Shown here one piece after another: positions 1-64,000 of a DNA stretch of 64,000 nucleotides (positions are counted from its first letter, which is position 1; the number at the start of each line of letters is the position of its first letter). The notes under the pieces are model-generated. The model did no database searches. It had not been told where the DNA came from and worked only from the letters and a program-made list of their open reading frames with translations. The stretch is from contig OX595994.1 of NCBI GenBank assembly GCA_951394045.1, positions 2,232,001 to 2,296,000 on the forward strand, in the 5' to 3' direction. Position numbers and translations under genes: made by a program. The stretch is from Nitzschia sp. DOCU1. Taxonomy: Eukaryota; Bacillariophyta; Bacillariophyceae; Bacillariales; Bacillariaceae.

Positions 1-1608
1 GGAATGGTTCTTGCTGACTCCCAGAGCGAAACAAATGACAGTACCGATGATGATGAGGTGTATCCTCGCTCTACTCCCATGTTCAGCCCTCAGCCAGGAA
101 GCCTTGCTGCAGCGCTCGGAATGTCCGTTGCTCCCTCATCGCGGGCTCCGGCAGTTAGACAGGTAGCTACAAGCTCTTCTGGAATGGTTTTTGCTGACTC
201 CCAGAGCGACACAAATGACAGTAGCGATGAAGATGAGATGTATCCTCGCTCTACTCCCATGTTCAGCCCTCAGCCAGGAACCCTTGCTGCAGCGCTTGGA
301 ATGTCCATTGCTCCCTCGTCTCGCGCTCCGGCAGTGAGACAAGTAGCTACAAGCTCTTCGGGAATGGTTCTTGCTGACTCCCAGAGCGAAACAAATGAGA
401 GTAGCGATGATGATGACATGTATCCTCGCTCTACTCCCATGTTCAGCCCTCAGCCAGGAAGCCTTGCTGCAGCGCTCGGAATGTCCGTTGCTCCCTCATC
501 GCGGGCTCCGGCAGTGAGACAGGTAGCTACAGGCTCTTCGGGAATGGTTCTTGCTGACTCCCAGAGCGAAACAAATGACAGTAGCAATGAATATGAGATG
601 GATTCTCGCTCTACTCCCATGTTCAGCCCCCAGCCAGGAAGCCTCGCTGCAGCGCTCGGAATGTCCGTTGATCCCCCATCGCGGGCTCCGGCAGTGAGAC
701 AGGTAGCTACAAGCTCTTCGGGAATGGTTCTTGCTGACTCCCAGAGCGAAACAAATGACAGTAGCGATGATGATGAGATGTATCCTCGCTCTACTCCCAT
801 GTTCAGCCCTCAGCCAGGAAGCCTTGCTGCAGCGCTCGGAATGTCCGTTGCTCCCTCATCGCGGGCCCCAGCAGTGAGGCAAGTTGCTACAAGCTCTTCG
901 GGAATGGTTCTTGCTGACTCCCAGAGCGAAACAAATGAGAGTAGCGATGATGATGACATGTATCCTCGCTCTACTCCCATGTTCAGCCCTCAGCCAGGAA
1001 GCCTTGCTGCAGCGCTCGGAATGTCCGTTGCTCCCTCATCGCGGGCTCCGGCAGTGAGACAGGTAGCTACAGGCTCTTCGGGAATGGTTCTTGCTGACTC
1101 CCAGAGCGAAACAAATGACAGTAGCAATGAATATGAGATGGATTCTCGCTCTACTCCCATGTTCAGCCCCCAGCCAGGAAGCCTCGCTGCAGCGCTCGGA
1201 ATGTCCGTTGATCCCTCATCGCGGGCTCCGGCAGTGAGACAGGTAGCTACAGGCTCGTCGGGAATGGTTCTTGCTGACTCCCAGAGCGAAACAAATGACA
1301 GTACCGATGATGATGAGATGTATCCTCGCTCTACTCCCATGTTCAGCCCTCAGCCAGGAAGCCTTGCTGCAGCGCTCGGAATGTCCGTTGATCCCTCATC
1401 GCGGGCCCCGGCAGTGAGACAAGTAGCTACAAGCTCTTCGGGAATGGTTCTTGCTGACTCCCAGAGCGACACAAATGACAGTAGCGATGATGATGAGGTG
1501 TATCCTCTCTCTACTCCCATGTTCAGCCCCCAGCCAGGAAGCCTCGCTGCAGCGCTCGGAATGTCCGTTGATCCCTCATCGCGGGCTCCGGCAGTTAGAC
1601 AGGTTGCT
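1..1608 (+). repeat. 180-bp tandem repeat, nine copies, coding
   Basis: Copies begin at 1, 181, 361, 541, 721, 901, 1081, 1261 and 1441, an exact 180-bp (60-codon) period. Each encodes an acidic Ser/Asp stretch, then MFSPQPGSLAAALGM and an APAVRQ tail. Variant units recur with a three-unit rhythm: the NESSDDDDM and NEYEMDSRS units of copies 3-4 reappear in copies 6-7. This suggests a 540-bp block duplication. The array probably continues beyond the left edge. Confidence 0.95.
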
Positions 1609-4600
1609 ACAATCCCGTTTCTGCCTCAAGCCGGCAGCCTTGCGGATGCTCTTGGTATCACCATTGCTCCAACTGGAAAGGAAACGGCAGACAGTTTCCA
1701 CTCAACTGATGAGGACTCTGGCTGTCGTCAAAAGTCACTGCGCCAAGCAGGGTCGCTGGAGGCAGCTCTAGGAATTCGCCTATCGGCCGGCTATGAGAAT
1801 GATCCGTCGTCATGCTCAAGCCAAGAGAGGGAATTTGGAGGTTCGCAAGCTCGTTTTGTCCCACAGGATCGAAGTCCGCAACCAGGGAGTCTCGCAGCCG
1901 CTTTGGGCATTAGCATCGATACCAATGCGACCGCCCCTCCGGTTCGAGCTGCACAACCGGTTGCCAAAGCACAACCTGGAAGTCTCGCAGCCGCTTTGGG
2001 CATGAGCATCGATACAAATGCGACCGCCCCTCCGGTTCGAGCTGCACAGCCGGCTGCCAAAGCACAACCTGGAAGTCTCGTAGCCGCTTTGGGCATGAGC
2101 ATCGACACAGCAGCGACCGCCCCTCCTGTTCGAGCTACGCAGCCGGCTGCCAAAGCACAACCTGGAAGCCTCGCAGCCGCATTGGGAATGAGCATCGACA
2201 CAACTGCAACCGCCCCTCCTGTTCGGGCAGCCCAGCCATCTCCTTCAGCAAAACCTGGTAGTCTCGCCGCCGCTTTGGGCATGAGCGTCGACACTTCGTC
2301 GAATGCCCCTCCTGTTCGCCTACAATCGTCGACGGCCACAGCTTCCAAGGAAAGGCCTCGCGAGGTACAACCAAAGTCTCTGTTTAATATTGTCCTTGCG
2401 AATGCTTCGGGCGCGAGTTTACGAAAAAAAGGGGATCAACAGGAGAAAGCATCGTCGCCGAAACCTGGAAGTCTCGCAGCCGCATTGGGAATGACCATCG
2501 ACACAACTGCGACCGCCCCTCCTGTTCGAGCTGCACAATCGGCTGCCAAGGCACAACCTGGAAGCCTTGCAGCCGCATTGGGAATGAGCATCGATACTAA
2601 TACGACCGCCCCTCCTGTTCGAGCTGCACAATCGGCTGCCAAAGCACAACCTGGAAGCCTTGCAGCCGCATTGGGAATGAGCATCGATACTAATACGACC
2701 GCCCCTCCTGTTCGAGCTGCACAGCCGGCTGCCAAACCACAACCTGGAAGTCTTGCAGCCGCATTGGGAATGAGCATCGACACAACTGCAACCGCCCCTC
2801 CTGTTCGAGCTGCACAACCGGCTGCCAAAGCACAACCTGGAAGCCTCGCAGCCGCTTTGGGGATGAGTATCGATACATCCTCCACTGCACCTCGTGTTCG
2901 GGCAGCCCAGCCATCTCCTTCAGCAAAACCTGGTAGTCTCGCCGCCGCTTTGGGCATGAGCGTCGACACTTCGTCGAATGCCCCTCCTGTTCGCCTACAA
3001 TCGTCGACGGCCTCAGCTTCCAATGAAAGGCCTCGCGAGGTACAACCAAAATCTCTGTTTAATATTGTCCTTGCGAATGCTTCGGGCGCGAGTTTACGTA
3101 AAAAGGGGGATCAACAGGAGAAAGCATCGTCGCCGAAACCTGGAAGTCTCGCAGCCGCATTGGGAATGACCATCGACACAACTGCGACCGCCCCTCCTGT
3201 TCGAGCTGCACAATCGGCTGCCAAGGCACAACCTGGAAGCCTTGCAGCCGCATTGGGAATGAGCATCGATACTAATACGACCGCCCCTCCTGTTCGAGCT
3301 GCACAATCGGCTGCCAAAGCACAACCTGGAAGCCTTGCAGCCGCATTGGGAATGAGCATCGATACTAATACGACCGCCCCTCCTGTTCGAGCTGCACAGC
3401 CGGCTGCCAAACCACAACCTGGAAGTCTTGCAGCCGCATTGGGAATGAGCATCGACACAACTGCAACCGCCCCTCCTGTTCGAGCTGCACAATCGGCTGC
3501 CAAAGCACAACCTGGAAGCCTCGCAGCCGCTTTGGGGATGAGTATCGATACATCCTCCACTGCACCTCGTGTTCGGGCAGCCCAGCCATCTCCTTCAGCA
3601 AAACCTGGTAGTCTCGCCGCCGCTTTGGGCATGAGCGTCGACACTTCGTCGAATGCCCCTCCTGTTCGCCTACAATCGTCGACGGCCTCAGCTTCCAATG
3701 AAAGGCCTCGCGAGGTACAACCAAAGTCTCTGTTTAATATTGTCCTTGCGAATGCTTCGGGCGCGAGTTTACGTAAAAAGGGGGATCAACAGGAGAAAGC
3801 ATCGTCGCCGAAACCTGGAAGTCTCGCAGCCGCATTGGGAATGACCATCGACACAACTGCGACCGCCCCTCCTGTTCGAGCTGCACAATCGGCTGCCAAG
3901 GCACAACCTGGAAGCCTTGCAGCCGCATTGGGAATGAGCATCGATACTAATACGACCGCCCCTCCTGTTCGAGCTGCACAATCGGCTGCCAAAGCACAAC
4001 CTGGAAGCCTTGCAGCCGCATTGGGAATGAGCATCGATACTAATACGACCGCCCCTCCTGTTCGAGCTGCACAGCCGGCTGCCAAACCACAACCTGGAAG
4101 TCTTGCAGCCGCATTGGGAATGAGCATCGACACAACTGCAACCGCCCCTCCTGTTCGAGCTGCACAACCGGCTGCCAAAGCACAACCTGGAAGCCTCGCA
4201 GCCGCTTTGGGGATGAGTATCGATACATCCTCCACTGCACCTCCTGTTCGGGCAGCCCAGCCGTCTCCTTCAGCAAAACCTGGGAGTCTCGCCGCCGCTT
4301 TGGGCATGAGCGTCGACACTTCGTCGAATGCCCCTCCTGTTCGCCTACAATCGTCGACGGCCTCAGCTTCCAATGAAAGGCCTCCCGAGGTACAACCAAA
4401 GTCTCTGTTTAATATTGTCCTTGCGAATGCTTCGGGCGCGAGTTTACGTAAAAAGGGGGATCAACAGGAGAAAGCATCGTCGCCGAAACCTGGAAGTCTC
4501 GCAGCCGCATTGGGAATGACCATCGACACAACTGCGACCGCCCCTCCTGTTCGAGCTGCACAATCGGCTGCCAAAGCACAACCTGGAAGCCTTGCAGCCG

Positions 4601-7600
4601 CATTGGGAATGAGCATCGATACTAATACGACCGCCCCTCCTGTTCGAGCTGCACAGCCGGCTGCCAAGGCACAACCTGGAAGCCTTGCAGCCGCATTGGG
4701 AATGAGCATCGATACTAATACGACCGCCCCTCCTGTTCGAGCTGCACAATCGGCTGCCAAAGCACAACCTGGAAGCCTTGCAGCCGCATTGGGAATGAGC
4801 ATCGATACTAATACGACCGCCCCTCCTGTTCGAGCTGCACAGCCGGCTGCCAAACCACAACCTGGAAGTCTTGCAGCCGCATTGGGAATGAGCATCGACA
4901 CAACTGCAACCGCCCCTCCTGTTCGAGCTGCACAACCGGCTGCCAAAGCACAACCTGGAAGCCTCGCAGCCGCTTTGGGGATGAGTATCGATACATCCTC
5001 CACTGCACCTCCTGTTCGGGCAGCCCAGCCGTCTCCTTCTGCAAAACCTGGGAGTCTCGCCGCCGCTTTGGGCATGAGCGTCGACACTTCGTCGAATGCC
5101 CCTCCTGTTCGCCTACAATCGTCGACGGCCTCAGCTTCCAATGAAAGGCCTCCCGAGGTACAACCAAAGTCTCTGTTTAATATTGTCCTTGCGAATGCTT
5201 CGGGCGCGAGTTTACGTAAAAAGGGGGATCAACAGGAGAAAGCATCGTCGCCGAAACCTGGAAGTCTCGCAGCCGCATTGGGAATGACCATCGACACAAC
5301 TGCGACCGCCCCTCCTGTTCGAGCTGCACAGCCGGCTGCCAAAGCACAACCTGGAAGCCTTGCAGCCGCATTGGGAATGAGCATCGATACTAATACGACC
5401 GCCCCTCCTGTTCGAGCTGCACAGCCGGCTGCCAAGGCACAACCTGGAAGCCTTGCAGCCGCATTGGGAATGAGCATCGATACTAATACGACCGCCCCTC
5501 CTGTTCGAGCTGCACAATCGGCTGCCAAAGCACAACCTGGAAGCCTTGCAGCCGCATTGGGAATGAGCATCGATACTAATACGACCGCCCCTCCTGTTCG
5601 AGCTGCACAGCCGGCTGCCAAACCACAACCTGGAAGTCTTGCAGCCGCATTGGGGATGACCATCGATACTAATACGACCGCCCTTCCTGTTCGAGCTGCA
5701 CAACAGGCTGCCAAACCACAACCTGGAAGCCTTGCAGCCGCATTGGGAATGAGCATCGATACTAATACGACCGCCCCTCCTGTTCGAGCTGCACAGCCGG
5801 CTGCCAAACCACAACCTGGAAGTCTTGCAGCCGCATTGGGAATGAGCATCGACACAACTGCGACCGCCCCTCCTGTTCGAGCTGCACAATCGGCAGCCAA
5901 GGCACAACCTGGAAGCCTTGCAGCCGCATTGGGAATGAGCATCGATAATAATACGACCGCCCCTCCTGTTCGAGCTGCACAATCGGCAGCTAAGGCACAA
6001 CCTGGAAGCCTTGCAGCCGCATTGGGAATGAGCATCGATACTAATACGACCGCCCCTCCTGTTCGAGCTGCACAGCCGGCTGCCAAACCACAACCTGGAA
6101 ACCTTGCAGCCGCATTGGGAATGAGCATCGACACAACTGCGACCGCCCCTCCTGTTCGAGCTGCACAATCGGCTGCCAAAGCACAACCTGGAAGCCTCGC
6201 AGCCGCTTTGGGGATGAGTATCGATACATCCTCCACTGCACCTCCTGTTCGGGCAGCCCAGCCGTCTCCTTCAGCAAAACCTGGGAGTCTCGCCGCCACT
6301 TTGGGCATGAGCGTCGACACTTCGTCGAATGCCCCTCCTGTTCGCCTACAATCGTCGACGGCCTCAGCTACCAAGGAAAGGCCTCGCGAGGTACAACCAA
6401 AGTCTCTGTTTAATATTGTCCTTGCGAATGCTTCGGGCGCGAGTTTACGTAAAAAGGGGGATCAACAGGAAAAAGCATCGTCGCCGAAACCTGGAAGTCT
6501 CGCAGCCGCATGGGGAATGACCATCGACACAACTGCGACCGCCCCTCCTGTTCGAGCTGCACAATCGGCTGCCAAGGCACAACCTGGAAGCCTTGCAGCC
6601 GCATTGGGAATGAGCATCGATACTAATACGACCGCCCCTCCTGTTCGAGCTGCACAGCCGGCTGCCAAACCACAACCTGGAAGTCCTGCAGCCGCATTGG
6701 GAATGAGCATCGACACAACTGCAACCGCCCCTCCTGTTCGAGCTGCACAACCGGCTGCCAAAGCACAACCTGGAAGCCTCGCTGCCGCTTTGGGTATGAG
6801 CGTCGACACTCCGTCGAACGCCTCTCCTGATCGAATCGAATCTCGGCGAAATGATGCAGGCGGACGTAAACATGCGAGTTTTTTTGAAACTGTTATTTCA
6901 GGGGCTGCTTCTTCAGCTCTCATTGTGAATTCCAAAAAGGAGTTTATTTCCACAAAACCTCAAAATGGTCTTTCGAGTGAGCGTCCTCGGGGTAATCCAC
7001 CACCGGACGACAGAGTAACGTACCCAAACGCCGGAAGTCTCGCTGCCGCATTGGGAATGTGGGTCATCGATCCTACTGGAAACGCCGCGGCGTCGAGCGA
7101 GTTTCATCGGAACCAAAACAGGCATCCGGGCGACGCAGGTGCTGCAAGAGAGATATCGACTCAAATAGAAAAATCTCAGATCCAGGCTGGAAGTCTTGCG
7201 GCAGCTCTTGGAATTTCGGAAAATCCCACAAACAACTCATCAATCGCAACCAACTCTACGCCCGTGAAAATCAGAGCCACCATTGAGCCCAAAAAGAAAT
7301 CAAAGAAAAAGAAGAAAAGAGGGAAGGACATGCCCAGTCAAGATGGTGCCGGGTCGCCAGCCACCACCCCTGTGCAGGCTAGTGCCAGCCATATCGCCGC
7401 AGCGTTGGGATTACCATCAACTGGAACGGGGGAGCAGACATCTAAATCTGCCGCCAAAGGAGCACCGACTTCTGTGCAGGCTAGTGCCGGCCGTATCGCA
7501 GCAGCGTTGGGATTGCCATCAACTGGAACAGGGGAGCAGGCATCCAAATCTGCCGCCAAAGGAGCACCGACTCCTGTGCAGGCTAGTGCCGGCCGTATCG

Positions 7601-10600
7601 CAGCAGCGTTGGGATTGCCATCAACTGGAACAGGGGAGCAGGCATCCAAATCTGCCGCCAAAGGAGCACCGACACCTGTGCAGGCTAGTGCAGGCCGTAT
7701 CGCAGCAGCGTTGGGATTGCCATCAACTGGAACAGGGGAGCAGGCATCCAAATCTGCCGCCAAAGGAGCACCGACTCCTGTGCAGGCTAGTGCCGGCTGT
7801 ATCGCAGCAGCGTTGGGATTGCCATCAACTGGAACAGGGGAGCAGGCATCCAAATCTGCCGCCAAAGGAGCACCGACTCCTGTGCAGGCTAGTGCAGGCC
7901 GTATCGCAGCAGCGTTGGGATTGCCATCAACTGGAGGAACAGGGGAGCAGGCATCCAAATCTGCCGCCAAAGGAGCACCCACTCCTGTGCAGGCTAGTGC
8001 AGGCCGTATCGCAGCAGCGTTGGGATTGCCATCAACTGGAACAGGGGAGCAGGCATCCAAATCTGCCGCCAATGCAGCTGCAGTTCAAGCTCGAGCAGGA
8101 CAGATCGCTTCGGCGCTCGGTGTCGCAGCGCAACCTGCACCGTCACCCAGTCCCATTTCTACTCCGGCAGGTAGTGCTGTTGCTCCCCAAGCTCAGAATC
8201 TAGTGGTGTTTGGAGCAAAGGAAAGAACTCAGGCTGGAAAGCTGGCCGCCTATTTACAACAGAACTCGAATTCATCAAGCAGAGAAGGTTCGAAGGACAC
8301 CGAGTCAAGGTCTGGATCCAGGAAATCGTCGCCACGTTACCCAGATGCTGATAATGCGGGGCAAAGACGAGCCAGCCCCTCTGACAACGTATCAGTAGAT
8401 TTCAGCACCATATCTGAGTCCCCTGGAAACGTCCAATCGTCGAAGACAGAGAATAAGCCCCGCCGACGAAAGAGCCTATTTCAGCCCGTCGGCTCCAAAA
8501 CCGAAGAAGCCGAAAAGGAGGAGAGGAAAATGAAATCCCAAGAAAGAAGCGCACCTGATTCGTCCGAGCCGAGAGACGGTAAAAGCCTCCTGAGGCGAAA
8601 CATGTCTGCTCCGAATACAAGGTCTATCAAACGAGATTCGTCGCTTTCGAAGAGAGGAAACATCTTCGATTTGGTATTGTCGAAGAAGGAAGCACCCCCA
8701 ATTGAAGAGCAGCCTCGAGATTCTGACGTTCCGACTGCGTCTATGCAACGGAAAGAGGAAGCAACGAATGGCGGGGCGCAAGCCAACGCCACGTGGCAAC
8801 TGCAGCCATCCGCAACGCCAAGTGATGTGCCACCTCCTTCGATCACTGTGGAAATTGCCAGTTCGTTTAAGTCTTCAGGGGCTGAACCGGGAGAGGCGGT
8901 CAATGCATCGATACCAAGTCCCACCAGCCAAACCAAGAAACCCAAAAGTCTTCTTGAATCTGCTGTAAAGGATGTTTCGACTGGGAAAAAGATGGCGAGC
9001 TTAGAAGAAGTCGACGAGAACGAAGAAGAGATGGACACGGGAATTAAGGCAGCTAATGAGCCTCTTTCTGAAATTCCGAAACCCAACTTGTTCGACTCGG
9101 TTCTTGGAGCAACAAAAAGTCCATCCACCACTGCTCCTTCCAATGGAGAACGTACGTTTAAACCGCAGCCCGTCACGGTAGAAGAGAAGAAGGCAGATAA
9201 AGCCAAGGCAATGACACGCCTGGAACGTATTAAGGCCAAAGCCCTCAAGTCTGCTCAGAAGGAGCTTGGCGTGGATGTGGAAGGTTTAGCCAGCGTTATG
9301 GGAATGAAAAACATGGAATCACTCAAAGGGAAAGAAAGGCCGACTAAATCAGGGGGGGGCGATGAGCTTAACAATACGGGAAGTCTCGACGAAGTCGAGC
9401 AGATGAAGTACCTAGCGGAAAGCCTTGGTCTCCCTCCCTCATTTTTTGGCATTGGTCCGAGTGAGCCTAAGACGACTTCGCTTTCCGAAATGGCCGCCGG
9501 GCCGAATTCAAGGAAAGGGGACGATGTGCCCACAACACCTATCTCTCATCGAGAAGCTATGACAACTGCCGTGGTAACGCCTAGTTCCCCGAGCCTGATC
9601 ACGACTCTAGGATCTGCCAAGGAGTTCAATCGCCAGAATGAAGAGTCTTCTGAGCAAGGAGCAGACATTGCTGACAACATTGGCAAGAATCGTTCGGATG
9701 CATCCCTTGAATTTTCTCAGAAGTTGAGCCAGGAAATATCTAAAGTACAAAGTGGCGTTGATTTTGTAATGCAAGAACTCACTCGGACAAGGGAAAATCT
9801 GGGCTCTAATGCAGCTCTCCAGGACATCAAATCTGCCTTAGAATTTGTGACCAAAGAATTGGCTAACGCACACGACGACATCACTGGCGTAAAGCAGACG
9901 CTTTCTACTGTGGAAGGCAAGCTTGACGCGCTATCAACATCAGTGGCTACAAAGGCAGACGTCAGTCAACTCAGTGAATCCGAACCAATTAAGGCCGCAC
10001 TAACCGCGTCTGAAGCAAAGGCAAAGGCCGCGATGGAGAAAAGCAAGGAGCTAGAGGAGCAACTTATGAAAAAGGCCAGATCGTATTCAGAGAAGCTGTC
10101 GGAGCTTCAGGACCAGATCAAGACACAAAAGCAAGCGGTTTTCGAAAAGACGGAACTCATTCAGCGTCTGGAGGCCAACATCCAAGGTGAAAAGAAAGCC
10201 CAAGAAATCGTCGTCACTCGATGGGCAGATACTGAGGAGCAACTAATGAAGGCGTGCTCCGAAATTCAAGAGCTCAGATCATTATTGGCGAAAGAATACG
10301 AAGAGATGAAGCAAATCAAGATCTCGCTTGACGAGGAAAGGTACTTCTTCATTAGCAACAGACTCGAAATGCTGGATGATTCGCCCCCGAGCACACTTGC
10401 AAAGGCGAAGGATGACGAAGAAATGGCTAGTCTGACGTCCACGGCTATCTTGGATATCCAAAGAAAACTCCAGTTGGAGGGCCAAAGGCGAAGAACGCTC
10501 ACAGCCAGACTCAAAGCCAAAAGAAAGAACCAAAGAAAGGCAGTTATTGATTCATCAATGCTCCAAGACCGGCTTCTGGTTAAGCTGGACGTGAAGACTG

Positions 10601-13600
10601 CGCAAATGGCGTCGCCGACAGCAGAAGACATTTTCAAGTTCGAGGGCAGTAATATCCTGCCTAGCGTCAGTACTTCTGCTTTCAGTAGCCTTGCGGGATC
10701 ACTGCAGAATTTTTCCAGCACGGGCGTGGAAAACGACGTGTCAATCGTTCCCAGCAAGGACGATGTCTGTATCAATGAAGTGAAAGCAGCAACAGAATTA
10801 AAGATTCAAGAGAATATCTCGTTGTTGGACGCTCGGCAAGTGCAGCCCGAGGATGGTAGCCACGCTGATGCCATGGCAATCTTGGCAGACTTTGAGACGA
10901 CTCCGAACGTGGAAGGCGATATCGCCGAGCCAGCAGATGCTACCGAATTGGAGCAGGAGCTTCCAAAGGTCCCATCTGAGCCATCTTTGGAAAATGGGCT
11001 GCTTGCGGACGGTGCGGTGGAGCTTGGGGACGGTGCGGTGGAAGAATCCACGAACCACGATTTTGAAGAGCGGCCGTCCGTGCCTCGAAGTACAAGTCTT
11101 GTTGAGGCAACGATTGAAGACGAATCAAAGACATCCCAAGAAACCAGCAAGGTTGCAGCGTCCGAAGAAACGCTAGGCAAAGCGCTTTATGGGGACGTTC
11201 CGAAAACGTCGATCAGCTCGATTGAACAACATTCGGAAGGGCAAAACCCGCTTGGTGCGTCTGGAAATTCCACCAGTAATCCATCCATGACGCAACAGGC
11301 GTTGACCAAAGTCGTGGACCCCGAAGTCATTACTCTACCTCCATACGAGGGGCCGTGCAAGGGAGTAGGTGCCTCTCTTCCGGTGGACCCGACACAAGGT
11401 GCTGCTAGAGCACCCGAAGCCCTGGAGACAGTCGCGTTCGACGAAACGATTGAGAGCGCCGAAATAGCAGAAAAGCTGGCAGGTGAGGACATCATCGAAA
11501 ACGACGTCGGTCCGGATGCTACGGAGGAAAGCGATGTCGATGGGATGGCTGCCACAGTTCAGCTGGAAGTTGATCGGAATGCTGAACCGGGCCAAAATTT
11601 CATCCCCAGAAATGCGGCCGACCAGATTGGTACATCAGAGAATGGCGCTTTAGAGGAAAGGTCGGTTGAAGGTGCAAGAGACGCGCCACATGGTGATGGT
11701 GATGAGTCAGCATGTTACGAGCAGACACAAATCGAAGTTGCCGATCAAGCGACTGCTGTATTGGAGGATAGCTCGAACAGGGAGCCAGCTGCTGCTGTTG
11801 ATATTGTTAAAGAGAAGGTTGTTGAACCGCAGGTTGATGAGCAGGCCGTACGGGAAGAATGTGAGCTTGCCGACTCGACTGAAGATACAATCGTTTCAAC
11901 TGATGCTGCAATAAGCTCCGCATCGGAGGATGCCCGTGTCGAAGGGCCAACCTCCCCTGTAGAGCATCAGGGGCTCGAGCCGCCAGTGTTGGAGCAAGTA
12001 CAGCTTGAGCCTACGCCCATCGAAGTTGATCGTCAAGCGGCTGCTATCTTGGAGGATAGGCCGGCCGGGGAGCCCCCTGCTGGTGTTGTTGTTGTGGAAC
12101 CGCAGGTTGATGAACAGGCCGTACTGGAAGAGAGTGAGCTTGCCGACTCCACTGAAGATACAGTCATTTCAACTGATGCTGCAGTAGGCTCCGCATCGGA
12201 GGATACCGATACCCTTGTCGAAGGGCCAACCTCCGCTGTAGAGCCTCAAGGGCTCGAGCCGGCAGTGTTGGAACAAGCAGAGCTTGAGCCTACGCCCATC
12301 GAAGTTGACCATCAAGCGGCTGCTGTCTTGGAGGATAGTCCGGCCGGGGAACCAACTACTAGTGCTGTTGTTGTTGAACCGCAGGTTGATGAGCAGGCCG
12401 TACTGGAAGAGAGTGAGCTTGCCGACTCGACTGAAGATACAGTCATTTCAGCTGATTCTGCAGTAGGCTCCGTATCGGAGGATACCGATACCCTTGTCGA
12501 AGGGTCAACCTCCGCTGTAGAGCCTCAAGAGCTCGGGCTCGAGCCCGAGGAACCAACTGCTAGTGCTGTTGTTGTTGAACGGCAGGTTGATGAGCAGGCC
12601 GTACTGGAAGAGAGTGAGCTTGCCTACTCGACTGAAGATACAGTCATTTCAACTGATTCTGCAGTAGGCTCCGTATCGGAGGATACCGATACCCTTGTCG
12701 AAGGGCCAACCTCCGCTGTAGAGCCTCAAGGGCTCGGGCTCGAGCCCGAGGAACCAACTGCTAGTGCTGTTGTTGTTGAACCGCAGGTTGATGAGCAGGC
12801 CGTACTGGAAGAGAGTGAGCTTGCCGACTCCACTGAAGATACAGTCATTTCAATTGATTCTGCAGTAGGCTCCGTATCGGAGGATACCGATACCCTTGTC
12901 GAAGCGCCAACCTCCGCTGTAGAGCCTCAAGGGCTCGAGCCGCCAGTGTTGGAACAAGCAGAGCTTGGATACCCGAGTGACGATGTCGTTGCGCCGTTCA
13001 TGGTATCGGAAGTTCCGGAAAGCGTTCGTAAGGCTCCAACCGTTGGAATGGATCAAGACGATGCCTCTTCTGATACACCTGTAGTATCAAACAAGGTTTC
13101 TTTAGCGACGGCCTCAGCAGACGTAGAAGCTGAACTAGAGGTGGACTCACAGGGGGCGCGTGGCTTTGTTGCTCGAGAGCCTGCTGTTCAAGGGAAGGAT
13201 GATGTATCTTCGTGGATGTTGGGCGCCTTTGGCTGTCTCCTCGTGGCTTCGTTTGCATCGTACGTCACATACGAAGGTTCGAAGGATGCGCAATCAAGCC
13301 CATCATTTGCTCAGGTTGCTGAACCCAAGGCAGCTCCCACCCCAACCGTAGTAAGTGATGAGTCGACCCGCGCGGTCTTGCCGGTGGACGACAGCACTGT
13401 GCCAGGCTTCCCCCCAATCGGAGAAACAAGACATCACTATGCCGCCCGGCGTGAAGCCCCGGTGAAGAAGAAGAAAACTATCACCCAGGAACTCACGACC
13501 GCAGGTAGTGAGTTTAAAAATTTTGATGTTCCTTTGATGGGGATGTCATTTTTGAACGTTCGCGATGACGAGCGTGTTGATATTGTTGATGGAGGTGCGG

Positions 13601-13857
13601 GTTCGAGCGACGAGAGCGAACAGTCCTCAACCTCGGGATCCTCTGAGTCATCTTTGGACGACGACCAAATATTGATACCACCGAGTCCATCGGCAGCCGA
13701 TCGGTTTGCTCCGACGCTAAGTGTCTTCCATCGTTCCATGCAGCCAACCCAGTCGTTGGCGGCGAAAAAGGCGCTTCGAAGGCAGCGCCGAAAGAGGTTC
13801 ATTGAGAACCTGAAGGCTATCTTGAAGAAAGAATTGGAAGACGACATGTGGGTGTAA
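4..13857 (+). CDS. Giant SLAAALGM-repeat protein A, 5' partial, C-terminal membrane anchor
   Basis: This single open frame of 4617 codons enters from the left edge already inside a repeat, so the true start is probably upstream. In order it shows nine 60-residue repeats (about residues 1-536); many 31-residue repeats with the core PGSLAAALGM.ID...APPVR (about 620-2275); seven 34-residue repeats with core IAAALGLPSTG (about 2457-2690); a conserved domain from FKPQP to SLGLPPSFFGI (about 3048-3150); a coiled coil (about 3230-3430); acidic repeats (about 3910-4320); one predicted membrane helix (about 4404-4424, WMLGAFGCLLVASF); and a basic C-terminus rich in Lys and Arg. Short K.LFD.VL-type motifs recur between repeats. 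It shares both the repeat core and the FKPQP domain with the convergent gene at 16747-26616. I recognise no named family. A scaffold or tether at a membrane is only an inference from the repeats, coiled coil and single helix. Confidence 0.85.
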   Translation: MVLADSQSETNDSTDDDEVYPRSTPMFSPQPGSLAAALGMSVAPSSRAPAVRQVATSSSGMVFADSQSDTNDSSDEDEMYPRSTPMFSPQPGTLAAALGMSIAPSSRAPAVRQVATSSSGMVLADSQSETNESSDDDDMYPRSTPMFSPQPGSLAAALGMSVAPSSRAPAVRQVATGSSGMVLADSQSETNDSSNEYEMDSRSTPMFSPQPGSLAAALGMSVDPPSRAPAVRQVATSSSGMVLADSQSETNDSSDDDEMYPRSTPMFSPQPGSLAAALGMSVAPSSRAPAVRQVATSSSGMVLADSQSETNESSDDDDMYPRSTPMFSPQPGSLAAALGMSVAPSSRAPAVRQVATGSSGMVLADSQSETNDSSNEYEMDSRSTPMFSPQPGSLAAALGMSVDPSSRAPAVRQVATGSSGMVLADSQSETNDSTDDDEMYPRSTPMFSPQPGSLAAALGMSVDPSSRAPAVRQVATSSSGMVLADSQSDTNDSSDDDEVYPLSTPMFSPQPGSLAAALGMSVDPSSRAPAVRQVATIPFLPQAGSLADALGITIAPTGKETADSFHSTDEDSGCRQKSLRQAGSLEAALGIRLSAGYENDPSSCSSQEREFGGSQARFVPQDRSPQPGSLAAALGISIDTNATAPPVRAAQPVAKAQPGSLAAALGMSIDTNATAPPVRAAQPAAKAQPGSLVAALGMSIDTAATAPPVRATQPAAKAQPGSLAAALGMSIDTTATAPPVRAAQPSPSAKPGSLAAALGMSVDTSSNAPPVRLQSSTATASKERPREVQPKSLFNIVLANASGASLRKKGDQQEKASSPKPGSLAAALGMTIDTTATAPPVRAAQSAAKAQPGSLAAALGMSIDTNTTAPPVRAAQSAAKAQPGSLAAALGMSIDTNTTAPPVRAAQPAAKPQPGSLAAALGMSIDTTATAPPVRAAQPAAKAQPGSLAAALGMSIDTSSTAPRVRAAQPSPSAKPGSLAAALGMSVDTSSNAPPVRLQSSTASASNERPREVQPKSLFNIVLANASGASLRKKGDQQEKASSPKPGSLAAALGMTIDTTATAPPVRAAQSAAKAQPGSLAAALGMSIDTNTTAPPVRAAQSAAKAQPGSLAAALGMSIDTNTTAPPVRAAQPAAKPQPGSLAAALGMSIDTTATAPPVRAAQSAAKAQPGSLAAALGMSIDTSSTAPRVRAAQPSPSAKPGSLAAALGMSVDTSSNAPPVRLQSSTASASNERPREVQPKSLFNIVLANASGASLRKKGDQQEKASSPKPGSLAAALGMTIDTTATAPPVRAAQSAAKAQPGSLAAALGMSIDTNTTAPPVRAAQSAAKAQPGSLAAALGMSIDTNTTAPPVRAAQPAAKPQPGSLAAALGMSIDTTATAPPVRAAQPAAKAQPGSLAAALGMSIDTSSTAPPVRAAQPSPSAKPGSLAAALGMSVDTSSNAPPVRLQSSTASASNERPPEVQPKSLFNIVLANASGASLRKKGDQQEKASSPKPGSLAAALGMTIDTTATAPPVRAAQSAAKAQPGSLAAALGMSIDTNTTAPPVRAAQPAAKAQPGSLAAALGMSIDTNTTAPPVRAAQSAAKAQPGSLAAALGMSIDTNTTAPPVRAAQPAAKPQPGSLAAALGMSIDTTATAPPVRAAQPAAKAQPGSLAAALGMSIDTSSTAPPVRAAQPSPSAKPGSLAAALGMSVDTSSNAPPVRLQSSTASASNERPPEVQPKSLFNIVLANASGASLRKKGDQQEKASSPKPGSLAAALGMTIDTTATAPPVRAAQPAAKAQPGSLAAALGMSIDTNTTAPPVRAAQPAAKAQPGSLAAALGMSIDTNTTAPPVRAAQSAAKAQPGSLAAALGMSIDTNTTAPPVRAAQPAAKPQPGSLAAALGMTIDTNTTALPVRAAQQAAKPQPGSLAAALGMSIDTNTTAPPVRAAQPAAKPQPGSLAAALGMSIDTTATAPPVRAAQSAAKAQPGSLAAALGMSIDNNTTAPPVRAAQSAAKAQPGSLAAALGMSIDTNTTAPPVRAAQPAAKPQPGNLAAALGMSIDTTATAPPVRAAQSAAKAQPGSLAAALGMSIDTSSTAPPVRAAQPSPSAKPGSLAATLGMSVDTSSNAPPVRLQSSTASATKERPREVQPKSLFNIVLANASGASLRKKGDQQEKASSPKPGSLAAAWGMTIDTTATAPPVRAAQSAAKAQPGSLAAALGMSIDTNTTAPPVRAAQPAAKPQPGSPAAALGMSIDTTATAPPVRAAQPAAKAQPGSLAAALGMSVDTPSNASPDRIESRRNDAGGRKHASFFETVISGAASSALIVNSKKEFISTKPQNGLSSERPRGNPPPDDRVTYPNAGSLAAALGMWVIDPTGNAAASSEFHRNQNRHPGDAGAAREISTQIEKSQIQAGSLAAALGISENPTNNSSIATNSTPVKIRATIEPKKKSKKKKKRGKDMPSQDGAGSPATTPVQASASHIAAALGLPSTGTGEQTSKSAAKGAPTSVQASAGRIAAALGLPSTGTGEQASKSAAKGAPTPVQASAGRIAAALGLPSTGTGEQASKSAAKGAPTPVQASAGRIAAALGLPSTGTGEQASKSAAKGAPTPVQASAGCIAAALGLPSTGTGEQASKSAAKGAPTPVQASAGRIAAALGLPSTGGTGEQASKSAAKGAPTPVQASAGRIAAALGLPSTGTGEQASKSAANAAAVQARAGQIASALGVAAQPAPSPSPISTPAGSAVAPQAQNLVVFGAKERTQAGKLAAYLQQNSNSSSREGSKDTESRSGSRKSSPRYPDADNAGQRRASPSDNVSVDFSTISESPGNVQSSKTENKPRRRKSLFQPVGSKTEEAEKEERKMKSQERSAPDSSEPRDGKSLLRRNMSAPNTRSIKRDSSLSKRGNIFDLVLSKKEAPPIEEQPRDSDVPTASMQRKEEATNGGAQANATWQLQPSATPSDVPPPSITVEIASSFKSSGAEPGEAVNASIPSPTSQTKKPKSLLESAVKDVSTGKKMASLEEVDENEEEMDTGIKAANEPLSEIPKPNLFDSVLGATKSPSTTAPSNGERTFKPQPVTVEEKKADKAKAMTRLERIKAKALKSAQKELGVDVEGLASVMGMKNMESLKGKERPTKSGGGDELNNTGSLDEVEQMKYLAESLGLPPSFFGIGPSEPKTTSLSEMAAGPNSRKGDDVPTTPISHREAMTTAVVTPSSPSLITTLGSAKEFNRQNEESSEQGADIADNIGKNRSDASLEFSQKLSQEISKVQSGVDFVMQELTRTRENLGSNAALQDIKSALEFVTKELANAHDDITGVKQTLSTVEGKLDALSTSVATKADVSQLSESEPIKAALTASEAKAKAAMEKSKELEEQLMKKARSYSEKLSELQDQIKTQKQAVFEKTELIQRLEANIQGEKKAQEIVVTRWADTEEQLMKACSEIQELRSLLAKEYEEMKQIKISLDEERYFFISNRLEMLDDSPPSTLAKAKDDEEMASLTSTAILDIQRKLQLEGQRRRTLTARLKAKRKNQRKAVIDSSMLQDRLLVKLDVKTAQMASPTAEDIFKFEGSNILPSVSTSAFSSLAGSLQNFSSTGVENDVSIVPSKDDVCINEVKAATELKIQENISLLDARQVQPEDGSHADAMAILADFETTPNVEGDIAEPADATELEQELPKVPSEPSLENGLLADGAVELGDGAVEESTNHDFEERPSVPRSTSLVEATIEDESKTSQETSKVAASEETLGKALYGDVPKTSISSIEQHSEGQNPLGASGNSTSNPSMTQQALTKVVDPEVITLPPYEGPCKGVGASLPVDPTQGAARAPEALETVAFDETIESAEIAEKLAGEDIIENDVGPDATEESDVDGMAATVQLEVDRNAEPGQNFIPRNAADQIGTSENGALEERSVEGARDAPHGDGDESACYEQTQIEVADQATAVLEDSSNREPAAAVDIVKEKVVEPQVDEQAVREECELADSTEDTIVSTDAAISSASEDARVEGPTSPVEHQGLEPPVLEQVQLEPTPIEVDRQAAAILEDRPAGEPPAGVVVVEPQVDEQAVLEESELADSTEDTVISTDAAVGSASEDTDTLVEGPTSAVEPQGLEPAVLEQAELEPTPIEVDHQAAAVLEDSPAGEPTTSAVVVEPQVDEQAVLEESELADSTEDTVISADSAVGSVSEDTDTLVEGSTSAVEPQELGLEPEEPTASAVVVERQVDEQAVLEESELAYSTEDTVISTDSAVGSVSEDTDTLVEGPTSAVEPQGLGLEPEEPTASAVVVEPQVDEQAVLEESELADSTEDTVISIDSAVGSVSEDTDTLVEAPTSAVEPQGLEPPVLEQAELGYPSDDVVAPFMVSEVPESVRKAPTVGMDQDDASSDTPVVSNKVSLATASADVEAELEVDSQGARGFVAREPAVQGKDDVSSWMLGAFGCLLVASFASYVTYEGSKDAQSSPSFAQVAEPKAAPTPTVVSDESTRAVLPVDDSTVPGFPPIGETRHHYAARREAPVKKKKTITQELTTAGSEFKNFDVPLMGMSFLNVRDDERVDIVDGGAGSSDESEQSSTSGSSESSLDDDQILIPPSPSAADRFAPTLSVFHRSMQPTQSLAAKKALRRQRRKRFIENLKAILKKELEDDMWV
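1871..6830 (+). repeat. 93-bp coding repeats arranged in 675-bp higher-order blocks
   Basis: The basic unit is 93 bp (31 codons) with core QPGSLAAALGMSIDT and APPVRAAQ. A linker containing KSLFNIVLANASG marks the higher-order block. Linker copies start near 2377, 3052, 3727, 4402, 5170 and 6403. The spacings are 675, 675, 675, 768 and 1233 bp, that is 675 plus 0, 1 or 6 extra 93-bp units. This pattern fits unequal exchange at two nested scales. Confidence 0.93.
7372..8070 (+). repeat. 102-bp coding tandem repeat, seven copies plus a degenerate eighth
   Basis: This is a 34-codon unit with core AGRIAAALGLPSTGTGEQ and linker SKSAAKGAPTPVQ. One copy carries an extra Gly codon, another has Cys in place of Arg, and a diverged copy with AGQIASALG follows. 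The core is a relative of the PGSLAAALGM motif without its APPVR tail. Confidence 0.9.
11720..12960 (+). repeat. Acidic coding repeats, about five copies
   Basis: Units around VEPQVDEQAVLEESELADST and EDTVIS recur. Their shared VLEESE positions lie at 12121, 12400, 12601 and 12802, with a more diverged copy near 11848. Unit lengths are therefore 279 and 201 bp; the longer ones include an extra segment ending in EPTPIEVD. The region is very rich in Glu and Asp and precedes the membrane helix of the same protein. Confidence 0.85.
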
Positions 13858-14301
13858 TGCATCCACTGGGGTCAGTAAAAAGCTATGAATGTGAATACTT
13901 TGTAAATTTGTGTAAAATTGGGGAATTGTGCTAATGAATCACAATACTAGTAGAGAGTCATATAATAACCAAGGATGCTTCTTACCAGCGGTGTACTATC
14001 CTGTGTGACAATCGGACGGACCGTGAGTCCTCTCAGTCGCAGAGATGCCGCGTTGTTCGGATCGGTCGAATATGAGTACGTGGCTGGCAGGACTCACGAG
14101 TCGTGGGTGGACATGAGAAGACGACACTCGTGACTCGGCAACCCGACGAAAATAGCCTGGCCTCTACTAGCAGAGATTCGACGTAAAGATGCGACGATGA
14201 GATGATGGAGATGATGTGATGATGTCAAGGAATGAACTTTCAAAGAAAGGCTTCATTAATAGCTATTAATATTAGCATAGCATCGATAACTGAACAGCCA
14301 C
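13858..14301. other. Intergenic region, 3' end of giant A and upstream of the GOGAT-like gene
   Basis: No gene is visible. The region holds AT-rich sequence after the stop codon, then a GATGA-rich stretch near 14190-14230. A short inverted pair, TCACGAGT and ACTCGTGA, lies near 14094-14135. It presumably contains the polyadenylation region of the upstream gene and the promoter of the downstream gene, but no element was identified with confidence. Confidence 0.5.
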
Positions 14302-16360
14302 ATGATATCATCATTTGCTAAACGTCGGCTCCTCCTGGTACCGACCGTCGGTAAGGCGGCAAGCCGATCCTGTCCCATGGCACTCTGCCGGTTCTCGACA
14401 CATGAGCCAGGCAAAGCCAACAACAAAGACGACGATCATTGGAGAGACGATCGAGTCAGCGGCTACTTTGGGCACAATTTCCCCGATTTCATTGAGCATT
14501 GGAATCGCGACAACTTTCGACGCGTCGGATACTTGCTGGGGGCGTCGACCGGCCTTTTGGCAGCAGGGTCGGTCGCCACTGCCTCGGCTTTGACTGCAGT
14601 TCCGACCGTAGTCCTGGGAGCCTTGACCGCCGCCTACTGGAGGGTCGGGCTCCGAGATATGAAGCAAACGAGCCATGCGATTCGACGCAACTACCCTGTG
14701 CTGGGGAATATGCGATATATTATGGAAACGGTACGTCTACGTTGTGCGTTGCGGTTCAGGATGGTGCGTCGTGCCTGTGCCAACTCGTGGTGCCTGATTA
14801 TTCATACGGGCGCACCCTTTCACAGATTCGACCCGAGATCCGGCAGTACCTGGTAGAAAATGACTTGGAGGGGAAACCCTTTGATCGAATGCGACGATCG
14901 CTTGTGTATCAGCGGGCAAAGAATGTCGACGACACCTTGGCGTTCGGTACCCGGCGGGATGTCTACGCGGCGCATCACGAATGGGCCTGCCATGCCATGT
15001 TCCCCAAGCCGCCGGTGCCTCCTGACGATGGGTACTCAGCAACATCGGAACAACCGTGGCGACGATCGTGGATCGGCACCGAAGCATTTGGAACGAAAAT
15101 GCGTTATTCTGCAAGCATTTTGAATGTTTCGGCCATGTCGTACGGGGCAATCAGCGACAATGCGATTCTTGCACTGAATGCCGGAGCAAAGATGGGGCAT
15201 TTCTATCATAATACAGGAGAAGGTGGAGTTTCAAAATCACATAAGCAAGGTGGTGGCGATTTGGTGTGGAACATCGGAACGGGTTATTTTGGGTGCGGAA
15301 CTACAGCATCGGACGGCAGCGGGCAAAGAATGTTTCAGCCTGCCCTTTTTCAGGAAATGCTCCATGAAAATGAGGGCCGAATCAAAATGATCGAGATCAA
15401 ATTGTCACAAGGTGCCAAACCGGGACATGGTGGCATCTTGCCACAAGCAAAAATTACACCTGATATTGCACAGGCGCGGAAACTACCCTACCCAGCAACA
15501 TCAGACTGCCATAGTCCGCCAGGCCACTCGGCGTTCTCCAACCCGCGAGAAATGATTGAGTTTATCGTTACCTTGCGTGAACTAGGTGGGGGGCTGCCAG
15601 TGGGGATCAAACTATGCGTCGGAGATCCCAGAGATATTGCAGCGCTAGTTCGGACGATGGTCGACATGGGCAACGGGCCGGATTTTATTACAGTTGATGG
15701 TGCAGAGGGAGGTACCGGTGCAGCCCCCCCAGAGTATTCCAACTCTGTTGGATTGCCATTAGAGGAAGGGTTGGTCGTGGTTCGAAACTTCCTGACTGGC
15801 GCTGGTATGCGGTCCAAAGTCAGAATTATTGCCTCGGGCAAAGTTTGCAGTGGATTTTCTTTGACTAGGACACTTGCGTTGGGAGCCGACATAACATGTG
15901 CCGCGAGAGCATTCATGATGAGCCTTGGCTGTATCCAGGCCTTGAAATGCAACACGAACAAGTGTCCGACGGGCATCGCCACCCAGAACCGCGAGTTGCA
16001 GTACGGTCTCGATCCTCAGGACAAGACCTACCGCGTCTTTAATTTCCATAGGAGAACGGTCCAAGCGGCGGCCGAGATTGTGGGTACAATAGGTCACCAT
16101 CGCTTCTCGGAACTTGAAGGTAAGGAGATCTGTGCTATCGTGTCTCGCGGATCCTGTCTATACTAACAGGGCTCTATGCTGCCTCGCCAGCGCACGACAT
16201 TATGCGACGAGTGAGTGATCATGAAGTCAAGACTCTCGCTGACCATTTACCGAATGTTGACCCGGACTGTCTTCTGGCGGGTAGGGGTCCGTTACCTCTT
16301 CAAGAGCTATGGGACGGCGCGGCAAAGAGCACCCCTGGTCACCTTCGATGGATATATTAA
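14302..16360 (+). CDS. FMN-binding glutamate synthase-like protein, membrane-anchored, three exons
   Basis: My model is join(14302..14730, 14826..16119, 16191..16360), 630 residues. Introns of 95 and 71 nt keep frame; the first joins RYIMET to IRPEIRQY and the second joins FSELE to AHDIMRR. The protein matches the FMN/central domain of the GltB family (single-domain type, COG0069): GEGGVS, the SQGAKPGHGG loop, DGAEGGTGAAP and a C-x5-C-x4-C cluster (CIQALKCNTNKC) that binds 3Fe-4S in known members. The glutaminase domain of true GOGAT is absent. Residues about 75-115 are hydrophobic and could span a membrane. The N-terminus is basic and Ser-rich, compatible with organelle import. The oxidoreductase substrate is unknown. 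The gene sits between the 3' ends of the two giant repeat genes. Confidence 0.85.
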
Positions 16361-16746
16361 ATCGCAGGACACACGTAGTCGTAGGTGATTCTCTGCGCAA
16401 GAAGCAATGAGAATAGGAGTAGGTAGACGGATAGAATGAGAAAAATAAAGTCCGCAGCGAAGGGCCGTGACCTGTTTTGGTATATTTTCGTGGTCGCTTC
16501 TCACTCTCTTTAACGTTCCTTGCCACAAGTCAAGGCTTCAACTTAACTACGAGTAGCTTCGTTTAGAAATTGCATTGGGAGGGATCCGGGACAGAATATT
16601 TAGTTCCCATATCATTTCATGGACAACGATGATTCATTTCTCTGGCAAAACGGAACTACAAATTATCGCTACAGGAATTCATTTTACATCCTTGTCACAT
16701 TGTAGCTTCAACAGACTTTTGTACAATTTTGATGCAGGTTCCAAGA
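16361..16746. other. Intergenic region between convergent genes
   Basis: This stretch lies between the stop of the GOGAT-like gene and the stop of the - strand giant gene. No coding potential or RNA gene was recognised. It should hold both 3' untranslated regions. Confidence 0.5.
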
Positions 16747-19700
16747 TTAGTAAAACCAAACTTGTTGGTGCGCTGGACGAGCAGGAGGAGATTTTGAGGC
16801 CGACTTTTGAAGCACGGCATCCACTAGTAGTGACTTCTTCGGCAGTTCACTGTGTTCGTCCAAGTACGAAGTTGAACGATCAAGTGGTAACATGTCCCGA
16901 GAAATAACACTCAACCTTCCGGCTGGGGCCGGGCGAACAGGAGGGGCCCTGGGGGAATTGTCAACGATCATGCCAAGCGCGTCCGCCAGGCTACCTGGAT
17001 GCGGTGTTGATCTGGAAAGCAAGTTGGCTGGTCGGGAAGCCAGGGAGCTTCTCGATTGGTTCGATGGTCGGACTACCTCAACACTTTTTGTGAGCACGGC
17101 GTCGAATAGATTCTTCTTCGCGGTGCTAGTCGGTGGGGTTGCAACAGTGCGCACGGGAGGGGCCACTCGAGACACATCAACGCTCATGCCCAACGCCGCA
17201 GCGAGACTTCCTGGTTGGGGCTCGGAAACGAACGAGCGGCTCGATGATGGTTGAGTAGATTTGACACTCTTTTGGATGACGGCATCTAAGATACTCTTCT
17301 TGGGAGTGACTGAATGGGGAGACGAAACAGCACGAACTGGCGGAGCCACTCGGGAAACATCGACACTCATGCCCAAAGCCGCAGCAAGACTTCCTGGTTG
17401 AGGCTGAGAAACGACCGATTGGTTCGATGGTCGGACTACCTCAACACTTTTTGTGAGCACGGCGTCGAATAGATTCTTCTTCGCGGTGCTAGTCGGTGGG
17501 GTTGCAACAGTGCGCACGGGAGGGGCCACTCGAGACACATCAACGCTCATGCCCAACGCCGCAGCGAGACTTCCTGGTTGGGGCTCGGAAACGAACGAGC
17601 GGCTCGATGATGGTTGAGTAGATTTGACACTCTTTTGGATGACGGCATCTAAGATACTCTTCTTGGGAGTGACTGAATGGGGAGACGAAACAGCACGAAC
17701 TGGCGGAGCCACTCGGGAAACATCGACACTCATGCCCAAAGCCGCAGCAAGACTTCCTGGTTGAGGCTGAGAAACGACCGATTGGTTCGATGGTCGGACT
17801 ACCTCAACACTTTTTGTGAGCACGGCGTCGAATAGATTCTTCTTCGCGGTGCTAGTCGGTGGGGTTGCAACAGTGCGCACGGGAGGGGCCACTCGAGACA
17901 CATCAACGCTCATGCCCAACGCCGCAGCGAGACTTCCTGGTTGGGGCTCGGAAACGAACGAGCGGCTCGATGATGGTTGAGTAGATTTGACACTCTTTTG
18001 GATGACGGCATCTAAGATACTCTTCTTGGGAGTGACTGAATGGGGAGACGAAACAGCACGAACTGGCGGAGCCACTCGGGAAACATCGACACTCATGCCC
18101 AAAGCCGCAGCAAGACTTCCTGGTTGAGGCTGAGAAACGACCGATTGGTTCGATGGTCGGACTACCTCAACACTTTTTGTGAGCACGGCGTCGAATAGAT
18201 TCTTCTTCGCGGTGCTAGTCGGTGGGGTTGCAACAGTGCGCACGGGAGGGGCCACTCGAGACACATCAACGCTCATGCCCAACGCCGCAGCGAGACTTCC
18301 TGGTTGGGGCTCGGAAACGAACGAGCGGCTCGATGATGGTTGAGTAGATTTGACACTCTTTTGGATGACGGCATCTAAGATACTCTTCTTGGGAGTGACT
18401 GAATGGGGAGACGAAACAGCACGAACTGGCGGAGCCACTCGGGAAACATCGACACTCATGCCCAAAGCCGCAGCAAGACTTCCTGGTTGAGGCTGAGAAA
18501 CGACCGATTGGTTCGATGGTCGGACTACCTCAACACTTTTTGTGAGCACGGCGTCGAATAGATTCTTCTTCGCGGTGCTAGTCGGTGGGGTTGCAACAGT
18601 GCGCACGGGAGGGGCCACTCGAGACACATCAACGCTCATGCCCAACGCCGCAGCGAGACTTCCTGGTTGGGGCTCGGAAACGAACGAGCGGCTCGATGAT
18701 GGTTGAGTAGATTTGACACTCTTTTGGATGACGGCATCTAAGATACTCTTCTTGGGAGTGACTGAATGGGGAGACGAAACAGCACGAACTGGCGGAGCCA
18801 CTCGGGAAACATCGACACTCATGCCCAAAGCCGCAGCAAGACTTCCTGGTTGAGGCTGAGAAACGACCGATTGGTTCGATGGTCGGACTACCTCAACACT
18901 TTTTGTGAGCACGGCGTCGAATAGATTCTTCTTCGCGGTGCTAGTCGGTGGGGTTGCAACAGTGCGCACGGGAGGGGCCACTCGAGACACATCAACGCTC
19001 ATGCCCAACGCCGCAGCGAGACTTCCTGGTTGGGGCTCGGAAACGAACGAGCGGCTCGATGATGGTTGAGTAGATTTGACACTCTTTTGGATGACGGCAT
19101 CTAAGATACTCTTCTTGGGAGTGACTGAATGGGGAGACGAAACAGCACGAACTGGCGGAGCCACTCGGGAAACATCGACACTCATGCCCAAAGCCGCAGC
19201 AAGACTTCCTGGTTGAGGCTGAGAAACGACCGATTGGTTCGATGGTCGGACTACCTCAACACTTTTTGTGAGCACGGCGTCGAATAGATTCTTCTTCGCG
19301 GTGCTAGTCGGTGGGGTTGCAACAGTGCGCACGGGAGGGGCCACTCGAGACACATCAACGCTCATGCCCAACGCCGCAGCGAGACTTCCTGGTTGGGGCT
19401 CGGAAACGAACGAGCGGCTCGATGATGGTTGAGTAGATTTGACACTCTTTTGGATGACGGCATCTAAGATACTCTTCTTGGGAGTGACTGAATGGGGAGA
19501 CGAAACAGCACGAACTGGCGGAGCCACTCGGGAAACATCGACACTCATGCCCAAAGCCGCAGCAAGACTTCCTGGTTGAGGCTGAGAAACGACCGATTGG
19601 TTCGATGGTCGGACTACCTCAACACTTTTTGTGAGCACGGCGTCGAATAGATTCTTCTTCGCGGTGCTAGTCGGTGGGGTTGCAACAGTGCGCACGGGAG

Positions 19701-22700
19701 GGGCCACTCGAGACACATCAACGCTCATGCCCAACGCCGCAGCGAGACTTCCTGGTTGGGGCTCGGAAACGAACGAGCGGCTCGATGATGGTTGAGTAGA
19801 TTTGACACTCTTTTGGATGACGGCATCTAAGATACTCTTCTTGGGAGTGACTGAATGGGGAGACGAAACAGCACGAACTGGCGGAGCCACTCGGGAAACA
19901 TCGACACTCATGCCCAAAGCCGCAGCAAGACTTCCTGGTTGAGGCTGAGAAACGACCGATTGGTTCGATGGTCGGACTACCTCAACACTTTTTGTGAGCA
20001 CGGCGTCGAATAGATTCTTCTTCGCGGTGCTAGTCGGTGGGGTTGCAACAGTGCGCACGGGAGGGGCCACTCGAGACACATCAACGCTCATGCCCAACGC
20101 CGCAGCGAGACTTCCTGGTTGGGGCTCGGAAACGAACGAGCGGCTCGATGATGGTTGAGTAGATTTGACACTCTTTTGGATGACGGCATCTAAGATACTC
20201 TTCTTGGGAGTGACTGAATGGGGAGACGAAACAGCACGAACTGGCGGAGCCACTCGGGAAACATCGACACTCATGCCCAAAGCCGCAGCAAGACTTCCTG
20301 GTTGAGGCTGAGAAACGACCGATTGGTTCGATGGTCGGACTACCTCAACACTTTTTGTGAGCACGGCGTCGAATAGATTCTTCTTCGCGGTGCTAGTCGG
20401 TGGGGTTGCAACAGTGCGCACGGGAGGGGCCACTCGAGACACATCAACGCTCATGCCCAACGCCGCAGCGAGACTTCCTGGTTGGGGCTCGGAAACGAAC
20501 GAGCGGCTCGATGATGGTTGAGTAGATTTGACACTCTTTTGGATGACGGCATCTAAGATACTCTTCTTGGGAGTGACTGAATGGGGAGACGAAACAGCAC
20601 GAACTGGCGGAGCCACTCGGGAAACATCGACACTCATGCCCAAAGCCGCAGCAAGACTTCCTGGTTGAGGCTGAGAAACGACCGATTGGTTCGATGGTCG
20701 GACTACCTCAACACTTTCTGTGAGCACGGCGTCGAATAGATTCTTCTTCGCGGTGCTAGTCGGTGGGGTTGCAACAGTGCGCACGGGAGGGGCCACTCGA
20801 GACACATCAACGCTCATGCCCAACGCCGCAGCGAGACTTCCTGGTTGGGGCTCGGAAACGAACGAGCGGCTCGATGATGGTTGAGTAGATTTGACACTCT
20901 TTTGGATGACGGCATCTAAGATACTCTTCTTGGGAGTGACTGAATGGGGAGACGAAACAGCACGAACTGGCGGAGCCACTCGGGAAACATCGACACTCAT
21001 GCCCAAAGCCGCAGCAAGACTTCCTGGTTGAGGCTGAGAAACGACCGATTGGTTCGATGGTCGGACTACCTCAACACTTTTTGTGAGCACGGCGTCGAAT
21101 AGATTCTTCTTCGCGGTGCTAGTCGGTGGGGTTGCAACAGTGCGCACGGGAGGGGCCACTCGAGACACATCAACGCTCATGCCCAACGCCGCAGCGAGAC
21201 TTCCTGGTTGGGGCTCGGAAACGAACGAGCGGCTCGATGATGGTTGAGTAGATTTGACACTCTTTTGGATGACGGCATCTAAGATACTCTTCTTGGGAGT
21301 GACTGAATGGGGAGACGAAACAGCACGAACTGGCGGAGCCACTCGGGAAACATCGACACTCATGCCCAAAGCCGCAGCAAGACTTCCTGGTTGAGGCTGA
21401 GAAACGACCGATTGGTTCGATGGTCGGACTACCTCAACACTTTCTGTGAGCACGGCGTCGAATAGATTCTTCTTCGCGGTGCTAGTCGGTGGGGTTGCAA
21501 CAGTGCGCACGGGAGGGGCCACTCGAGACACATCAACGCTCATGCCCAACGCCGCAGCGAGACTTCCTGGTTGGGGCTCGGAAACGAACGAGCGGCTCGA
21601 TGATGGTTGAGTAGATTTGACACTCTTTTGGATGACGGCATCTAAGATACTCTTCTTGGGAGTGACTGAATGGGGAGACGAAACAGCACGAACTGGCGGA
21701 GCCACTCGGGAAACATCGACACTCATGCCCAAAGCCGCAGCAAGACTTCCTGGTTGAGGCTGAGAAACGACCGATTGGTTCGATGGTCGGACTACCTCAA
21801 CACTTTTTGTGAGCACGGCGTCGAATAGATTCTTCTTCGCGGTGCTAGTCGGTGGGGTTGCAACAGTGCGCACGGGAGGGGCCACTCGAGACACATCAAC
21901 GCTCATGCCCAACGCCGCAGCGAGACTTCCTGGTTGGGGCTCGGAAACGAACGAGCGGCTCGATGATGGTTGAGTAGATTTGACACTCTTTTGGATGACG
22001 GCATCTAAGATACTCTTCTTGGGAGTGACTGAATGGGGAGACGAAACAGCACGAACTGGCGGAGCCACTCGGGAAACATCGACACTCATGCCCAAAGCCG
22101 CAGCAAGACTTCCTGGTTGAGGCTGAGAAACGACCGATTGGTTCGATGGTCGGACTACCTCAACACTTTTTGTGAGCACGGCGTCGAATAGATTCTTCTT
22201 CGCGGTGCTAGTCGGTGGGGTTGCAACAGTGCGCACGGGAGGGGCCACTCGAGACACATCAACGCTCATGCCCAACGCCGCAGCGAGACTTCCTGGTTGG
22301 GGCTCGGAAACGAACGAGCGGCTCGATGATGGTTGAGTAGATTTGACACTCTTTTGGATGACGGCATCTAAGATACTCTTCTTGGGAGTGACTGAATGGG
22401 GAGACGAAACAGCACGAACTGGCGGAGCCACTCGGGAAACATCGACACTCATGCCCAAAGCCGCAGCAAGACTTCCTGGTTGAGGCTGAGAAACGACCGA
22501 TTGGTTCGATGGTCGGACTACCTCAACACTTTCTGTGAGCACGGCGTCGAATAGATTCTTCTTCGCGGTGCTAGTCGGTGGGGTTGCAACAGTGCGCACG
22601 GGAGGGGCCACTCGAGACACATCAACGCTCATGCCCAACGCCGCAGCGAGACTTCCTGGTTGGGGCTCGGAAACGAACGAGCGGCTCGATGATGGTTGAG

Positions 22701-25700
22701 TAGATTTGACACTCTTTTGGATGACGGCATCTAAGATACTCTTCTTGGGAGTGACTGAATGGGGAGACGAAACAGCACGAACTGGCGGAGCCACTCGGGA
22801 AACATCGACACTCATGCCCAAAGCCGCAGCAAGACTTCCTGGTTGAGGCTGAGAAACGACCGATTGGTTCGATGGTCGGACTACCTCAACACTTTTTGTG
22901 AGCACGGCGTCGAATAGATTCTTCTTCGCGGTGCTAGTCGGTGGGGTTGCAACAGTGCGCACGGGAGGGGCCACTCGAGACACATCAACGCTCATGCCCA
23001 ACGCCGCAGCGAGACTTCCTGGTTGGGGCTCGGAAACGAACGAGCGGCTCGATGATGGTTGAGTAGATTTGACACTCTTTTGGATGACGGCATCTAAGAT
23101 ACTCTTCTTGGGAGTGACTGAATGGGGAGACGAAACAGCACGAACTGGCGGAGCCACTCGGGAAACATCGACACTCATGCCCAAAGCCGCAGCGAGACTT
23201 CCTGGCTGTGGCTTAGTACGGACCGTTCTGTTCGATGGTTCGGGTGTCGTAGGATCATGGTGATGCTGCTTTGGTGGTATGTGGCTGTGTTGGGCAAGCA
23301 GCTGACGAACTGGTGGTGCCTGGGACGACGGGTCGATGCCCATCCCCAGCGCGTCAGCCAGACTTCCCATTTGAGGCATGAACTGTGCAATTTCGTGCAA
23401 ATCGCTGTCATCGTCACTGAATTCCGATGGCTCCATCTCTCGGGTGGACGTTGCTTGCTTCACAGGTGGAGCTTGAGAAGAATGATTCCTTTCAATGCTG
23501 CCAGATTGGGAGTTGTCACGGCTTGACTCGTCTGAAAGCCTTGCATTAGATTCCCAGGTGGATGGGCCCATTCCGATGGCATCGTCCAATGTACCAGCTT
23601 GAGGCAATAGTGGAATATTCTTTGAGATTCCGATAAAGGTACCTGAGTAATCGGAATAGGAGGACTCGGAACTATCCCCCAAGTCCTGTGAAGCCACCGT
23701 CCCCGACGACAACTTTGAAAGTGACGGCGGTTTTTGTGAGGAAAAACCAAGAGCTTCATCAAGACTGCCAGCATGGCGAAGCGCCTTCTTTTCTTTCTCG
23801 AACACTGGTTGTTGCCTACGATCAACCTGTGGTTGAGGTTGGAAGGAAGACACAACGTGCCCGATGATGGGAGCGCGCGAACCCAAATGAACCACCAGAC
23901 CCATAGCCGAAGACAGCATCCCTGGTTGTGCTACTTCTTCTCTCGTTGGACCCTTCGATGACTCGGACGAGTGGGGAACTTCCATGCGAGGTGCTTCATT
24001 GCCCTCCTGTCGGATGGGAGGGGCAAGCGACGACGGGTCGACCACAATGCCCAGGGCATCGGCCAGACTCCCTTGCTGTGGTCGAAAGCAAGGTGCTTTA
24101 TTGGAAACCTCACTGCTAGTGCAGCTGCCATCGTCCGATTCAGAGTCAGATATTCTCGCAATTGCAGGAGCTTCGCCACCGCTCTGTCGGATAGGTGGGG
24201 CTCGAGATGATGGATCAAGAACCATACCAAGAGCGTCCGCAAGGCTGCCAGGTTGTGGCCGAAAGTGGGGTTCCTCGCTACTTTCATCACTGGATTCTGA
24301 TTCTGAGTCCGACAGGCTCGTACTCGGAAGGAATTTTGGAGCATCAACGCCTGCTTGTCGGATGGGCGGGGCAAGAGATGATGGATCAAGAACTATGCCC
24401 AAGGCTTCAGCAAGGCTCCCTGGCTGTGGCTTGAAATGTGGGCCGTCCCATGATCCACGCGCAGTAGCAGTCTCTGAATTCGAAGATTCTTCAGTATCTT
24501 GTGCCGCGCGACCCGCTTGACGGACCGATGGAGCGCGTGATGATGGGTCAATCGACATTCCGAGCGCTGCGGCGAGGCTTCCAGGCTGCGGCTGAAAACA
24601 CTGTATATCATTCCGGTCTCTGCTTGTGTAGAGATTTGTTTCCTTTGTTTCCTTGTCGTAGCCTTCCTTCGACTTATTACTACTCATAGAACCGATTTGT
24701 CGAACGGGTGGCGCGCGTGACGACGGATCGATAACAATGCCCAATGCTTCAGCAAGACTGCCAGGTTGTGGACTGATGCGACAGGAGTCCATTTTGCCCG
24801 TTTTCGACCCGTTGGAAGTTCGGAACCCGGTCGTCGTAGTTACAAGAGCATCCCCCATTTGGCGGATTGGCGGTGCACGGGACGATTGGTCGACAACCAT
24901 ACCAAGGGCCTCGGCCAAACTGCCCGGCTGAGGCCGAAAGCGTGGGGTATCCTTTGAGACGTACGGCTCTTCAACCGAGCTTTCATCCGAATCTGACTCC
25001 GAACCCTCATCCGATTCCATTGACTGCCTTATAGGTGGGGCATTCGACGATGGATCGATTGTCATTCCAAGTGCCGCCGCCAAGCTCCCAGGCCGCGCGA
25101 GAATTTTCGGCCCCGTGCTCGCAGTCTTGAGATCGCGCATCGGATTGCCTCCGACCTGCCTCTGCACGCCCTCTTGTCGAATTGGTGGCGCATACGGCGA
25201 TCGATCAACCGCCGTGTCCAGAGCATCTACCAGGCTTCTTCGCTGCGGAGGGATATCTGTTGCCCCACGGGGGATAACTGCCGTCCCGTTACCTTCTCCC
25301 TTTTTCTCTCGGGACATCGGCTGCTGCGTATATGTATGATTTGGCATTGCCGGGGAAGTGGTCGAAGATTGAATAGCCATGCCAGGAATCGGAGTCAAAT
25401 GCCGGGATTGGGGAAAATTCGAGGGGTTTCCGTCTTCATTGTCGCGCTGGGCGTCGTCCTGGCTGTCCGATTCGGAACCATCGTCTTCCACCTGGACTTT
25501 AGAAATGGCTTCATGAAAAAGGGTCCTTGATCTTCCCGAACCTTGAGATCCAAAGCTTGGTCGTTTCTGGTGGGGTGGCCGGTCTGCCGCGTTTGGCGTT
25601 GTTTGCTGCTGGATACCGAAGAATGAAAGTGGGAGCCCGAGTGAATCTGCAAGATATTTCATCTGTTCAGCTTCGTCGATTGTGGGTGGCGATTGAGGGA

Positions 25701-26616
25701 GCTTCTTGGCGATCTTTTGCGATCCATCAGACTTGACGGGGGTCGTCACTCCCATCAATTTTGCAAGGTTGGACTCATCAACACCAAGTTCCTTATTGGC
25801 AGATTTGATCGCTTTGGCCTTTATCCTTTCAAGGCGGGTCATCGCCTTTTGCTTGTCGGCTCTCTTTTCCTCCCTTGTCATCGGTTGCGGCTTGAATGTG
25901 CGTTCTTGAGCGGCAGCGACCACGGGAGAGGTGCTCGAGCTTGGCTGGGTAGCAAGAGCCGTCTGAACCTCCGGCTTGTCAATAATTGCTTTCGACACCG
26001 ATGACCCTGGATTGTCACTGCTTGAATTCGTCTTGGAGCTCATAGACGCCCTCCTACCATGTTTCTTCTTGCCAGTCGCCCCATCGCCCGTAGCACTTGA
26101 CGCGGAAGATCGACGGCTTGCCTTGGATGCCTGCGACTGAGGCGCTCCCTGTTTTCCAGTAAAGAACGAAGCAGGAAGACCAAGTGATTCTGCTAGATGT
26201 TGAATATCATCGTTCTGCCCCGCGTACAGAGCACCAGTATCGGCAGACTTGCTTCGGCCAATCTTACGCTTCCTCTCCTTTGACTGCGATTGCATCGCTC
26301 TGGCCTTGATTGCCTCCATCTGCGAGAGGGCCACTTCCTTGCCTCGCTCGAGAGACTTCTTATCCTTTCGCCTTGAATCGTCTTTTGGCAGCTCATAGGT
26401 GTAATAGCGCACATCGCCCATGTGGGAAGGTCCAGCCCCGCCAACATCGTTATCGGAATTCGAGCGAGAATCGGATGTCAGCTCGGCAGTTGTTGGAGTA
26501 TCATGAAGCAACTCGACACCCTTCGTCCTACCGGTAGTTGACCTCCCTTGGGCAGGCCCCCCGCTACCCTTGACATGCCTGATATCTTGCTCGGACCGAC
26601 CCTGCTGGGAGTACAT
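16747..26616 (-). CDS. Giant SLAAALGM-repeat protein B
   Basis: An uninterrupted frame gives 3289 residues from the first in-frame ATG at 26616; the frame is open farther upstream but only from a GTG. The N-terminal third is Lys/Ser-rich. It contains two short motifs of the type LAESLGLPASFF and a domain with FKPQPMTREEKRADKQKAM and RLERIKAKA (about residues 240-345) that is plainly homologous to one near residue 3050 of giant protein A. About ten diverged repeats with acidic Ser spacers follow (about 500-1130). Then come seventeen nearly identical 121-residue units (about 1136-3190), each carrying two PGSLAAALGMSVDVSRVAPPVR cores and two short motifs, SILDAVIQKSV and NLFDAVLTKSV. No membrane helix is evident. 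I recognise no family or function. It is convergent with its paralog and divergent from the gene at 27146. Confidence 0.88.
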   Translation of the reverse strand: MYSQQGRSEQDIRHVKGSGGPAQGRSTTGRTKGVELLHDTPTTAELTSDSRSNSDNDVGGAGPSHMGDVRYYTYELPKDDSRRKDKKSLERGKEVALSQMEAIKARAMQSQSKERKRKIGRSKSADTGALYAGQNDDIQHLAESLGLPASFFTGKQGAPQSQASKASRRSSASSATGDGATGKKKHGRRASMSSKTNSSSDNPGSSVSKAIIDKPEVQTALATQPSSSTSPVVAAAQERTFKPQPMTREEKRADKQKAMTRLERIKAKAIKSANKELGVDESNLAKLMGVTTPVKSDGSQKIAKKLPQSPPTIDEAEQMKYLADSLGLPLSFFGIQQQTTPNAADRPPHQKRPSFGSQGSGRSRTLFHEAISKVQVEDDGSESDSQDDAQRDNEDGNPSNFPQSRHLTPIPGMAIQSSTTSPAMPNHTYTQQPMSREKKGEGNGTAVIPRGATDIPPQRRSLVDALDTAVDRSPYAPPIRQEGVQRQVGGNPMRDLKTASTGPKILARPGSLAAALGMTIDPSSNAPPIRQSMESDEGSESDSDESSVEEPYVSKDTPRFRPQPGSLAEALGMVVDQSSRAPPIRQMGDALVTTTTGFRTSNGSKTGKMDSCRISPQPGSLAEALGIVIDPSSRAPPVRQIGSMSSNKSKEGYDKETKETNLYTSRDRNDIQCFQPQPGSLAAALGMSIDPSSRAPSVRQAGRAAQDTEESSNSETATARGSWDGPHFKPQPGSLAEALGIVLDPSSLAPPIRQAGVDAPKFLPSTSLSDSESESSDESSEEPHFRPQPGSLADALGMVLDPSSRAPPIRQSGGEAPAIARISDSESDDGSCTSSEVSNKAPCFRPQQGSLADALGIVVDPSSLAPPIRQEGNEAPRMEVPHSSESSKGPTREEVAQPGMLSSAMGLVVHLGSRAPIIGHVVSSFQPQPQVDRRQQPVFEKEKKALRHAGSLDEALGFSSQKPPSLSKLSSGTVASQDLGDSSESSYSDYSGTFIGISKNIPLLPQAGTLDDAIGMGPSTWESNARLSDESSRDNSQSGSIERNHSSQAPPVKQATSTREMEPSEFSDDDSDLHEIAQFMPQMGSLADALGMGIDPSSQAPPVRQLLAQHSHIPPKQHHHDPTTPEPSNRTVRTKPQPGSLAAALGMSVDVSRVAPPVRAVSSPHSVTPKKSILDAVIQKSVKSTQPSSSRSFVSEPQPGSLAAALGMSVDVSRVAPPVRTVATPPTSTAKKNLFDAVLTKSVEVVRPSNQSVVSQPQPGSLAAALGMSVDVSRVAPPVRAVSSPHSVTPKKSILDAVIQKSVKSTQPSSSRSFVSEPQPGSLAAALGMSVDVSRVAPPVRTVATPPTSTAKKNLFDAVLTESVEVVRPSNQSVVSQPQPGSLAAALGMSVDVSRVAPPVRAVSSPHSVTPKKSILDAVIQKSVKSTQPSSSRSFVSEPQPGSLAAALGMSVDVSRVAPPVRTVATPPTSTAKKNLFDAVLTKSVEVVRPSNQSVVSQPQPGSLAAALGMSVDVSRVAPPVRAVSSPHSVTPKKSILDAVIQKSVKSTQPSSSRSFVSEPQPGSLAAALGMSVDVSRVAPPVRTVATPPTSTAKKNLFDAVLTKSVEVVRPSNQSVVSQPQPGSLAAALGMSVDVSRVAPPVRAVSSPHSVTPKKSILDAVIQKSVKSTQPSSSRSFVSEPQPGSLAAALGMSVDVSRVAPPVRTVATPPTSTAKKNLFDAVLTESVEVVRPSNQSVVSQPQPGSLAAALGMSVDVSRVAPPVRAVSSPHSVTPKKSILDAVIQKSVKSTQPSSSRSFVSEPQPGSLAAALGMSVDVSRVAPPVRTVATPPTSTAKKNLFDAVLTKSVEVVRPSNQSVVSQPQPGSLAAALGMSVDVSRVAPPVRAVSSPHSVTPKKSILDAVIQKSVKSTQPSSSRSFVSEPQPGSLAAALGMSVDVSRVAPPVRTVATPPTSTAKKNLFDAVLTESVEVVRPSNQSVVSQPQPGSLAAALGMSVDVSRVAPPVRAVSSPHSVTPKKSILDAVIQKSVKSTQPSSSRSFVSEPQPGSLAAALGMSVDVSRVAPPVRTVATPPTSTAKKNLFDAVLTKSVEVVRPSNQSVVSQPQPGSLAAALGMSVDVSRVAPPVRAVSSPHSVTPKKSILDAVIQKSVKSTQPSSSRSFVSEPQPGSLAAALGMSVDVSRVAPPVRTVATPPTSTAKKNLFDAVLTKSVEVVRPSNQSVVSQPQPGSLAAALGMSVDVSRVAPPVRAVSSPHSVTPKKSILDAVIQKSVKSTQPSSSRSFVSEPQPGSLAAALGMSVDVSRVAPPVRTVATPPTSTAKKNLFDAVLTKSVEVVRPSNQSVVSQPQPGSLAAALGMSVDVSRVAPPVRAVSSPHSVTPKKSILDAVIQKSVKSTQPSSSRSFVSEPQPGSLAAALGMSVDVSRVAPPVRTVATPPTSTAKKNLFDAVLTKSVEVVRPSNQSVVSQPQPGSLAAALGMSVDVSRVAPPVRAVSSPHSVTPKKSILDAVIQKSVKSTQPSSSRSFVSEPQPGSLAAALGMSVDVSRVAPPVRTVATPPTSTAKKNLFDAVLTKSVEVVRPSNQSVVSQPQPGSLAAALGMSVDVSRVAPPVRAVSSPHSVTPKKSILDAVIQKSVKSTQPSSSRSFVSEPQPGSLAAALGMSVDVSRVAPPVRTVATPPTSTAKKNLFDAVLTKSVEVVRPSNQSVVSQPQPGSLAAALGMSVDVSRVAPPVRAVSSPHSVTPKKSILDAVIQKSVKSTQPSSSRSFVSEPQPGSLAAALGMSVDVSRVAPPVRTVATPPTSTAKKNLFDAVLTKSVEVVRPSNQSVVSQPQPGSLAAALGMSVDVSRVAPPVRAVSSPHSVTPKKSILDAVIQKSVKSTQPSSSRSFVSEPQPGSLAAALGMSVDVSRVAPPVRTVATPPTSTAKKNLFDAVLTKSVEVVRPSNQSVVSQPQPGSLAAALGMSVDVSRVAPPVRAVSSPHSVTPKKSILDAVIQKSVKSTQPSSSRSFVSEPQPGSLAAALGMSVDVSRVAPPVRTVATPPTSTAKKNLFDAVLTKSVEVVRPSNQSVVSQPQPGSLAAALGMSVDVSRVAPPVRAVSSPHSVTPKKSILDAVIQKSVKSTQPSSSRSFVSEPQPGSLAAALGMSVDVSRVAPPVRTVATPPTSTAKKNLFDAVLTKSVEVVRPSNQSRSSLASRPANLLSRSTPHPGSLADALGMIVDNSPRAPPVRPAPAGRLSVISRDMLPLDRSTSYLDEHSELPKKSLLVDAVLQKSASKSPPARPAHQQVWFY
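17044..23210 (-). repeat. 363-bp coding tandem repeat, seventeen near-identical copies
   Basis: The same landmark (the GATGGTCGG site) lies at 17063 and 22871, exactly 16 x 363 bp apart, giving seventeen copies. Within the array the copies look almost identical at nucleotide level. One visible polymorphism is TTTTTGTGAG versus TTTCTGTGAG (Lys versus Glu in the protein), with the C form near 20716, 21441 and 22530. Only the terminal copies diverge. The uniformity implies very recent amplification or gene conversion, or an assembly effect. Confidence 0.95.
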
Positions 26617-27145
26617 GGTCGTGATGATAACGCTTGAAGTGATGCAAGTGAAGTTGGAAATTGTGGCTGACACAAAATGACCCTCGGGGTCTCACCGTGA
26701 TAACAGAGAATATTCCAATTTCTCGCAGTTGGCGATGCGATGCAATATAGCGCGAGAAACAACGACGGAGAGGATCTTTCGGCAGAAAGCGAGAACCGCC
26801 AATGGATCGGATGGAGGGCTCTTGTTTGGATCCGGGTGGAAGAAGCTGATGCCAATGGGGCAATATCTTATTTTCTCTCGCTAGACATACGTCATCACTG
26901 ATTCACAGGTATCTAAAAACTCAAGGAACAAATTCCTTCACTTGGAGCTATTTGATTGGTAAAATCAGTCATCAGAAGAAAATGGCCTTACTCGTATGGT
27001 GTCAGACATTTTTTATTATTTAACATTCACAAACGCTTTGGTCCAAGTGCCTTCCCACAAGTTTCTTCATTGTGCCTGGTACGTGGGGTAAGTAGGTGCT
27101 ACAGTACATTGCGCACGACCATGGAATAACGTCAGCCGCGAAAAA
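26617..27145. promoter_or_regulatory. Shared upstream region of divergent genes
   Basis: About 530 bp separates the ATG of giant gene B (- strand) from the ATG of the NTPase gene (+ strand), so it must carry both promoters. No TATA box, initiator or other defined site is assigned. The stretch around 26930-27030 is AT-rich. Confidence 0.45.
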
Positions 27146-30100
27146 ATGACCATGGCGAAGCAGCCGATCTCGCATCAACATTCAATTCACGCCATTACAT
27201 TCGCAGGAGACATGAACACGTCCATGGAAGTGGATACAGCCGATACGAGCGGCAAGGGCAGCCGCTCCGCTGATGCCATGGATGAGAGTTTCCACGACGC
27301 CCTGGTGGAAGACGACGACAGCGATGCGCCGGAGCTGGACTGCTACCCCTATACGTTCACTCCGCTCCTCCTGTTTGCCCAGTCCGACTACTTCGACAAG
27401 GGGTATTCAAACTACAACAGCGTCGCTCAGTTCTTTGATCACATCACAACGCCGCTGGGAATCAACATGCTCGAAAATGTGCTGTTTGATCGGAAGAACA
27501 TGCTTTACGAGGATTTGATCAACTACGTCATTCAAAATGAGATGCTGGTAGTCTGCTGCATCGATGCTCACTTTACGGCGCTCCAGGTCATGAACGTGGG
27601 GAGCAAGCCGAGCGGGGTCTACTATGATCCACTCAGGTCGGGCCTCAGTCGATTCAACGGCGAGTCCTTTCGCACGTTGTTGGCGTATCTGCTCTTGAAA
27701 TGCCACTACGGGGACAGCGCCCACATTCAGGAAAACTCGGATCACTACACTAATGTCACTGCCAATCAGACGAGAAGATTGATATACAGGCTGTGGAAAA
27801 AGATTAACTTAGTACCCAACGCAGGACACCTAGTGGGGATGCAGGAACAAAAGGCCCACGTCAACCTCTCCAAGTATTTGCTGGTCAATGACAGCCGCCA
27901 GCCGAAAGCCATGTCCGTACAACTCACAGGCAATACTTGCTACTTTCAATCTTATCTGTAAGTCTCAGGGTGGATCATTCGAAGCCGTTCAGGTGGCAAA
28001 CAACAAATCCTCACCCCATCCTCTCAGTTTCGCCGTTTTGACAAAGGTCGGTGGCGCCGTCACTTCCAGAGATGGGAAATCCATCGACGTTCCCTACGCC
28101 GACAAACTGGAGCACGTTACTTTACAGATGGCACGTCATCTACTAGAGTTTTTTTGCGAAATGGATACGACTGGGCAAACCATCCTTCGCCCACTCACAA
28201 ATTCAAGCGTCATTCTAGATTTTATGCGCTTCAAAAGCTCGCCATACCATACCGTCATGACCAGCTATCTTCAGCAAGCAGGTTCACGAGTTCCGGACTA
28301 TGAAAGACAGTACCACGAGCTCAAGAGATACTTTTGGAGTACAAAACTATTGCACAAGTATGGGAAGTTTACGCAGAGTGGCGCCACGAATTCAACTCCC
28401 AACACGAAAAGCTTGCAGTTTGTCACGGGAACAGAGGGAGCAATCCACAAGCTGGCACGCGCGGACTATTACAAGTTCCGTGCAGCAAATTACATGTTCG
28501 GATGGAACAGTACCATCATGTACTCGTTGGAGAGCTTTTGCGAATTCAATTCTCTCCGAAAGAATCAGCTTTTGCATTTTTACAAGGAGATCAAGCCTCA
28601 TCTGAAGGGGATTGTCGAATCTTTTCCGCTTTCCAAAAAGGGGACCAAGTATCGTGAGTACTACTTCATGCCACAGTACGAAGTTGGACAGCAAGAACTT
28701 GTTGACTTGCATCACTACACATTTTTGATCGATTTTTGTGCTCTCTCGGGTCAGGTATCCGACTGGACGAAGCGAGTGCATGCTATCAATGACTTTCTGG
28801 CCGACCATATATTTTACTCGACACAAAAGCGCCACAACTACGAAAAGTTTCTGACTACAGATGAATTTCGGAAAACCAAAAAGGCCTACCGTTTTTTCCT
28901 GGAGACTTTCATGAGCACTCAATTCCTAAGTGAATACGTCGGTTTGGGCTTCCCGGACATCAACCCGAAGGAGAAGGAGATCAACTCCTTGACACAAACT
29001 GTGTTCTACACGACAGAGCTCATGCGCCAACAAGCACATCGGCAAGAATTCGAGTTCGAGAAGGAATGTCTCAATCAGCTGAGCCGCAGTTCTATCAGGA
29101 GGTACTTAACGAGATTTAATGACCGGGTGGATCTCAGCCAAAGGACGAGAGTCAACATAAAATTGGGTCTCGGGTACACATATTCGAAATACAACACGTT
29201 GATGCACTTTTTGAATGTGGCCGAGTGTTACTGGCGGAACCCGGACCTCAGCAATATACAAGTATTCGGGAAGGATATCCGTACCTTGCTAGTTGTTTCG
29301 TGCCAGAAAATTTTCTTCCACAAGGGTCATTCAGGTTTTTACCACTACGGGCCCTTGGAGGAAACAGTTTCAACCTATCAATCGAATCTTGACTTGGCCG
29401 TGGCGTCTTCTGTGGGTACGGCAGTCCCAACGGTCAGTCGGAGCTCGCGGAATGGGCATAATGAAATGGTCATTACAGATCGTGTCTATGAGTACAACTA
29501 TCTCAAGAACATTCTGGAAGGAGTCTTCCAACGTGCCGGTGGAGATCGTTTCAAGTCGGACAATGAAGTATTGAACCTCTGCCTCATGTCGCTCATGCTT
29601 GATTTCGGGCTTTATGAACGCTACGTTGGATTGCTTAACCTTCCATTTCTTAATGACCTCAGCCACAATGGAAACACTCACGAGCTACAAGTAGAGATTG
29701 CCAACCAAATATACGACTTTGACCGAAATAATACGTCGGATGCCATTACAAGGAGTCGTGTCCAAGATCTATTATTCGAGGTCTCTAACAAGTTCCTTGT
29801 CAACAAGGATTTCCCTGTTTCGTCACGGCAGTTCAAGCTCATTCGCGAACTAAACGCCGATCCCGACTATCAAAGCTACGTCCTCTTGGTGAAGTGCTAC
29901 CTTTCGCTCTGTCAGCTCAACCGCTCAACCGAGGTTGATTACTACAAGGTCCGATGCGACGAGGAATTTCGAATCATTATTCCAAACAATTTCAGCAAGC
30001 TCACCAACGGCTACCTCGAGGATGTTACACGGCGGTATACTTTTTCGGAACGAGACGGGATCATGTTGTATGATGATTTACCTGTATTCGACCTGCGGCC

Positions 30101-33100
30101 AAGTCAGCCCGAGATCAATCTCTACAAGATTCGATTTGACTCAGCTACCAGAACTGAATCCATGGTCAAATACATTGAAGTGTCCAATGTCTTTCATGTC
30201 GTAGAATGTGGAAGAGAGAAGTACTTGATCTTCATTGCGGATAATGTTCTTGTGGTGACCATCTCTGAGACGGGACCAACGATCCAAATAAACGGGATTG
30301 GGATCGAAGTTTCTACCATGTTTTTCAACGAGGCCATTTCATTTGTGCCGTGTTTCAAGTACGAAGACAGTGAGGATGTCGTTTTTTTTACTTCCCGCAA
30401 CATTCACTATTTAGTGGACCAGGGCGGCCAGTACAGTACGGACTACTATGGCATGCGTCACGAGCTTGTTGACTTCATAAAGTCTGAGGAAGTATTCGTG
30501 GACCTGAACGATGAGCATGTCTTCAAGAGCTACAAGCTTTCCGAGCTATTGACGGAGTCAAAAACGGTCATCTACTTCCCGGACTACCTGCTTCAAGTCT
30601 CGGATCGCCAGCAACTCATCAACTTGTTGGATCTGGCGCTCAAGATTCGCAATGTATCTTTCTTTGTATTGGTGCTCTTCTATCTTCGGCGCTCGTCAAT
30701 TGCGTTGGAGTTCATGGAGAAAGAAAATGATGTGACCCGTATCACTGGCCCTTGGAAAGAGGCGATCCTATATGTTCTCAATCGAGCACCAAAGAACACG
30801 CACTATGATTCGATCTTTTCAAAGCAGTTTTTTGACTTAAATCAACACAAAGATATGCCGCTGCAGAATTTCATCGACATCCTTTGTTACAACTTTACGA
30901 GATACCAAAGGCATATTGACGGACAGTATCAAATCATACCGACTGATGAGCAAAAGGCCTTTCTGAGGCGGATAATTTGTGCTGAGGAGTGCTTTCATTT
31001 CTCGGAAGTTGGTACCGGAAAGACCAAAGTCATTCTTCCGCTTCTTTGTCAGACCTTTTTGTCCAACAACGCCGAGGCCCACGAGCATTTTGCGCGAGGC
31101 GGAAAGCCAAAACACGTGCTTGTAATTCTCGTTCCCGAACATTTGGTATCCGATGCCAGGACTCAAGTCTTCCGGTACTGCCTGAACCTCAACTTTCGCG
31201 AAGAATATCGTGTCTACGACGATATCTTTGCGCTCATGCATCGCAGTGTACAATTCGCCGGCACCGTCATTGGAGGAAACAATCGACCGATCAAACGGAT
31301 CGTCATCTCTTCCTTCAATCAGTTCAAGAGAGCCCTGACCTACGAAAATATGTGCAACAAGATTCAACCACACCGAGAGCATTTCTTGGTCGTGGCCGAT
31401 GAGGTGGATGACTTCCTGGAACGTAACAAGCTCGTCTTCAACATTTGCTCCAATAAAGCTTCTTCCTTTGATCGCCCCACTCTTGAGTTATTCTTCGAAG
31501 TGAGCAGAGCGGCCTACTATGACCGAGACTGTCCGGTGGAGTTAGTAGACTCGTCGGGGAATCCTGATTATTGGAGACATCTTCATTCGAAGTTTGGGGC
31601 AATTCACACCGAGATTCAGGTAAGATCCATTTCTGTGCACCAGCCCCCAAGATCCAATGTCTAATCGAGGTGAAAAAACTTTCTATCCGACAACGATTAG
31701 GATACGTCGAGGTCTTTGAACAAATCCTTCGGTATTTTCAATGAATTTACTCTCCGCCACTGCGTATCGAACATCATGCATGATATCGGAGGCTACAAAT
31801 CCTTGATTGCCCGGCCCTACGAATCGGTGAATCGAGCCATGCCGGGATCTTACTACAGTGACGTAGAACGTACCGTAAGTTGTTTGTCGATTCGAGGTTA
31901 GAGGGCAGCGGTTATCGAATGAATAAACTCACCATTGCTTGTTCAGATGTACCTTACCTTTGTCATCTTAATGGAAGATATCACCAAGTACGATGCCGTC
32001 TTCCAAAGCGACCGTAAATTCATTTCCTTCGAGTTTTGGAACGAACATTTCTTGCACCACTTGGACTTTGATGATCTGGTTTACGGGCACGAGAAATTGT
32101 CTGAGATTGTTGCGAAACACCCAGAGACTAGGGACGGCCTCACCCGATATCTGTACGAAATCATCTTGCGTCGCATGGAAATCAGGGATCAGTCAAGATC
32201 CGTGTCATCCATTGATGTCATTTTCAACTTTGACTGTATTGGATTCACTGGAACACCATTCCTTGACAACTACCCGACTTTTGCATATATACGGCAAGGG
32301 CGCATTGACGAGATCCCGAACTTAATCGACAGAAGCTTTTACGCCTACACAATCGAAGGACTCCGTAACGACGAATTCCAGCGCCGGTTTACTCAGTTCC
32401 AGGGCAAGAACAGCAGTGTAGCCGTTGAGTATGTCTCGTCCGATTTTATTCGAGATTCGTCCAATGAAATGGCAATTCTTGAATCCGTTTTTGAAAGGGA
32501 GGCTCGCGACATGAGGAATAATCCAGATGCTCCGCAATTCAACGTCATTGTCGATTTGTGTGGTATCTTCAAGCGATCTTCCATCCATGATGTTCGCAAT
32601 CTTTTGATCCAGAAGTTTGGCAGTCAAAGGTTTCATTATATCTATCACATTGACCAAATGGACAACAGCGACCGCGTCCTTTCGATAAGCTCTGACGGGA
32701 TTTTGCCTTTTGACGAAGAGTTCTACAACTATGGCTGCAAGAAATACGGCAAAGATTTCCGAGACCGAATTTTCTTCTTCGTCGATAATCGAAACGTGAT
32801 CGGCAAAGATATCCCCTATCAACTTGTGTTTCAAAAACACTTTGGGCAGCCGCTATTCACGAAGAGTGTCGTGTTGGCCCACGATGTCGACGACTTCAGC
32901 AAGATTTGGCAAGCAATGGGGAGGTCACGCACTATGAACGAGACGCTTTTCACCATCTACACGCTAGGCATTTCCACCTCGGACGAGGTGCAAATGGAAG
33001 GACTCAATGACATCAAGCTCCATCCGCTCACGCGACAGCTCTACGTCCATAACTGTGATGTCAAGATGGCGGGAAACATTTCCTCAATCTACTTGACATT

Positions 33101-34313
33101 GGTGGCCTTACTGAACTTGACTCAGAAGTCTTTTTACTACCGCGACGAGATCGTGAATGTTTTCCTCGAGAAAATGGAAAAGACGATTGAACGGAGCGTG
33201 GCCAAACACGAGGCAGGATTAGTTCGGTTTGTCTTGGGCGATCCACTTGCTTCTGAAATGTTAAGGCACATTTTGATGGATAAGTTCAAGCGCAGTGCCG
33301 ATCAAGTAGTCGCCGGGTTTGATTTGACGAAGTCGACCGTGGAAAGGCTGCTGCGGCATTGCGTTCATCAGAAATTCGAGATCCGAGTCGCCTCTAACGA
33401 TGCTTTTGATAATATAATTCGTTTTCTCTCGGGAGAGCAAAACAGCCAGATGGAGATCAGCTACACGAAGCAACAACAGAAACAAAAGCAGAAACAACAG
33501 AACAAGAACCAGGACAGCGACGCGATGGGGACATTCGACAAGAAGAATCAGCTTCCCCTCGCATACACGGCGGAGGATTATTTTGAAGAGACCCTGAAAC
33601 CATTAGAAGACTTCGGCAAGATTCTGCTAAATCTGCCAGTGCCTGTACCGATACTGAAGCTCTCTTACGACGTTGACGGGAAAAGAAGTCTGATTCATGT
33701 GTACCCGACGGTCCAGTTTTTGTATTCACACCACGTGCAAGGAGGCTATGTGTCCCAGGAAGTTCAGAGTCTGGTCCGTGGATTCAAGGACATGTCTACG
33801 TTTTACGACAACTTCCTTCAAATCGCGAGAAACAAGGCAGGGCAGACATCTTCGGGAAGTAGCAACGACAATTCATCGATCTCTATAGATGTCGAGGGGA
33901 ATTGGATTCGTCAGAATCCCCAATACAGCATGGCTGCTCTTCACCCCGGAGTATACATTATTGGAATGAAAGACCAAATTAACATTCACGACATGAAACA
34001 CAATCCGCTTCACGATCAGATCAAGTACATAGTGGACGAAATGGGTTTCATCTTGTTCGACGGAACGGGTTGCAAGAAAGTGGATGGTTTTGGACCTTAT
34101 TCTATTGAACAATACATTCTGCTGGAAATTCTCTCGAAACTGGAGGTTGCCCGGAACGTCATGGACTATTACTGCAAGAACCGCGTGTTACTACAGCGAG
34201 GTCTGGAAAGCTACGACGAAAAGCAGGGCCAAGGGTTCGTCTGTTGGCGATTTCTTATCAATGAGACGGCCAAAGCTGCTGCACTGGCGATGGCCGCAGA
34301 AGACTCCCAGTAG
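27146..34313 (+). CDS. Large DUF3638-like protein: Cys-protease-like N-terminus plus SF2-type NTPase
   Basis: My model is join(27146..27957, 28028..31619, 31701..31874, 31947..34313), 2314 residues, with introns of 70, 81 and 72 nt. The first joins CYFQSYL to FAVLTKVGG, the second follows TEIQ, and the third precedes MYLTFVIL. Residues 142 (His in AHFTAL), 161 (Asp in YYDPL) and 265 (Cys in GNTCYFQS) could form a papain-fold triad; GNTCY also resembles the USP Cys box. A Walker A motif, GTGKTK, lies at 1266-1271 and a Walker B-like ADEVDD at 1394-1399. Later FTGTPF and GRSRTMNE resemble SF2 motifs III and VI. The overall plan resembles fungal and protist DUF3638/DUF3645 proteins, which often carry an automatic ubiquitinyl hydrolase label. 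A Gln/Lys-rich linker lies near 33460-33510. Gene confidence is high; the biochemical role is inference. Confidence 0.8.
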
Positions 34314-34480
34314 TAGTGAGGGTAGGCTGCCCTTCTGTAGAGTACGCAATATCCAGTTAGCTACCGGTAGTAGAGAATTGAAAAAAAACATTAGGGGCTC
34401 ATAGTTCTACTACGGTAGGTTTCGCTCTCTCTCCAAATCTACCTACTTTTAGGACGAACTACCCTGTTTACTTAACACAA

Positions 34481-34580
34481 TTCTTGCCAAGCGCTTAACA
34501 GACCATTCGGCCATCCTTGCCAAGAACACATAGGGTTCTTGCCAAGTACTTATCAACACGGCCAGATTCTTGCCAGGAAG
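34481..34580. repeat. Left subterminal TTGCCAA-type motif cluster
   Basis: Four close copies of TTCTTGCCAAG or ATCCTTGCCAAG occur within 100 bp, at about 34481, 34514, 34536 and 34566. The same motif clusters at the opposite edge of the element. Such subterminal repeats are candidate recombinase binding sites. Confidence 0.6.
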
Positions 34581-34764
34581 CACTTATGGAATATTTCTTT
34601 TTTCCTACCCTGAAATCTTGTTGTGTGTTGCCGGCAGCTCCACAAGACTGCCTCATTCACTACCCATCAACCCAGCACCAACAATACCAAGCTACATTTG
34701 CACACAATACCATTTCACAAGAAAGCCTCCCTACCTTTCTCACCTCTCTTGTTTCGTTTCCCTC

Positions 34765-37116
34765 ATGGCACGCAGCCGTTGCCAGCACAACAACCATGGA
34801 GCCATTCAAAGGCAAAGACAGCATTCTTCCAGCCAATTCAAATGGTCAACAGAATGGCGTAGCCCCCATCTGGTCATGTTTCTATCCCATGTAAAGGACG
34901 GTATCACAGCTGCCATGTCAAGCCACGGGCTTCAGCTTTCCCCGACTGATGCTGCATGGCTCCAGGACCATCAGGGTCATTTCATGAGTTTCCTACCTTG
35001 GACCACCAGGGAAGTCCAAGATGCATATTCTTCCTATCTACGCCAGCAGCAGCTTCCCCGGTCTGAGGACAGCAAGGCTGCTTTCATCAACCATTACATG
35101 TTGTCCAAGCACACCATCATCGACAGGTCCCCACGCATTGCCGCCAGTAAAGCTGACAGCTATCACTCCAACTGTGAGAATTTCCTTAGAAAATTTTGGT
35201 TTTTCTTGGCATTTGTGGGTGACTACACCAGCATGATTCTTCTTTTAAGGCACCCCCCAGGCAACGGACTCAGTCCCAGCATGTCAGTAAGGTCAATTCA
35301 TGCATTTGTGAACCATAAATTCCTTCCACAAGGCAGTCCCCTTCCTGATTTGCACAACAATACTGTCCTCGACATTGATGGAAATCCCATCACATGCGAA
35401 GGGACGATCAAGGCCCAGGAATGGCTGAAGACTTTCTATGCTTCTATTGTGCAAGTTCACCGGAACAATCAACAAGACGGGCCCTTTGTCCCCCAGTGTC
35501 TCCCATGCCTAGCATCCAAGCCCACCGGATGTCAACATCATGCCCCCATTTGCCAGTGGATGAATAGAGGGAACCCATGCAACCACACTGCAATCCACGA
35601 CCAGAAAGATTGGCTCAGGAAGGAAAGCATCCGCCGGCAGTACAAGAGCCATTCCAAATCACCCTTTCTACCATCTGATCTCAAGAACATCCAACATTAC
35701 ATGATGCTTGGCAATTTTGACATCACCAATCTGAGATTCTTCACTCTTCTGTTATGTTCCATTGAATGTGCTCTCCGCTTTGATGGTATGGCTGAGGCTA
35801 CTGTTGATCATTTGGAGCGCAACAGCTCTCTCTGGAAAGTGACCAATGGAGTCATTCGGCACCTTTGCCAATCTGTGAAGGAAAAGAAAGATGCTGTATT
35901 CTTTCAGTACATGCATGTCTTCAGAGACAGCCACCCAAAACTTTGTTTCTTGAGGCACTTACTTGTTTTGGTTCACTGTACTGAAAGGTATTCTGGTTAC
36001 CTCTTTGGGGAAACACCAGAGGAACCACTCAACTATGGCGGGTTCTCAAGATGGCTCATTGCACGTGAGGAAGAATGTGAGCATGAGCATCTGGTTGACT
36101 GGGGCCCCCACTCTGCCAGGAGGACCTTCTATCTACTAGGAGTCCTTGGTGGTGCTACTCTTCCCTGCTTGATGCGCAACGCACGCCATGTGGACGAGGC
36201 TACTGCCAAGAAGTACTGGGCTGACTTTATGGTTCTATCTCAAGAGATTCGTGCCGATCCTTCCCTGCTAGAGAAGCAAAGTATATGGGGCTTCACAGAA
36301 AAACTCCTTCACCAAGGTGGCCAAGACATGGAAAGGCTGCTTCACCAACAAGACCATCGCCAGATAGTTTCATCCCTTGAAGAACTATCCAAACACTTTG
36401 TTGAGAGATCACTGGGTGTCAATGCATCTTCTGCCATCTACCGCAACCCCAAACGGCTTCTAGAGATTGCCTACACCAAGGACTTCACAAGCCTCAACCC
36501 ACTTTCCCTTCTGGAAAGTCATATTCAAGCACTACCGGAGCAGTACAGTGCCAGCATCCTGCCACTATATACCTCAGCACTGAACTATGCAGTACAAATG
36601 GCCCGGCAGCAGCAGCAACAACAACAGCAGCACCAGCAAGGTCATCTTCACTCGGCACTTCCACTGGTAGCCCACCACAGCAATCGGGTTCCACAACCAC
36701 CCCACCCCAACTCTATATTCGAGAGTCTAAAGTCTGGGTCAGAAGAATTTCAAGCACTAACTACATTTTCTCCCATTTGCCCCCCACGGCCTGCCCCGCG
36801 GTACAAGATTCAATCTCCTCTTGGTCGACTCCTTCGGAACTCAACCCCCCAGAATCAAGTGAGGCACATCTCAAATTTTCTCTATCATGTACTATCTGCA
36901 GGTGAAATGGAGTTTGGTGACACCGCCAACAACAACCTTCATGAAGTATTCCTACAGATGGCACCCAGGTTCAGGAATGACAGGGCTGTTCTAGCACCTC
37001 TCAGAGTAGTATGTCGCTGCTTGATTAAATGCCATGCTTGCTCTGTCGAAGCATTCATAGCATCCCATCCAAACTTTGACTACAAGAGCTATACATGTAC
37101 TAGATGTATAGACTAA
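34765..37116 (+). CDS. Tyrosine recombinase (Crypton-like integrase)
   Basis: The frame is open from 34570 but the first in-frame ATG is 34765, giving 783 residues. Numbered from that ATG, the catalytic set is Arg338 (in ALRFDGM), His449-x-x-Arg452 (in HSARR), His475 (in ARHVDE) and Tyr484 (in AKKYW). The spacings H-3-R, R-23-H and H-9-Y equal those of XerD-type recombinases as I know them, so the fold assignment is strong. A Cys/His-rich segment (about residues 245-275: QCLPC, GCQHH, ICQW) precedes the catalytic domain and may bind zinc. A Gln-rich stretch follows at about residues 610-625. No transposase DDE motif is present. It should cut and rejoin DNA at element ends. The closest eukaryotic class known to me is Crypton, though a GCR1-type DNA-binding domain was not recognised. 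The true start could lie at a nearby ATG or in an unseen upstream exon. Confidence 0.78.
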   Translation: MARSRCQHNNHGAIQRQRQHSSSQFKWSTEWRSPHLVMFLSHVKDGITAAMSSHGLQLSPTDAAWLQDHQGHFMSFLPWTTREVQDAYSSYLRQQQLPRSEDSKAAFINHYMLSKHTIIDRSPRIAASKADSYHSNCENFLRKFWFFLAFVGDYTSMILLLRHPPGNGLSPSMSVRSIHAFVNHKFLPQGSPLPDLHNNTVLDIDGNPITCEGTIKAQEWLKTFYASIVQVHRNNQQDGPFVPQCLPCLASKPTGCQHHAPICQWMNRGNPCNHTAIHDQKDWLRKESIRRQYKSHSKSPFLPSDLKNIQHYMMLGNFDITNLRFFTLLLCSIECALRFDGMAEATVDHLERNSSLWKVTNGVIRHLCQSVKEKKDAVFFQYMHVFRDSHPKLCFLRHLLVLVHCTERYSGYLFGETPEEPLNYGGFSRWLIAREEECEHEHLVDWGPHSARRTFYLLGVLGGATLPCLMRNARHVDEATAKKYWADFMVLSQEIRADPSLLEKQSIWGFTEKLLHQGGQDMERLLHQQDHRQIVSSLEELSKHFVERSLGVNASSAIYRNPKRLLEIAYTKDFTSLNPLSLLESHIQALPEQYSASILPLYTSALNYAVQMARQQQQQQQQHQQGHLHSALPLVAHHSNRVPQPPHPNSIFESLKSGSEEFQALTTFSPICPPRPAPRYKIQSPLGRLLRNSTPQNQVRHISNFLYHVLSAGEMEFGDTANNNLHEVFLQMAPRFRNDRAVLAPLRVVCRCLIKCHACSVEAFIASHPNFDYKSYTCTRCID

Positions 37117-37261
37117 ACTAATGTATCTAATCTAAACTAATCTTGCTTCTATAATAGATCTACTAAGCGGCAAGGACACCATCCAAACTATGACTACAAA
37201 AGCTATACATGTACTAGATGTATAGACTAACCTAATGTATCTAATCTAATCTTGCTTCTAT

Positions 37262-38370
37262 AATAGATCTACTAAGCGGCAAGGACACACACCCCAAGCC
37301 TTCCCTCACTAACCTGGAGGCAACCATGCAAAAACATTGTGAAATTTTGTAGTGTAGCCAGCGCCCAGGGCCAAAAAGGAAGCCAACAAGCTGTAGAGTG
37401 GGTGTTGACTCGAAAATTTCAAGGACCCCATGAGAAAAGATCCTCTAATCCAAAAACGACACATACCCCAAGCCTTTCCTTACTAACCTGGAGGCAACCA
37501 TGCAAAAACATTGTGAAATTTTGGAGTATAGCCAATGCCAGGGCCAAAAAGGAAGCCAACAAGTGGTAGAGTGCGTGTTGACTCATCTGCACTTGAAAAT
37601 TTCAAGGACCCCATGAGAAAAGATCCTCTAATCCAAAAACGACACATACCCCAAGCCTTTCCTTACTAACCTGGAGGCAACCATGCAAAAACATTGTGAA
37701 ATTTTGGAGTATAGCCAATGCCAGGGCCAAAAAGGTAGCCAACAAGCGGTAGAGTGCGTGTTGACTCGTCAGCACTTGAAAATTTCAAGGACCCCATGAG
37801 AAAAGATCCTCTAATCCAAAAACGAGACATACCCCAAGTCTTCCCTTACTAACTTGGAGGCAACCATGCAAAAACATTGTGAAATTTTGGAGTGTAGCCA
37901 GCGCCCAGGGCCAAAAAGGAAGCCAACAAGCGGTAGAGTGCGTGTTGACTCGTCAGCACTTGAAAATTACAAGGACCCCATGGGAAAAGATCCTCTAATC
38001 CAAAAACGACACATACCCCAAGTCTTCCCTTACTAACTTGGAGGCAACCATGCAAAAACATTGTGAAATTTTGGAGTATAGCCAATGCCAGGGCCAAAAA
38101 GGTAGCCAACAAGCGGTAGAGTGCGTGTTGACTCGTCAGCACTTGAAAATTACAAGGACCCCATGGGAAAAGATCCTCTAATCCAAAAACGACACATACC
38201 CCAAGCCTTCCCTTACCAACCTGGAGGCAACCATGCAAAAACATTGTGAAATTTTGGAGTATAGCCAAAGCCAGGGCCAAAAAGGAAGCCAACAAGCGGT
38301 AGTAGTGGGTATTAGTGCCAGTATGCAGGTGTGCGCCCCGAGAAATTTTCAAGATCCCATGGCAGAAGAT
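37262..38370. repeat. 183-bp tandem repeat, six copies, inside the element
   Basis: The landmark GGAGGCAACCATGCAAAAAC recurs at 37316, 37490, 37673, 37856, 38040 and 38223, giving periods of 174, 183, 183, 184 and 183 bp. Each unit ends with GATCCTCTAATCCAAAAACG or a close variant. The copies are non-coding and differ by scattered substitutions. They lie just downstream of the recombinase stop codon. Confidence 0.92.
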
Positions 38371-38423
38371 CTACTAAGCCCCTGGGACGCAAGCCTAGTG
38401 GGTTATTGTCATCACAATACCCA

Positions 38424-38810
38424 AATGCCTGCTAAAATGCGTAGAGTCTACAGGAAATTAAAGTACTGCAGAAAGGAGTATTGTTCACACAATACCCAAA
38501 ATGCGTAGAGTCTACAGGGAATTAAAGTACTGCAGCAACGAGTATTGTCCACACAATATCCAACCTGCATCAGCTAATATTGTAACAACAATATCCAACC
38601 TGCGTGAGCTAATATTGTAACAACAATATCCAACCTGCGCCAGCTAATATTGTAACAACAATATCCAAATGCCTGCTAAAATGCGTAGAGTCTACAGGAA
38701 ATTAAAATACTGCAGAAAGGAGTATTGTTCACACAATACCCAAAATGCGTAGAGTCTACAGGGAATTAAAGTACTGCAGCAACGAGTATTGTCCACACAA
38801 TATCCAACCT
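38424..38810. repeat. Hairpin-rich repeat block, left
   Basis: A roughly 140-bp sequence containing CCTGCTAAAATGCGTAGAG, CTACAGG.AATTAAAGTACTG and the hairpin GTATTGTTCACACAATAC occurs at about 38424-38565 and again at about 38668-38809. Between them are three copies of a 35-bp unit with CAATATCCAACCTGCG and GCTAATATTGTAACAA. A related block in inverted orientation occurs at 41356-41680 on the other side of the dioxygenase genes. Confidence 0.85.
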
Positions 38811-38971
38811 TACTGAGGTGGTGGAGGATACTATTGTAGAAGTAACACCGACTGCCTCCTAAAATGTGTAGGGACGACAAGACATAAGCTCTGCAGCATC
38901 TAATCTAATCTAATCTCCTTGCTTTTATAATTTGACTCTTATGTAAACCTTATTTTATGTTATGTACTAAC

Positions 38972-40147
38972 CTAGGTGGCCTTACGTTTCTTGTTGCTTT
39001 CTTGTTTCTTGCTGCCTCCCTTTTTCTCCATCTTTTTATAATCTTTCTCTGCCATCCCTGAATGTTTGAGCTTTTCAAACATGTGGCCTGTTCCCATTGC
39101 AACCATCTTGGCAAGGGTTTCTTTGGCAAATCCTTTTTTCTGCTTCGAAGGTGGATGATGCAACCATTCACGTCGGTAGAATGCCTCATCGGCCAACTCT
39201 GCCAACCTGTCGACCTCCTTGTTGAAGTATTCAAAGAAAACCTCATGGTGTTCTGTTAGTCTAACATGCTGAATTGGCATGTAAAGAGTGCTGCTACTAT
39301 CCAAGCCGATAGTCCCTTGCTTCCTGGTGTGGTAGTTAGAATCAATGTAGGCATGGATCCCTACCCTCCAGTCTTGTCCACCCCTAGTTGTCATGCCACC
39401 GTGGGGGAGCTCTCCAGAAAAGAGAAGGCACTGTTGGTAGCTGACAGTGACCACATGCCTTGCAGGATGGTTGATGTAAATGGACCTGCTTTTGTTTTCT
39501 TCCAATGGGAAGATAACGGCTGCAGGGAGGAATCTTCCATCTAGGTCCCTGTTGCTTTTAAAGTCTTGATCGCCAATAGCGTCAGCGTGGACCCTCTGGT
39601 GGATAGGTTCGAGGCCACTGACTCTGACCTCATTACCACCCATGATCAAGGAAACATCCGCCAGGTACAAATGACAGTTCTGATTGCTAACATAGCAATC
39701 GTCTATCTTCTTCTTGTTGCTTTCCTCCCTGTACAGTAACTTGGAGTACGCCGCTTTATCGAAGAAGAATGGCGCAAACTCAGACACAAGATGGTAGGTA
39801 CTTGCCAGGTAGTACCCCAATCGAGCCAGTGCGGTCAAGTGTTTCTTCTTGTCAAGCTCATACTCAGAGGAATGAGTAGGAAGAGGCATGTAGACGCGAT
39901 CATCAAAGTCATAGTCGTCATATCCGAAGTCGATGTGTAGGCCTGGGGGGAGGACGTTCCATGTCCCAGGAGCGTGGGCCGGCAACGGCAAGTTTGCCTC
40001 TTTAAACTCCCTAACGATTGCTTTCGTGGTCTCGGCGTCTAGGTCTTGGTCAAAGAACGGCTTGGTGACGGGCACAAAGGAATTGATTTTGTCAATTGCA
40101 GCCGCATATGGAGATGGAAGCCCAGTCCTTGAAAGAAAAGTTGCCAT
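38972..40147 (-). CDS. 2-oxoglutarate/Fe(II) dioxygenase-like protein of the mobile element
   Basis: The frame is open up to 40411, but the first ATG in it is at 40147, giving 391 residues. Numbered from there, His187-x-Asp189 (VHADAIG), His249 (GELPHGG) and Arg261 (DWRVGIH) fit the HxD...H...R signature of 2OG-Fe(II) oxygenases: facial triad plus the 2-oxoglutarate-binding Arg twelve residues after the distal His. A strongly basic Lys-rich tail (about 360-391) could contact nucleic acid. Element-borne 2OG oxygenases that oxidise 5-methyl-pyrimidines (TET/JBP) are known with fungal KDZ transposons; whether this one acts on DNA is inference. Overlap with the 412-codon frame upstream suggests the two are one gene joined by a small intron or +1 frameshift. 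It is convergent with the recombinase. Confidence 0.6.
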   Translation of the reverse strand: MATFLSRTGLPSPYAAAIDKINSFVPVTKPFFDQDLDAETTKAIVREFKEANLPLPAHAPGTWNVLPPGLHIDFGYDDYDFDDRVYMPLPTHSSEYELDKKKHLTALARLGYYLASTYHLVSEFAPFFFDKAAYSKLLYREESNKKKIDDCYVSNQNCHLYLADVSLIMGGNEVRVSGLEPIHQRVHADAIGDQDFKSNRDLDGRFLPAAVIFPLEENKSRSIYINHPARHVVTVSYQQCLLFSGELPHGGMTTRGGQDWRVGIHAYIDSNYHTRKQGTIGLDSSSTLYMPIQHVRLTEHHEVFFEYFNKEVDRLAELADEAFYRREWLHHPPSKQKKGFAKETLAKMVAMGTGHMFEKLKHSGMAEKDYKKMEKKGGSKKQESNKKRKAT

Positions 40148-41330
40148 AATTGGGCGATCTAAAAACAGCTCCCCAGAGAAGAACAATGACCTTGTCTGCC
40201 ACTCCAGCTGCACCCTTGATGAGACAGACAGCTTGGGCAAACCGGGTCCAACATCCAGAACATTTCCCACAACCCTTGTAGGGTTTATCAGGATTAATCT
40301 GATCACAGAATGCTGTGAAAGCACTGAGCCACTGGGACCGAACACTGGTGATTTGATGTTGTTTATCCAGTTCAGAGGATAGCTTCCGTAGGCTGGCAAG
40401 TTCACCTTCAACTTGGGTTTTCTTGGCCTCTGTCGCCATATTCATTTCATATTGATACCAATCCTGCGATTGGTATATTTTGGTACCAGACGGCCACTGG
40501 TTGGGATCCAGTTCTTTTGTAACATCTTCTAGAGTGCGATTGTAACAGTTTGATCCAAATTTTTTCTCCCTTTCCAGCATTTTCTCAGGGCTAAAGTCGC
40601 CTGTCGCCTGCAGTGCAAGGTATCTTTTGGTCTGGGGGGAAGCCTCTTCATGGATGTAGACCCTGACCATTTTCCCAATCTGGAAGCAATGCTGGCTAGG
40701 AGCAATGGTCTGCTGGTTGTTGGTTGTCAGGGCGTGTATTTTGTTGTTCGCAGGTCTTGGGTATTCCCAGAGATTCTTGGCCGGTGCTTGCTTTTTTGGA
40801 GCATGTTTCTGGTGATAAACAGTTGGGTTGGCAATTGAGCCGTCCAATGTTAGCTGCCGTAGTAGTTGTTGCCTGGATTTGGAGATACTCTCCTTTTCAG
40901 GACTGTTCTTAGGTTCTTGCCTGGCTGTGACTGTGGGCACTGGAGGTGCTGTAGAGGGCGGGGATTTGGGAGGTGGTGGTCCAACAAGAAGAACAGGATT
41001 GGGGTCTGGTGCTGGTTTGAGACGATTGCTTCTCCGAAACTTTTGGTACACAGAGGATAGGAGCTGCAACCAAATTTTATGAGCAGTTTGGTTGGGTATA
41101 GTTCCTCCTCTGATGTTTGTTGGCTGGAGATCGAGGCCCCATGACTGAAATACCTTCCATATTTCAATCAAGAGGGATTGCTTTTTCACTCGCCTTTCCA
41201 TATGGGAAGACAGGCGAGCAGTCTTAGCCAGCTCATTCAAAAGATCGGTTCTATTAAGGAGAGCTTCAAAGGCTTCGAGGGTTGGGGACCCCTTCCTCAG
41301 TGCTAGGGTCGTCGGTGGGTGGATCAACAT
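40092..41330 (-). CDS. Coiled-coil and Cys-cluster protein, probably the N-terminal part of the dioxygenase gene
   Basis: This is a 412-codon frame from the ATG at 41330. The N-terminal half is helical then Pro-rich (about residues 115-140). A segment with HCFQIGKMVRVYIHE sits near residues 215-235, and a Lys/Glu-rich helix runs at about 305-335. A CGKCSGCW cluster near residue 352 could bind zinc. After that cluster the frame gives no recognisable sequence, while the -strand frame of the dioxygenase becomes conserved-looking. The transition needs a shift of one nucleotide or an intron of length 3n+1. One candidate is a 55-nt GTGCAG...TTTTTAG segment in this interval. I therefore suspect a single polypeptide spanning both. 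The upstream flank carries the inverted hairpin repeats at 41356-41680. Confidence 0.55.
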   Translation of the reverse strand: MLIHPPTTLALRKGSPTLEAFEALLNRTDLLNELAKTARLSSHMERRVKKQSLLIEIWKVFQSWGLDLQPTNIRGGTIPNQTAHKIWLQLLSSVYQKFRRSNRLKPAPDPNPVLLVGPPPPKSPPSTAPPVPTVTARQEPKNSPEKESISKSRQQLLRQLTLDGSIANPTVYHQKHAPKKQAPAKNLWEYPRPANNKIHALTTNNQQTIAPSQHCFQIGKMVRVYIHEEASPQTKRYLALQATGDFSPEKMLEREKKFGSNCYNRTLEDVTKELDPNQWPSGTKIYQSQDWYQYEMNMATEAKKTQVEGELASLRKLSSELDKQHQITSVRSQWLSAFTAFCDQINPDKPYKGCGKCSGCWTRFAQAVCLIKGAAGVADKVIVLLWGAVFRSPNYGNFSFKDWASISICGCN

Positions 41331-41355
41331 GGTAAAAATGTGAGGGGAGTGTTGT

Positions 41356-41680
41356 TGTTACAATACCATCGATTTTGGTTGTCCACAAGAAATTGAGAAA
41401 TTCCAGGGGGCTGTTAAAGTACCGGCCCTACAGGTTCTACGTATTTTAGAAGGCATGATAACATTGTGCATACAATATTGTGCGAAATTCCAAGGGACTG
41501 TTAATGTACCGAGCCTACAGGTTCTACGTATTTTAGCAGGCATGATAATATTGTGCATACAATATTGTTGGAAACGGCAAGTGTATTGTGCTTACAATAT
41601 TGTTGGAAAGGGGAAGCATATTGTGCTTACAATATCAATGGAAATCAAGTGGATATTGTGTGTACAATATTGTTAAAGGG
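41356..41680. repeat. Hairpin-rich repeat block, right (inverted relative to the left block)
   Basis: Two copies of a roughly 110-bp unit contain CCTACAGGTTCTACGTATTT followed by AGGCATGATAA and GTGCATACAATATTGT. Read on the - strand they match the CCTGCTAAAAT.CGTAGA motif of the block at 38424-38810. Several ATTGT...ACAAT hairpins follow to 41676. The pair of inverted blocks brackets the dioxygenase genes. Confidence 0.8.
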
Positions 41681-41766
41681 GGGTGGGGATTTGTCGATTA
41701 ACCATCACTTCCAAAGGGGGGGGTCTTGTAAGGGTCTTGTAACACGACTTCTTGGAAATTTGGGGG

Positions 41767-41830
41767 TTGGCAAAGTTTTGGCAAGGATGCCGACGATTCT
41801 TGCCAAACTGAGGGGGTCTGGCAAGATTGC
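41767..41830. repeat. Right subterminal TTGCCAA-type motif cluster
   Basis: TTGGCAAAG, TTGGCAAGG, TTCTTGCCAA and CTGGCAAGATT lie within 65 bp in both orientations. They mirror the left cluster at 34481-34580. On the - strand the run CGGCATCCTTGCCAA resembles GGCCATCCTTGCCAA of the left edge. Confidence 0.58.
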
Positions 41831-41833
41831 CTG

Positions 41834-42278
41834 GTACATTTCTACATACGTGGGTTCCGTCTACCACTGGTAGGCGACGATGATAAGATCCCTTCAGACG
41901 TGCAATGCCAAACGTGTGTATGCGATGGTACGGCTGCGAACGACGACATGATATAGACGTCCGCCGGCCAGGCACGCTGGTCCGACTGCCGTTCGGCAGA
42001 GTCATCGAGTCAACTGAGTCGATCAGTCATGAACTCGATCCTCGCTCCGTCTTTACGTGTAAAAATTGAAAAAGTAGTAAAGATGTAAAAAATAGGGATA
42101 TCTCGCTGACGAGAGGGAGATGATGACAGCCGGCAAACGAGTACTTTTACACTTCATTGATATAAAATCCACTTCCTTTGTGCCGCGTCACAAAACAACC
42201 GGCCTCTTTGTCACATGCGATACATGCCGTAATCTTCCCATTGCCGAGCTGGGATAGTATTTTTAACTGCCTAGCGCA
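41834..42278. promoter_or_regulatory. Upstream region of the hydrolase-GTPase fusion gene
   Basis: About 445 bp between the element edge and the ATG at 42279. No gene is seen. A near-palindrome, TCGAGTCAACTGAGTCGA, lies near 42005. The region presumably contains the promoter of the downstream gene, but no defined element is assigned. Confidence 0.4.
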
Positions 42279-45191
42279 ATGCCCAGCTGCCCGTCAGGCG
42301 AGTCGGGGAAGGGACAGTCGTCCAGGAGTAATCAGCGCCGCCGACGACATAAAGGAACCTCCTACACAGATGCAACCAGTAAATCGGCAAAGAAGATTCT
42401 CCTCTTACACGGTAGTCGTCAAACTGGTGGTATCTTGTTAGGGAGACTTGAGAGACTCAAGAAGAGGCTGAGAACTGAACTTCAGATCGAGATCATTGCC
42501 CCTGACGCTCCATTTCCCGTTGAAGACAATTCGCTGCTTCTGACATGGTGGAGTCGACGCGAAAATGAATATCAGGGACTTGAAAAGACGTTAGAATTGC
42601 TCAAAATGACCCCATGGAATGACGAGAATATCATCGGCATAATGGGGTTTTCTCAGGGTGCTCGACTGACTCACTTGTTGGCGCGGCTTCGCGAAGAGGA
42701 TCAATCATGGTACCCGAATCTACAGTTTGTAATCCTAGTCGCTGGATATCATGCACCCACCCCCGACGGTTTGGAACTACGCCAGAGTACCTCGTCTCTT
42801 GGTGTGAGGTCTTTGCACGTTTGGGGAGTAGCCGATCCTCTCATTACACCCTCTCAGTCCGAAAAACTGCTCGTAGAATACAAAAATCCTCACACATACG
42901 TGCACGAAGGGAAACATTTCGTCCCTACCAATGCTCCGGGCGTTCAACAGTTTATTCAATTTATCCAAGAATCAATCGCAAAGGACGTCTCGAAGGTGCT
43001 GACAGATCCTACCTCGTCCGAAGTTCCGCTTGGCTCGGCCACTCCAAAATCTGACCATCGGGCGCCAGTCGAGACTGCGTCTTTATCACCAATAATCCCA
43101 GACGAAGAAACCGCTATCCTTCAGCAAGATGAAATTGAAGCACTCCAAGCAATCTTTCCGGACGAAATACTAATTCAATCAGGCATGCATAGCATGAGCG
43201 ATGGTACAATTGTGTTCGATTTTCCAATCGTCTATCATATGAAGCTTTTACCCACAGACGAGATCACCTCAGACACAAGGTGGCCCATCCACCCTTTGAC
43301 GCTGGAAATTCGCTATCCATACAACTATCCTATTGAGGCCGTTCCGTTTTTTTCATTACTCCACGATAACAACAATTTCGAGTTCCCGAATTTTAGAGTG
43401 GAAAAGGTCATTTCCATTTTGACAGATACATCAGAGATGGAACTGGGACAAGCTAGCGTGCTATCGTCGATCTATGCCTTGAAAGAGTATTTGGATGCTC
43501 CACCAGCGGACGACGAGGAACGAATACAAAACCCCATGTTGGCCACTCTCCCGTCTGCAGGATACAAAGCCTTTAATGAGGAAGAGGCTTCCGCCGATTC
43601 TGGCGACGCACACTCCGGCCTAATTCCCCTGTCGTCTCCAGAAAGAATAAAAAAGTGTAACTTGGAAGGCCTTGAAATAGCAGAGCGAATCCTGAAAGCT
43701 GCCTCTCCTCGAAACGCAACTTCTTCCTTGTCGCCCAGGGCGAGCAAAAAGAGTGGAGGGTCTTCGTGGACCTATGTCATTGGGTTGGTAGGCAAACCGT
43801 CGGCCGGAAAGAGTACCTTTTTCAATGCCGCGACAGCTTTTGCAAGGCAACGCAGCAATGCAGGGGGTGATAGTTCGAGAGATGCAGGGGGTGGCGATTC
43901 AGCGTGTGGAGGTGCCAGCATGGCGGCACATCCTTTTACCACCATTGATCCCAACCTTGGCTTTAGTATGGTCCCAGCACCGCGTGGTTCTTGCCCTGAA
44001 GATTCTACGCCGAACCCAGCGGCATATGCCTCCACTCACGGACGGTCGCCCGATGGGAGACGGTTCCTTCCGGTCCTTCTGAAGGATGTTGCTGGCTTGA
44101 TTCCAGGCAGTTATTTGGGGCGGGGGCGTGGAAACATGTTTCTAAATGATCTCACCGATGCAACGGTCCTGATTCATGTAGTCGATGCTAGTGGAACCGC
44201 GGATGCCCAAGGCAACAAAACCCTTGCGGACAATGATCAGTCGGAATTGACAAATCCTCTGGACGATCTTTCATGGATACGGAACGAGCTAGTAGAATGG
44301 GTGTATTCCAACGTGGCCGCCAAATGGGATGCTATTCGTCGAAAGGGCCGGGCCAAACTTGCGGGTATGTTCAGCGGGTACGGACAGCGTGAATCTGAAG
44401 TTCAGATGATGCTAGTGGCGCTAGAGCACTTTCTCGACGACCAGTATCAGCGCGATCATGCTTTGGATAATTTAGCGGAGTGGGATCAAGGGGATGTCCA
44501 CCGGCTTGTTAGTTGCTTTCTGGGTGTGCGCTTTCCGATGGCACTGGCTTTGAACAAGTGCGACCTAGATACTGGTTTGGTCTTCGCAAGGGAAATCCAG
44601 ACGGCATTGCCTATCCACGGAGCCCATGTTGGGACTCCCATGGCGGCGAAAGAAGAAATGTTGTTTGTGCGCAAGCAGATAAGAAAAGAACGCGTTGTGG
44701 ATACCAAGCACTCGTTGTCACCGCCGATAAATGTTTGGAACTGCCTTACGTCAAGCTTGATATTACGAGAACCCGTACTGGTCTTCCCAGTTTCCGACTT
44801 CACTACCTATGCCTCACTTTCTGGTTTGAGTAGGGTAGCTGCAGAAAGTCCATCTCTCCCCTCATTGGGGATGATTGGAGTTATTCTAGCTGCTGGTGGC
44901 AGCGTTCCAACATGTTGGGATGCTTCCCAGAAAACGTACGTGGTTCCAAGCAAGGAACAGGCGACAAACCAGAAACTTCGAGACGTCCTTGTGATGAAGC
45001 CTGGTTCTACAGTTGAAGACCTGTTCTTCGCGCTGAAAAGACTCGGTGGTCTCAGTGGCGAATTCGTACGGGCCGAAGCCGCTGGTGAAATCGGCGAAAA
45101 ACCCAAACAAGTTCCCAAACTCGAGTTGCTGGGTCGAAGAAACCGCATCATTCGAATCATGTCAAACAAGAGGGCAGTGTGGCAGAATTAG
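42279..45191 (+). CDS. FSH1 serine hydrolase - RWD - Obg/YchF-type GTPase fusion
   Basis: This is an uninterrupted 970-residue frame. Residues about 38-235 match the FSH1 family of alpha/beta serine hydrolases: LLLHG, nucleophile Ser125 in GFSQGA, Asp186 in GVADPL and His213 in GKHFVP. Residues about 278-405 look like an RWD domain (DEIEALQAIFPDE, hydrophobic strands, then YPYNYP). Residues about 500-960 are an Obg-like GTPase: G1 GKPSAGKST (505-513), PFTTIDPN, G3 DVAGL (603-607), G4 NKCD (759-762), and a TGS-like end (MKPGSTVEDLF). The GTPase resembles the YchF/Ygr210 branch, which acts in translation-related processes. RWD is a protein-interaction fold also found in GCN2. All three parts keep their key residues, so the fusion appears functional. 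Confidence 0.88.
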   Translation: MPSCPSGESGKGQSSRSNQRRRRHKGTSYTDATSKSAKKILLLHGSRQTGGILLGRLERLKKRLRTELQIEIIAPDAPFPVEDNSLLLTWWSRRENEYQGLEKTLELLKMTPWNDENIIGIMGFSQGARLTHLLARLREEDQSWYPNLQFVILVAGYHAPTPDGLELRQSTSSLGVRSLHVWGVADPLITPSQSEKLLVEYKNPHTYVHEGKHFVPTNAPGVQQFIQFIQESIAKDVSKVLTDPTSSEVPLGSATPKSDHRAPVETASLSPIIPDEETAILQQDEIEALQAIFPDEILIQSGMHSMSDGTIVFDFPIVYHMKLLPTDEITSDTRWPIHPLTLEIRYPYNYPIEAVPFFSLLHDNNNFEFPNFRVEKVISILTDTSEMELGQASVLSSIYALKEYLDAPPADDEERIQNPMLATLPSAGYKAFNEEEASADSGDAHSGLIPLSSPERIKKCNLEGLEIAERILKAASPRNATSSLSPRASKKSGGSSWTYVIGLVGKPSAGKSTFFNAATAFARQRSNAGGDSSRDAGGGDSACGGASMAAHPFTTIDPNLGFSMVPAPRGSCPEDSTPNPAAYASTHGRSPDGRRFLPVLLKDVAGLIPGSYLGRGRGNMFLNDLTDATVLIHVVDASGTADAQGNKTLADNDQSELTNPLDDLSWIRNELVEWVYSNVAAKWDAIRRKGRAKLAGMFSGYGQRESEVQMMLVALEHFLDDQYQRDHALDNLAEWDQGDVHRLVSCFLGVRFPMALALNKCDLDTGLVFAREIQTALPIHGAHVGTPMAAKEEMLFVRKQIRKERVVDTKHSLSPPINVWNCLTSSLILREPVLVFPVSDFTTYASLSGLSRVAAESPSLPSLGMIGVILAAGGSVPTCWDASQKTYVVPSKEQATNQKLRDVLVMKPGSTVEDLFFALKRLGGLSGEFVRAEAAGEIGEKPKQVPKLELLGRRNRIIRIMSNKRAVWQN

Positions 45192-45886
45192 GTTAACTCT
45201 TCTGGCACCGGCAGTCTGTGGCAGCAATAGCATCATGACCGGTTTCGAGACTACGACTACCACTCTAGAGCAGAAGGTTATCCGACTGTCTGTATCATAC
45301 ACCCAGCAGCTTTGTCTACTGAAACTCCATTGGTATTAATACATTCTAATTATCTTTCCGACAAAAATGACGTCCTGACAGTTCCTTTCGTCAGGTTTTT
45401 TATGCACAAAAAACCAAAGAAGAAGTGAGATGAAATGCAAGTGGGTTTGGTCGTAGTCGTAATAGATAAGCCCTGAAATGTCTCCAGCGAAATTCTTCTG
45501 GTCATCGGTCATAGACCGTCTAATAAATAATCAAATATGTTTGGGCCTGTAATGTTATGTTTAAGAAAGTGTGTGCTTTGGATATTTTCATATTTTTCCA
45601 TTCTTCGCGCCTCTCTGCCGTCGCTCTGTCGGAGGGAAAAACCGTATGAAGAATATCCGTGGGCGAAACTCCAGGTACCTACCTCACGAACCCGGTAGAA
45701 CAAAACCTTGTCAACCTACGAACCCGCGGGGCGGAAGTGGGCGAAAAGCACGTTTTGCCGTCGTCGAGCAAGCTACTTCTCGTGTGAACTATCATTCCTC
45801 GACTACCGTAGAGCTTGCGAGTGGTAGTCGGCAAGCCATCGCAGAGCCATAGCAACTGCGACGAATATAGGGAGGGAAGAGACAAA
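45192..45886. other. Intergenic region, 695 bp
   Basis: No convincing gene was found on either strand. It holds the 3' end of the fusion gene and the promoter region of the RS-rich gene at 45887. Short open frames here lack any recognisable feature. Confidence 0.45.
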
Positions 45887-48800
45887 ATGGCCATGATCAA
45901 GAATGTTTTTCGGAGAAAGAAAAGTTTAGCTGGCGCCGACGGGAATCAGGAGAGTTCTGATGACGACGGTGGAATCCTCGGTGACGACGTCAAGCGTCGA
46001 GTAAGTGTGAGCTTGCTTCATGGTTATGTCATATTTTCACTCCTCTCGTGGTTCTCACCATTCCATGGGTGTTGATCAACCGGTTGGGTACCTAAGGACG
46101 GAGAAGAGGAATCGCGGAGAACCGACACTTCTTTGTCGTCCGACATTGGGGGTGAACTTAATAACTCCCGGTCCTCTGTTACCCGTGAGACTCCAATATC
46201 AGAAGACCAAAATAACGACAGAAGAGGAAAAATGACTGCTATGCCACGCAAAAGTCGCCGCGCTTTGCTTGACGGCATGGCCGAGGAGTTGGAGAATGAA
46301 CGGCGGCAATTTGTCCAGGCGGGCTCCGATAGGAATGATGTGCAAGCCACGACACAAATCATTACTGGGGATAAGACTGAAAAGGAAAATGACGAAGAGC
46401 ATGGTTTCGAGATTGAGATTGAAGTTCCGGCGGAAGTTCCGAGGGACGCTCGAAGACGATCAGCGAGCAAAGAAAGGGGACGGCGGAGTCGAAGTTCTAG
46501 CCGAGACGCCCTTCGGGCTGTAAGAGCTCGGTCAACACAGCGACGAGCAGAGAGGGGGAAGGACAGTCTAGCGTCATCCCGCCATTCTGCTGCCGGCCTC
46601 GACGTTTCGGAGAATGATAGTGATCTTAATGGGGCGAAGTCTGCTACCATAGGGGGTTCATCCGCGAAGGCGAATGGACTTTCGAGCACCTCCAGGCATA
46701 GTCTCAGCTCTTCTCGCCATAGCGATGGTCTTGGTACATCGCGTCACAGCGGAACAAATCTGGGTTCATCCCGGGGTAGCGACGCGGCGACAAAGCATGC
46801 CACGCCTTCAGATACCCGCCGGCCGGAGTCACCTAGACGAGGCACAAGGAGTAGAAGTTCGGATGGCCTGAGGAGGAGTACAGATCCCTCCAGACCCAGT
46901 CGTGACAGGAGCCAAGATGCTGTACGACGATGTAGTAGGAACGGAGGCAGAAGTCAAAGTTCCGATCGTTTAAGGTCGTCGAGCACTGAACGCCCCAGAA
47001 GTTCTAGTCGGGAGCGTAGAAGGCACCGCCGAGAGGACCCCAAAGCGCAACAAAGCATCCGTAACATGTTCCAAGATGAAGAATCGGGGGAGACGCCTCA
47101 GAAAAACGTGACGGCTCATGCAGTAGGCGAGCAACCATGTCCTCCAGAGAAAAAGAGTGGCGCTTCAGCAACAGTCACGGGCGAGGAGGCCACAGAGCCC
47201 CCCAAAGCTACGTCTTCAAATACCGATATTGTCACAACAGAGACCGGATCTTCTGAGTCAAAGAGAATTCTTGAGAAGCTGAAGAGCCGCCGCGGTAGCA
47301 GCAAGGATGGTACTCGCTCCAGCAGAAGTTCTAGCAAAGATCGTCGGACATCAAGCAGAGAGCGTTCTGCAGGGAGAAGAAGTTCGAGCGGAGACGGAGC
47401 TAGAACACGACGAGCATCGAGCAGAGATCGACTAACTTTGGTCAAGGATGAAAGTCCTCCGCATGAGAAGCGAGAAGGACCCCAAAGGAGGGCTGCAAGA
47501 CGTGGTAGCCGGGATGATCTGAGGCGATTGGCGAACTCTGTCGATGTTGCGGGCGGGAGCGCTGCAGCCGCCCCCGCGCAACCAGAACAAGAAGTACAGC
47601 CGTTGGCACCGAACAGCCTTTCTTCGAATGCCTCCAGCCTTAAGTGTGAGGTACAGGAGCAAAAGGCTAGGGCACCTGGAGTTGTCTTCCATAAGGGAAA
47701 GGAAAAAGAAGCAGCTACTGCAGAGAAGGCCGAGGAGAAACGAGAGTATGTTGTGGAGATTGATCCGGCGCAAGCACTTTTGAGTCACCTCGGCCTCGAC
47801 GAAGCGAACGTGGGAAATGCCGACGAGGTGGTAGACCCTTACGTGGCCTTGTTGAAGTCTTGCATGGACGAAAATCAGTCCATATATGAGGGAACCCAAT
47901 CCAGCCCGAACAAAGAGAGGCCGCATGAAGAGTCGGCCGACACGAATAAAGAGAAATGTCCCCAGGAACCAGGACTGCAGCGGATAAAGACAGCAAGCAA
48001 CGCACCAGAATTCTCAGATATCGATGCGGCTACTAGATCGATTTCACAGAAGCAATCCAGCCAAAAGGCCAATTCGGATTCCTCTCCCCCTCGTACAGTT
48101 GCTGAAGTCAAGACGGAATCAAATCTAGCGCTTGGGGGATCGCAGCATGAGCCTTCGATCGATGACAAGAAAATTGATAATAGTTCCGAAACAGTTTGCA
48201 GGATGCAAGACACGAATGCAAGGAAGACCGCCAGGGCACGTCGTCAATTGGAAAAGTCGACGCAGCCCCGCCCAGACGAGAACCCAGCTGCTGATCTACT
48301 TGGGTTTCTGGGGACAAACTATAACGAACTTGTCGACAAGGATACGAACAGCTCTACTCTCGATGCTTTCGCGCTTTGTGGACCGGATCAACCTGAGAGC
48401 TCTGTGGATTTTTTCAAAGCAATCACTACAACGAATCTGACCCGCTCCATTGACGAAGAAATCGAAGTCTCTGCTTCGCTGGGCGGGGAAAAGTGTGGAA
48501 CCTTTGACGATTCGTTTGGCAAAGGCGGGAAGCAGTTGGCCCCTCCAAGTATTGCTCCCTCGGCCATTGGGGACACTGAGAAGCAACGGGCGAGGATGGC
48601 GAGACGAGTTGCGCGCAAGAACAAATTCGCGTCTGAGGAGAAGTCAGATGAAAAGGTCCTTACGCCACCTTCATTGGCGGGCGACATGCCACAGCTCATG
48701 GAAAGAAGATTGCGGAGGTCAAAGAAGGTCGATCAAGTCGAAGAAGGCCCGTCAAGAAGTATTCGGCGATGTAAGAGTGACGAAGGTCCCAGCATCGTCT

Positions 48801-49216
48801 CGATGATTCTGGAAGAGGAAAAGCCGCAGCCTGTGCGACGGCCCAAGATTCGAAGGGCCAAAGTTGAGCAGGCTGGAGACGATAACATCTGTGCAGAAAG
48901 TCTCGCGCCGCCCAGCCTGGCACCGCCGAGTATTGCTCCCACGGCGAAAGGTCGAGCTCTGATGGTAGGAGAAGAAGACTTGCCTCGAAAAGTAAGTCGC
49001 AAGGCAGTGCGAAAGGCGAACAAGTTCGCATCCTTGGATGACAATGACGATGAAGCCTCTGTTGAGATTGTCCTGAAAGAACCGCACGCGGGCGATAACC
49101 CTAAAAGCACAAGAAGGGGTGTGCTTTCTAGAGCGCAGTCTGCCGTGAACGTTCTCGAGAAGACGACGAAGCGTGTTGTGAAAAAGGCAGGATCGACCAG
49201 GAACCTATTTGCGTAA
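45887..49216 (+). CDS. RS/Arg-rich low-complexity protein, two exons
   Basis: My model is join(45887..46000, 46097..49216), 1077 residues. A 96-nt phase-0 GTAAGT...CTAAG intron joins DDVKRR to DGEEESRR. The N-terminal half is dominated by Ser-Arg, SRHS and SSRD-type runs like those of splicing-related proteins. The C-terminal half carries three loose repeats with APPSIAP or TPPSLAG followed by RRVARKNKF-like basic stretches. Short segments QALLSHLGLDE and DLLGFLGTNYNEL may be helical motifs. No enzymatic domain is visible and I do not recognise the family. It is convergent with the cystatin-like gene, 67 bp away. Nuclear localisation is an inference from composition only. Confidence 0.75.
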
Positions 49217-49283
49217 TTTTGGAACGAGGTAGAACAAAATTAGAATCAAATATAATATCCAAAATCCAGTTCCCGGTTTCGGT

Positions 49284-49739
49284 CTAGTTGGCATCTCCTG
49301 GCGCAGATTCCTTATGGGCATCCATAATTTCCTGTCCCTCTGCACAAGAGAGCTCATGGCCCCATTCCGTCAACGATTTTTCCCCAAATCGATCGTAGAC
49401 TGTCGCAGTAAAACCCCCGGAACACGACCCCGACGATTCCACGATGATTGTAAGCTTGAAATTGAGTCCCGCGACGACTTGCTGCAAGGCCCGTATGACT
49501 TTTACGGAGCTTGTGGGTGTTATTTCGAATGAATAATTTGGTGCCTTCTGCTGCATATCCAGTGTTTGCGACTGAAGGGCACTTCGGCAAAATTCTGCCG
49601 CTTCCAGCACCATCGCGTCATTCAAGTTTGACGCTTTCCAGCCTCCAGCAATGGGGGTTTCCATCTGCTCCTGAGCGGGTGACATCTGAAGCGCAGCGTG
49701 CAAGAAAGTGAGGCGCAAGAACGTAGAAAGAGACTTCAT
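49284..49739 (-). CDS. Cystatin-like cysteine protease inhibitor, secreted
   Basis: The ATG at 49739 gives 151 residues beginning with a probable signal peptide (MKSLSTFLRLTFLHAALQ). The mature part follows the cystatin plan: PIAGGW with the N-terminal Gly, a helix (DAMVLEAAEFC), the QVVAG loop in QQVVAGLNF, and a C-terminal LTEWG in the position of the usual PW loop. Cystatins block papain-like proteases by wedging these three elements into the active site. An alternative start at 49870 could be joined in frame by a 62-nt intron (49749-49810), adding about 23 residues, but this would bury the signal peptide. Confidence 0.75.
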   Translation of the reverse strand: MKSLSTFLRLTFLHAALQMSPAQEQMETPIAGGWKASNLNDAMVLEAAEFCRSALQSQTLDMQQKAPNYSFEITPTSSVKVIRALQQVVAGLNFKLTIIVESSGSCSGGFTATVYDRFGEKSLTEWGHELSCAEGQEIMDAHKESAPGDAN

Positions 49740-50015
49740 GACAGGTCCCTGATGAGTGAGAAGCAAAGGGTATGATCCTGACGGAGTTCTCAAAGAATTG
49801 ATGTACATACCTGATATGATTGATAGTGCCGTGCTGTGGGTGATATGACGCGTCCAAGAATTGGCGCCATTTCCCCCGAAATTTCTTTCCCCCTTTTACG
49901 GGATGACAAAAATCATCGTCTCTCGCTCAAATCTCCTTGCATCGCATAATTTGCACATCCATCACCAGAATATACCAGTGGGCGGCTACCATAGATAGAA
50001 CACCGATGAAGGGAA

Positions 50016-51476
50016 ATGGAAAGACAAGGAGAAAGCGACGCGTCAGCCAGCGCGAAAGCGGTCGCCCCCTTGCCCCTTCACGAGAAGTTCAATTTGACCA
50101 TCGGCGGCGCCCAGGGCAAGAATGCGCCCCGACTGCGAGGCTCTAGCCTTGCGGCCAGTCCTCTCCATTCTGTCATTGACGAGCAGGCCTGGTATTCGAC
50201 GTACTCGGCCACGACGACGATGTTGCTTGTGGTGCACCTTATGTGGTTCAATCAAGTCTGGATTCGCAAGATTCCCAGGAGACGGTTGCTGGGCAACTAC
50301 AATCGATTCATTCAGAAGAAGCACTACCATTTGGCGATACGAGCGCTGCTCAGTCACCCGCCCTCCAGGCCCACCAGTGGCAGCAACACCTCATCAGGCA
50401 CTGGCGACAGTCGCGGCTTTACACTTGGGCCTTTCTCACACGGAAAACCCTTGAGCGGCTTGCCTCTGCTCTTTTACTGTTCCCACATATTGTGGAGTTG
50501 TCGCGCACTGGAAGTCGTATACGGTTCCGGTTGGAGCTATGCGAGAGTTTTGTGGGTCTTGACGTGGACTGGGCTGGCGGTGGATCTGGGGTTTACCTAT
50601 ACTGTACTTTCGACCTTGAGAGATATGAACTACGTAACATCGGCTCCTTTTGCAATGGGAGCCAACTTTTGGAGTAGCGCGAGCGATCGCGATCGACCGG
50701 TCGCCCGTCGGGTGGAGCGAGCATTGGTTCAAAGGACCACGGGGAGTTTGACTATCACGACATGCGCCGTACTTTGTGTGTTTCGGGAGCACTTTGATGT
50801 ACCCATTCCAGTCGTCCCCCTGCTTCCTGCAGGACTGCCACTTCTTGGAATTCCAATTGTCTCTTATTCGACTGTCGTTGGAATCTTGTTGGCGCTGTCG
50901 CATCACGTACATCCCGTTGCTGGGGTGGCCTTTGGAAGCTTTTCTGGTCTTTTGTGGACATCGAACTGGACAACCTTCCTTTCAGAATCATACTGGTGTA
51001 ATGGTTCGATTTTTGCATATGCTGTCGTATCTGTGCTTGCTTTAAAAGCAAACCAAAATCCCTACCTCCCTTGCATCGACTATGTTTCTTGGGATAGCAG
51101 AGGAGAATTCACAGACAGCTCGATTTCTGAAACGGATCAACCACTGCGCTCACCGAGTGTGGAGATGAGACGACAAGAAGACCTTTACAACACCAGAGGT
51201 TCGGACGACGAGGATGCTGGGACAAATTATAATGATTTACGAGACGAGACCTTCTCTCTCGAGCTTTCTCCAAGGCGGATAGAACGCCGCATCTCAAGCA
51301 GCAGTCTTAACTACATGTTGGATGATGATGAGGAGGACGAGGATGAAAATTATGACGAGGCAATCAACAACGACCGAACGCCTCTTGTTCCTCCCAACCG
51401 ATCAGCTGACAACGTCGCTAGAACTATGAGATCAAGACGTGTGCCCACTGGAGCAAGGGTCCAGCTGGATTTATAG
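50016..51476 (+). CDS. Multi-pass membrane protein, possibly rhomboid-like
   Basis: A single exon gives 486 residues. Five or more hydrophobic segments are visible: near residues 64-84, 150-175, 178-205, 245-310 and 335-350. A segment with HYHLAIRALLSHP and, later, ALEVVYGSGWSYARVL resembles the order of a rhomboid core, but no GxSG catalytic Ser with a partner His is convincing, so any relationship would be to inactive members. The C-terminal 130 residues are hydrophilic and acidic (a DDDEEDEDE run), probably cytosolic. It is divergent from the cystatin-like gene and convergent with the kinase gene. Confidence 0.6.
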   Translation: MERQGESDASASAKAVAPLPLHEKFNLTIGGAQGKNAPRLRGSSLAASPLHSVIDEQAWYSTYSATTTMLLVVHLMWFNQVWIRKIPRRRLLGNYNRFIQKKHYHLAIRALLSHPPSRPTSGSNTSSGTGDSRGFTLGPFSHGKPLSGLPLLFYCSHILWSCRALEVVYGSGWSYARVLWVLTWTGLAVDLGFTYTVLSTLRDMNYVTSAPFAMGANFWSSASDRDRPVARRVERALVQRTTGSLTITTCAVLCVFREHFDVPIPVVPLLPAGLPLLGIPIVSYSTVVGILLALSHHVHPVAGVAFGSFSGLLWTSNWTTFLSESYWCNGSIFAYAVVSVLALKANQNPYLPCIDYVSWDSRGEFTDSSISETDQPLRSPSVEMRRQEDLYNTRGSDDEDAGTNYNDLRDETFSLELSPRRIERRISSSSLNYMLDDDEEDEDENYDEAINNDRTPLVPPNRSADNVARTMRSRRVPTGARVQLDL

Positions 51477-51597
51477 AGTGAGGGGGTGCTTTGAAGTTCC
51501 TAATGTAACGGGTGTACCTGCATAGAAACAGTTTGCTCGGGAAACGTTTGGCGCTATATACGATAACTTCGTTTCTATTGTACCAATTTACAATACA

Positions 51598-53139
51598 TCA
51601 AGAGCCCAATCCAAGTGGATGGGCCCTTCTACCGTTTACCATCCAAGGGTGTGCTCGAACTTGATCCAGACTCAGGCGGTCTTTGGGATCTAGAAAGAGC
51701 ATGCGCTGTAGCAAGTCCATCGCGTCACTGCTAAGCCCGATTTCCCATTCCGTCAACATCTGAACTAGATATCCCGCAGTCATGTAGTGGAATCGCTCAT
51801 CTGTCGGACACGCTCTCTCCCATGGTGGGAACCCCGTGAGCATCAGAAAAAGTATAACACCAGCTGCCCACATATCCACCGCGAATGCGTCGAAAGGCTC
51901 AGAATTCTGATAGATTTCTGGGCTCATATAAATCCACTTTCCGCATGTACCTTGGGGGGAAATTAGATGCCTCGGCCGGCCACGCCCCGAAACTATCAGC
52001 GTACTGGACCCCTGTGTTGCATTTATCTGGGTGGCAGCCGGGTTCATGTTTCCATTAACGCTCATTTGGTTGAATGAAGATGTCAAGCCCATAGCTGAGT
52101 CATCGTATGGAACCATGAGACACATTCCCATGTCAATTATCAATGCTCCGTCCTTGTGCACCAGTAAGTTCTCCAAGCTCATGTCCCTGTGGCATATTCC
52201 AACATGTTGCAAATTCTCAATTCCCTGCAGTGCGACCCAAAAACAAAGGAAGAAATTACCTTGAGTGTGTACATATTTCTTCAAGACAGTATTTGCCGCA
52301 ATTCCGTGTCAACTCACATTCAAAACCTGATCCATCCAATACCTTGCCTCTTCTTCAGAAAAGCGTTCATTCAAATCCAGTCTCTCGAACAACTCTCCCC
52401 CGTCACAGTAGGGCATGATGCTGTACAAGTTTCGCTCGTCTGTCAGCAAATCTAGAGGCATCATAATGTTTGATTCCTTCATCGCCTGAAACGACTCTGC
52501 CACCCCAGTATCTGATCGATTTCCGTTGGCCCCCCTTCTTCTCGTAGTCTCAAACCATTTTTGAATGAACTGCATTGCTGAAACCTCCTTTATCGGATCT
52601 TCTGCCAGTCGATCTCGTTCTCTTCGTATATGTTGCCAGCTCATCTCCTTGACGGCGCAGTGTTCACTGGTGACCTCCCACTCCGCCCCGTCTGCTGCAT
52701 GCATTCTTCGTTTTAGGACCACAGCAAAAAGCACCCGACCGTAAATGGCTTCCCTGATTGTCCGCTGTATCCAGTATGCGTTTTGCACCAGTGGGGCACT
52801 GGGCGGCATTCCGTTCGAGGTGGCGTTTGACGTCGCAACTTCGTCCTCCAGATTCATGCTGTCACCAGAGCTGCTGGAGCTCGAGCTCATTCCGGAACTG
52901 AAGGAGTCATCGTCGAGAGCCGATGCGTTGTTCTGAGTTGATCCGGGCACGGGTGTCGTCCGAACGAGCACATTCTGCACCGTGGCCACTTGGTTGCGAT
53001 TTGGATGGAACACCCTCGTGGTGATTCTAGCGCAGGGAATCGGTTCGGCAGGAGGAAAAGAAAGCGGATTTCTCGCTGTGACAGGAGTAGACCCAGAAGC
53101 TGATAATCCGGGATAGTCGGAATTGTACTGAAATTGCAT
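51598..53139 (-). CDS. CAMK-like serine/threonine protein kinase, two exons
   Basis: My model is complement(join(51598..52224, 52318..53139)), 482 residues. A 93-nt phase-0 intron joins YWMDQVLN to GIENLQHVG. The N-terminal 120 residues are disordered and Ser-rich. The kinase domain then shows VAIK-type Lys164 (CAVK), the hinge YCDGGELFE, the catalytic loop HRDMSLEN (Asp288, Asn293), the metal-binding Asp305 in DMG, GTCGKWIYMSPE in the activation segment, and DMWAAGVILF. All catalytic residues are present. The DFG Phe is replaced by Met, and APE reads SPE. It ends shortly after subdomain XI, so no regulatory C-terminal domain follows. Substrates are unknown. Confidence 0.85.
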
Positions 53140-53691
53140 GGTGCGATGTTACGCTGTGGACCCGACCTTTCTACCTCCCAGCTCGACCACTCCAACCACC
53201 AACTCCTCCCTCCGCCACCAGGCACTTTCCACAATATGGCGAGTGCCTTGGAACTTTGCCGCAGTTCGGCAGCTCGTCTCAGAAAAGATGCAATATCGTG
53301 CAAGAGGGCAAGTCAGAGACTAATAGTAGTAAGGAGCACTATAGAATAGAAGGGGGAGCACATCCCTTGTGCCATGTGTTGCTTTCGGTGGAATACGGGA
53401 AGAACCGGCTGGCACATCGCCATGGTGGATTGTGGCGCTGGCCTGCACTTTTCAAACGATGCTTCCCTATTGCTATTGTACCTATGTGCATGCGAAGCAA
53501 CTGCTCGCGATTCCCCCAGCGAGCCCGCCGCGCCTTTTCTTCGCCCAACCCGAAATTCCCTCCGATGCATCGATGGCATCGAATCCCGAGACGTTAAGCA
53601 ACTCTAGCAGAACGACGGATCAGAGAAACAACCTTCTACATCGCCTTTGGTCATGGCATGACCGCAGAGCAATGTTTCTAGGCTAACAGCC
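53140..53691. promoter_or_regulatory. Shared upstream region of divergent genes
   Basis: About 550 bp lies between the kinase start (- strand) and the zinc-finger-like gene start (+ strand). No coding sequence is supported. A possible splice acceptor (CTAACAG) lies just before the ATG at 53692, so an untranslated first exon may exist here. Confidence 0.4.
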
Positions 53692-55203
53692 ATGCAAATC
53701 CCCGATCCTTCTCCGTACGACCTCAGTGGAGGAGTCGCCAGTGAGCTTCCAAGTCCTGCTACAGAAAACGACGATGATATCGCTTCTGCCGCGGAAGCCG
53801 CCGCCAATGCAGTGGAAGAGGCCGACGCAGAACAGCAACGGCTAGACCAGTCGCTGTTAAGATGTCGGATATGTGGGCAAGGAGTCGTCGATGGCCGTCC
53901 TTTGCTCAGATTCATGCCGATGAACCCGTCTCTAGCAGCACTCACAATTCAGGCGCTCCCACAACCTTCGCCTGCAACTTCCATGTTCTCACAAGACATT
54001 TGCCTTCACATATTTTGTGGAAAGACAGCTTCAATCTTGCCCACCGTTAACCAGCCAGAACTGGAAATTCTCACAAAAGCAGGACTCAAGAATAAGCACG
54101 GAATCGGAGCAGAAGTCAATGGAGCACTCGCGCGCACTAGGTGTGCAAACATCGTACCCATTCAAGGCATAGAGGAAACGACACCCCCTGCAAACATGCA
54201 AGAGAAGCAGTATTACCTAGTCAGAGAATTCGAGCTACATTTAGCAGCAATCCGGTCCACACACGCTGGTGGCGCCCAAGACCCCGACGAGGCGTCTGCG
54301 CCACGTACGTTGAATGGAACGCAAAATGGACCTCTAACTGCAACGCAAATGTCAATACCGAGCATTTCAGGCATAACATCTATGCATGGAAATGCATCAA
54401 CTGTCATCAATACTTTTCCGTTATCAGGTTCTCAGCCGACCGGGGCCATGCTGCAGACCATCAACGGCTCACTTCAGAATCCTTTGAGCACGAAAACGGT
54501 GCCGAATCAACATCCGAGAGCTTCAAACTGCATGCCAAATGTAGCTGCTCCTGGAACAGTCGTGTCAACGGTGACAGGAATGATGATGGGCAGTCAACCA
54601 GCGATGTTGGGGGCACCGATGGCGGTATCGGCGGCAGCAGCGGCTGGTTCCTTTGCCGGGTTTCCCGCGACGCCTTTCCGACATGTCTTGCCACAGCAGG
54701 GGAATTTGTTTGTTCGGTACCCCGGAAACCCGCTCACGAATCAGCAGGGGATGCCAGGAACAATGGGGCAGGTAACGATACCTCCTCCCATGGGAGCTGT
54801 TCCTCTGCCACCGCAGCTCCCCCATGCGCAGCACCTTGCGGCACCACCACAAAATCCGTCAAGGGTCGTTCGACCCCAGCAGGTACCGGGGACCATTTCT
54901 GAGGCGAGTGCTTCCAATGGGGGCGGAGCGAACGAGAAGAGCACGAAGATAATTCCAAATCACGCAGCAGCGGGAAGAACGATCTCGAAACATTCTATTT
55001 TAAACAACCAAACACTAACTTTTCCAGGGATTCTCACAAACCCAGACGTTGCCACGGTTGAAGGAAAAATCAAGTGTGGTTGTGGGGGGACGTACTTGCA
55101 ATCAGGGACGCCCAAAGGAGCTGCTAGCTGGAGAAATCACGTGGTCACAAAGCGGCATCAGAAATGGATAGAAGCACAGGGCGCTGTACGAGGGAATAAT
55201 TAA
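53692..55203 (+). CDS. Zinc-binding-like protein with N-terminal CxxC and C-terminal C/H motif
   Basis: The ATG at 53692 gives 503 residues. The N-terminal region has an acidic/Ala helix then CRICG (Cys58, Cys61) followed by CLHIFCGK, a possible zinc site. The middle (about 190-430) is Gln-, Pro-, Met- and Thr-rich, like transcriptional activation regions. The C-terminus has CGCGGTY followed by a WRNHVVTKRHQKW segment; together these could form a C2H2-like finger. No named family was recognised. A nuclear or regulatory role is a guess from composition. Only 39 bp separates its stop from the TyrRS stop on the other strand. Confidence 0.6.
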   Translation: MQIPDPSPYDLSGGVASELPSPATENDDDIASAAEAAANAVEEADAEQQRLDQSLLRCRICGQGVVDGRPLLRFMPMNPSLAALTIQALPQPSPATSMFSQDICLHIFCGKTASILPTVNQPELEILTKAGLKNKHGIGAEVNGALARTRCANIVPIQGIEETTPPANMQEKQYYLVREFELHLAAIRSTHAGGAQDPDEASAPRTLNGTQNGPLTATQMSIPSISGITSMHGNASTVINTFPLSGSQPTGAMLQTINGSLQNPLSTKTVPNQHPRASNCMPNVAAPGTVVSTVTGMMMGSQPAMLGAPMAVSAAAAAGSFAGFPATPFRHVLPQQGNLFVRYPGNPLTNQQGMPGTMGQVTIPPPMGAVPLPPQLPHAQHLAAPPQNPSRVVRPQQVPGTISEASASNGGGANEKSTKIIPNHAAAGRTISKHSILNNQTLTFPGILTNPDVATVEGKIKCGCGGTYLQSGTPKGAASWRNHVVTKRHQKWIEAQGAVRGNN

Positions 55204-55242
55204 GACTAGATCAACATGATCATTCGAGAGGGTACTATTCAT

Positions 55243-57570
55243 CTATTTCTTGCCCTTGTTTTTTGCCAACTTCTTCGCCAATGCTTTCAGGGCCTTGCTA
55301 GCCTGTAATGCTTCGCTATCAGTCTTGACTGCTTCACTCAATTTGTCCAAGGTTGATACCATGATTGGAATAACAGCACCCTTCAGATCGCCTGGGTGTA
55401 ACACTTGCTCCCCTTGGGCGAATGCGGCTTCAATTTCAGCCCTATTTTTGAAAACCACGTCACCACCATTTTCTGGTAACCGACTAATCTTGAACTCCCC
55501 TTGACTGATGTCGGCTAGTCCAAATACGAAAGCCGTAGAAAGGGAGATAGGTGGACAGAAGGATATATTTCCAGGCTCGCAAAACGCTTTCTTCATCTTG
55601 GATTTTCCGTGGACCTACGATGACCAAAAAATCAGTCCGAAATCGTTGAGGCGCCAAAGCTATACCCAACACGATAATCACTACTGGCCACATACCTTGG
55701 GATCATCCAACAAAAAGTACTCATCGTTTTCCGTCTTGTGTGCAGCCGACTCTCTTTGTTGCAGTAGAAGTGAGGGTGCCTTCCCAATGGACACGTCGGG
55801 TGGCGACAGGCCTGGTAATTTCGCTTGAAAGAATGCACCCAGTAGCTTTGCCATTACGTCCGACTCCGCTTCGCCTTCCAGAAATGCAACGGAGGCTGGC
55901 TCCACACCTGCAACATCCGCAGTCTTCATTAGACGAGCAACCACCCACCCCGCGCCATCGGAATCCTTCATCTCAGGTCCCATTACATCATTCAACATGA
56001 AATGCCGACCCACATTTATGACGCTGATCCAGTAGTTGCTAGGGTCAGCCAGAATAGCCTCACTCTGGTAGATAATCTGAACCTTCTCCATCGTCAGCGG
56101 GTCAAGCGCTTTCAATGCCACCGTGAAGATCTTGTAGTAGGCGTCGATTGCCTTCTGATCAGCATCACAGGCATTGCATACTCGCGCTGACCAATCCGAG
56201 AGGTAAAGAATGGCTGGTCTTTCTCCGGCCTTTTGCAGCAAAGCCAACGTGTCCACTGCTTCCTGCAAAGTGGGATTCGCGGTGGGTACGGGGCCGAATA
56301 CCAAGTGGCTTTTGGCGGCAACTTTTCCAAGTTCCACAAGATTCAGTCGTCTAACTACCTTTTCCGTGGACGCATTCACTGCGTCTTTCTTGTACTGTTG
56401 AACAAGCGAGAGCAAATTTTTTGCATTTTCGTCGGTCGAAAAATGTGTTCGGACAGGGTCCAAGAGAACGTTGAGTGCATCAATCAATCCTTGTTTCAAA
56501 TCTCCTTCGGAAAGGTGTCCGTCGAGGAATTGCTCCCGGACGGAATCAAAATCTGTGTAGGTGGTACCTCCTGCGGTGAAGGTAGCTCCTGGTGGGCTGA
56601 AAATAATATTTTGAATGTAGTCTAGGCATGGGTTCTTGAGATCATCCTTGACCAAATGCATGGACTCCTTTCCGGCGTCAATGTTTTGATTGTCTGTCAC
56701 CGCGTTGTTCTCGGCATTTTCCTGCGCTTTTGTGGGGCAGTAGGCGTTTCTAATTTTTCGCTCAACGTCTTCTGCCGAATCCTCCATAAAAACTGCTGAA
56801 TCCGGGTCTGATTTGGACATTTTCTCTTGCCCTGCCTTGAGACCATACAACATGTGATGACTCAGTATGATTGGTTTGTTCTTGATCTTTGCGGCTTCGC
56901 AGTACTCCCTGGCTAACATGTTGACCTTCCGTTGATCTACCCCAAGTTGACAGATATCCGCCTTGAGAAAGAATACATCCGTGCACTGCATGAGGGGGTA
57001 CAATATTTGCGCCGCAGTGAGATTTCCTTCTAGGCGCCCCATGATTTGGCAGCACTTTTTGATTCTGGTAATGTTGAATCGTCGCGCAACATCCAGCATT
57101 GTCGGCCAGTACCTGTCGGCATGGTTGGTGATCTCCTCCGATGCCCACTTGAAGACAACGTTCGATAAGTCCATGCCAGCTGCTTTCCACACTTCGATCA
57201 GGTATTTTCCCACCGTTTTGATTTTCTCCAGGTCTCCTCCCATTTTGTCGTTCATTAGTGCAAACCAGTCTGCCACCCAGAATATGAACGTTGCGTTTGT
57301 TCCCTCAACAGTGCACTTGTTCACATTCATTGCCTTGAAGACGCCTTGCGCAATGTGCATGCGCCCGCTGGGTTCGAATCCGTCGTAAAGGTTGAAACCT
57401 GTGGCGTGCTCAGAGCCTCGGCCTTTCGCGAGCAACAACGCCTTCAGTTCAGAGCTCGAAATGCACTCTTCGCCCACGGTCAAGATGCGCTCCCAGTCTG
57501 CTTGCAGCTCGGGGCTCCACTCTCGAGCAGGCTTGGCTGCTGCCGGTGCGCCCTTCTTTTCCTCAACCAT
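55243..57570 (-). CDS. Tandem (pseudodimeric) cytosolic tyrosyl-tRNA synthetase
   Basis: My model is complement(join(55243..55614, 55696..57570)), 748 residues. An 81-nt phase-0 intron joins FLLDDPK to VHGKSKMKK. The first half (to about residue 370) is a complete eukaryotic/archaeal-type TyrRS catalytic core with a HIGH-like HIAQG (72-76) and an intact KMSKS (250-254). The second half (about 395-748) repeats the fold (ILYLSDWSARV aligns with FIFWVADWFAL). It has NPTL where HIGH should be and only KSKMKKAF near the KMSKS site, so it is probably catalytically dead. The enzyme charges tRNA-Tyr in translation. Pseudodimeric TyrRS is known from trypanosomatids. The Lys-rich end may bind tRNA. Confidence 0.9.
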
Positions 57571-57909
57571 GACTTGATTGTTAAGCTTTTCCCTGTGACG
57601 AAGCGACGCCGTAAGTGAGCAATGACGACCAAACCGTGAATGTCGTCCTGCCTGCGCACTGGAACTACCTCTGTTGTAGACACAGCGAGCGGAAACTCAC
57701 ACTCCAACTCCTTACCGGTATGGACTGGTAGCTTCGAAGGCTTGGGATTGCGATGCTAAGAAGGACAACAGCGCTACTAATGATAGAGTCCACCAAATTT
57801 ATGTGAACGAGATGAGGGGTTGTCAAACTCGGACTACGTACGCAGTACAGACGCAGCCAAATTTCATCGACCTTTGTCTATTTGATTAATCTCAAAATCA
57901 CATTCAGGA
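57571..57909. promoter_or_regulatory. Intergenic region upstream of TyrRS
   Basis: About 340 bp lies between the TyrRS start and the stop of the next - strand gene. It should contain the TyrRS promoter and the 3' end of the neighbour. No specific element is recognised. Confidence 0.4.
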
Positions 57910-60030
57910 TTAGTAAAGAAGGTACTTCTGGTCAACGTTTCCCGGAGCTTTAGCAAACAAAAGCGTGGGATCGTCTCTGTCCTCCTGCCGAATAGTGTTT
58001 CCAATGACTAAAAACTGTTCTGCCTGGATGTCGTTGCCAACCCATGTTTCATCCCGCTCTTTGCGCAGTCTTTCAATCCTCCCTCTTTGTGGGCGCCCTG
58101 CCCATCGCTGCCTCATTGTCTTTCATTATCAATTGATCCAAGGACTTCTGCCGCCTCCCCGAATTCCTAGCACATATCATGGATGAGGCAGATTCGCTAC
58201 TACTGCAGAACACAGGAACAAAATAGTACTTACCAAAAAGTACAAGTCATCAGGTTTCTGGGCAAAAAATGGACGTTCTAGCATTGCCATCCCACTCATA
58301 TGAGCCCGATCTCGATCTACATTCGGTAGTGGGGCGTTCCCAGGCAGTCTGCTTTCTGAATGCATTTCGGATGGTCTAGTCGGAACGACAATTGCGGGAG
58401 AAGTAGATGGACCACGTGCTTCTAGACGGGCCTTCATATCTTCGTCATTCGGAGATTTCTGCCGCGCTGCAAACTTAGCAATCGTGTCCCAACTGATTTT
58501 GTTCTCCTTTTCGCCATTGGGCGGTGGCGCCTTCCGAGAGGGTATGCTTTCTGAATGCATTTCGGATGGTCTAGCCTGAACGACAATTGTGGGAGAAGTA
58601 GATGGACCACGTTCTTCGCAGTGAATCTTCATTTCCGCTTCCTTCCGAGACTGCTGCAACGCCGCAAACTCAGCCAGAGTGTCCCAGCTGATTATGTGCT
58701 CCTTTTCTTCATTTGGTTGTGAACCATCCCCAGGGAATCTGCTTTCTTTATACATTCCGAATGGTCTAGCCGGAGCGAATGCAGCAGGCAAAGGAGATGT
58801 ATCAGGTGCTGCCAGAACAGTCTTCATTTCCGCCTCCTTCCCGGGCTGCTGCAACGTCTCAAATTCTGCCAGATTGTCCCAACTGATTTTGTTCTTCTTT
58901 TCTTCATCATCTTTATTGGGCAGTGAAGCCTTCTCAGGGAGTCTGCTGTCTGAAAACATTTCGGACGGTCTAGCCTGAACGACAATCGCGGGTGAGATGG
59001 ATGGACCATGTGCTTCGTTCCGAGCCTTCATTTCCGCTTCCTTCCGAGCCTGCTGCTGCAACGCCACAAACTCAGCCAAAGCGTCGCCACTTATTTTAGT
59101 CTCGTTGTCTTCATCTCCAAGATTGAATTGGGGAATTTTTGCTTTTTGTTTTGCCTCTATGAATGCTATTCGCTTTGCTTTCTCGGAAGCAATCCTTTGT
59201 TCTTCCAAGAGTTTCAGTTTTTCTGTGGTCCCCCCCGATTTTCCCCTCGCCTCAACCCATGCCTGAAGCTGAGCAACAGTTTCTGTAGAAACCTTGGTTT
59301 TTCTTTCCATGCGTGTTTCTGTGAGAGGCTTTCCGTGTTTCCCTTCTTTTATTCTCCGTAGAGCCTTTTCCTCTGCCCTCCGTTTTGACTCTTCCCATGC
59401 CATTCTTCGAGATTCCGCCTCTAGGCGGGCTGTTGTGTCTCGTCGTCGTTGAGCTTCTTCTTTAGCACGGCGCTTGATTTGAAGAACAGTAGGCTCTAAC
59501 GCACCATTGAATGCAGCGGGCACAACCTCTACTGTTTGGGTCGACCCAAAGTTTCTTCCAGAGATTGTCGTGTCTAGCTCGCCCATGCTACTAGATCTGG
59601 CGTGGCGTTGTTGCCTGGCTTGCTGCCTTGATCCTCTTGCGTCGTTGTCCCGCTGTTCTCTTGCTCCGTAAGTTTCAGACGGTGAGTCGTGCCTCGGCAC
59701 AAATGCCACCATGTCGACTGGATTTTCCTTAGGGCTCGTCGCCCCTGTAAGTGATGTAGTCTTGAATGGTTTCTCGTCCGTGGAAGCTCTTGTCGCGGGG
59801 GCTCCATCTTTGTTATTGGCGTCATCTGCAGCATTTTGATCGACAGCCCATTCTTCCGCAACGAGGCCAAGTTTACTCCCAACGTATTCGGCGATTTCGG
59901 GCGAGGGCAGGACGACGCTCAACTGATGGCACCGAGTTTTCTCAATTCCCTCAGAAACTAAGAACGCATTGCTAAATCGTGCGTTCCCTAATATCACTAG
60001 CAGCAAAACTGAAGATGTGGGCGATTTCAT
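57910..60030 (-). CDS. Plastid-targeted repeat protein of unknown function, two exons
   Basis: My model is complement(join(57910..58107, 58234..60030)), 664 residues. The 126-nt phase-0 GTAAGT...GGCAG intron joins DDLYFL to RWAGRP; other acceptors nearby break the frame. The ATG at 60030 is preferred over one at 60111 because it yields a clean signal peptide (SSVLLLVILGNA) ending in FSNAF, like the ASAF-type site of bipartite plastid presequences in diatoms. Residues about 220-310 are Arg/Glu-rich and helical. Four repeats of about 65 residues with core KISWDTLAEFAALQQ and ARPSEMHSES follow. The last exon carries ERDETWVGNDIQAEQFLV and ends DQKYLLY. No enzymatic domain was recognised. Confidence 0.75.
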
Positions 60031-60326
60031 CGCAATGCAGGCTGCTCTTCGTGTGGTCCTACTCTGATGGTCGACAGGTCTCATGGATAGAAAGGGTTGT
60101 GATTGATGCAAAAGAATATTTGATTATTTATTATGATGGGGCTGACGTGTCGATTGGGGTATGTCTTTCTATTTTCGGCGTCTGTGCTCCTTTCTTTGAC
60201 ACTCGCGATTACAAACAACCCCGAAAGGCAAGGGGGGCGCTTGGCATTCCCTTTTCTCTGATGTTATGATCATGCCCCACTACTGTTTAGAGATTGCATT
60301 AACCGATCCACACTTCTTCCGCCATC

Positions 60327-60986
60327 ATGGATCTCTCTGCTGTGTTGCCTCTGCTTCAAAGAATATGGAGATTTTTGGCTCTGGCGACGAGTGCTGACAA
60401 TGATTCTCTGTTTAGTCGCGTGCCTCGAATTGTTTTAGTCGTCATTTCGTACGGCGGTTTTTATACGCAGGCAATAGGGCTTCTCCTCCACGCCATGGAC
60501 TACTTCGCGGTTCACCACTGGTACGTCCTGTCAATTACTTGCGCAGTGGCGGTGCTGGCTATTTCGGGCGTCATTTTGACTTCATACGAGTGGATGTGGA
60601 GGTGGCAAAGTTGGATTCTTCCGTCGCAGTCGCAAGGGCGTGTCGTGACGGTGGAAGACGACGACGACGAGTCCTTTCAGGCTTGGTCAAAGAAAATCGG
60701 CCGGGTTGGAGCGATTCTGCTTTTGTGGTCATTTTACTGCTGGCTTAATGTGCGATTGGACTATTCAGTATTCTGGCGCTATTATTCTCAAGCCAACGCC
60801 GACTACAACGTGGAGTTGATGTTCGTCAATTGCCTACAGGCGGGGCCCATCCTGGTCGGCGCGGCCTACACCATGTATCATATATATCCTCCATTCTACA
60901 CGTGGCACTGTCCGCCAACAAGAAATCCAACAGTGTCTACAGCGAACAGCGTCGGTGAAGCGCACATGGAAAGCCTGTTGGCATAG
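60327..60986 (+). CDS. Small four-helix membrane protein, unknown
   Basis: A single exon gives 219 residues. Four hydrophobic segments are visible, at about residues 35-55, 66-88, 128-145 and 165-190, with an acidic loop (EDDDDES) between the second and third. Aromatic residues are frequent. There is no recognisable family, signal peptide or catalytic motif. It is divergent from the plastid-targeted gene, with about 296 bp between the starts. Confidence 0.6.
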   Translation: MDLSAVLPLLQRIWRFLALATSADNDSLFSRVPRIVLVVISYGGFYTQAIGLLLHAMDYFAVHHWYVLSITCAVAVLAISGVILTSYEWMWRWQSWILPSQSQGRVVTVEDDDDESFQAWSKKIGRVGAILLLWSFYCWLNVRLDYSVFWRYYSQANADYNVELMFVNCLQAGPILVGAAYTMYHIYPPFYTWHCPPTRNPTVSTANSVGEAHMESLLA

Positions 60987-62545
60987 TAGTACCACCATGA
61001 CTTCGAAAGCATCCGGATGCAATCAACGCTGTGAGTCCTTCCTGTTGCTTGGAACTTCTCAAATCAAATGCCACAAAACGCAAATAGAATCCACCGTGGG
61101 CTGTGCGAAAAGCCAGACCCTTACAAACCACGGTTTGATCATTATCCACTAGCGGTGCGAAGAATTCAAACTCGATTCTGTTGGCAAACGAATCTGATGA
61201 AGGAATAAAAATGAATTGCACAGGATCTGTTATTGTGTAGTCCGTTCAACTTATCATTTTGGCCCATTAATGCTATTTGATTTTCCCTCCCCACAAATTG
61301 TTGCGATTATTATGATCGTAAAGATTCGAGTTGTATCGAGCAAAGTAGCATGGATTTTAGATTTAGTCGTGACTCTCGTACATCGAACACGGGATGCAAC
61401 TGAACATTGTTAGAGATCGTCATATCATAGTCGAGACTCTCATCGATCGAGCTAGGGATGCAATTGTGGAACACCCGCCCAAGTAAAAATAGCACAAAAT
61501 CATTATTTAGCCTGTAACATTCCGGATAGTCCAGGAACTTAACTCAAGACCGCCTCGTATCACAAACACCTGGAAAATTTTCTCCGAACGTACCAACCCG
61601 CAAACGCCGTAAACGTACGCAAGGAATGCAAACGGAATGCAAACAACCCATCTTTTTTCACCAATTTATCAGGTGTAACCGCCAAAGCACGGAATTTCCG
61701 ACGCCTCTAGCTCCTCCAATTGATTTGGCTGAGGGGCCAAATCCTCCACCCAAGCATTCGCGATGGCGCTCCTCCGATAACAATTTCTTCTCTCCCCCTT
61801 GCCTTTAAATCCCTTTTCCTTCCTTTTCCCTCTCCCATATTAGCGGATGCTGCGTTTTTGTTGACCACGGTAATAATATTTTTTTATTGAAAGTAGTCCA
61901 AATACTTAGCATTAAGCGCATTGCTTATTCTAGGTTATATTTCCGCCTACATTTTTGCATTCTTACTATATTAGCCGCTACATTGGGGACGTGGAGCAAA
62001 TCTTGCTATTTTCGCGAGCAAATCCAGTATACCATGAAAAGGATTCTAATCATTTTTCTTAAATTTTAAGCTTTAAATTACCAATGAACAAAAGGATTGG
62101 AAGCACTCTCCAAACTGTTTGGTAAAAGGCGTAACGTTTTCGTCTAGCAAAGCATCGATAGTACTTAGACTCTATTTTTAAACGATGAATCAAGTCGTCT
62201 GATTGGTGAATGCCAATGGAACTGAGCACGAAATAACGACACCGCGGCACGGGGGATATGCAAATTACCGTTAGCAATCATTCAAATTCTCTTTCCACAT
62301 TCATCCAGCGCGGTCTTTCCGCTTCTGTCGTTGTCATCTTTGCCCATATCAGCTAGCCGCTATCAAGTTAATTGTGATTGCAATGCGAAGAACCACTACA
62401 AACCCACCAGGTTTTCGCTTTCTTTCGATCTCATAATTTTCAGAAGCCTACCAACGTGAAACGTGCCGATACATGCAACATAGTGATGCTTGCCGGATTC
62501 TGAGCCTGCAAATCATTCTAAGCGTCATGATATGACGCGGAGAGA
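60987..62545. other. Gene-poor region, about 1.56 kb
   Basis: No gene is supported on either strand. It is AT-rich, especially near 61870-62070. A degenerate direct repeat of roughly 40 bp with GTGACTCTCGTACATCGA and GAGACTCTCATCGATCGA lies near 61370 and 61430. No RNA gene was recognised. Confidence 0.4.
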
Positions 62546-63240
62546 GTGATCAACAATGAGGCCGAACTTCAGAAAGACAAGACAGCATCGGAACGCCCGG
62601 AACCAAAGCCACCTATCTACAACCCCAGTCATGAATGCGAAAGCCTTTGCTCGAAGTCCGATCCGACGCGTTGGAGCTGGGGAGAGCATCTGAGGATGAG
62701 ACGAATGAAGAAGGCTTTATCGAGGCGAATGAAGAAGAATTTATCGCCGTGGTGAATTACATCAAGATAGATATTTGACCTGCCACAGGTTTTCCGACCT
62801 ACGAATCTGATGATGCTCCAGAGAACCCCGATGATCCGGATTAAGTTCGTGCCCAAATCGACACTGGTGCACACATATCCTGTACTCATCGCATCGCTAT
62901 GATTCAAGGATACACCAAGTTCACGAAAGACCGACCACGCCGATGCAACTCCGAAAGGCTTAAGATATGTGCACGTCTCAATCATCCCAGTACTCGCTGC
63001 AGAACGCGATCTGATTCAAACTGCTGAATACAAGGCCAAGGATATCAAGTCGGAAGATATCATTTACTTATCGAGTAGAGCATCGTGTCAGGCGTGCCAA
63101 AGTAACACCGATAATTCATTCTCCCATTCACCAAGGGTGTCGTCGAAAAGAGCAAGATGCTATCATGTACAACGTGCATGTGCCAATTGGATTCGTCAGT
63201 TAACGAACGAGTGTGATTGCCATTCTGAGGTGAGGCCATA
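62546..63240 (+). pseudogene. Decayed LTR-retroelement fragment (gag end and aspartic protease)
   Basis: One frame reads an acidic segment (EGFIEANEEEF), two in-frame stop codons near 62776 and 62842, then VRAQIDTGAHIS near 62845, which contains the DTGA active-site motif of retroelement aspartic proteases. After about 62940 the protease-like reading continues in another frame (ATPKGLRYVHV), so there is also a frameshift. No reverse transcriptase or LTR was found. It resembles the copia-like elements common in diatom genomes. It is clearly inactive as it stands. Confidence 0.55.
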
Positions 63241-63563
63241 TTGACGTTGCACAGTGCAAGACTAACTACGGCTCGCTACATACCCAGAATGTCGTAAGCC
63301 GAGATCAATTCGGAATTGGCGTACTCTGGAGGAAGTGCTGCCTCCAGCTATCGGAGCAGCATCGTCACATCCCAACACACGATGAAAAATCCCCTCTCCC
63401 ACCTTAAGGTCTATATGATCTACAACAACAGAATAGAAATTTTGAGCTACATTGCCCAAACATTTTGGTTTTAAGTCACGCACCGCTCGTTGACCATACC
63501 GAGACGAGGTGCAACAAATAGTGTCGATATCGACCTGATGTCTTCTTCCATTCGAATACTAAC
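63241..63563. other. Non-coding flank of the retroelement fragment
   Basis: No open frame or repeat of note is recognised. It may include further decayed retroelement sequence, but nothing in it can be assigned. Confidence 0.35.
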
Positions 63564-63845
63564 AGGCTCAACAAAGATACTTCATTAAAGAGTAAACTGG
63601 AAAACATGTCAAGTAGCTACAATAAGTCAAAAGAGATAAATTCAACCAAACACGACAAACAAAAGTCAAAAGAGATGAATTCAACCAAACACGACACGCT
63701 AGTAAGGCTCAACAAAGATACTTCATTAAAGAGTAAACTGGAAAACATGTCAAGTAGCTACAATAAGTCAAAAGAGATAAATTCAACCAAACACGACAAA
63801 CTGGTAAGTTCAGCAAAGAAGCAGGGAATCGGGCCACCATCGATT
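63564..63845 (+). repeat. 141-bp tandem duplication, two copies
   Basis: AGGCTCAACAAAGATACTTC begins at 63564 and again at 63705, a period of 141 bp (47 codons). Inside each full copy is a shorter repeat with AAAAGAGATAAATTCAACC or AAAAGAGATGAATTCAACC. The frame stays open across both copies (NKSKEINSTKHDK), so an exon fragment cannot be excluded, but no start or domain supports a gene. Confidence 0.75.
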
Positions 63846-63848
63846 TAG

Positions 63849-64000
63849 AAATAAAAACCGAAATAAGATTTTTTGTGATAATGAATCAAAACGGTATTAC
63901 AGCAGGTTATTATGAAGGGTGATCCAGGGGGTGGGAGCAGGTTGTTATGATGACGACGAAAAAGGTTCCTGTAACCGTGTCTTCGTTTATTTCTCTTAAC
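63849..64000. other. Right window edge, nothing recognised
   Basis: About 150 bp of AT-rich sequence follows the tandem duplication. A short repeated GGTTATTATGA / GGTTGTTATGA is visible near 63905 and 63941. No gene is supported. Confidence 0.35.

Follow-up and report, generated by a model that had tools for sequence, protein, structure and literature searches.

A tyrosine recombinase (YR) gene and a convergent gene with the HxD...H...R residues of an Fe(II)/2OG dioxygenase lie within a 64,000-nucleotide stretch of the genome of the diatom Nitzschia sp. DOCU1, which we refer to as the window. The locus raises the question of whether the two belong to one mobile element and, if so, whether that element might act on the methylation of its own DNA.

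The window contains a copy of a tyrosine recombinase mobile element

One copy of a YR mobile element occupies positions 34415–41873 of the window (C10:2266415-2273873; + strand, as given by its YR gene). Its ends are common to two further copies, at C4:2007435-2016798 and C3:204104-208458, and the flanks of the three are unrelated. The original prediction had recognized a mobile element but bounded it at 34476–41833; alignment of the DNA of the copies moved these limits to approximately those given here. The genome contains four left ends and three right ends of the element, belonging to the three two-ended copies (C10, in the window, C4 and C3) and to a left-end fragment on C14. At 9.36 kb, the C4 copy is the only one of the three in which all three genes described below are open.

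Comparison of the copies showed terminal direct repeats of 5–6 bp in all three two-ended copies: GGTAGG in the window copy (34414–34419 on the left, 41869–41874 on the right) and AGTAG in both C4 and C3, with element termini of the form GTAGG...GTAG. A CTAC on the host side, at 34407–34410, completes a CTAC-N4-GTAG at the left end, and CTAC-N4-GTAG host sites are present in all three two-ended copies. The recombinase would excise the element and insert it at such short sites, thereby generating the 5–6 bp direct repeats. Among the inverted pairs listed (25 of 41), no long inverted terminal repeat joins both ends. A Pfam scan of the three main ORFs of the C4 copy gave no match to a DDE transposase or reverse transcriptase; the other frames of that copy reach at most 223 aa and are mostly antisense or in repeats. 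Subterminal repeats consist of four TTGCCA (mostly TTCTTGCCAA) at 34484–34575 on the left and of three TGGCAA and one TTGCCA at 41768–41824 on the right, with the same four at each end in C4 and C3; those on the left are possible recombinase-binding sites.

The YR gene (34570–37116, + strand) is open throughout; its frame is 848 aa long when counted from a TTG, and position 34765 is the first in-frame ATG. R, HxxR, H and Y had been predicted to lie in one frame, and they do: R403 is followed by HxxR at 514–517, H540 and Y549, in the arrangement R...HxxR-N22-H-N8-Y. The motif is invariant across three families, the HxxR-N22-H-N8-Y spacing being unchanged in two sister families whose identity is 31–37%, depending on the stretch aligned. 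XerD has this same spacing. Structure prediction from a 4-row alignment gave a mean pLDDT of 39.9, too low to confirm a fold, and a scan of viral contigs with the YR alignment found no relative. One sister YR family has six copies, which are adjoined by other genes; at none of its six places was there a glycosylase or dioxygenase match, and an ORF for a Ulp1-like (C48) peptidase (E 1.5e-4) lies near by; these elements thus differ in the genes they contain.

A linked gene with conserved dioxygenase residues

The convergent gene (38972–40110, − strand) encodes a putative Fe(II)/2OG dioxygenase. Against C4 the window copy lacks 1.6 kb, a deletion that cuts the 5' side of the gene and has its junction at 40108–40110 in the copy alignment; a longer form is present at C4:2012331-2014211. 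The mechanical ORF extends to 40411, the part past ~40110 being the glycosylase gene read out of frame. We rejected the idea that an intron joins the window's two minus-strand ORFs: in C4 the genes are open and separate, and their arrangement in the window results from a deletion. Both this internal deletion and the third gene, that for the glycosylase, were overlooked in the earlier reading of the window copy.

The predicted HxD...H...R was borne out. The codons for H (39587–39589), D (39581–39583), the distal H (39401–39403) and R (39383–39385), all on the − strand of the window, specify residues that are invariant in four aligned sequences, including P0001 and a relative on C1/C13, at identities down to 27–32%. 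The HxD lies within EPIHQxxHxD, the H-containing block is ~60 residues further on, and the invariant R is at +6 after the distal H; in typical 2OG enzymes the basic residue for 2OG is found farther on, at +9 to +17, on the strand that follows the distal His. Of the 2OG-Fe(II) oxygenase identity that had been proposed, the metal motif HxD...H thus stands, but the AlphaFold2 model (4-row alignment; mean pLDDT 32.6) is too poor to confirm a double-stranded beta-helix.

Profile searches of the protein against Pfam, PHROGs, NCBIfam and the PDB gave no match beyond noise, and we dismissed as noise Pox_T4_N (E 0.045–0.18), DUF6885 (E 0.027–0.064) and PDB 1o6d (E 0.09–0.29). The suggested kinship with TET/JBP enzymes found no support in Pfam, as Tet_JBP (PF12851) matched neither this gene nor, at an E of 1 or better, anything in the six-frame genome. 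Relatives of the dioxygenase were absent from viral contigs (searched with the alignment and with P0001), prokaryote contigs (with the core) and phages (with the window dioxygenase). A profile search with the dioxygenase alignment A3 found nothing, a weak null result because P0001, itself a row of A3, also went unfound. The lack of any family or structure match, together with the poor model, is compatible with a coincidental motif in a protein of some other fold. We consider this rather unlikely, since H-x-D, H and R have remained invariant through such divergence, and we continue to read the product as a putative Fe(II)/2OG dioxygenase.

Parts of both the YR gene and the HxD gene occur together in all three copies that have a right end. 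It had been suggested that finding the oxygenase gene at fixed syntenic loci that lack the recombinase would count against the pairing. Close copies of the gene are all inside the element, and only the C1/C13 relative, 31% identical, stands at a locus without a recombinase. We rejected this solo gene as part of the same element, as it lies near retroelement genes with no YR near by. These observations support the part of the prediction that pairs a Crypton-like YR mobile element with a conserved HxD...H gene linked to the recombinase.

The third gene encodes a DNA glycosylase

An ORF at 40092–41330 (− strand) retains the N-terminal 407 residues of a DNA glycosylase, the HhH-GPD domain having been removed from the window copy by the deletion; the full form is at C4:2014569-2016296. 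The C4 protein gave a profile match to NTHL1 (endonuclease III-like protein 1) at E 5.1e-11 and a BLASTP match to a host endonuclease III-like gene at E 2e-10. Matches to the NCBIfam model nth (E 0.0014, and 2.3e-5 for the relative P0003) were both far under the curated cut-off of that model, and those to Pfam (E 0.0039–0.066 over four sequences) were also under the curated cut-off. The source of two relatives, P0003 and P0004, names them 'endonuclease III'. In the C4 protein the catalytic Lys and Asp, K454 and D473, are invariant in four sequences and align with the K and D of the host gene. From these sequence matches we conclude that the third gene encodes an endonuclease III-type DNA glycosylase with an HhH-GPD domain.

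Nth and ROS1 have a C-terminal four-Cys cluster. The C-terminal [4Fe-4S] cysteine cluster is absent here, as a single Cys (C479) follows D473 in the C4 protein and four others (339, 351, 354 and 357) precede the HhH-GPD domain. No glycosylase relative was found on viral contigs, searched with the alignment and with P0003, or on plasmids, searched with P0003, which itself sits on an 8.8-kb contig. Copy comparison showed the two enzyme genes to be linked in C10, C4 and C3. Furthermore, a decayed relic on C11, duplicated on C42, contains fragments of both on one strand.

Oxidised pyrimidines are the usual repair substrates of endonuclease III relatives, and the enzymes might serve transposition or repair, with no role in silencing. 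They would then rid the integration site or a circular intermediate of damaged or modified bases, Cryptons having been proposed to move as circles (PMC3212892). We think this improbable, because the six-copy sister YR family has other genes and no match to either enzyme.

Selection, palindrome arrays and CpG decay

Comparison with the C4 copy gave a dN/dS of 0.185 for the YR gene, and values for the dioxygenase and glycosylase genes were 0.125 and 0.295; without CpG transitions and multi-difference codons, the three values were 0.185, 0.099 and 0.224. These values show that all three genes are under purifying selection.

A 183-bp tandem repeat array (37284–38307; 7.6 units in the C4 copy) lies directly 3' of the YR gene. 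A repeat search also revealed palindromes of the form ATTGT-N4-ACAAT around the two enzyme genes, eight of them clustered at 38405–38801 within 35-bp and 64-bp repeats and five at 41463–41668, upstream of the glycosylase gene and near the right end. The 13 in the window copy compare with 0.06 expected, and C4 and C3 have 18 and 15 respectively. These observations bear on whether the enzyme pair is simply cargo that the element has captured, as large YR elements with cargo do, to the benefit of the host or of nobody. Although the peptidase ORF of the sister family shows that variable gene content would allow for cargo, we judge this the least likely of the alternatives, because selection has acted between element copies, the element-specific palindromes are common to both enzyme genes, and an older relic has fragments of the same pair.

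CpG observed/expected was 0.41 and 0.45 in two element copies, as compared with 0.95 in two host stretches of the window. Of 225 CpG, 43 showed a C/T difference between copies, as did 106 of the 2280 cytosines in other contexts (p 3e-13). Element CpGs are therefore depleted and fast-changing, as expected if they are methylated, and the host genome has five clear C5-methyltransferase matches. The depletion is not peculiar to the cassette-bearing element, since observed/expected was 0.56 in the sister YR gene, which is without the cassette; it was 1.27 in a Gypsy-like stretch. The cassette has not kept the element's CpGs from decaying, so any protection it affords is at best partial.

A possible self-directed demethylation cassette

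The evidence for the anatomy of the element is strong, and we infer its function. We put at about 0.5 the probability that this is a Crypton-like transposon whose dioxygenase and glycosylase form a cassette that acts on methylated cytosines of the element's own DNA, removing or altering them. The putative dioxygenase would oxidise the methyl group; the base so modified would be cut out by the glycosylase and replaced with cytosine through base-excision repair by the host, thereby allowing the element to escape methylation silencing. The element-specific palindrome arrays near the enzyme genes are candidate docking sites for an element protein. That the YR element encodes a complete self-directed pathway, with oxygenase and glycosylase recruited by these arrays, is a more tentative proposal, which we would hold to be possible but on balance doubtful. 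A role against host methylation, as first suggested, is plausible and gains weight from the glycosylase gene, the CpG decay and the palindrome arrays; the oxygenase that this suggestion assumed is putative.

Oxidation followed by excision would resemble TET–TDG, and direct excision by an HhH-GPD glycosylase would resemble plant ROS1/DEMETER; both are cellular pathways and are not transposon-borne. The TDG fold differs from HhH-GPD, which ROS1 and DEMETER share with the element's enzyme. The glycosylase might accordingly demethylate alone, by direct 5mC excision, with the HxD protein hydroxylating, for example, histones, other proteins or RNA. Retention of the Lys and Asp, and a dioxygenase identity based on motifs, are compatible with this. 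We nevertheless find it unlikely, because the enzyme genes adjoin and are each under purifying selection, the C11 relic has fragments of both, and the four-Cys cluster of Nth and ROS1 is missing. We favour joint action of the two enzymes.

The self-anti-silencing protein of Vandal elements is VANC, and we know of no VANC protein that is an oxygenase or a glycosylase. Plant Vandal elements, which are described as encoding a self-anti-silencing protein (PMC12730594), resemble the present element in having a motif of their own that is repeated in non-coding sequence. Fungal DNA transposons encode TET/JBP dioxygenases that are thought to lift methylation silencing (Kojima, 2025; PMC12730594), and share with this element a transposon-borne, here putative, Fe(II)/2OG oxygenase. 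The lineages named in the abstract of that account are DDE-type DNA transposons and Helitrons, whereas ours is a YR element with an HxD gene unmatched by Tet_JBP. The main text of that paper contains neither 'Crypton' nor 'tyrosine recombinase', and 'glycosylase' appears once, for the cellular TDG pathway.

CryptonS transposons, as described by Kojima and Jurka (2011; PMC3212892), occur in oomycetes and in a diatom. The element resembles them in its YR, apparent lack of long inverted terminal repeats, 5–6 bp terminal direct repeats, stramenopile host and low copy number (PMC3212892), and some CryptonS have a C48 (Ulp1) peptidase ORF, as found here near the sister YR family. The majority, though not all, of CryptonS are stated to end in TATGG, in contrast to the GTAG(G) of this element, which also differs from CryptonS, as they are described there, in its putative dioxygenase and DNA glycosylase (PMC3212892). 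Among the titles listed in searches of open-licence papers, Repbase reports apart, none described a transposon of the YR class that carries an oxygenase or DNA glycosylase gene.

Transposons and their hosts contend over DNA methylation, and the fungal TET/JBP transposons show one half of a route to demethylation. If our reading is correct, this element, with both an oxidising enzyme and a glycosylase for excision, would unite the two halves. Among the papers searched it would then be the first YR element to do so, and it would provide a natural and compact system in which demethylation is directed by sequence. With it one could test directly whether methylation in diatoms keeps young elements in check, and the element may be capable of reversing its own silencing.

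Ends, copies and insertion sites of the element

The recombinase frame (848 aa) contains R403, H514-x-x-R517, H540 and Y549, and its HxxR-N22-H-N8-Y spacing is identical in two other tyrosine recombinase (YR) families of the genome that are 31–37% identical to it; the R, HxxR, H and Y reported in the original prediction are found in one frame, with a spacing that is invariant in two further families. Searches with the recombinase gave no PHROG or PDB match and nothing better than E 0.19 in Pfam; the single NCBIfam row (E 0.0028) names an unrelated regulator and falls beyond the catalytic region. The structure model of the recombinase was of poor quality. It is identified as a tyrosine recombinase from the invariant motif together with the evidence of mobility that follows.

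The window corresponds to C10:2232001-2296000 of an assembly of 52 Mb and 63 contigs. Used as a protein query against that whole assembly, the recombinase gave 18 rows, comprising a near-identical copy on contig C4 (97% amino-acid identity to that of the window), partial copies on C3 and C14, and members of less closely related families. DNA alignment placed sharp ends common to the copies at window 34415-41873, C4:2007435-2016798 and C3:204104-208458, and showed C14:518589-519271 to be a left-end fragment; a genome search with the element ends found four left and three right ends. The two-ended copies carry short direct repeats at both ends, GGTAGG in the window copy (contig C10) and AGTAG in both the C4 and C3 copies, with CTAC-N4-GTAG on the host side in all three. 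In any one copy the base preceding GTAG is the same on the left and on the right, but C10 has a different base from C4 and C3. The word TTGCCA is present, in one orientation or the other, four times in the first 200 bases of the element (window 34484-34575) and four times in its last 150 (window 41768-41824), identically in the three copies, and 31 times in the 56.5 kb of the window outside the element. These subterminal repeats could be recombinase-binding sites, and, together with the ends, direct repeats and host sites, could be the outcome of site-selective insertion by a tyrosine recombinase. Adjoining the insertion, window 42279-45191 is a single host ORF that combines FSH1 hydrolase, RWD and GTPase domains.

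The C4 copy (9.36 kb) has three open genes: the YR gene on the plus strand and two on the minus strand, the dioxygenase-like gene with 627 open codons and a third gene with 585. A 1.6-kb deletion in the window copy (junction 40108-40110) has removed the HhH-GPD part of the third gene and the first part of the dioxygenase-like gene. In C3, residues 1-498 of the third gene's product remain, and most of the other two genes is lost.

The element and its sister families

One sister YR family is present at six places (C8:913649-925340, with similar sites on C1 (two), C3, C4 and C7); the four copies compared are 99.5–99.8% identical over 2.86 kb, and a Ulp1 (C48) peptidase ORF lies in a stretch repeated next to them. 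The sister YR is accompanied by ORFs of 1292 and 1033 aa, the latter being the one with the Ulp1/C48 match. This family could represent a CryptonS-like element, > 11 kb long, with recent activity. CryptonS elements of oomycetes and a diatom are described as having (PMC3212892) C48 peptidase genes and 5–6 bp terminal repeats; terminal repeats of that length are shared by the element studied here, the C48 peptidase lying instead beside the sister YR. We call the element Crypton-like, a name given by features rather than by a tree; its termini are unlike the TATGG of most CryptonS.

Tandem arrays of 181–183 bp units (2 to 8 units) lie directly 3' of the YR gene in all three YR families (window 37284-38307; C4:2010189-2011652; and L005:60-803, L037:2920-3400 and L038:1-614 in stretches fetched around YR loci). 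Among the 30 BLASTN matches listed, none links the arrays of the three families (this element, the six-copy sister and the family on contigs C5 and C6); the array period is equal across the three and close to the nucleosome repeat length. At window 37065-37288, the 3' end of the YR gene is in a 114-bp tandem duplication.

The glycosylase and dioxygenase-like genes

By its sequence matches, the third gene of the C4 copy is an HhH-GPD DNA glycosylase. With a four-relative profile, the match to endonuclease III-like protein 1 (NTHL1) had E 5.1e-11 and that to endonuclease III had E 2.9e-8. BLASTP of the C4 protein against an endonuclease III-like gene of the host, whose product is clearly HhH-GPD, gave E 2e-10; Lys454 and Asp473 of the C4 protein align with the host Lys and Asp. 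HhH-GPD was its sole Pfam match (E 0.066, under the cut-off; relatives 0.0039–0.059), and NCBIfam nth matched it at E 0.0014 and its protein relative P0003 at E 2.3e-5, both well under the model's cut-off. Three relatives were found among the candidates scored in the protein collection; one, P0002, is 99.5% identical to the 407-residue remnant in the window and has the HhH-GPD part, so an undeleted form of the window subfamily exists.

In the dioxygenase-like protein, the core EPIHQxxHxD, followed about 60 residues on by H and then by R, is invariant in the C4 copy, the window copy, a protein relative from JGI (P0001, 32–36% identical) and a relative on contigs C1 and C13 (27–31%). None of the profile libraries searched recognised the protein, and its structure model was uninformative. 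In the sequence, the Arg is unusually near the distal His. The motif behind the predicted 2OG-Fe(II) dioxygenase stands in four sequences and its family assignment found no library match; the Tet_JBP profile was among those giving no match, which leaves kinship with the TET/JBP enzymes of fungal KDZ transposons, offered as a precedent, unsupported. We regard the gene as likely, though unproven, to encode an Fe(II)/2OG oxygenase.

Four invariant cysteines (C339, C351, C354 and C357) lie just ahead of the HhH-GPD domain at residues 339-357 of the C4 glycosylase, and the N-terminal part of the C4 dioxygenase-like protein has, before the HxD core, a Cys/His-containing stretch partly common to P0001. 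Both are possible metal-binding parts.

Divergence and linkage of the genes

Between the C10 and C4 copies, dN/dS was 0.185 for YR (847 codons), 0.125 for the dioxygenase-like gene (380 codons) and 0.295 for the N-terminal part of the glycosylase gene (406 codons; 0.308 over the first 400), with Fisher tests of synonymous versus nonsynonymous change giving p < 1e-9 for each, which points to purifying selection on the three. Without CpG transitions and multi-difference codons (4, 2 and 30, respectively), the ratios were 0.185, 0.099 and 0.224. The C4–C3 glycosylase ratio of 0.46 comes from nine differences in all, too few to judge. Because the glycosylase part is more diverged (dS 0.32) than YR and the dioxygenase-like gene (0.08 and 0.125), the C10 and C4 copies look like mosaics.

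The window dioxygenase frame gave seven rows across the genome. The original prediction pairs the oxygenase with the recombinase; five rows are in the C10, C4 and C3 copies, two of them matching only the out-of-frame stretch of the window ORF, and the other two are the C1/C13 duplicate, which has no YR nearby and retroelement genes in its vicinity. This relative (C1:4436162-4437244 and C13:130657-131739; 361 aa) has the same HxD...H block, and the duplicated stretch is 99.98% identical over at least 5.8 kb, to the edge of the fetched DNA.

With the C1/C13 relative as query, 25 rows were obtained, adding short fragments (46 residues, E ~2e-4) on C11 and on C42, which duplicates it there; the remaining added rows match only the C-terminal tail of the relative, which recurs in 19 further rows, some above E 0.001. 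The C11/C42 fragment lies 3.2 kb from glycosylase fragments on the same strand, and on C11 a short Ulp1-ORF-like stretch (30 residues, E 4e-5) lies between the two. CpG ratios in six 1-kb bins from C11:2273501 were 0.80, 0.26, 0.29, 0.78, 0.14 and 0.09, the dioxygenase fragment being in the first and the glycosylase fragment in the fifth. From the element copies and this relic, the latter being modest evidence, the two enzyme genes have probably been together for some time.

CpG depletion and methylation

Observed/expected CpG ratios were 0.41 for the window copy and 0.45 for that on C4, whereas both host-DNA stretches of the window gave 0.95; TpG and CpA were raised in the element. All 11 host ORFs examined fell at 0.86–1.13, and element parts at 0.35–0.71. 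Depletion is neither confined to this element nor present in every element: the ratio was 0.56 in the sister YR gene and 0.78 in its neighbouring stretch, but 1.27 in a Gypsy-like one. Of 225 CpG positions, 43 showed C/T differences between C10 and C4, versus 106 of 2280 non-CpG cytosines (odds 4.8, p 3e-13). The simplest reading is past CpG methylation of the element. Such decay is two-edged: the element would have been a silencing target, and its own enzymes would not have kept it always unmethylated.

For the C5 DNA methyltransferase family, seven rows in the genome reduce to five clear matches: two rows on C6 are adjacent pieces, and the match on C10 is short (E 2.4e-4). The tRNA methyltransferase DNMT2 belongs to the same family, so not all five need act on DNA. 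The silicon transporter family gave 18 match rows (best E 8e-181), which makes a diatom the most likely host. Diatom methylation has a CG preference and, in P. tricornutum, reaches high levels in transposable elements (PMC9861306); in that species, DNMT5a loss correlates with overexpression of young elements (PMC9998398).

An element-specific palindrome

The window copy contains 13 ATTGT-N4-ACAAT sites, where 500 first-order Markov resamplings of its sequence predict 0.06; C4 has 18 sites and C3 has 15. These sites are not independent, as some are tandem-duplicated and the copies share descent. Outside the element, the remaining 56.5 kb of the window has a single site and the fetched C4 and C3 flanks have none. 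Clusters, with sites often 35 bp apart, lie between the YR array and the dioxygenase-like gene and upstream of the glycosylase gene; one upstream of the dioxygenase-like gene is present in C4 only, being deleted in the window and C3 copies. The palindrome extends to TATTGT-N4-ACAATA, the first T being less strict. With spacers of 2 to 5 bases allowed, all sites within the element had 4, as they did with one mismatch and spacers of 3 to 5 (14 sites in C10, 22 in C4). An RNA hairpin would predict changes on both sides; because the arms are conserved and the spacers free (14 different among 32 distinct surroundings), the palindromes fit a dimeric DNA-binding protein better.

A putative oxidise-and-excise pair

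The most economical account of these sequences is that the element carries an oxidise-and-excise pair directed against methylation silencing, its oxygenase being putative. The oxygenase would oxidise and the glycosylase excise, so that silencing of the element would be countered. The nearest precedent for this anti-silencing idea is the presence of TET/JBP genes in fungal DNA transposons and Helitrons (PMC12730594), a paper whose main text names neither Cryptons nor tyrosine recombinases and mentions a glycosylase a single time, in the context of the cellular pathway. New, among the papers searched, is that one recombinase element combines a palindrome array of its own with genes for an HhH-GPD glycosylase and a putative oxygenase.
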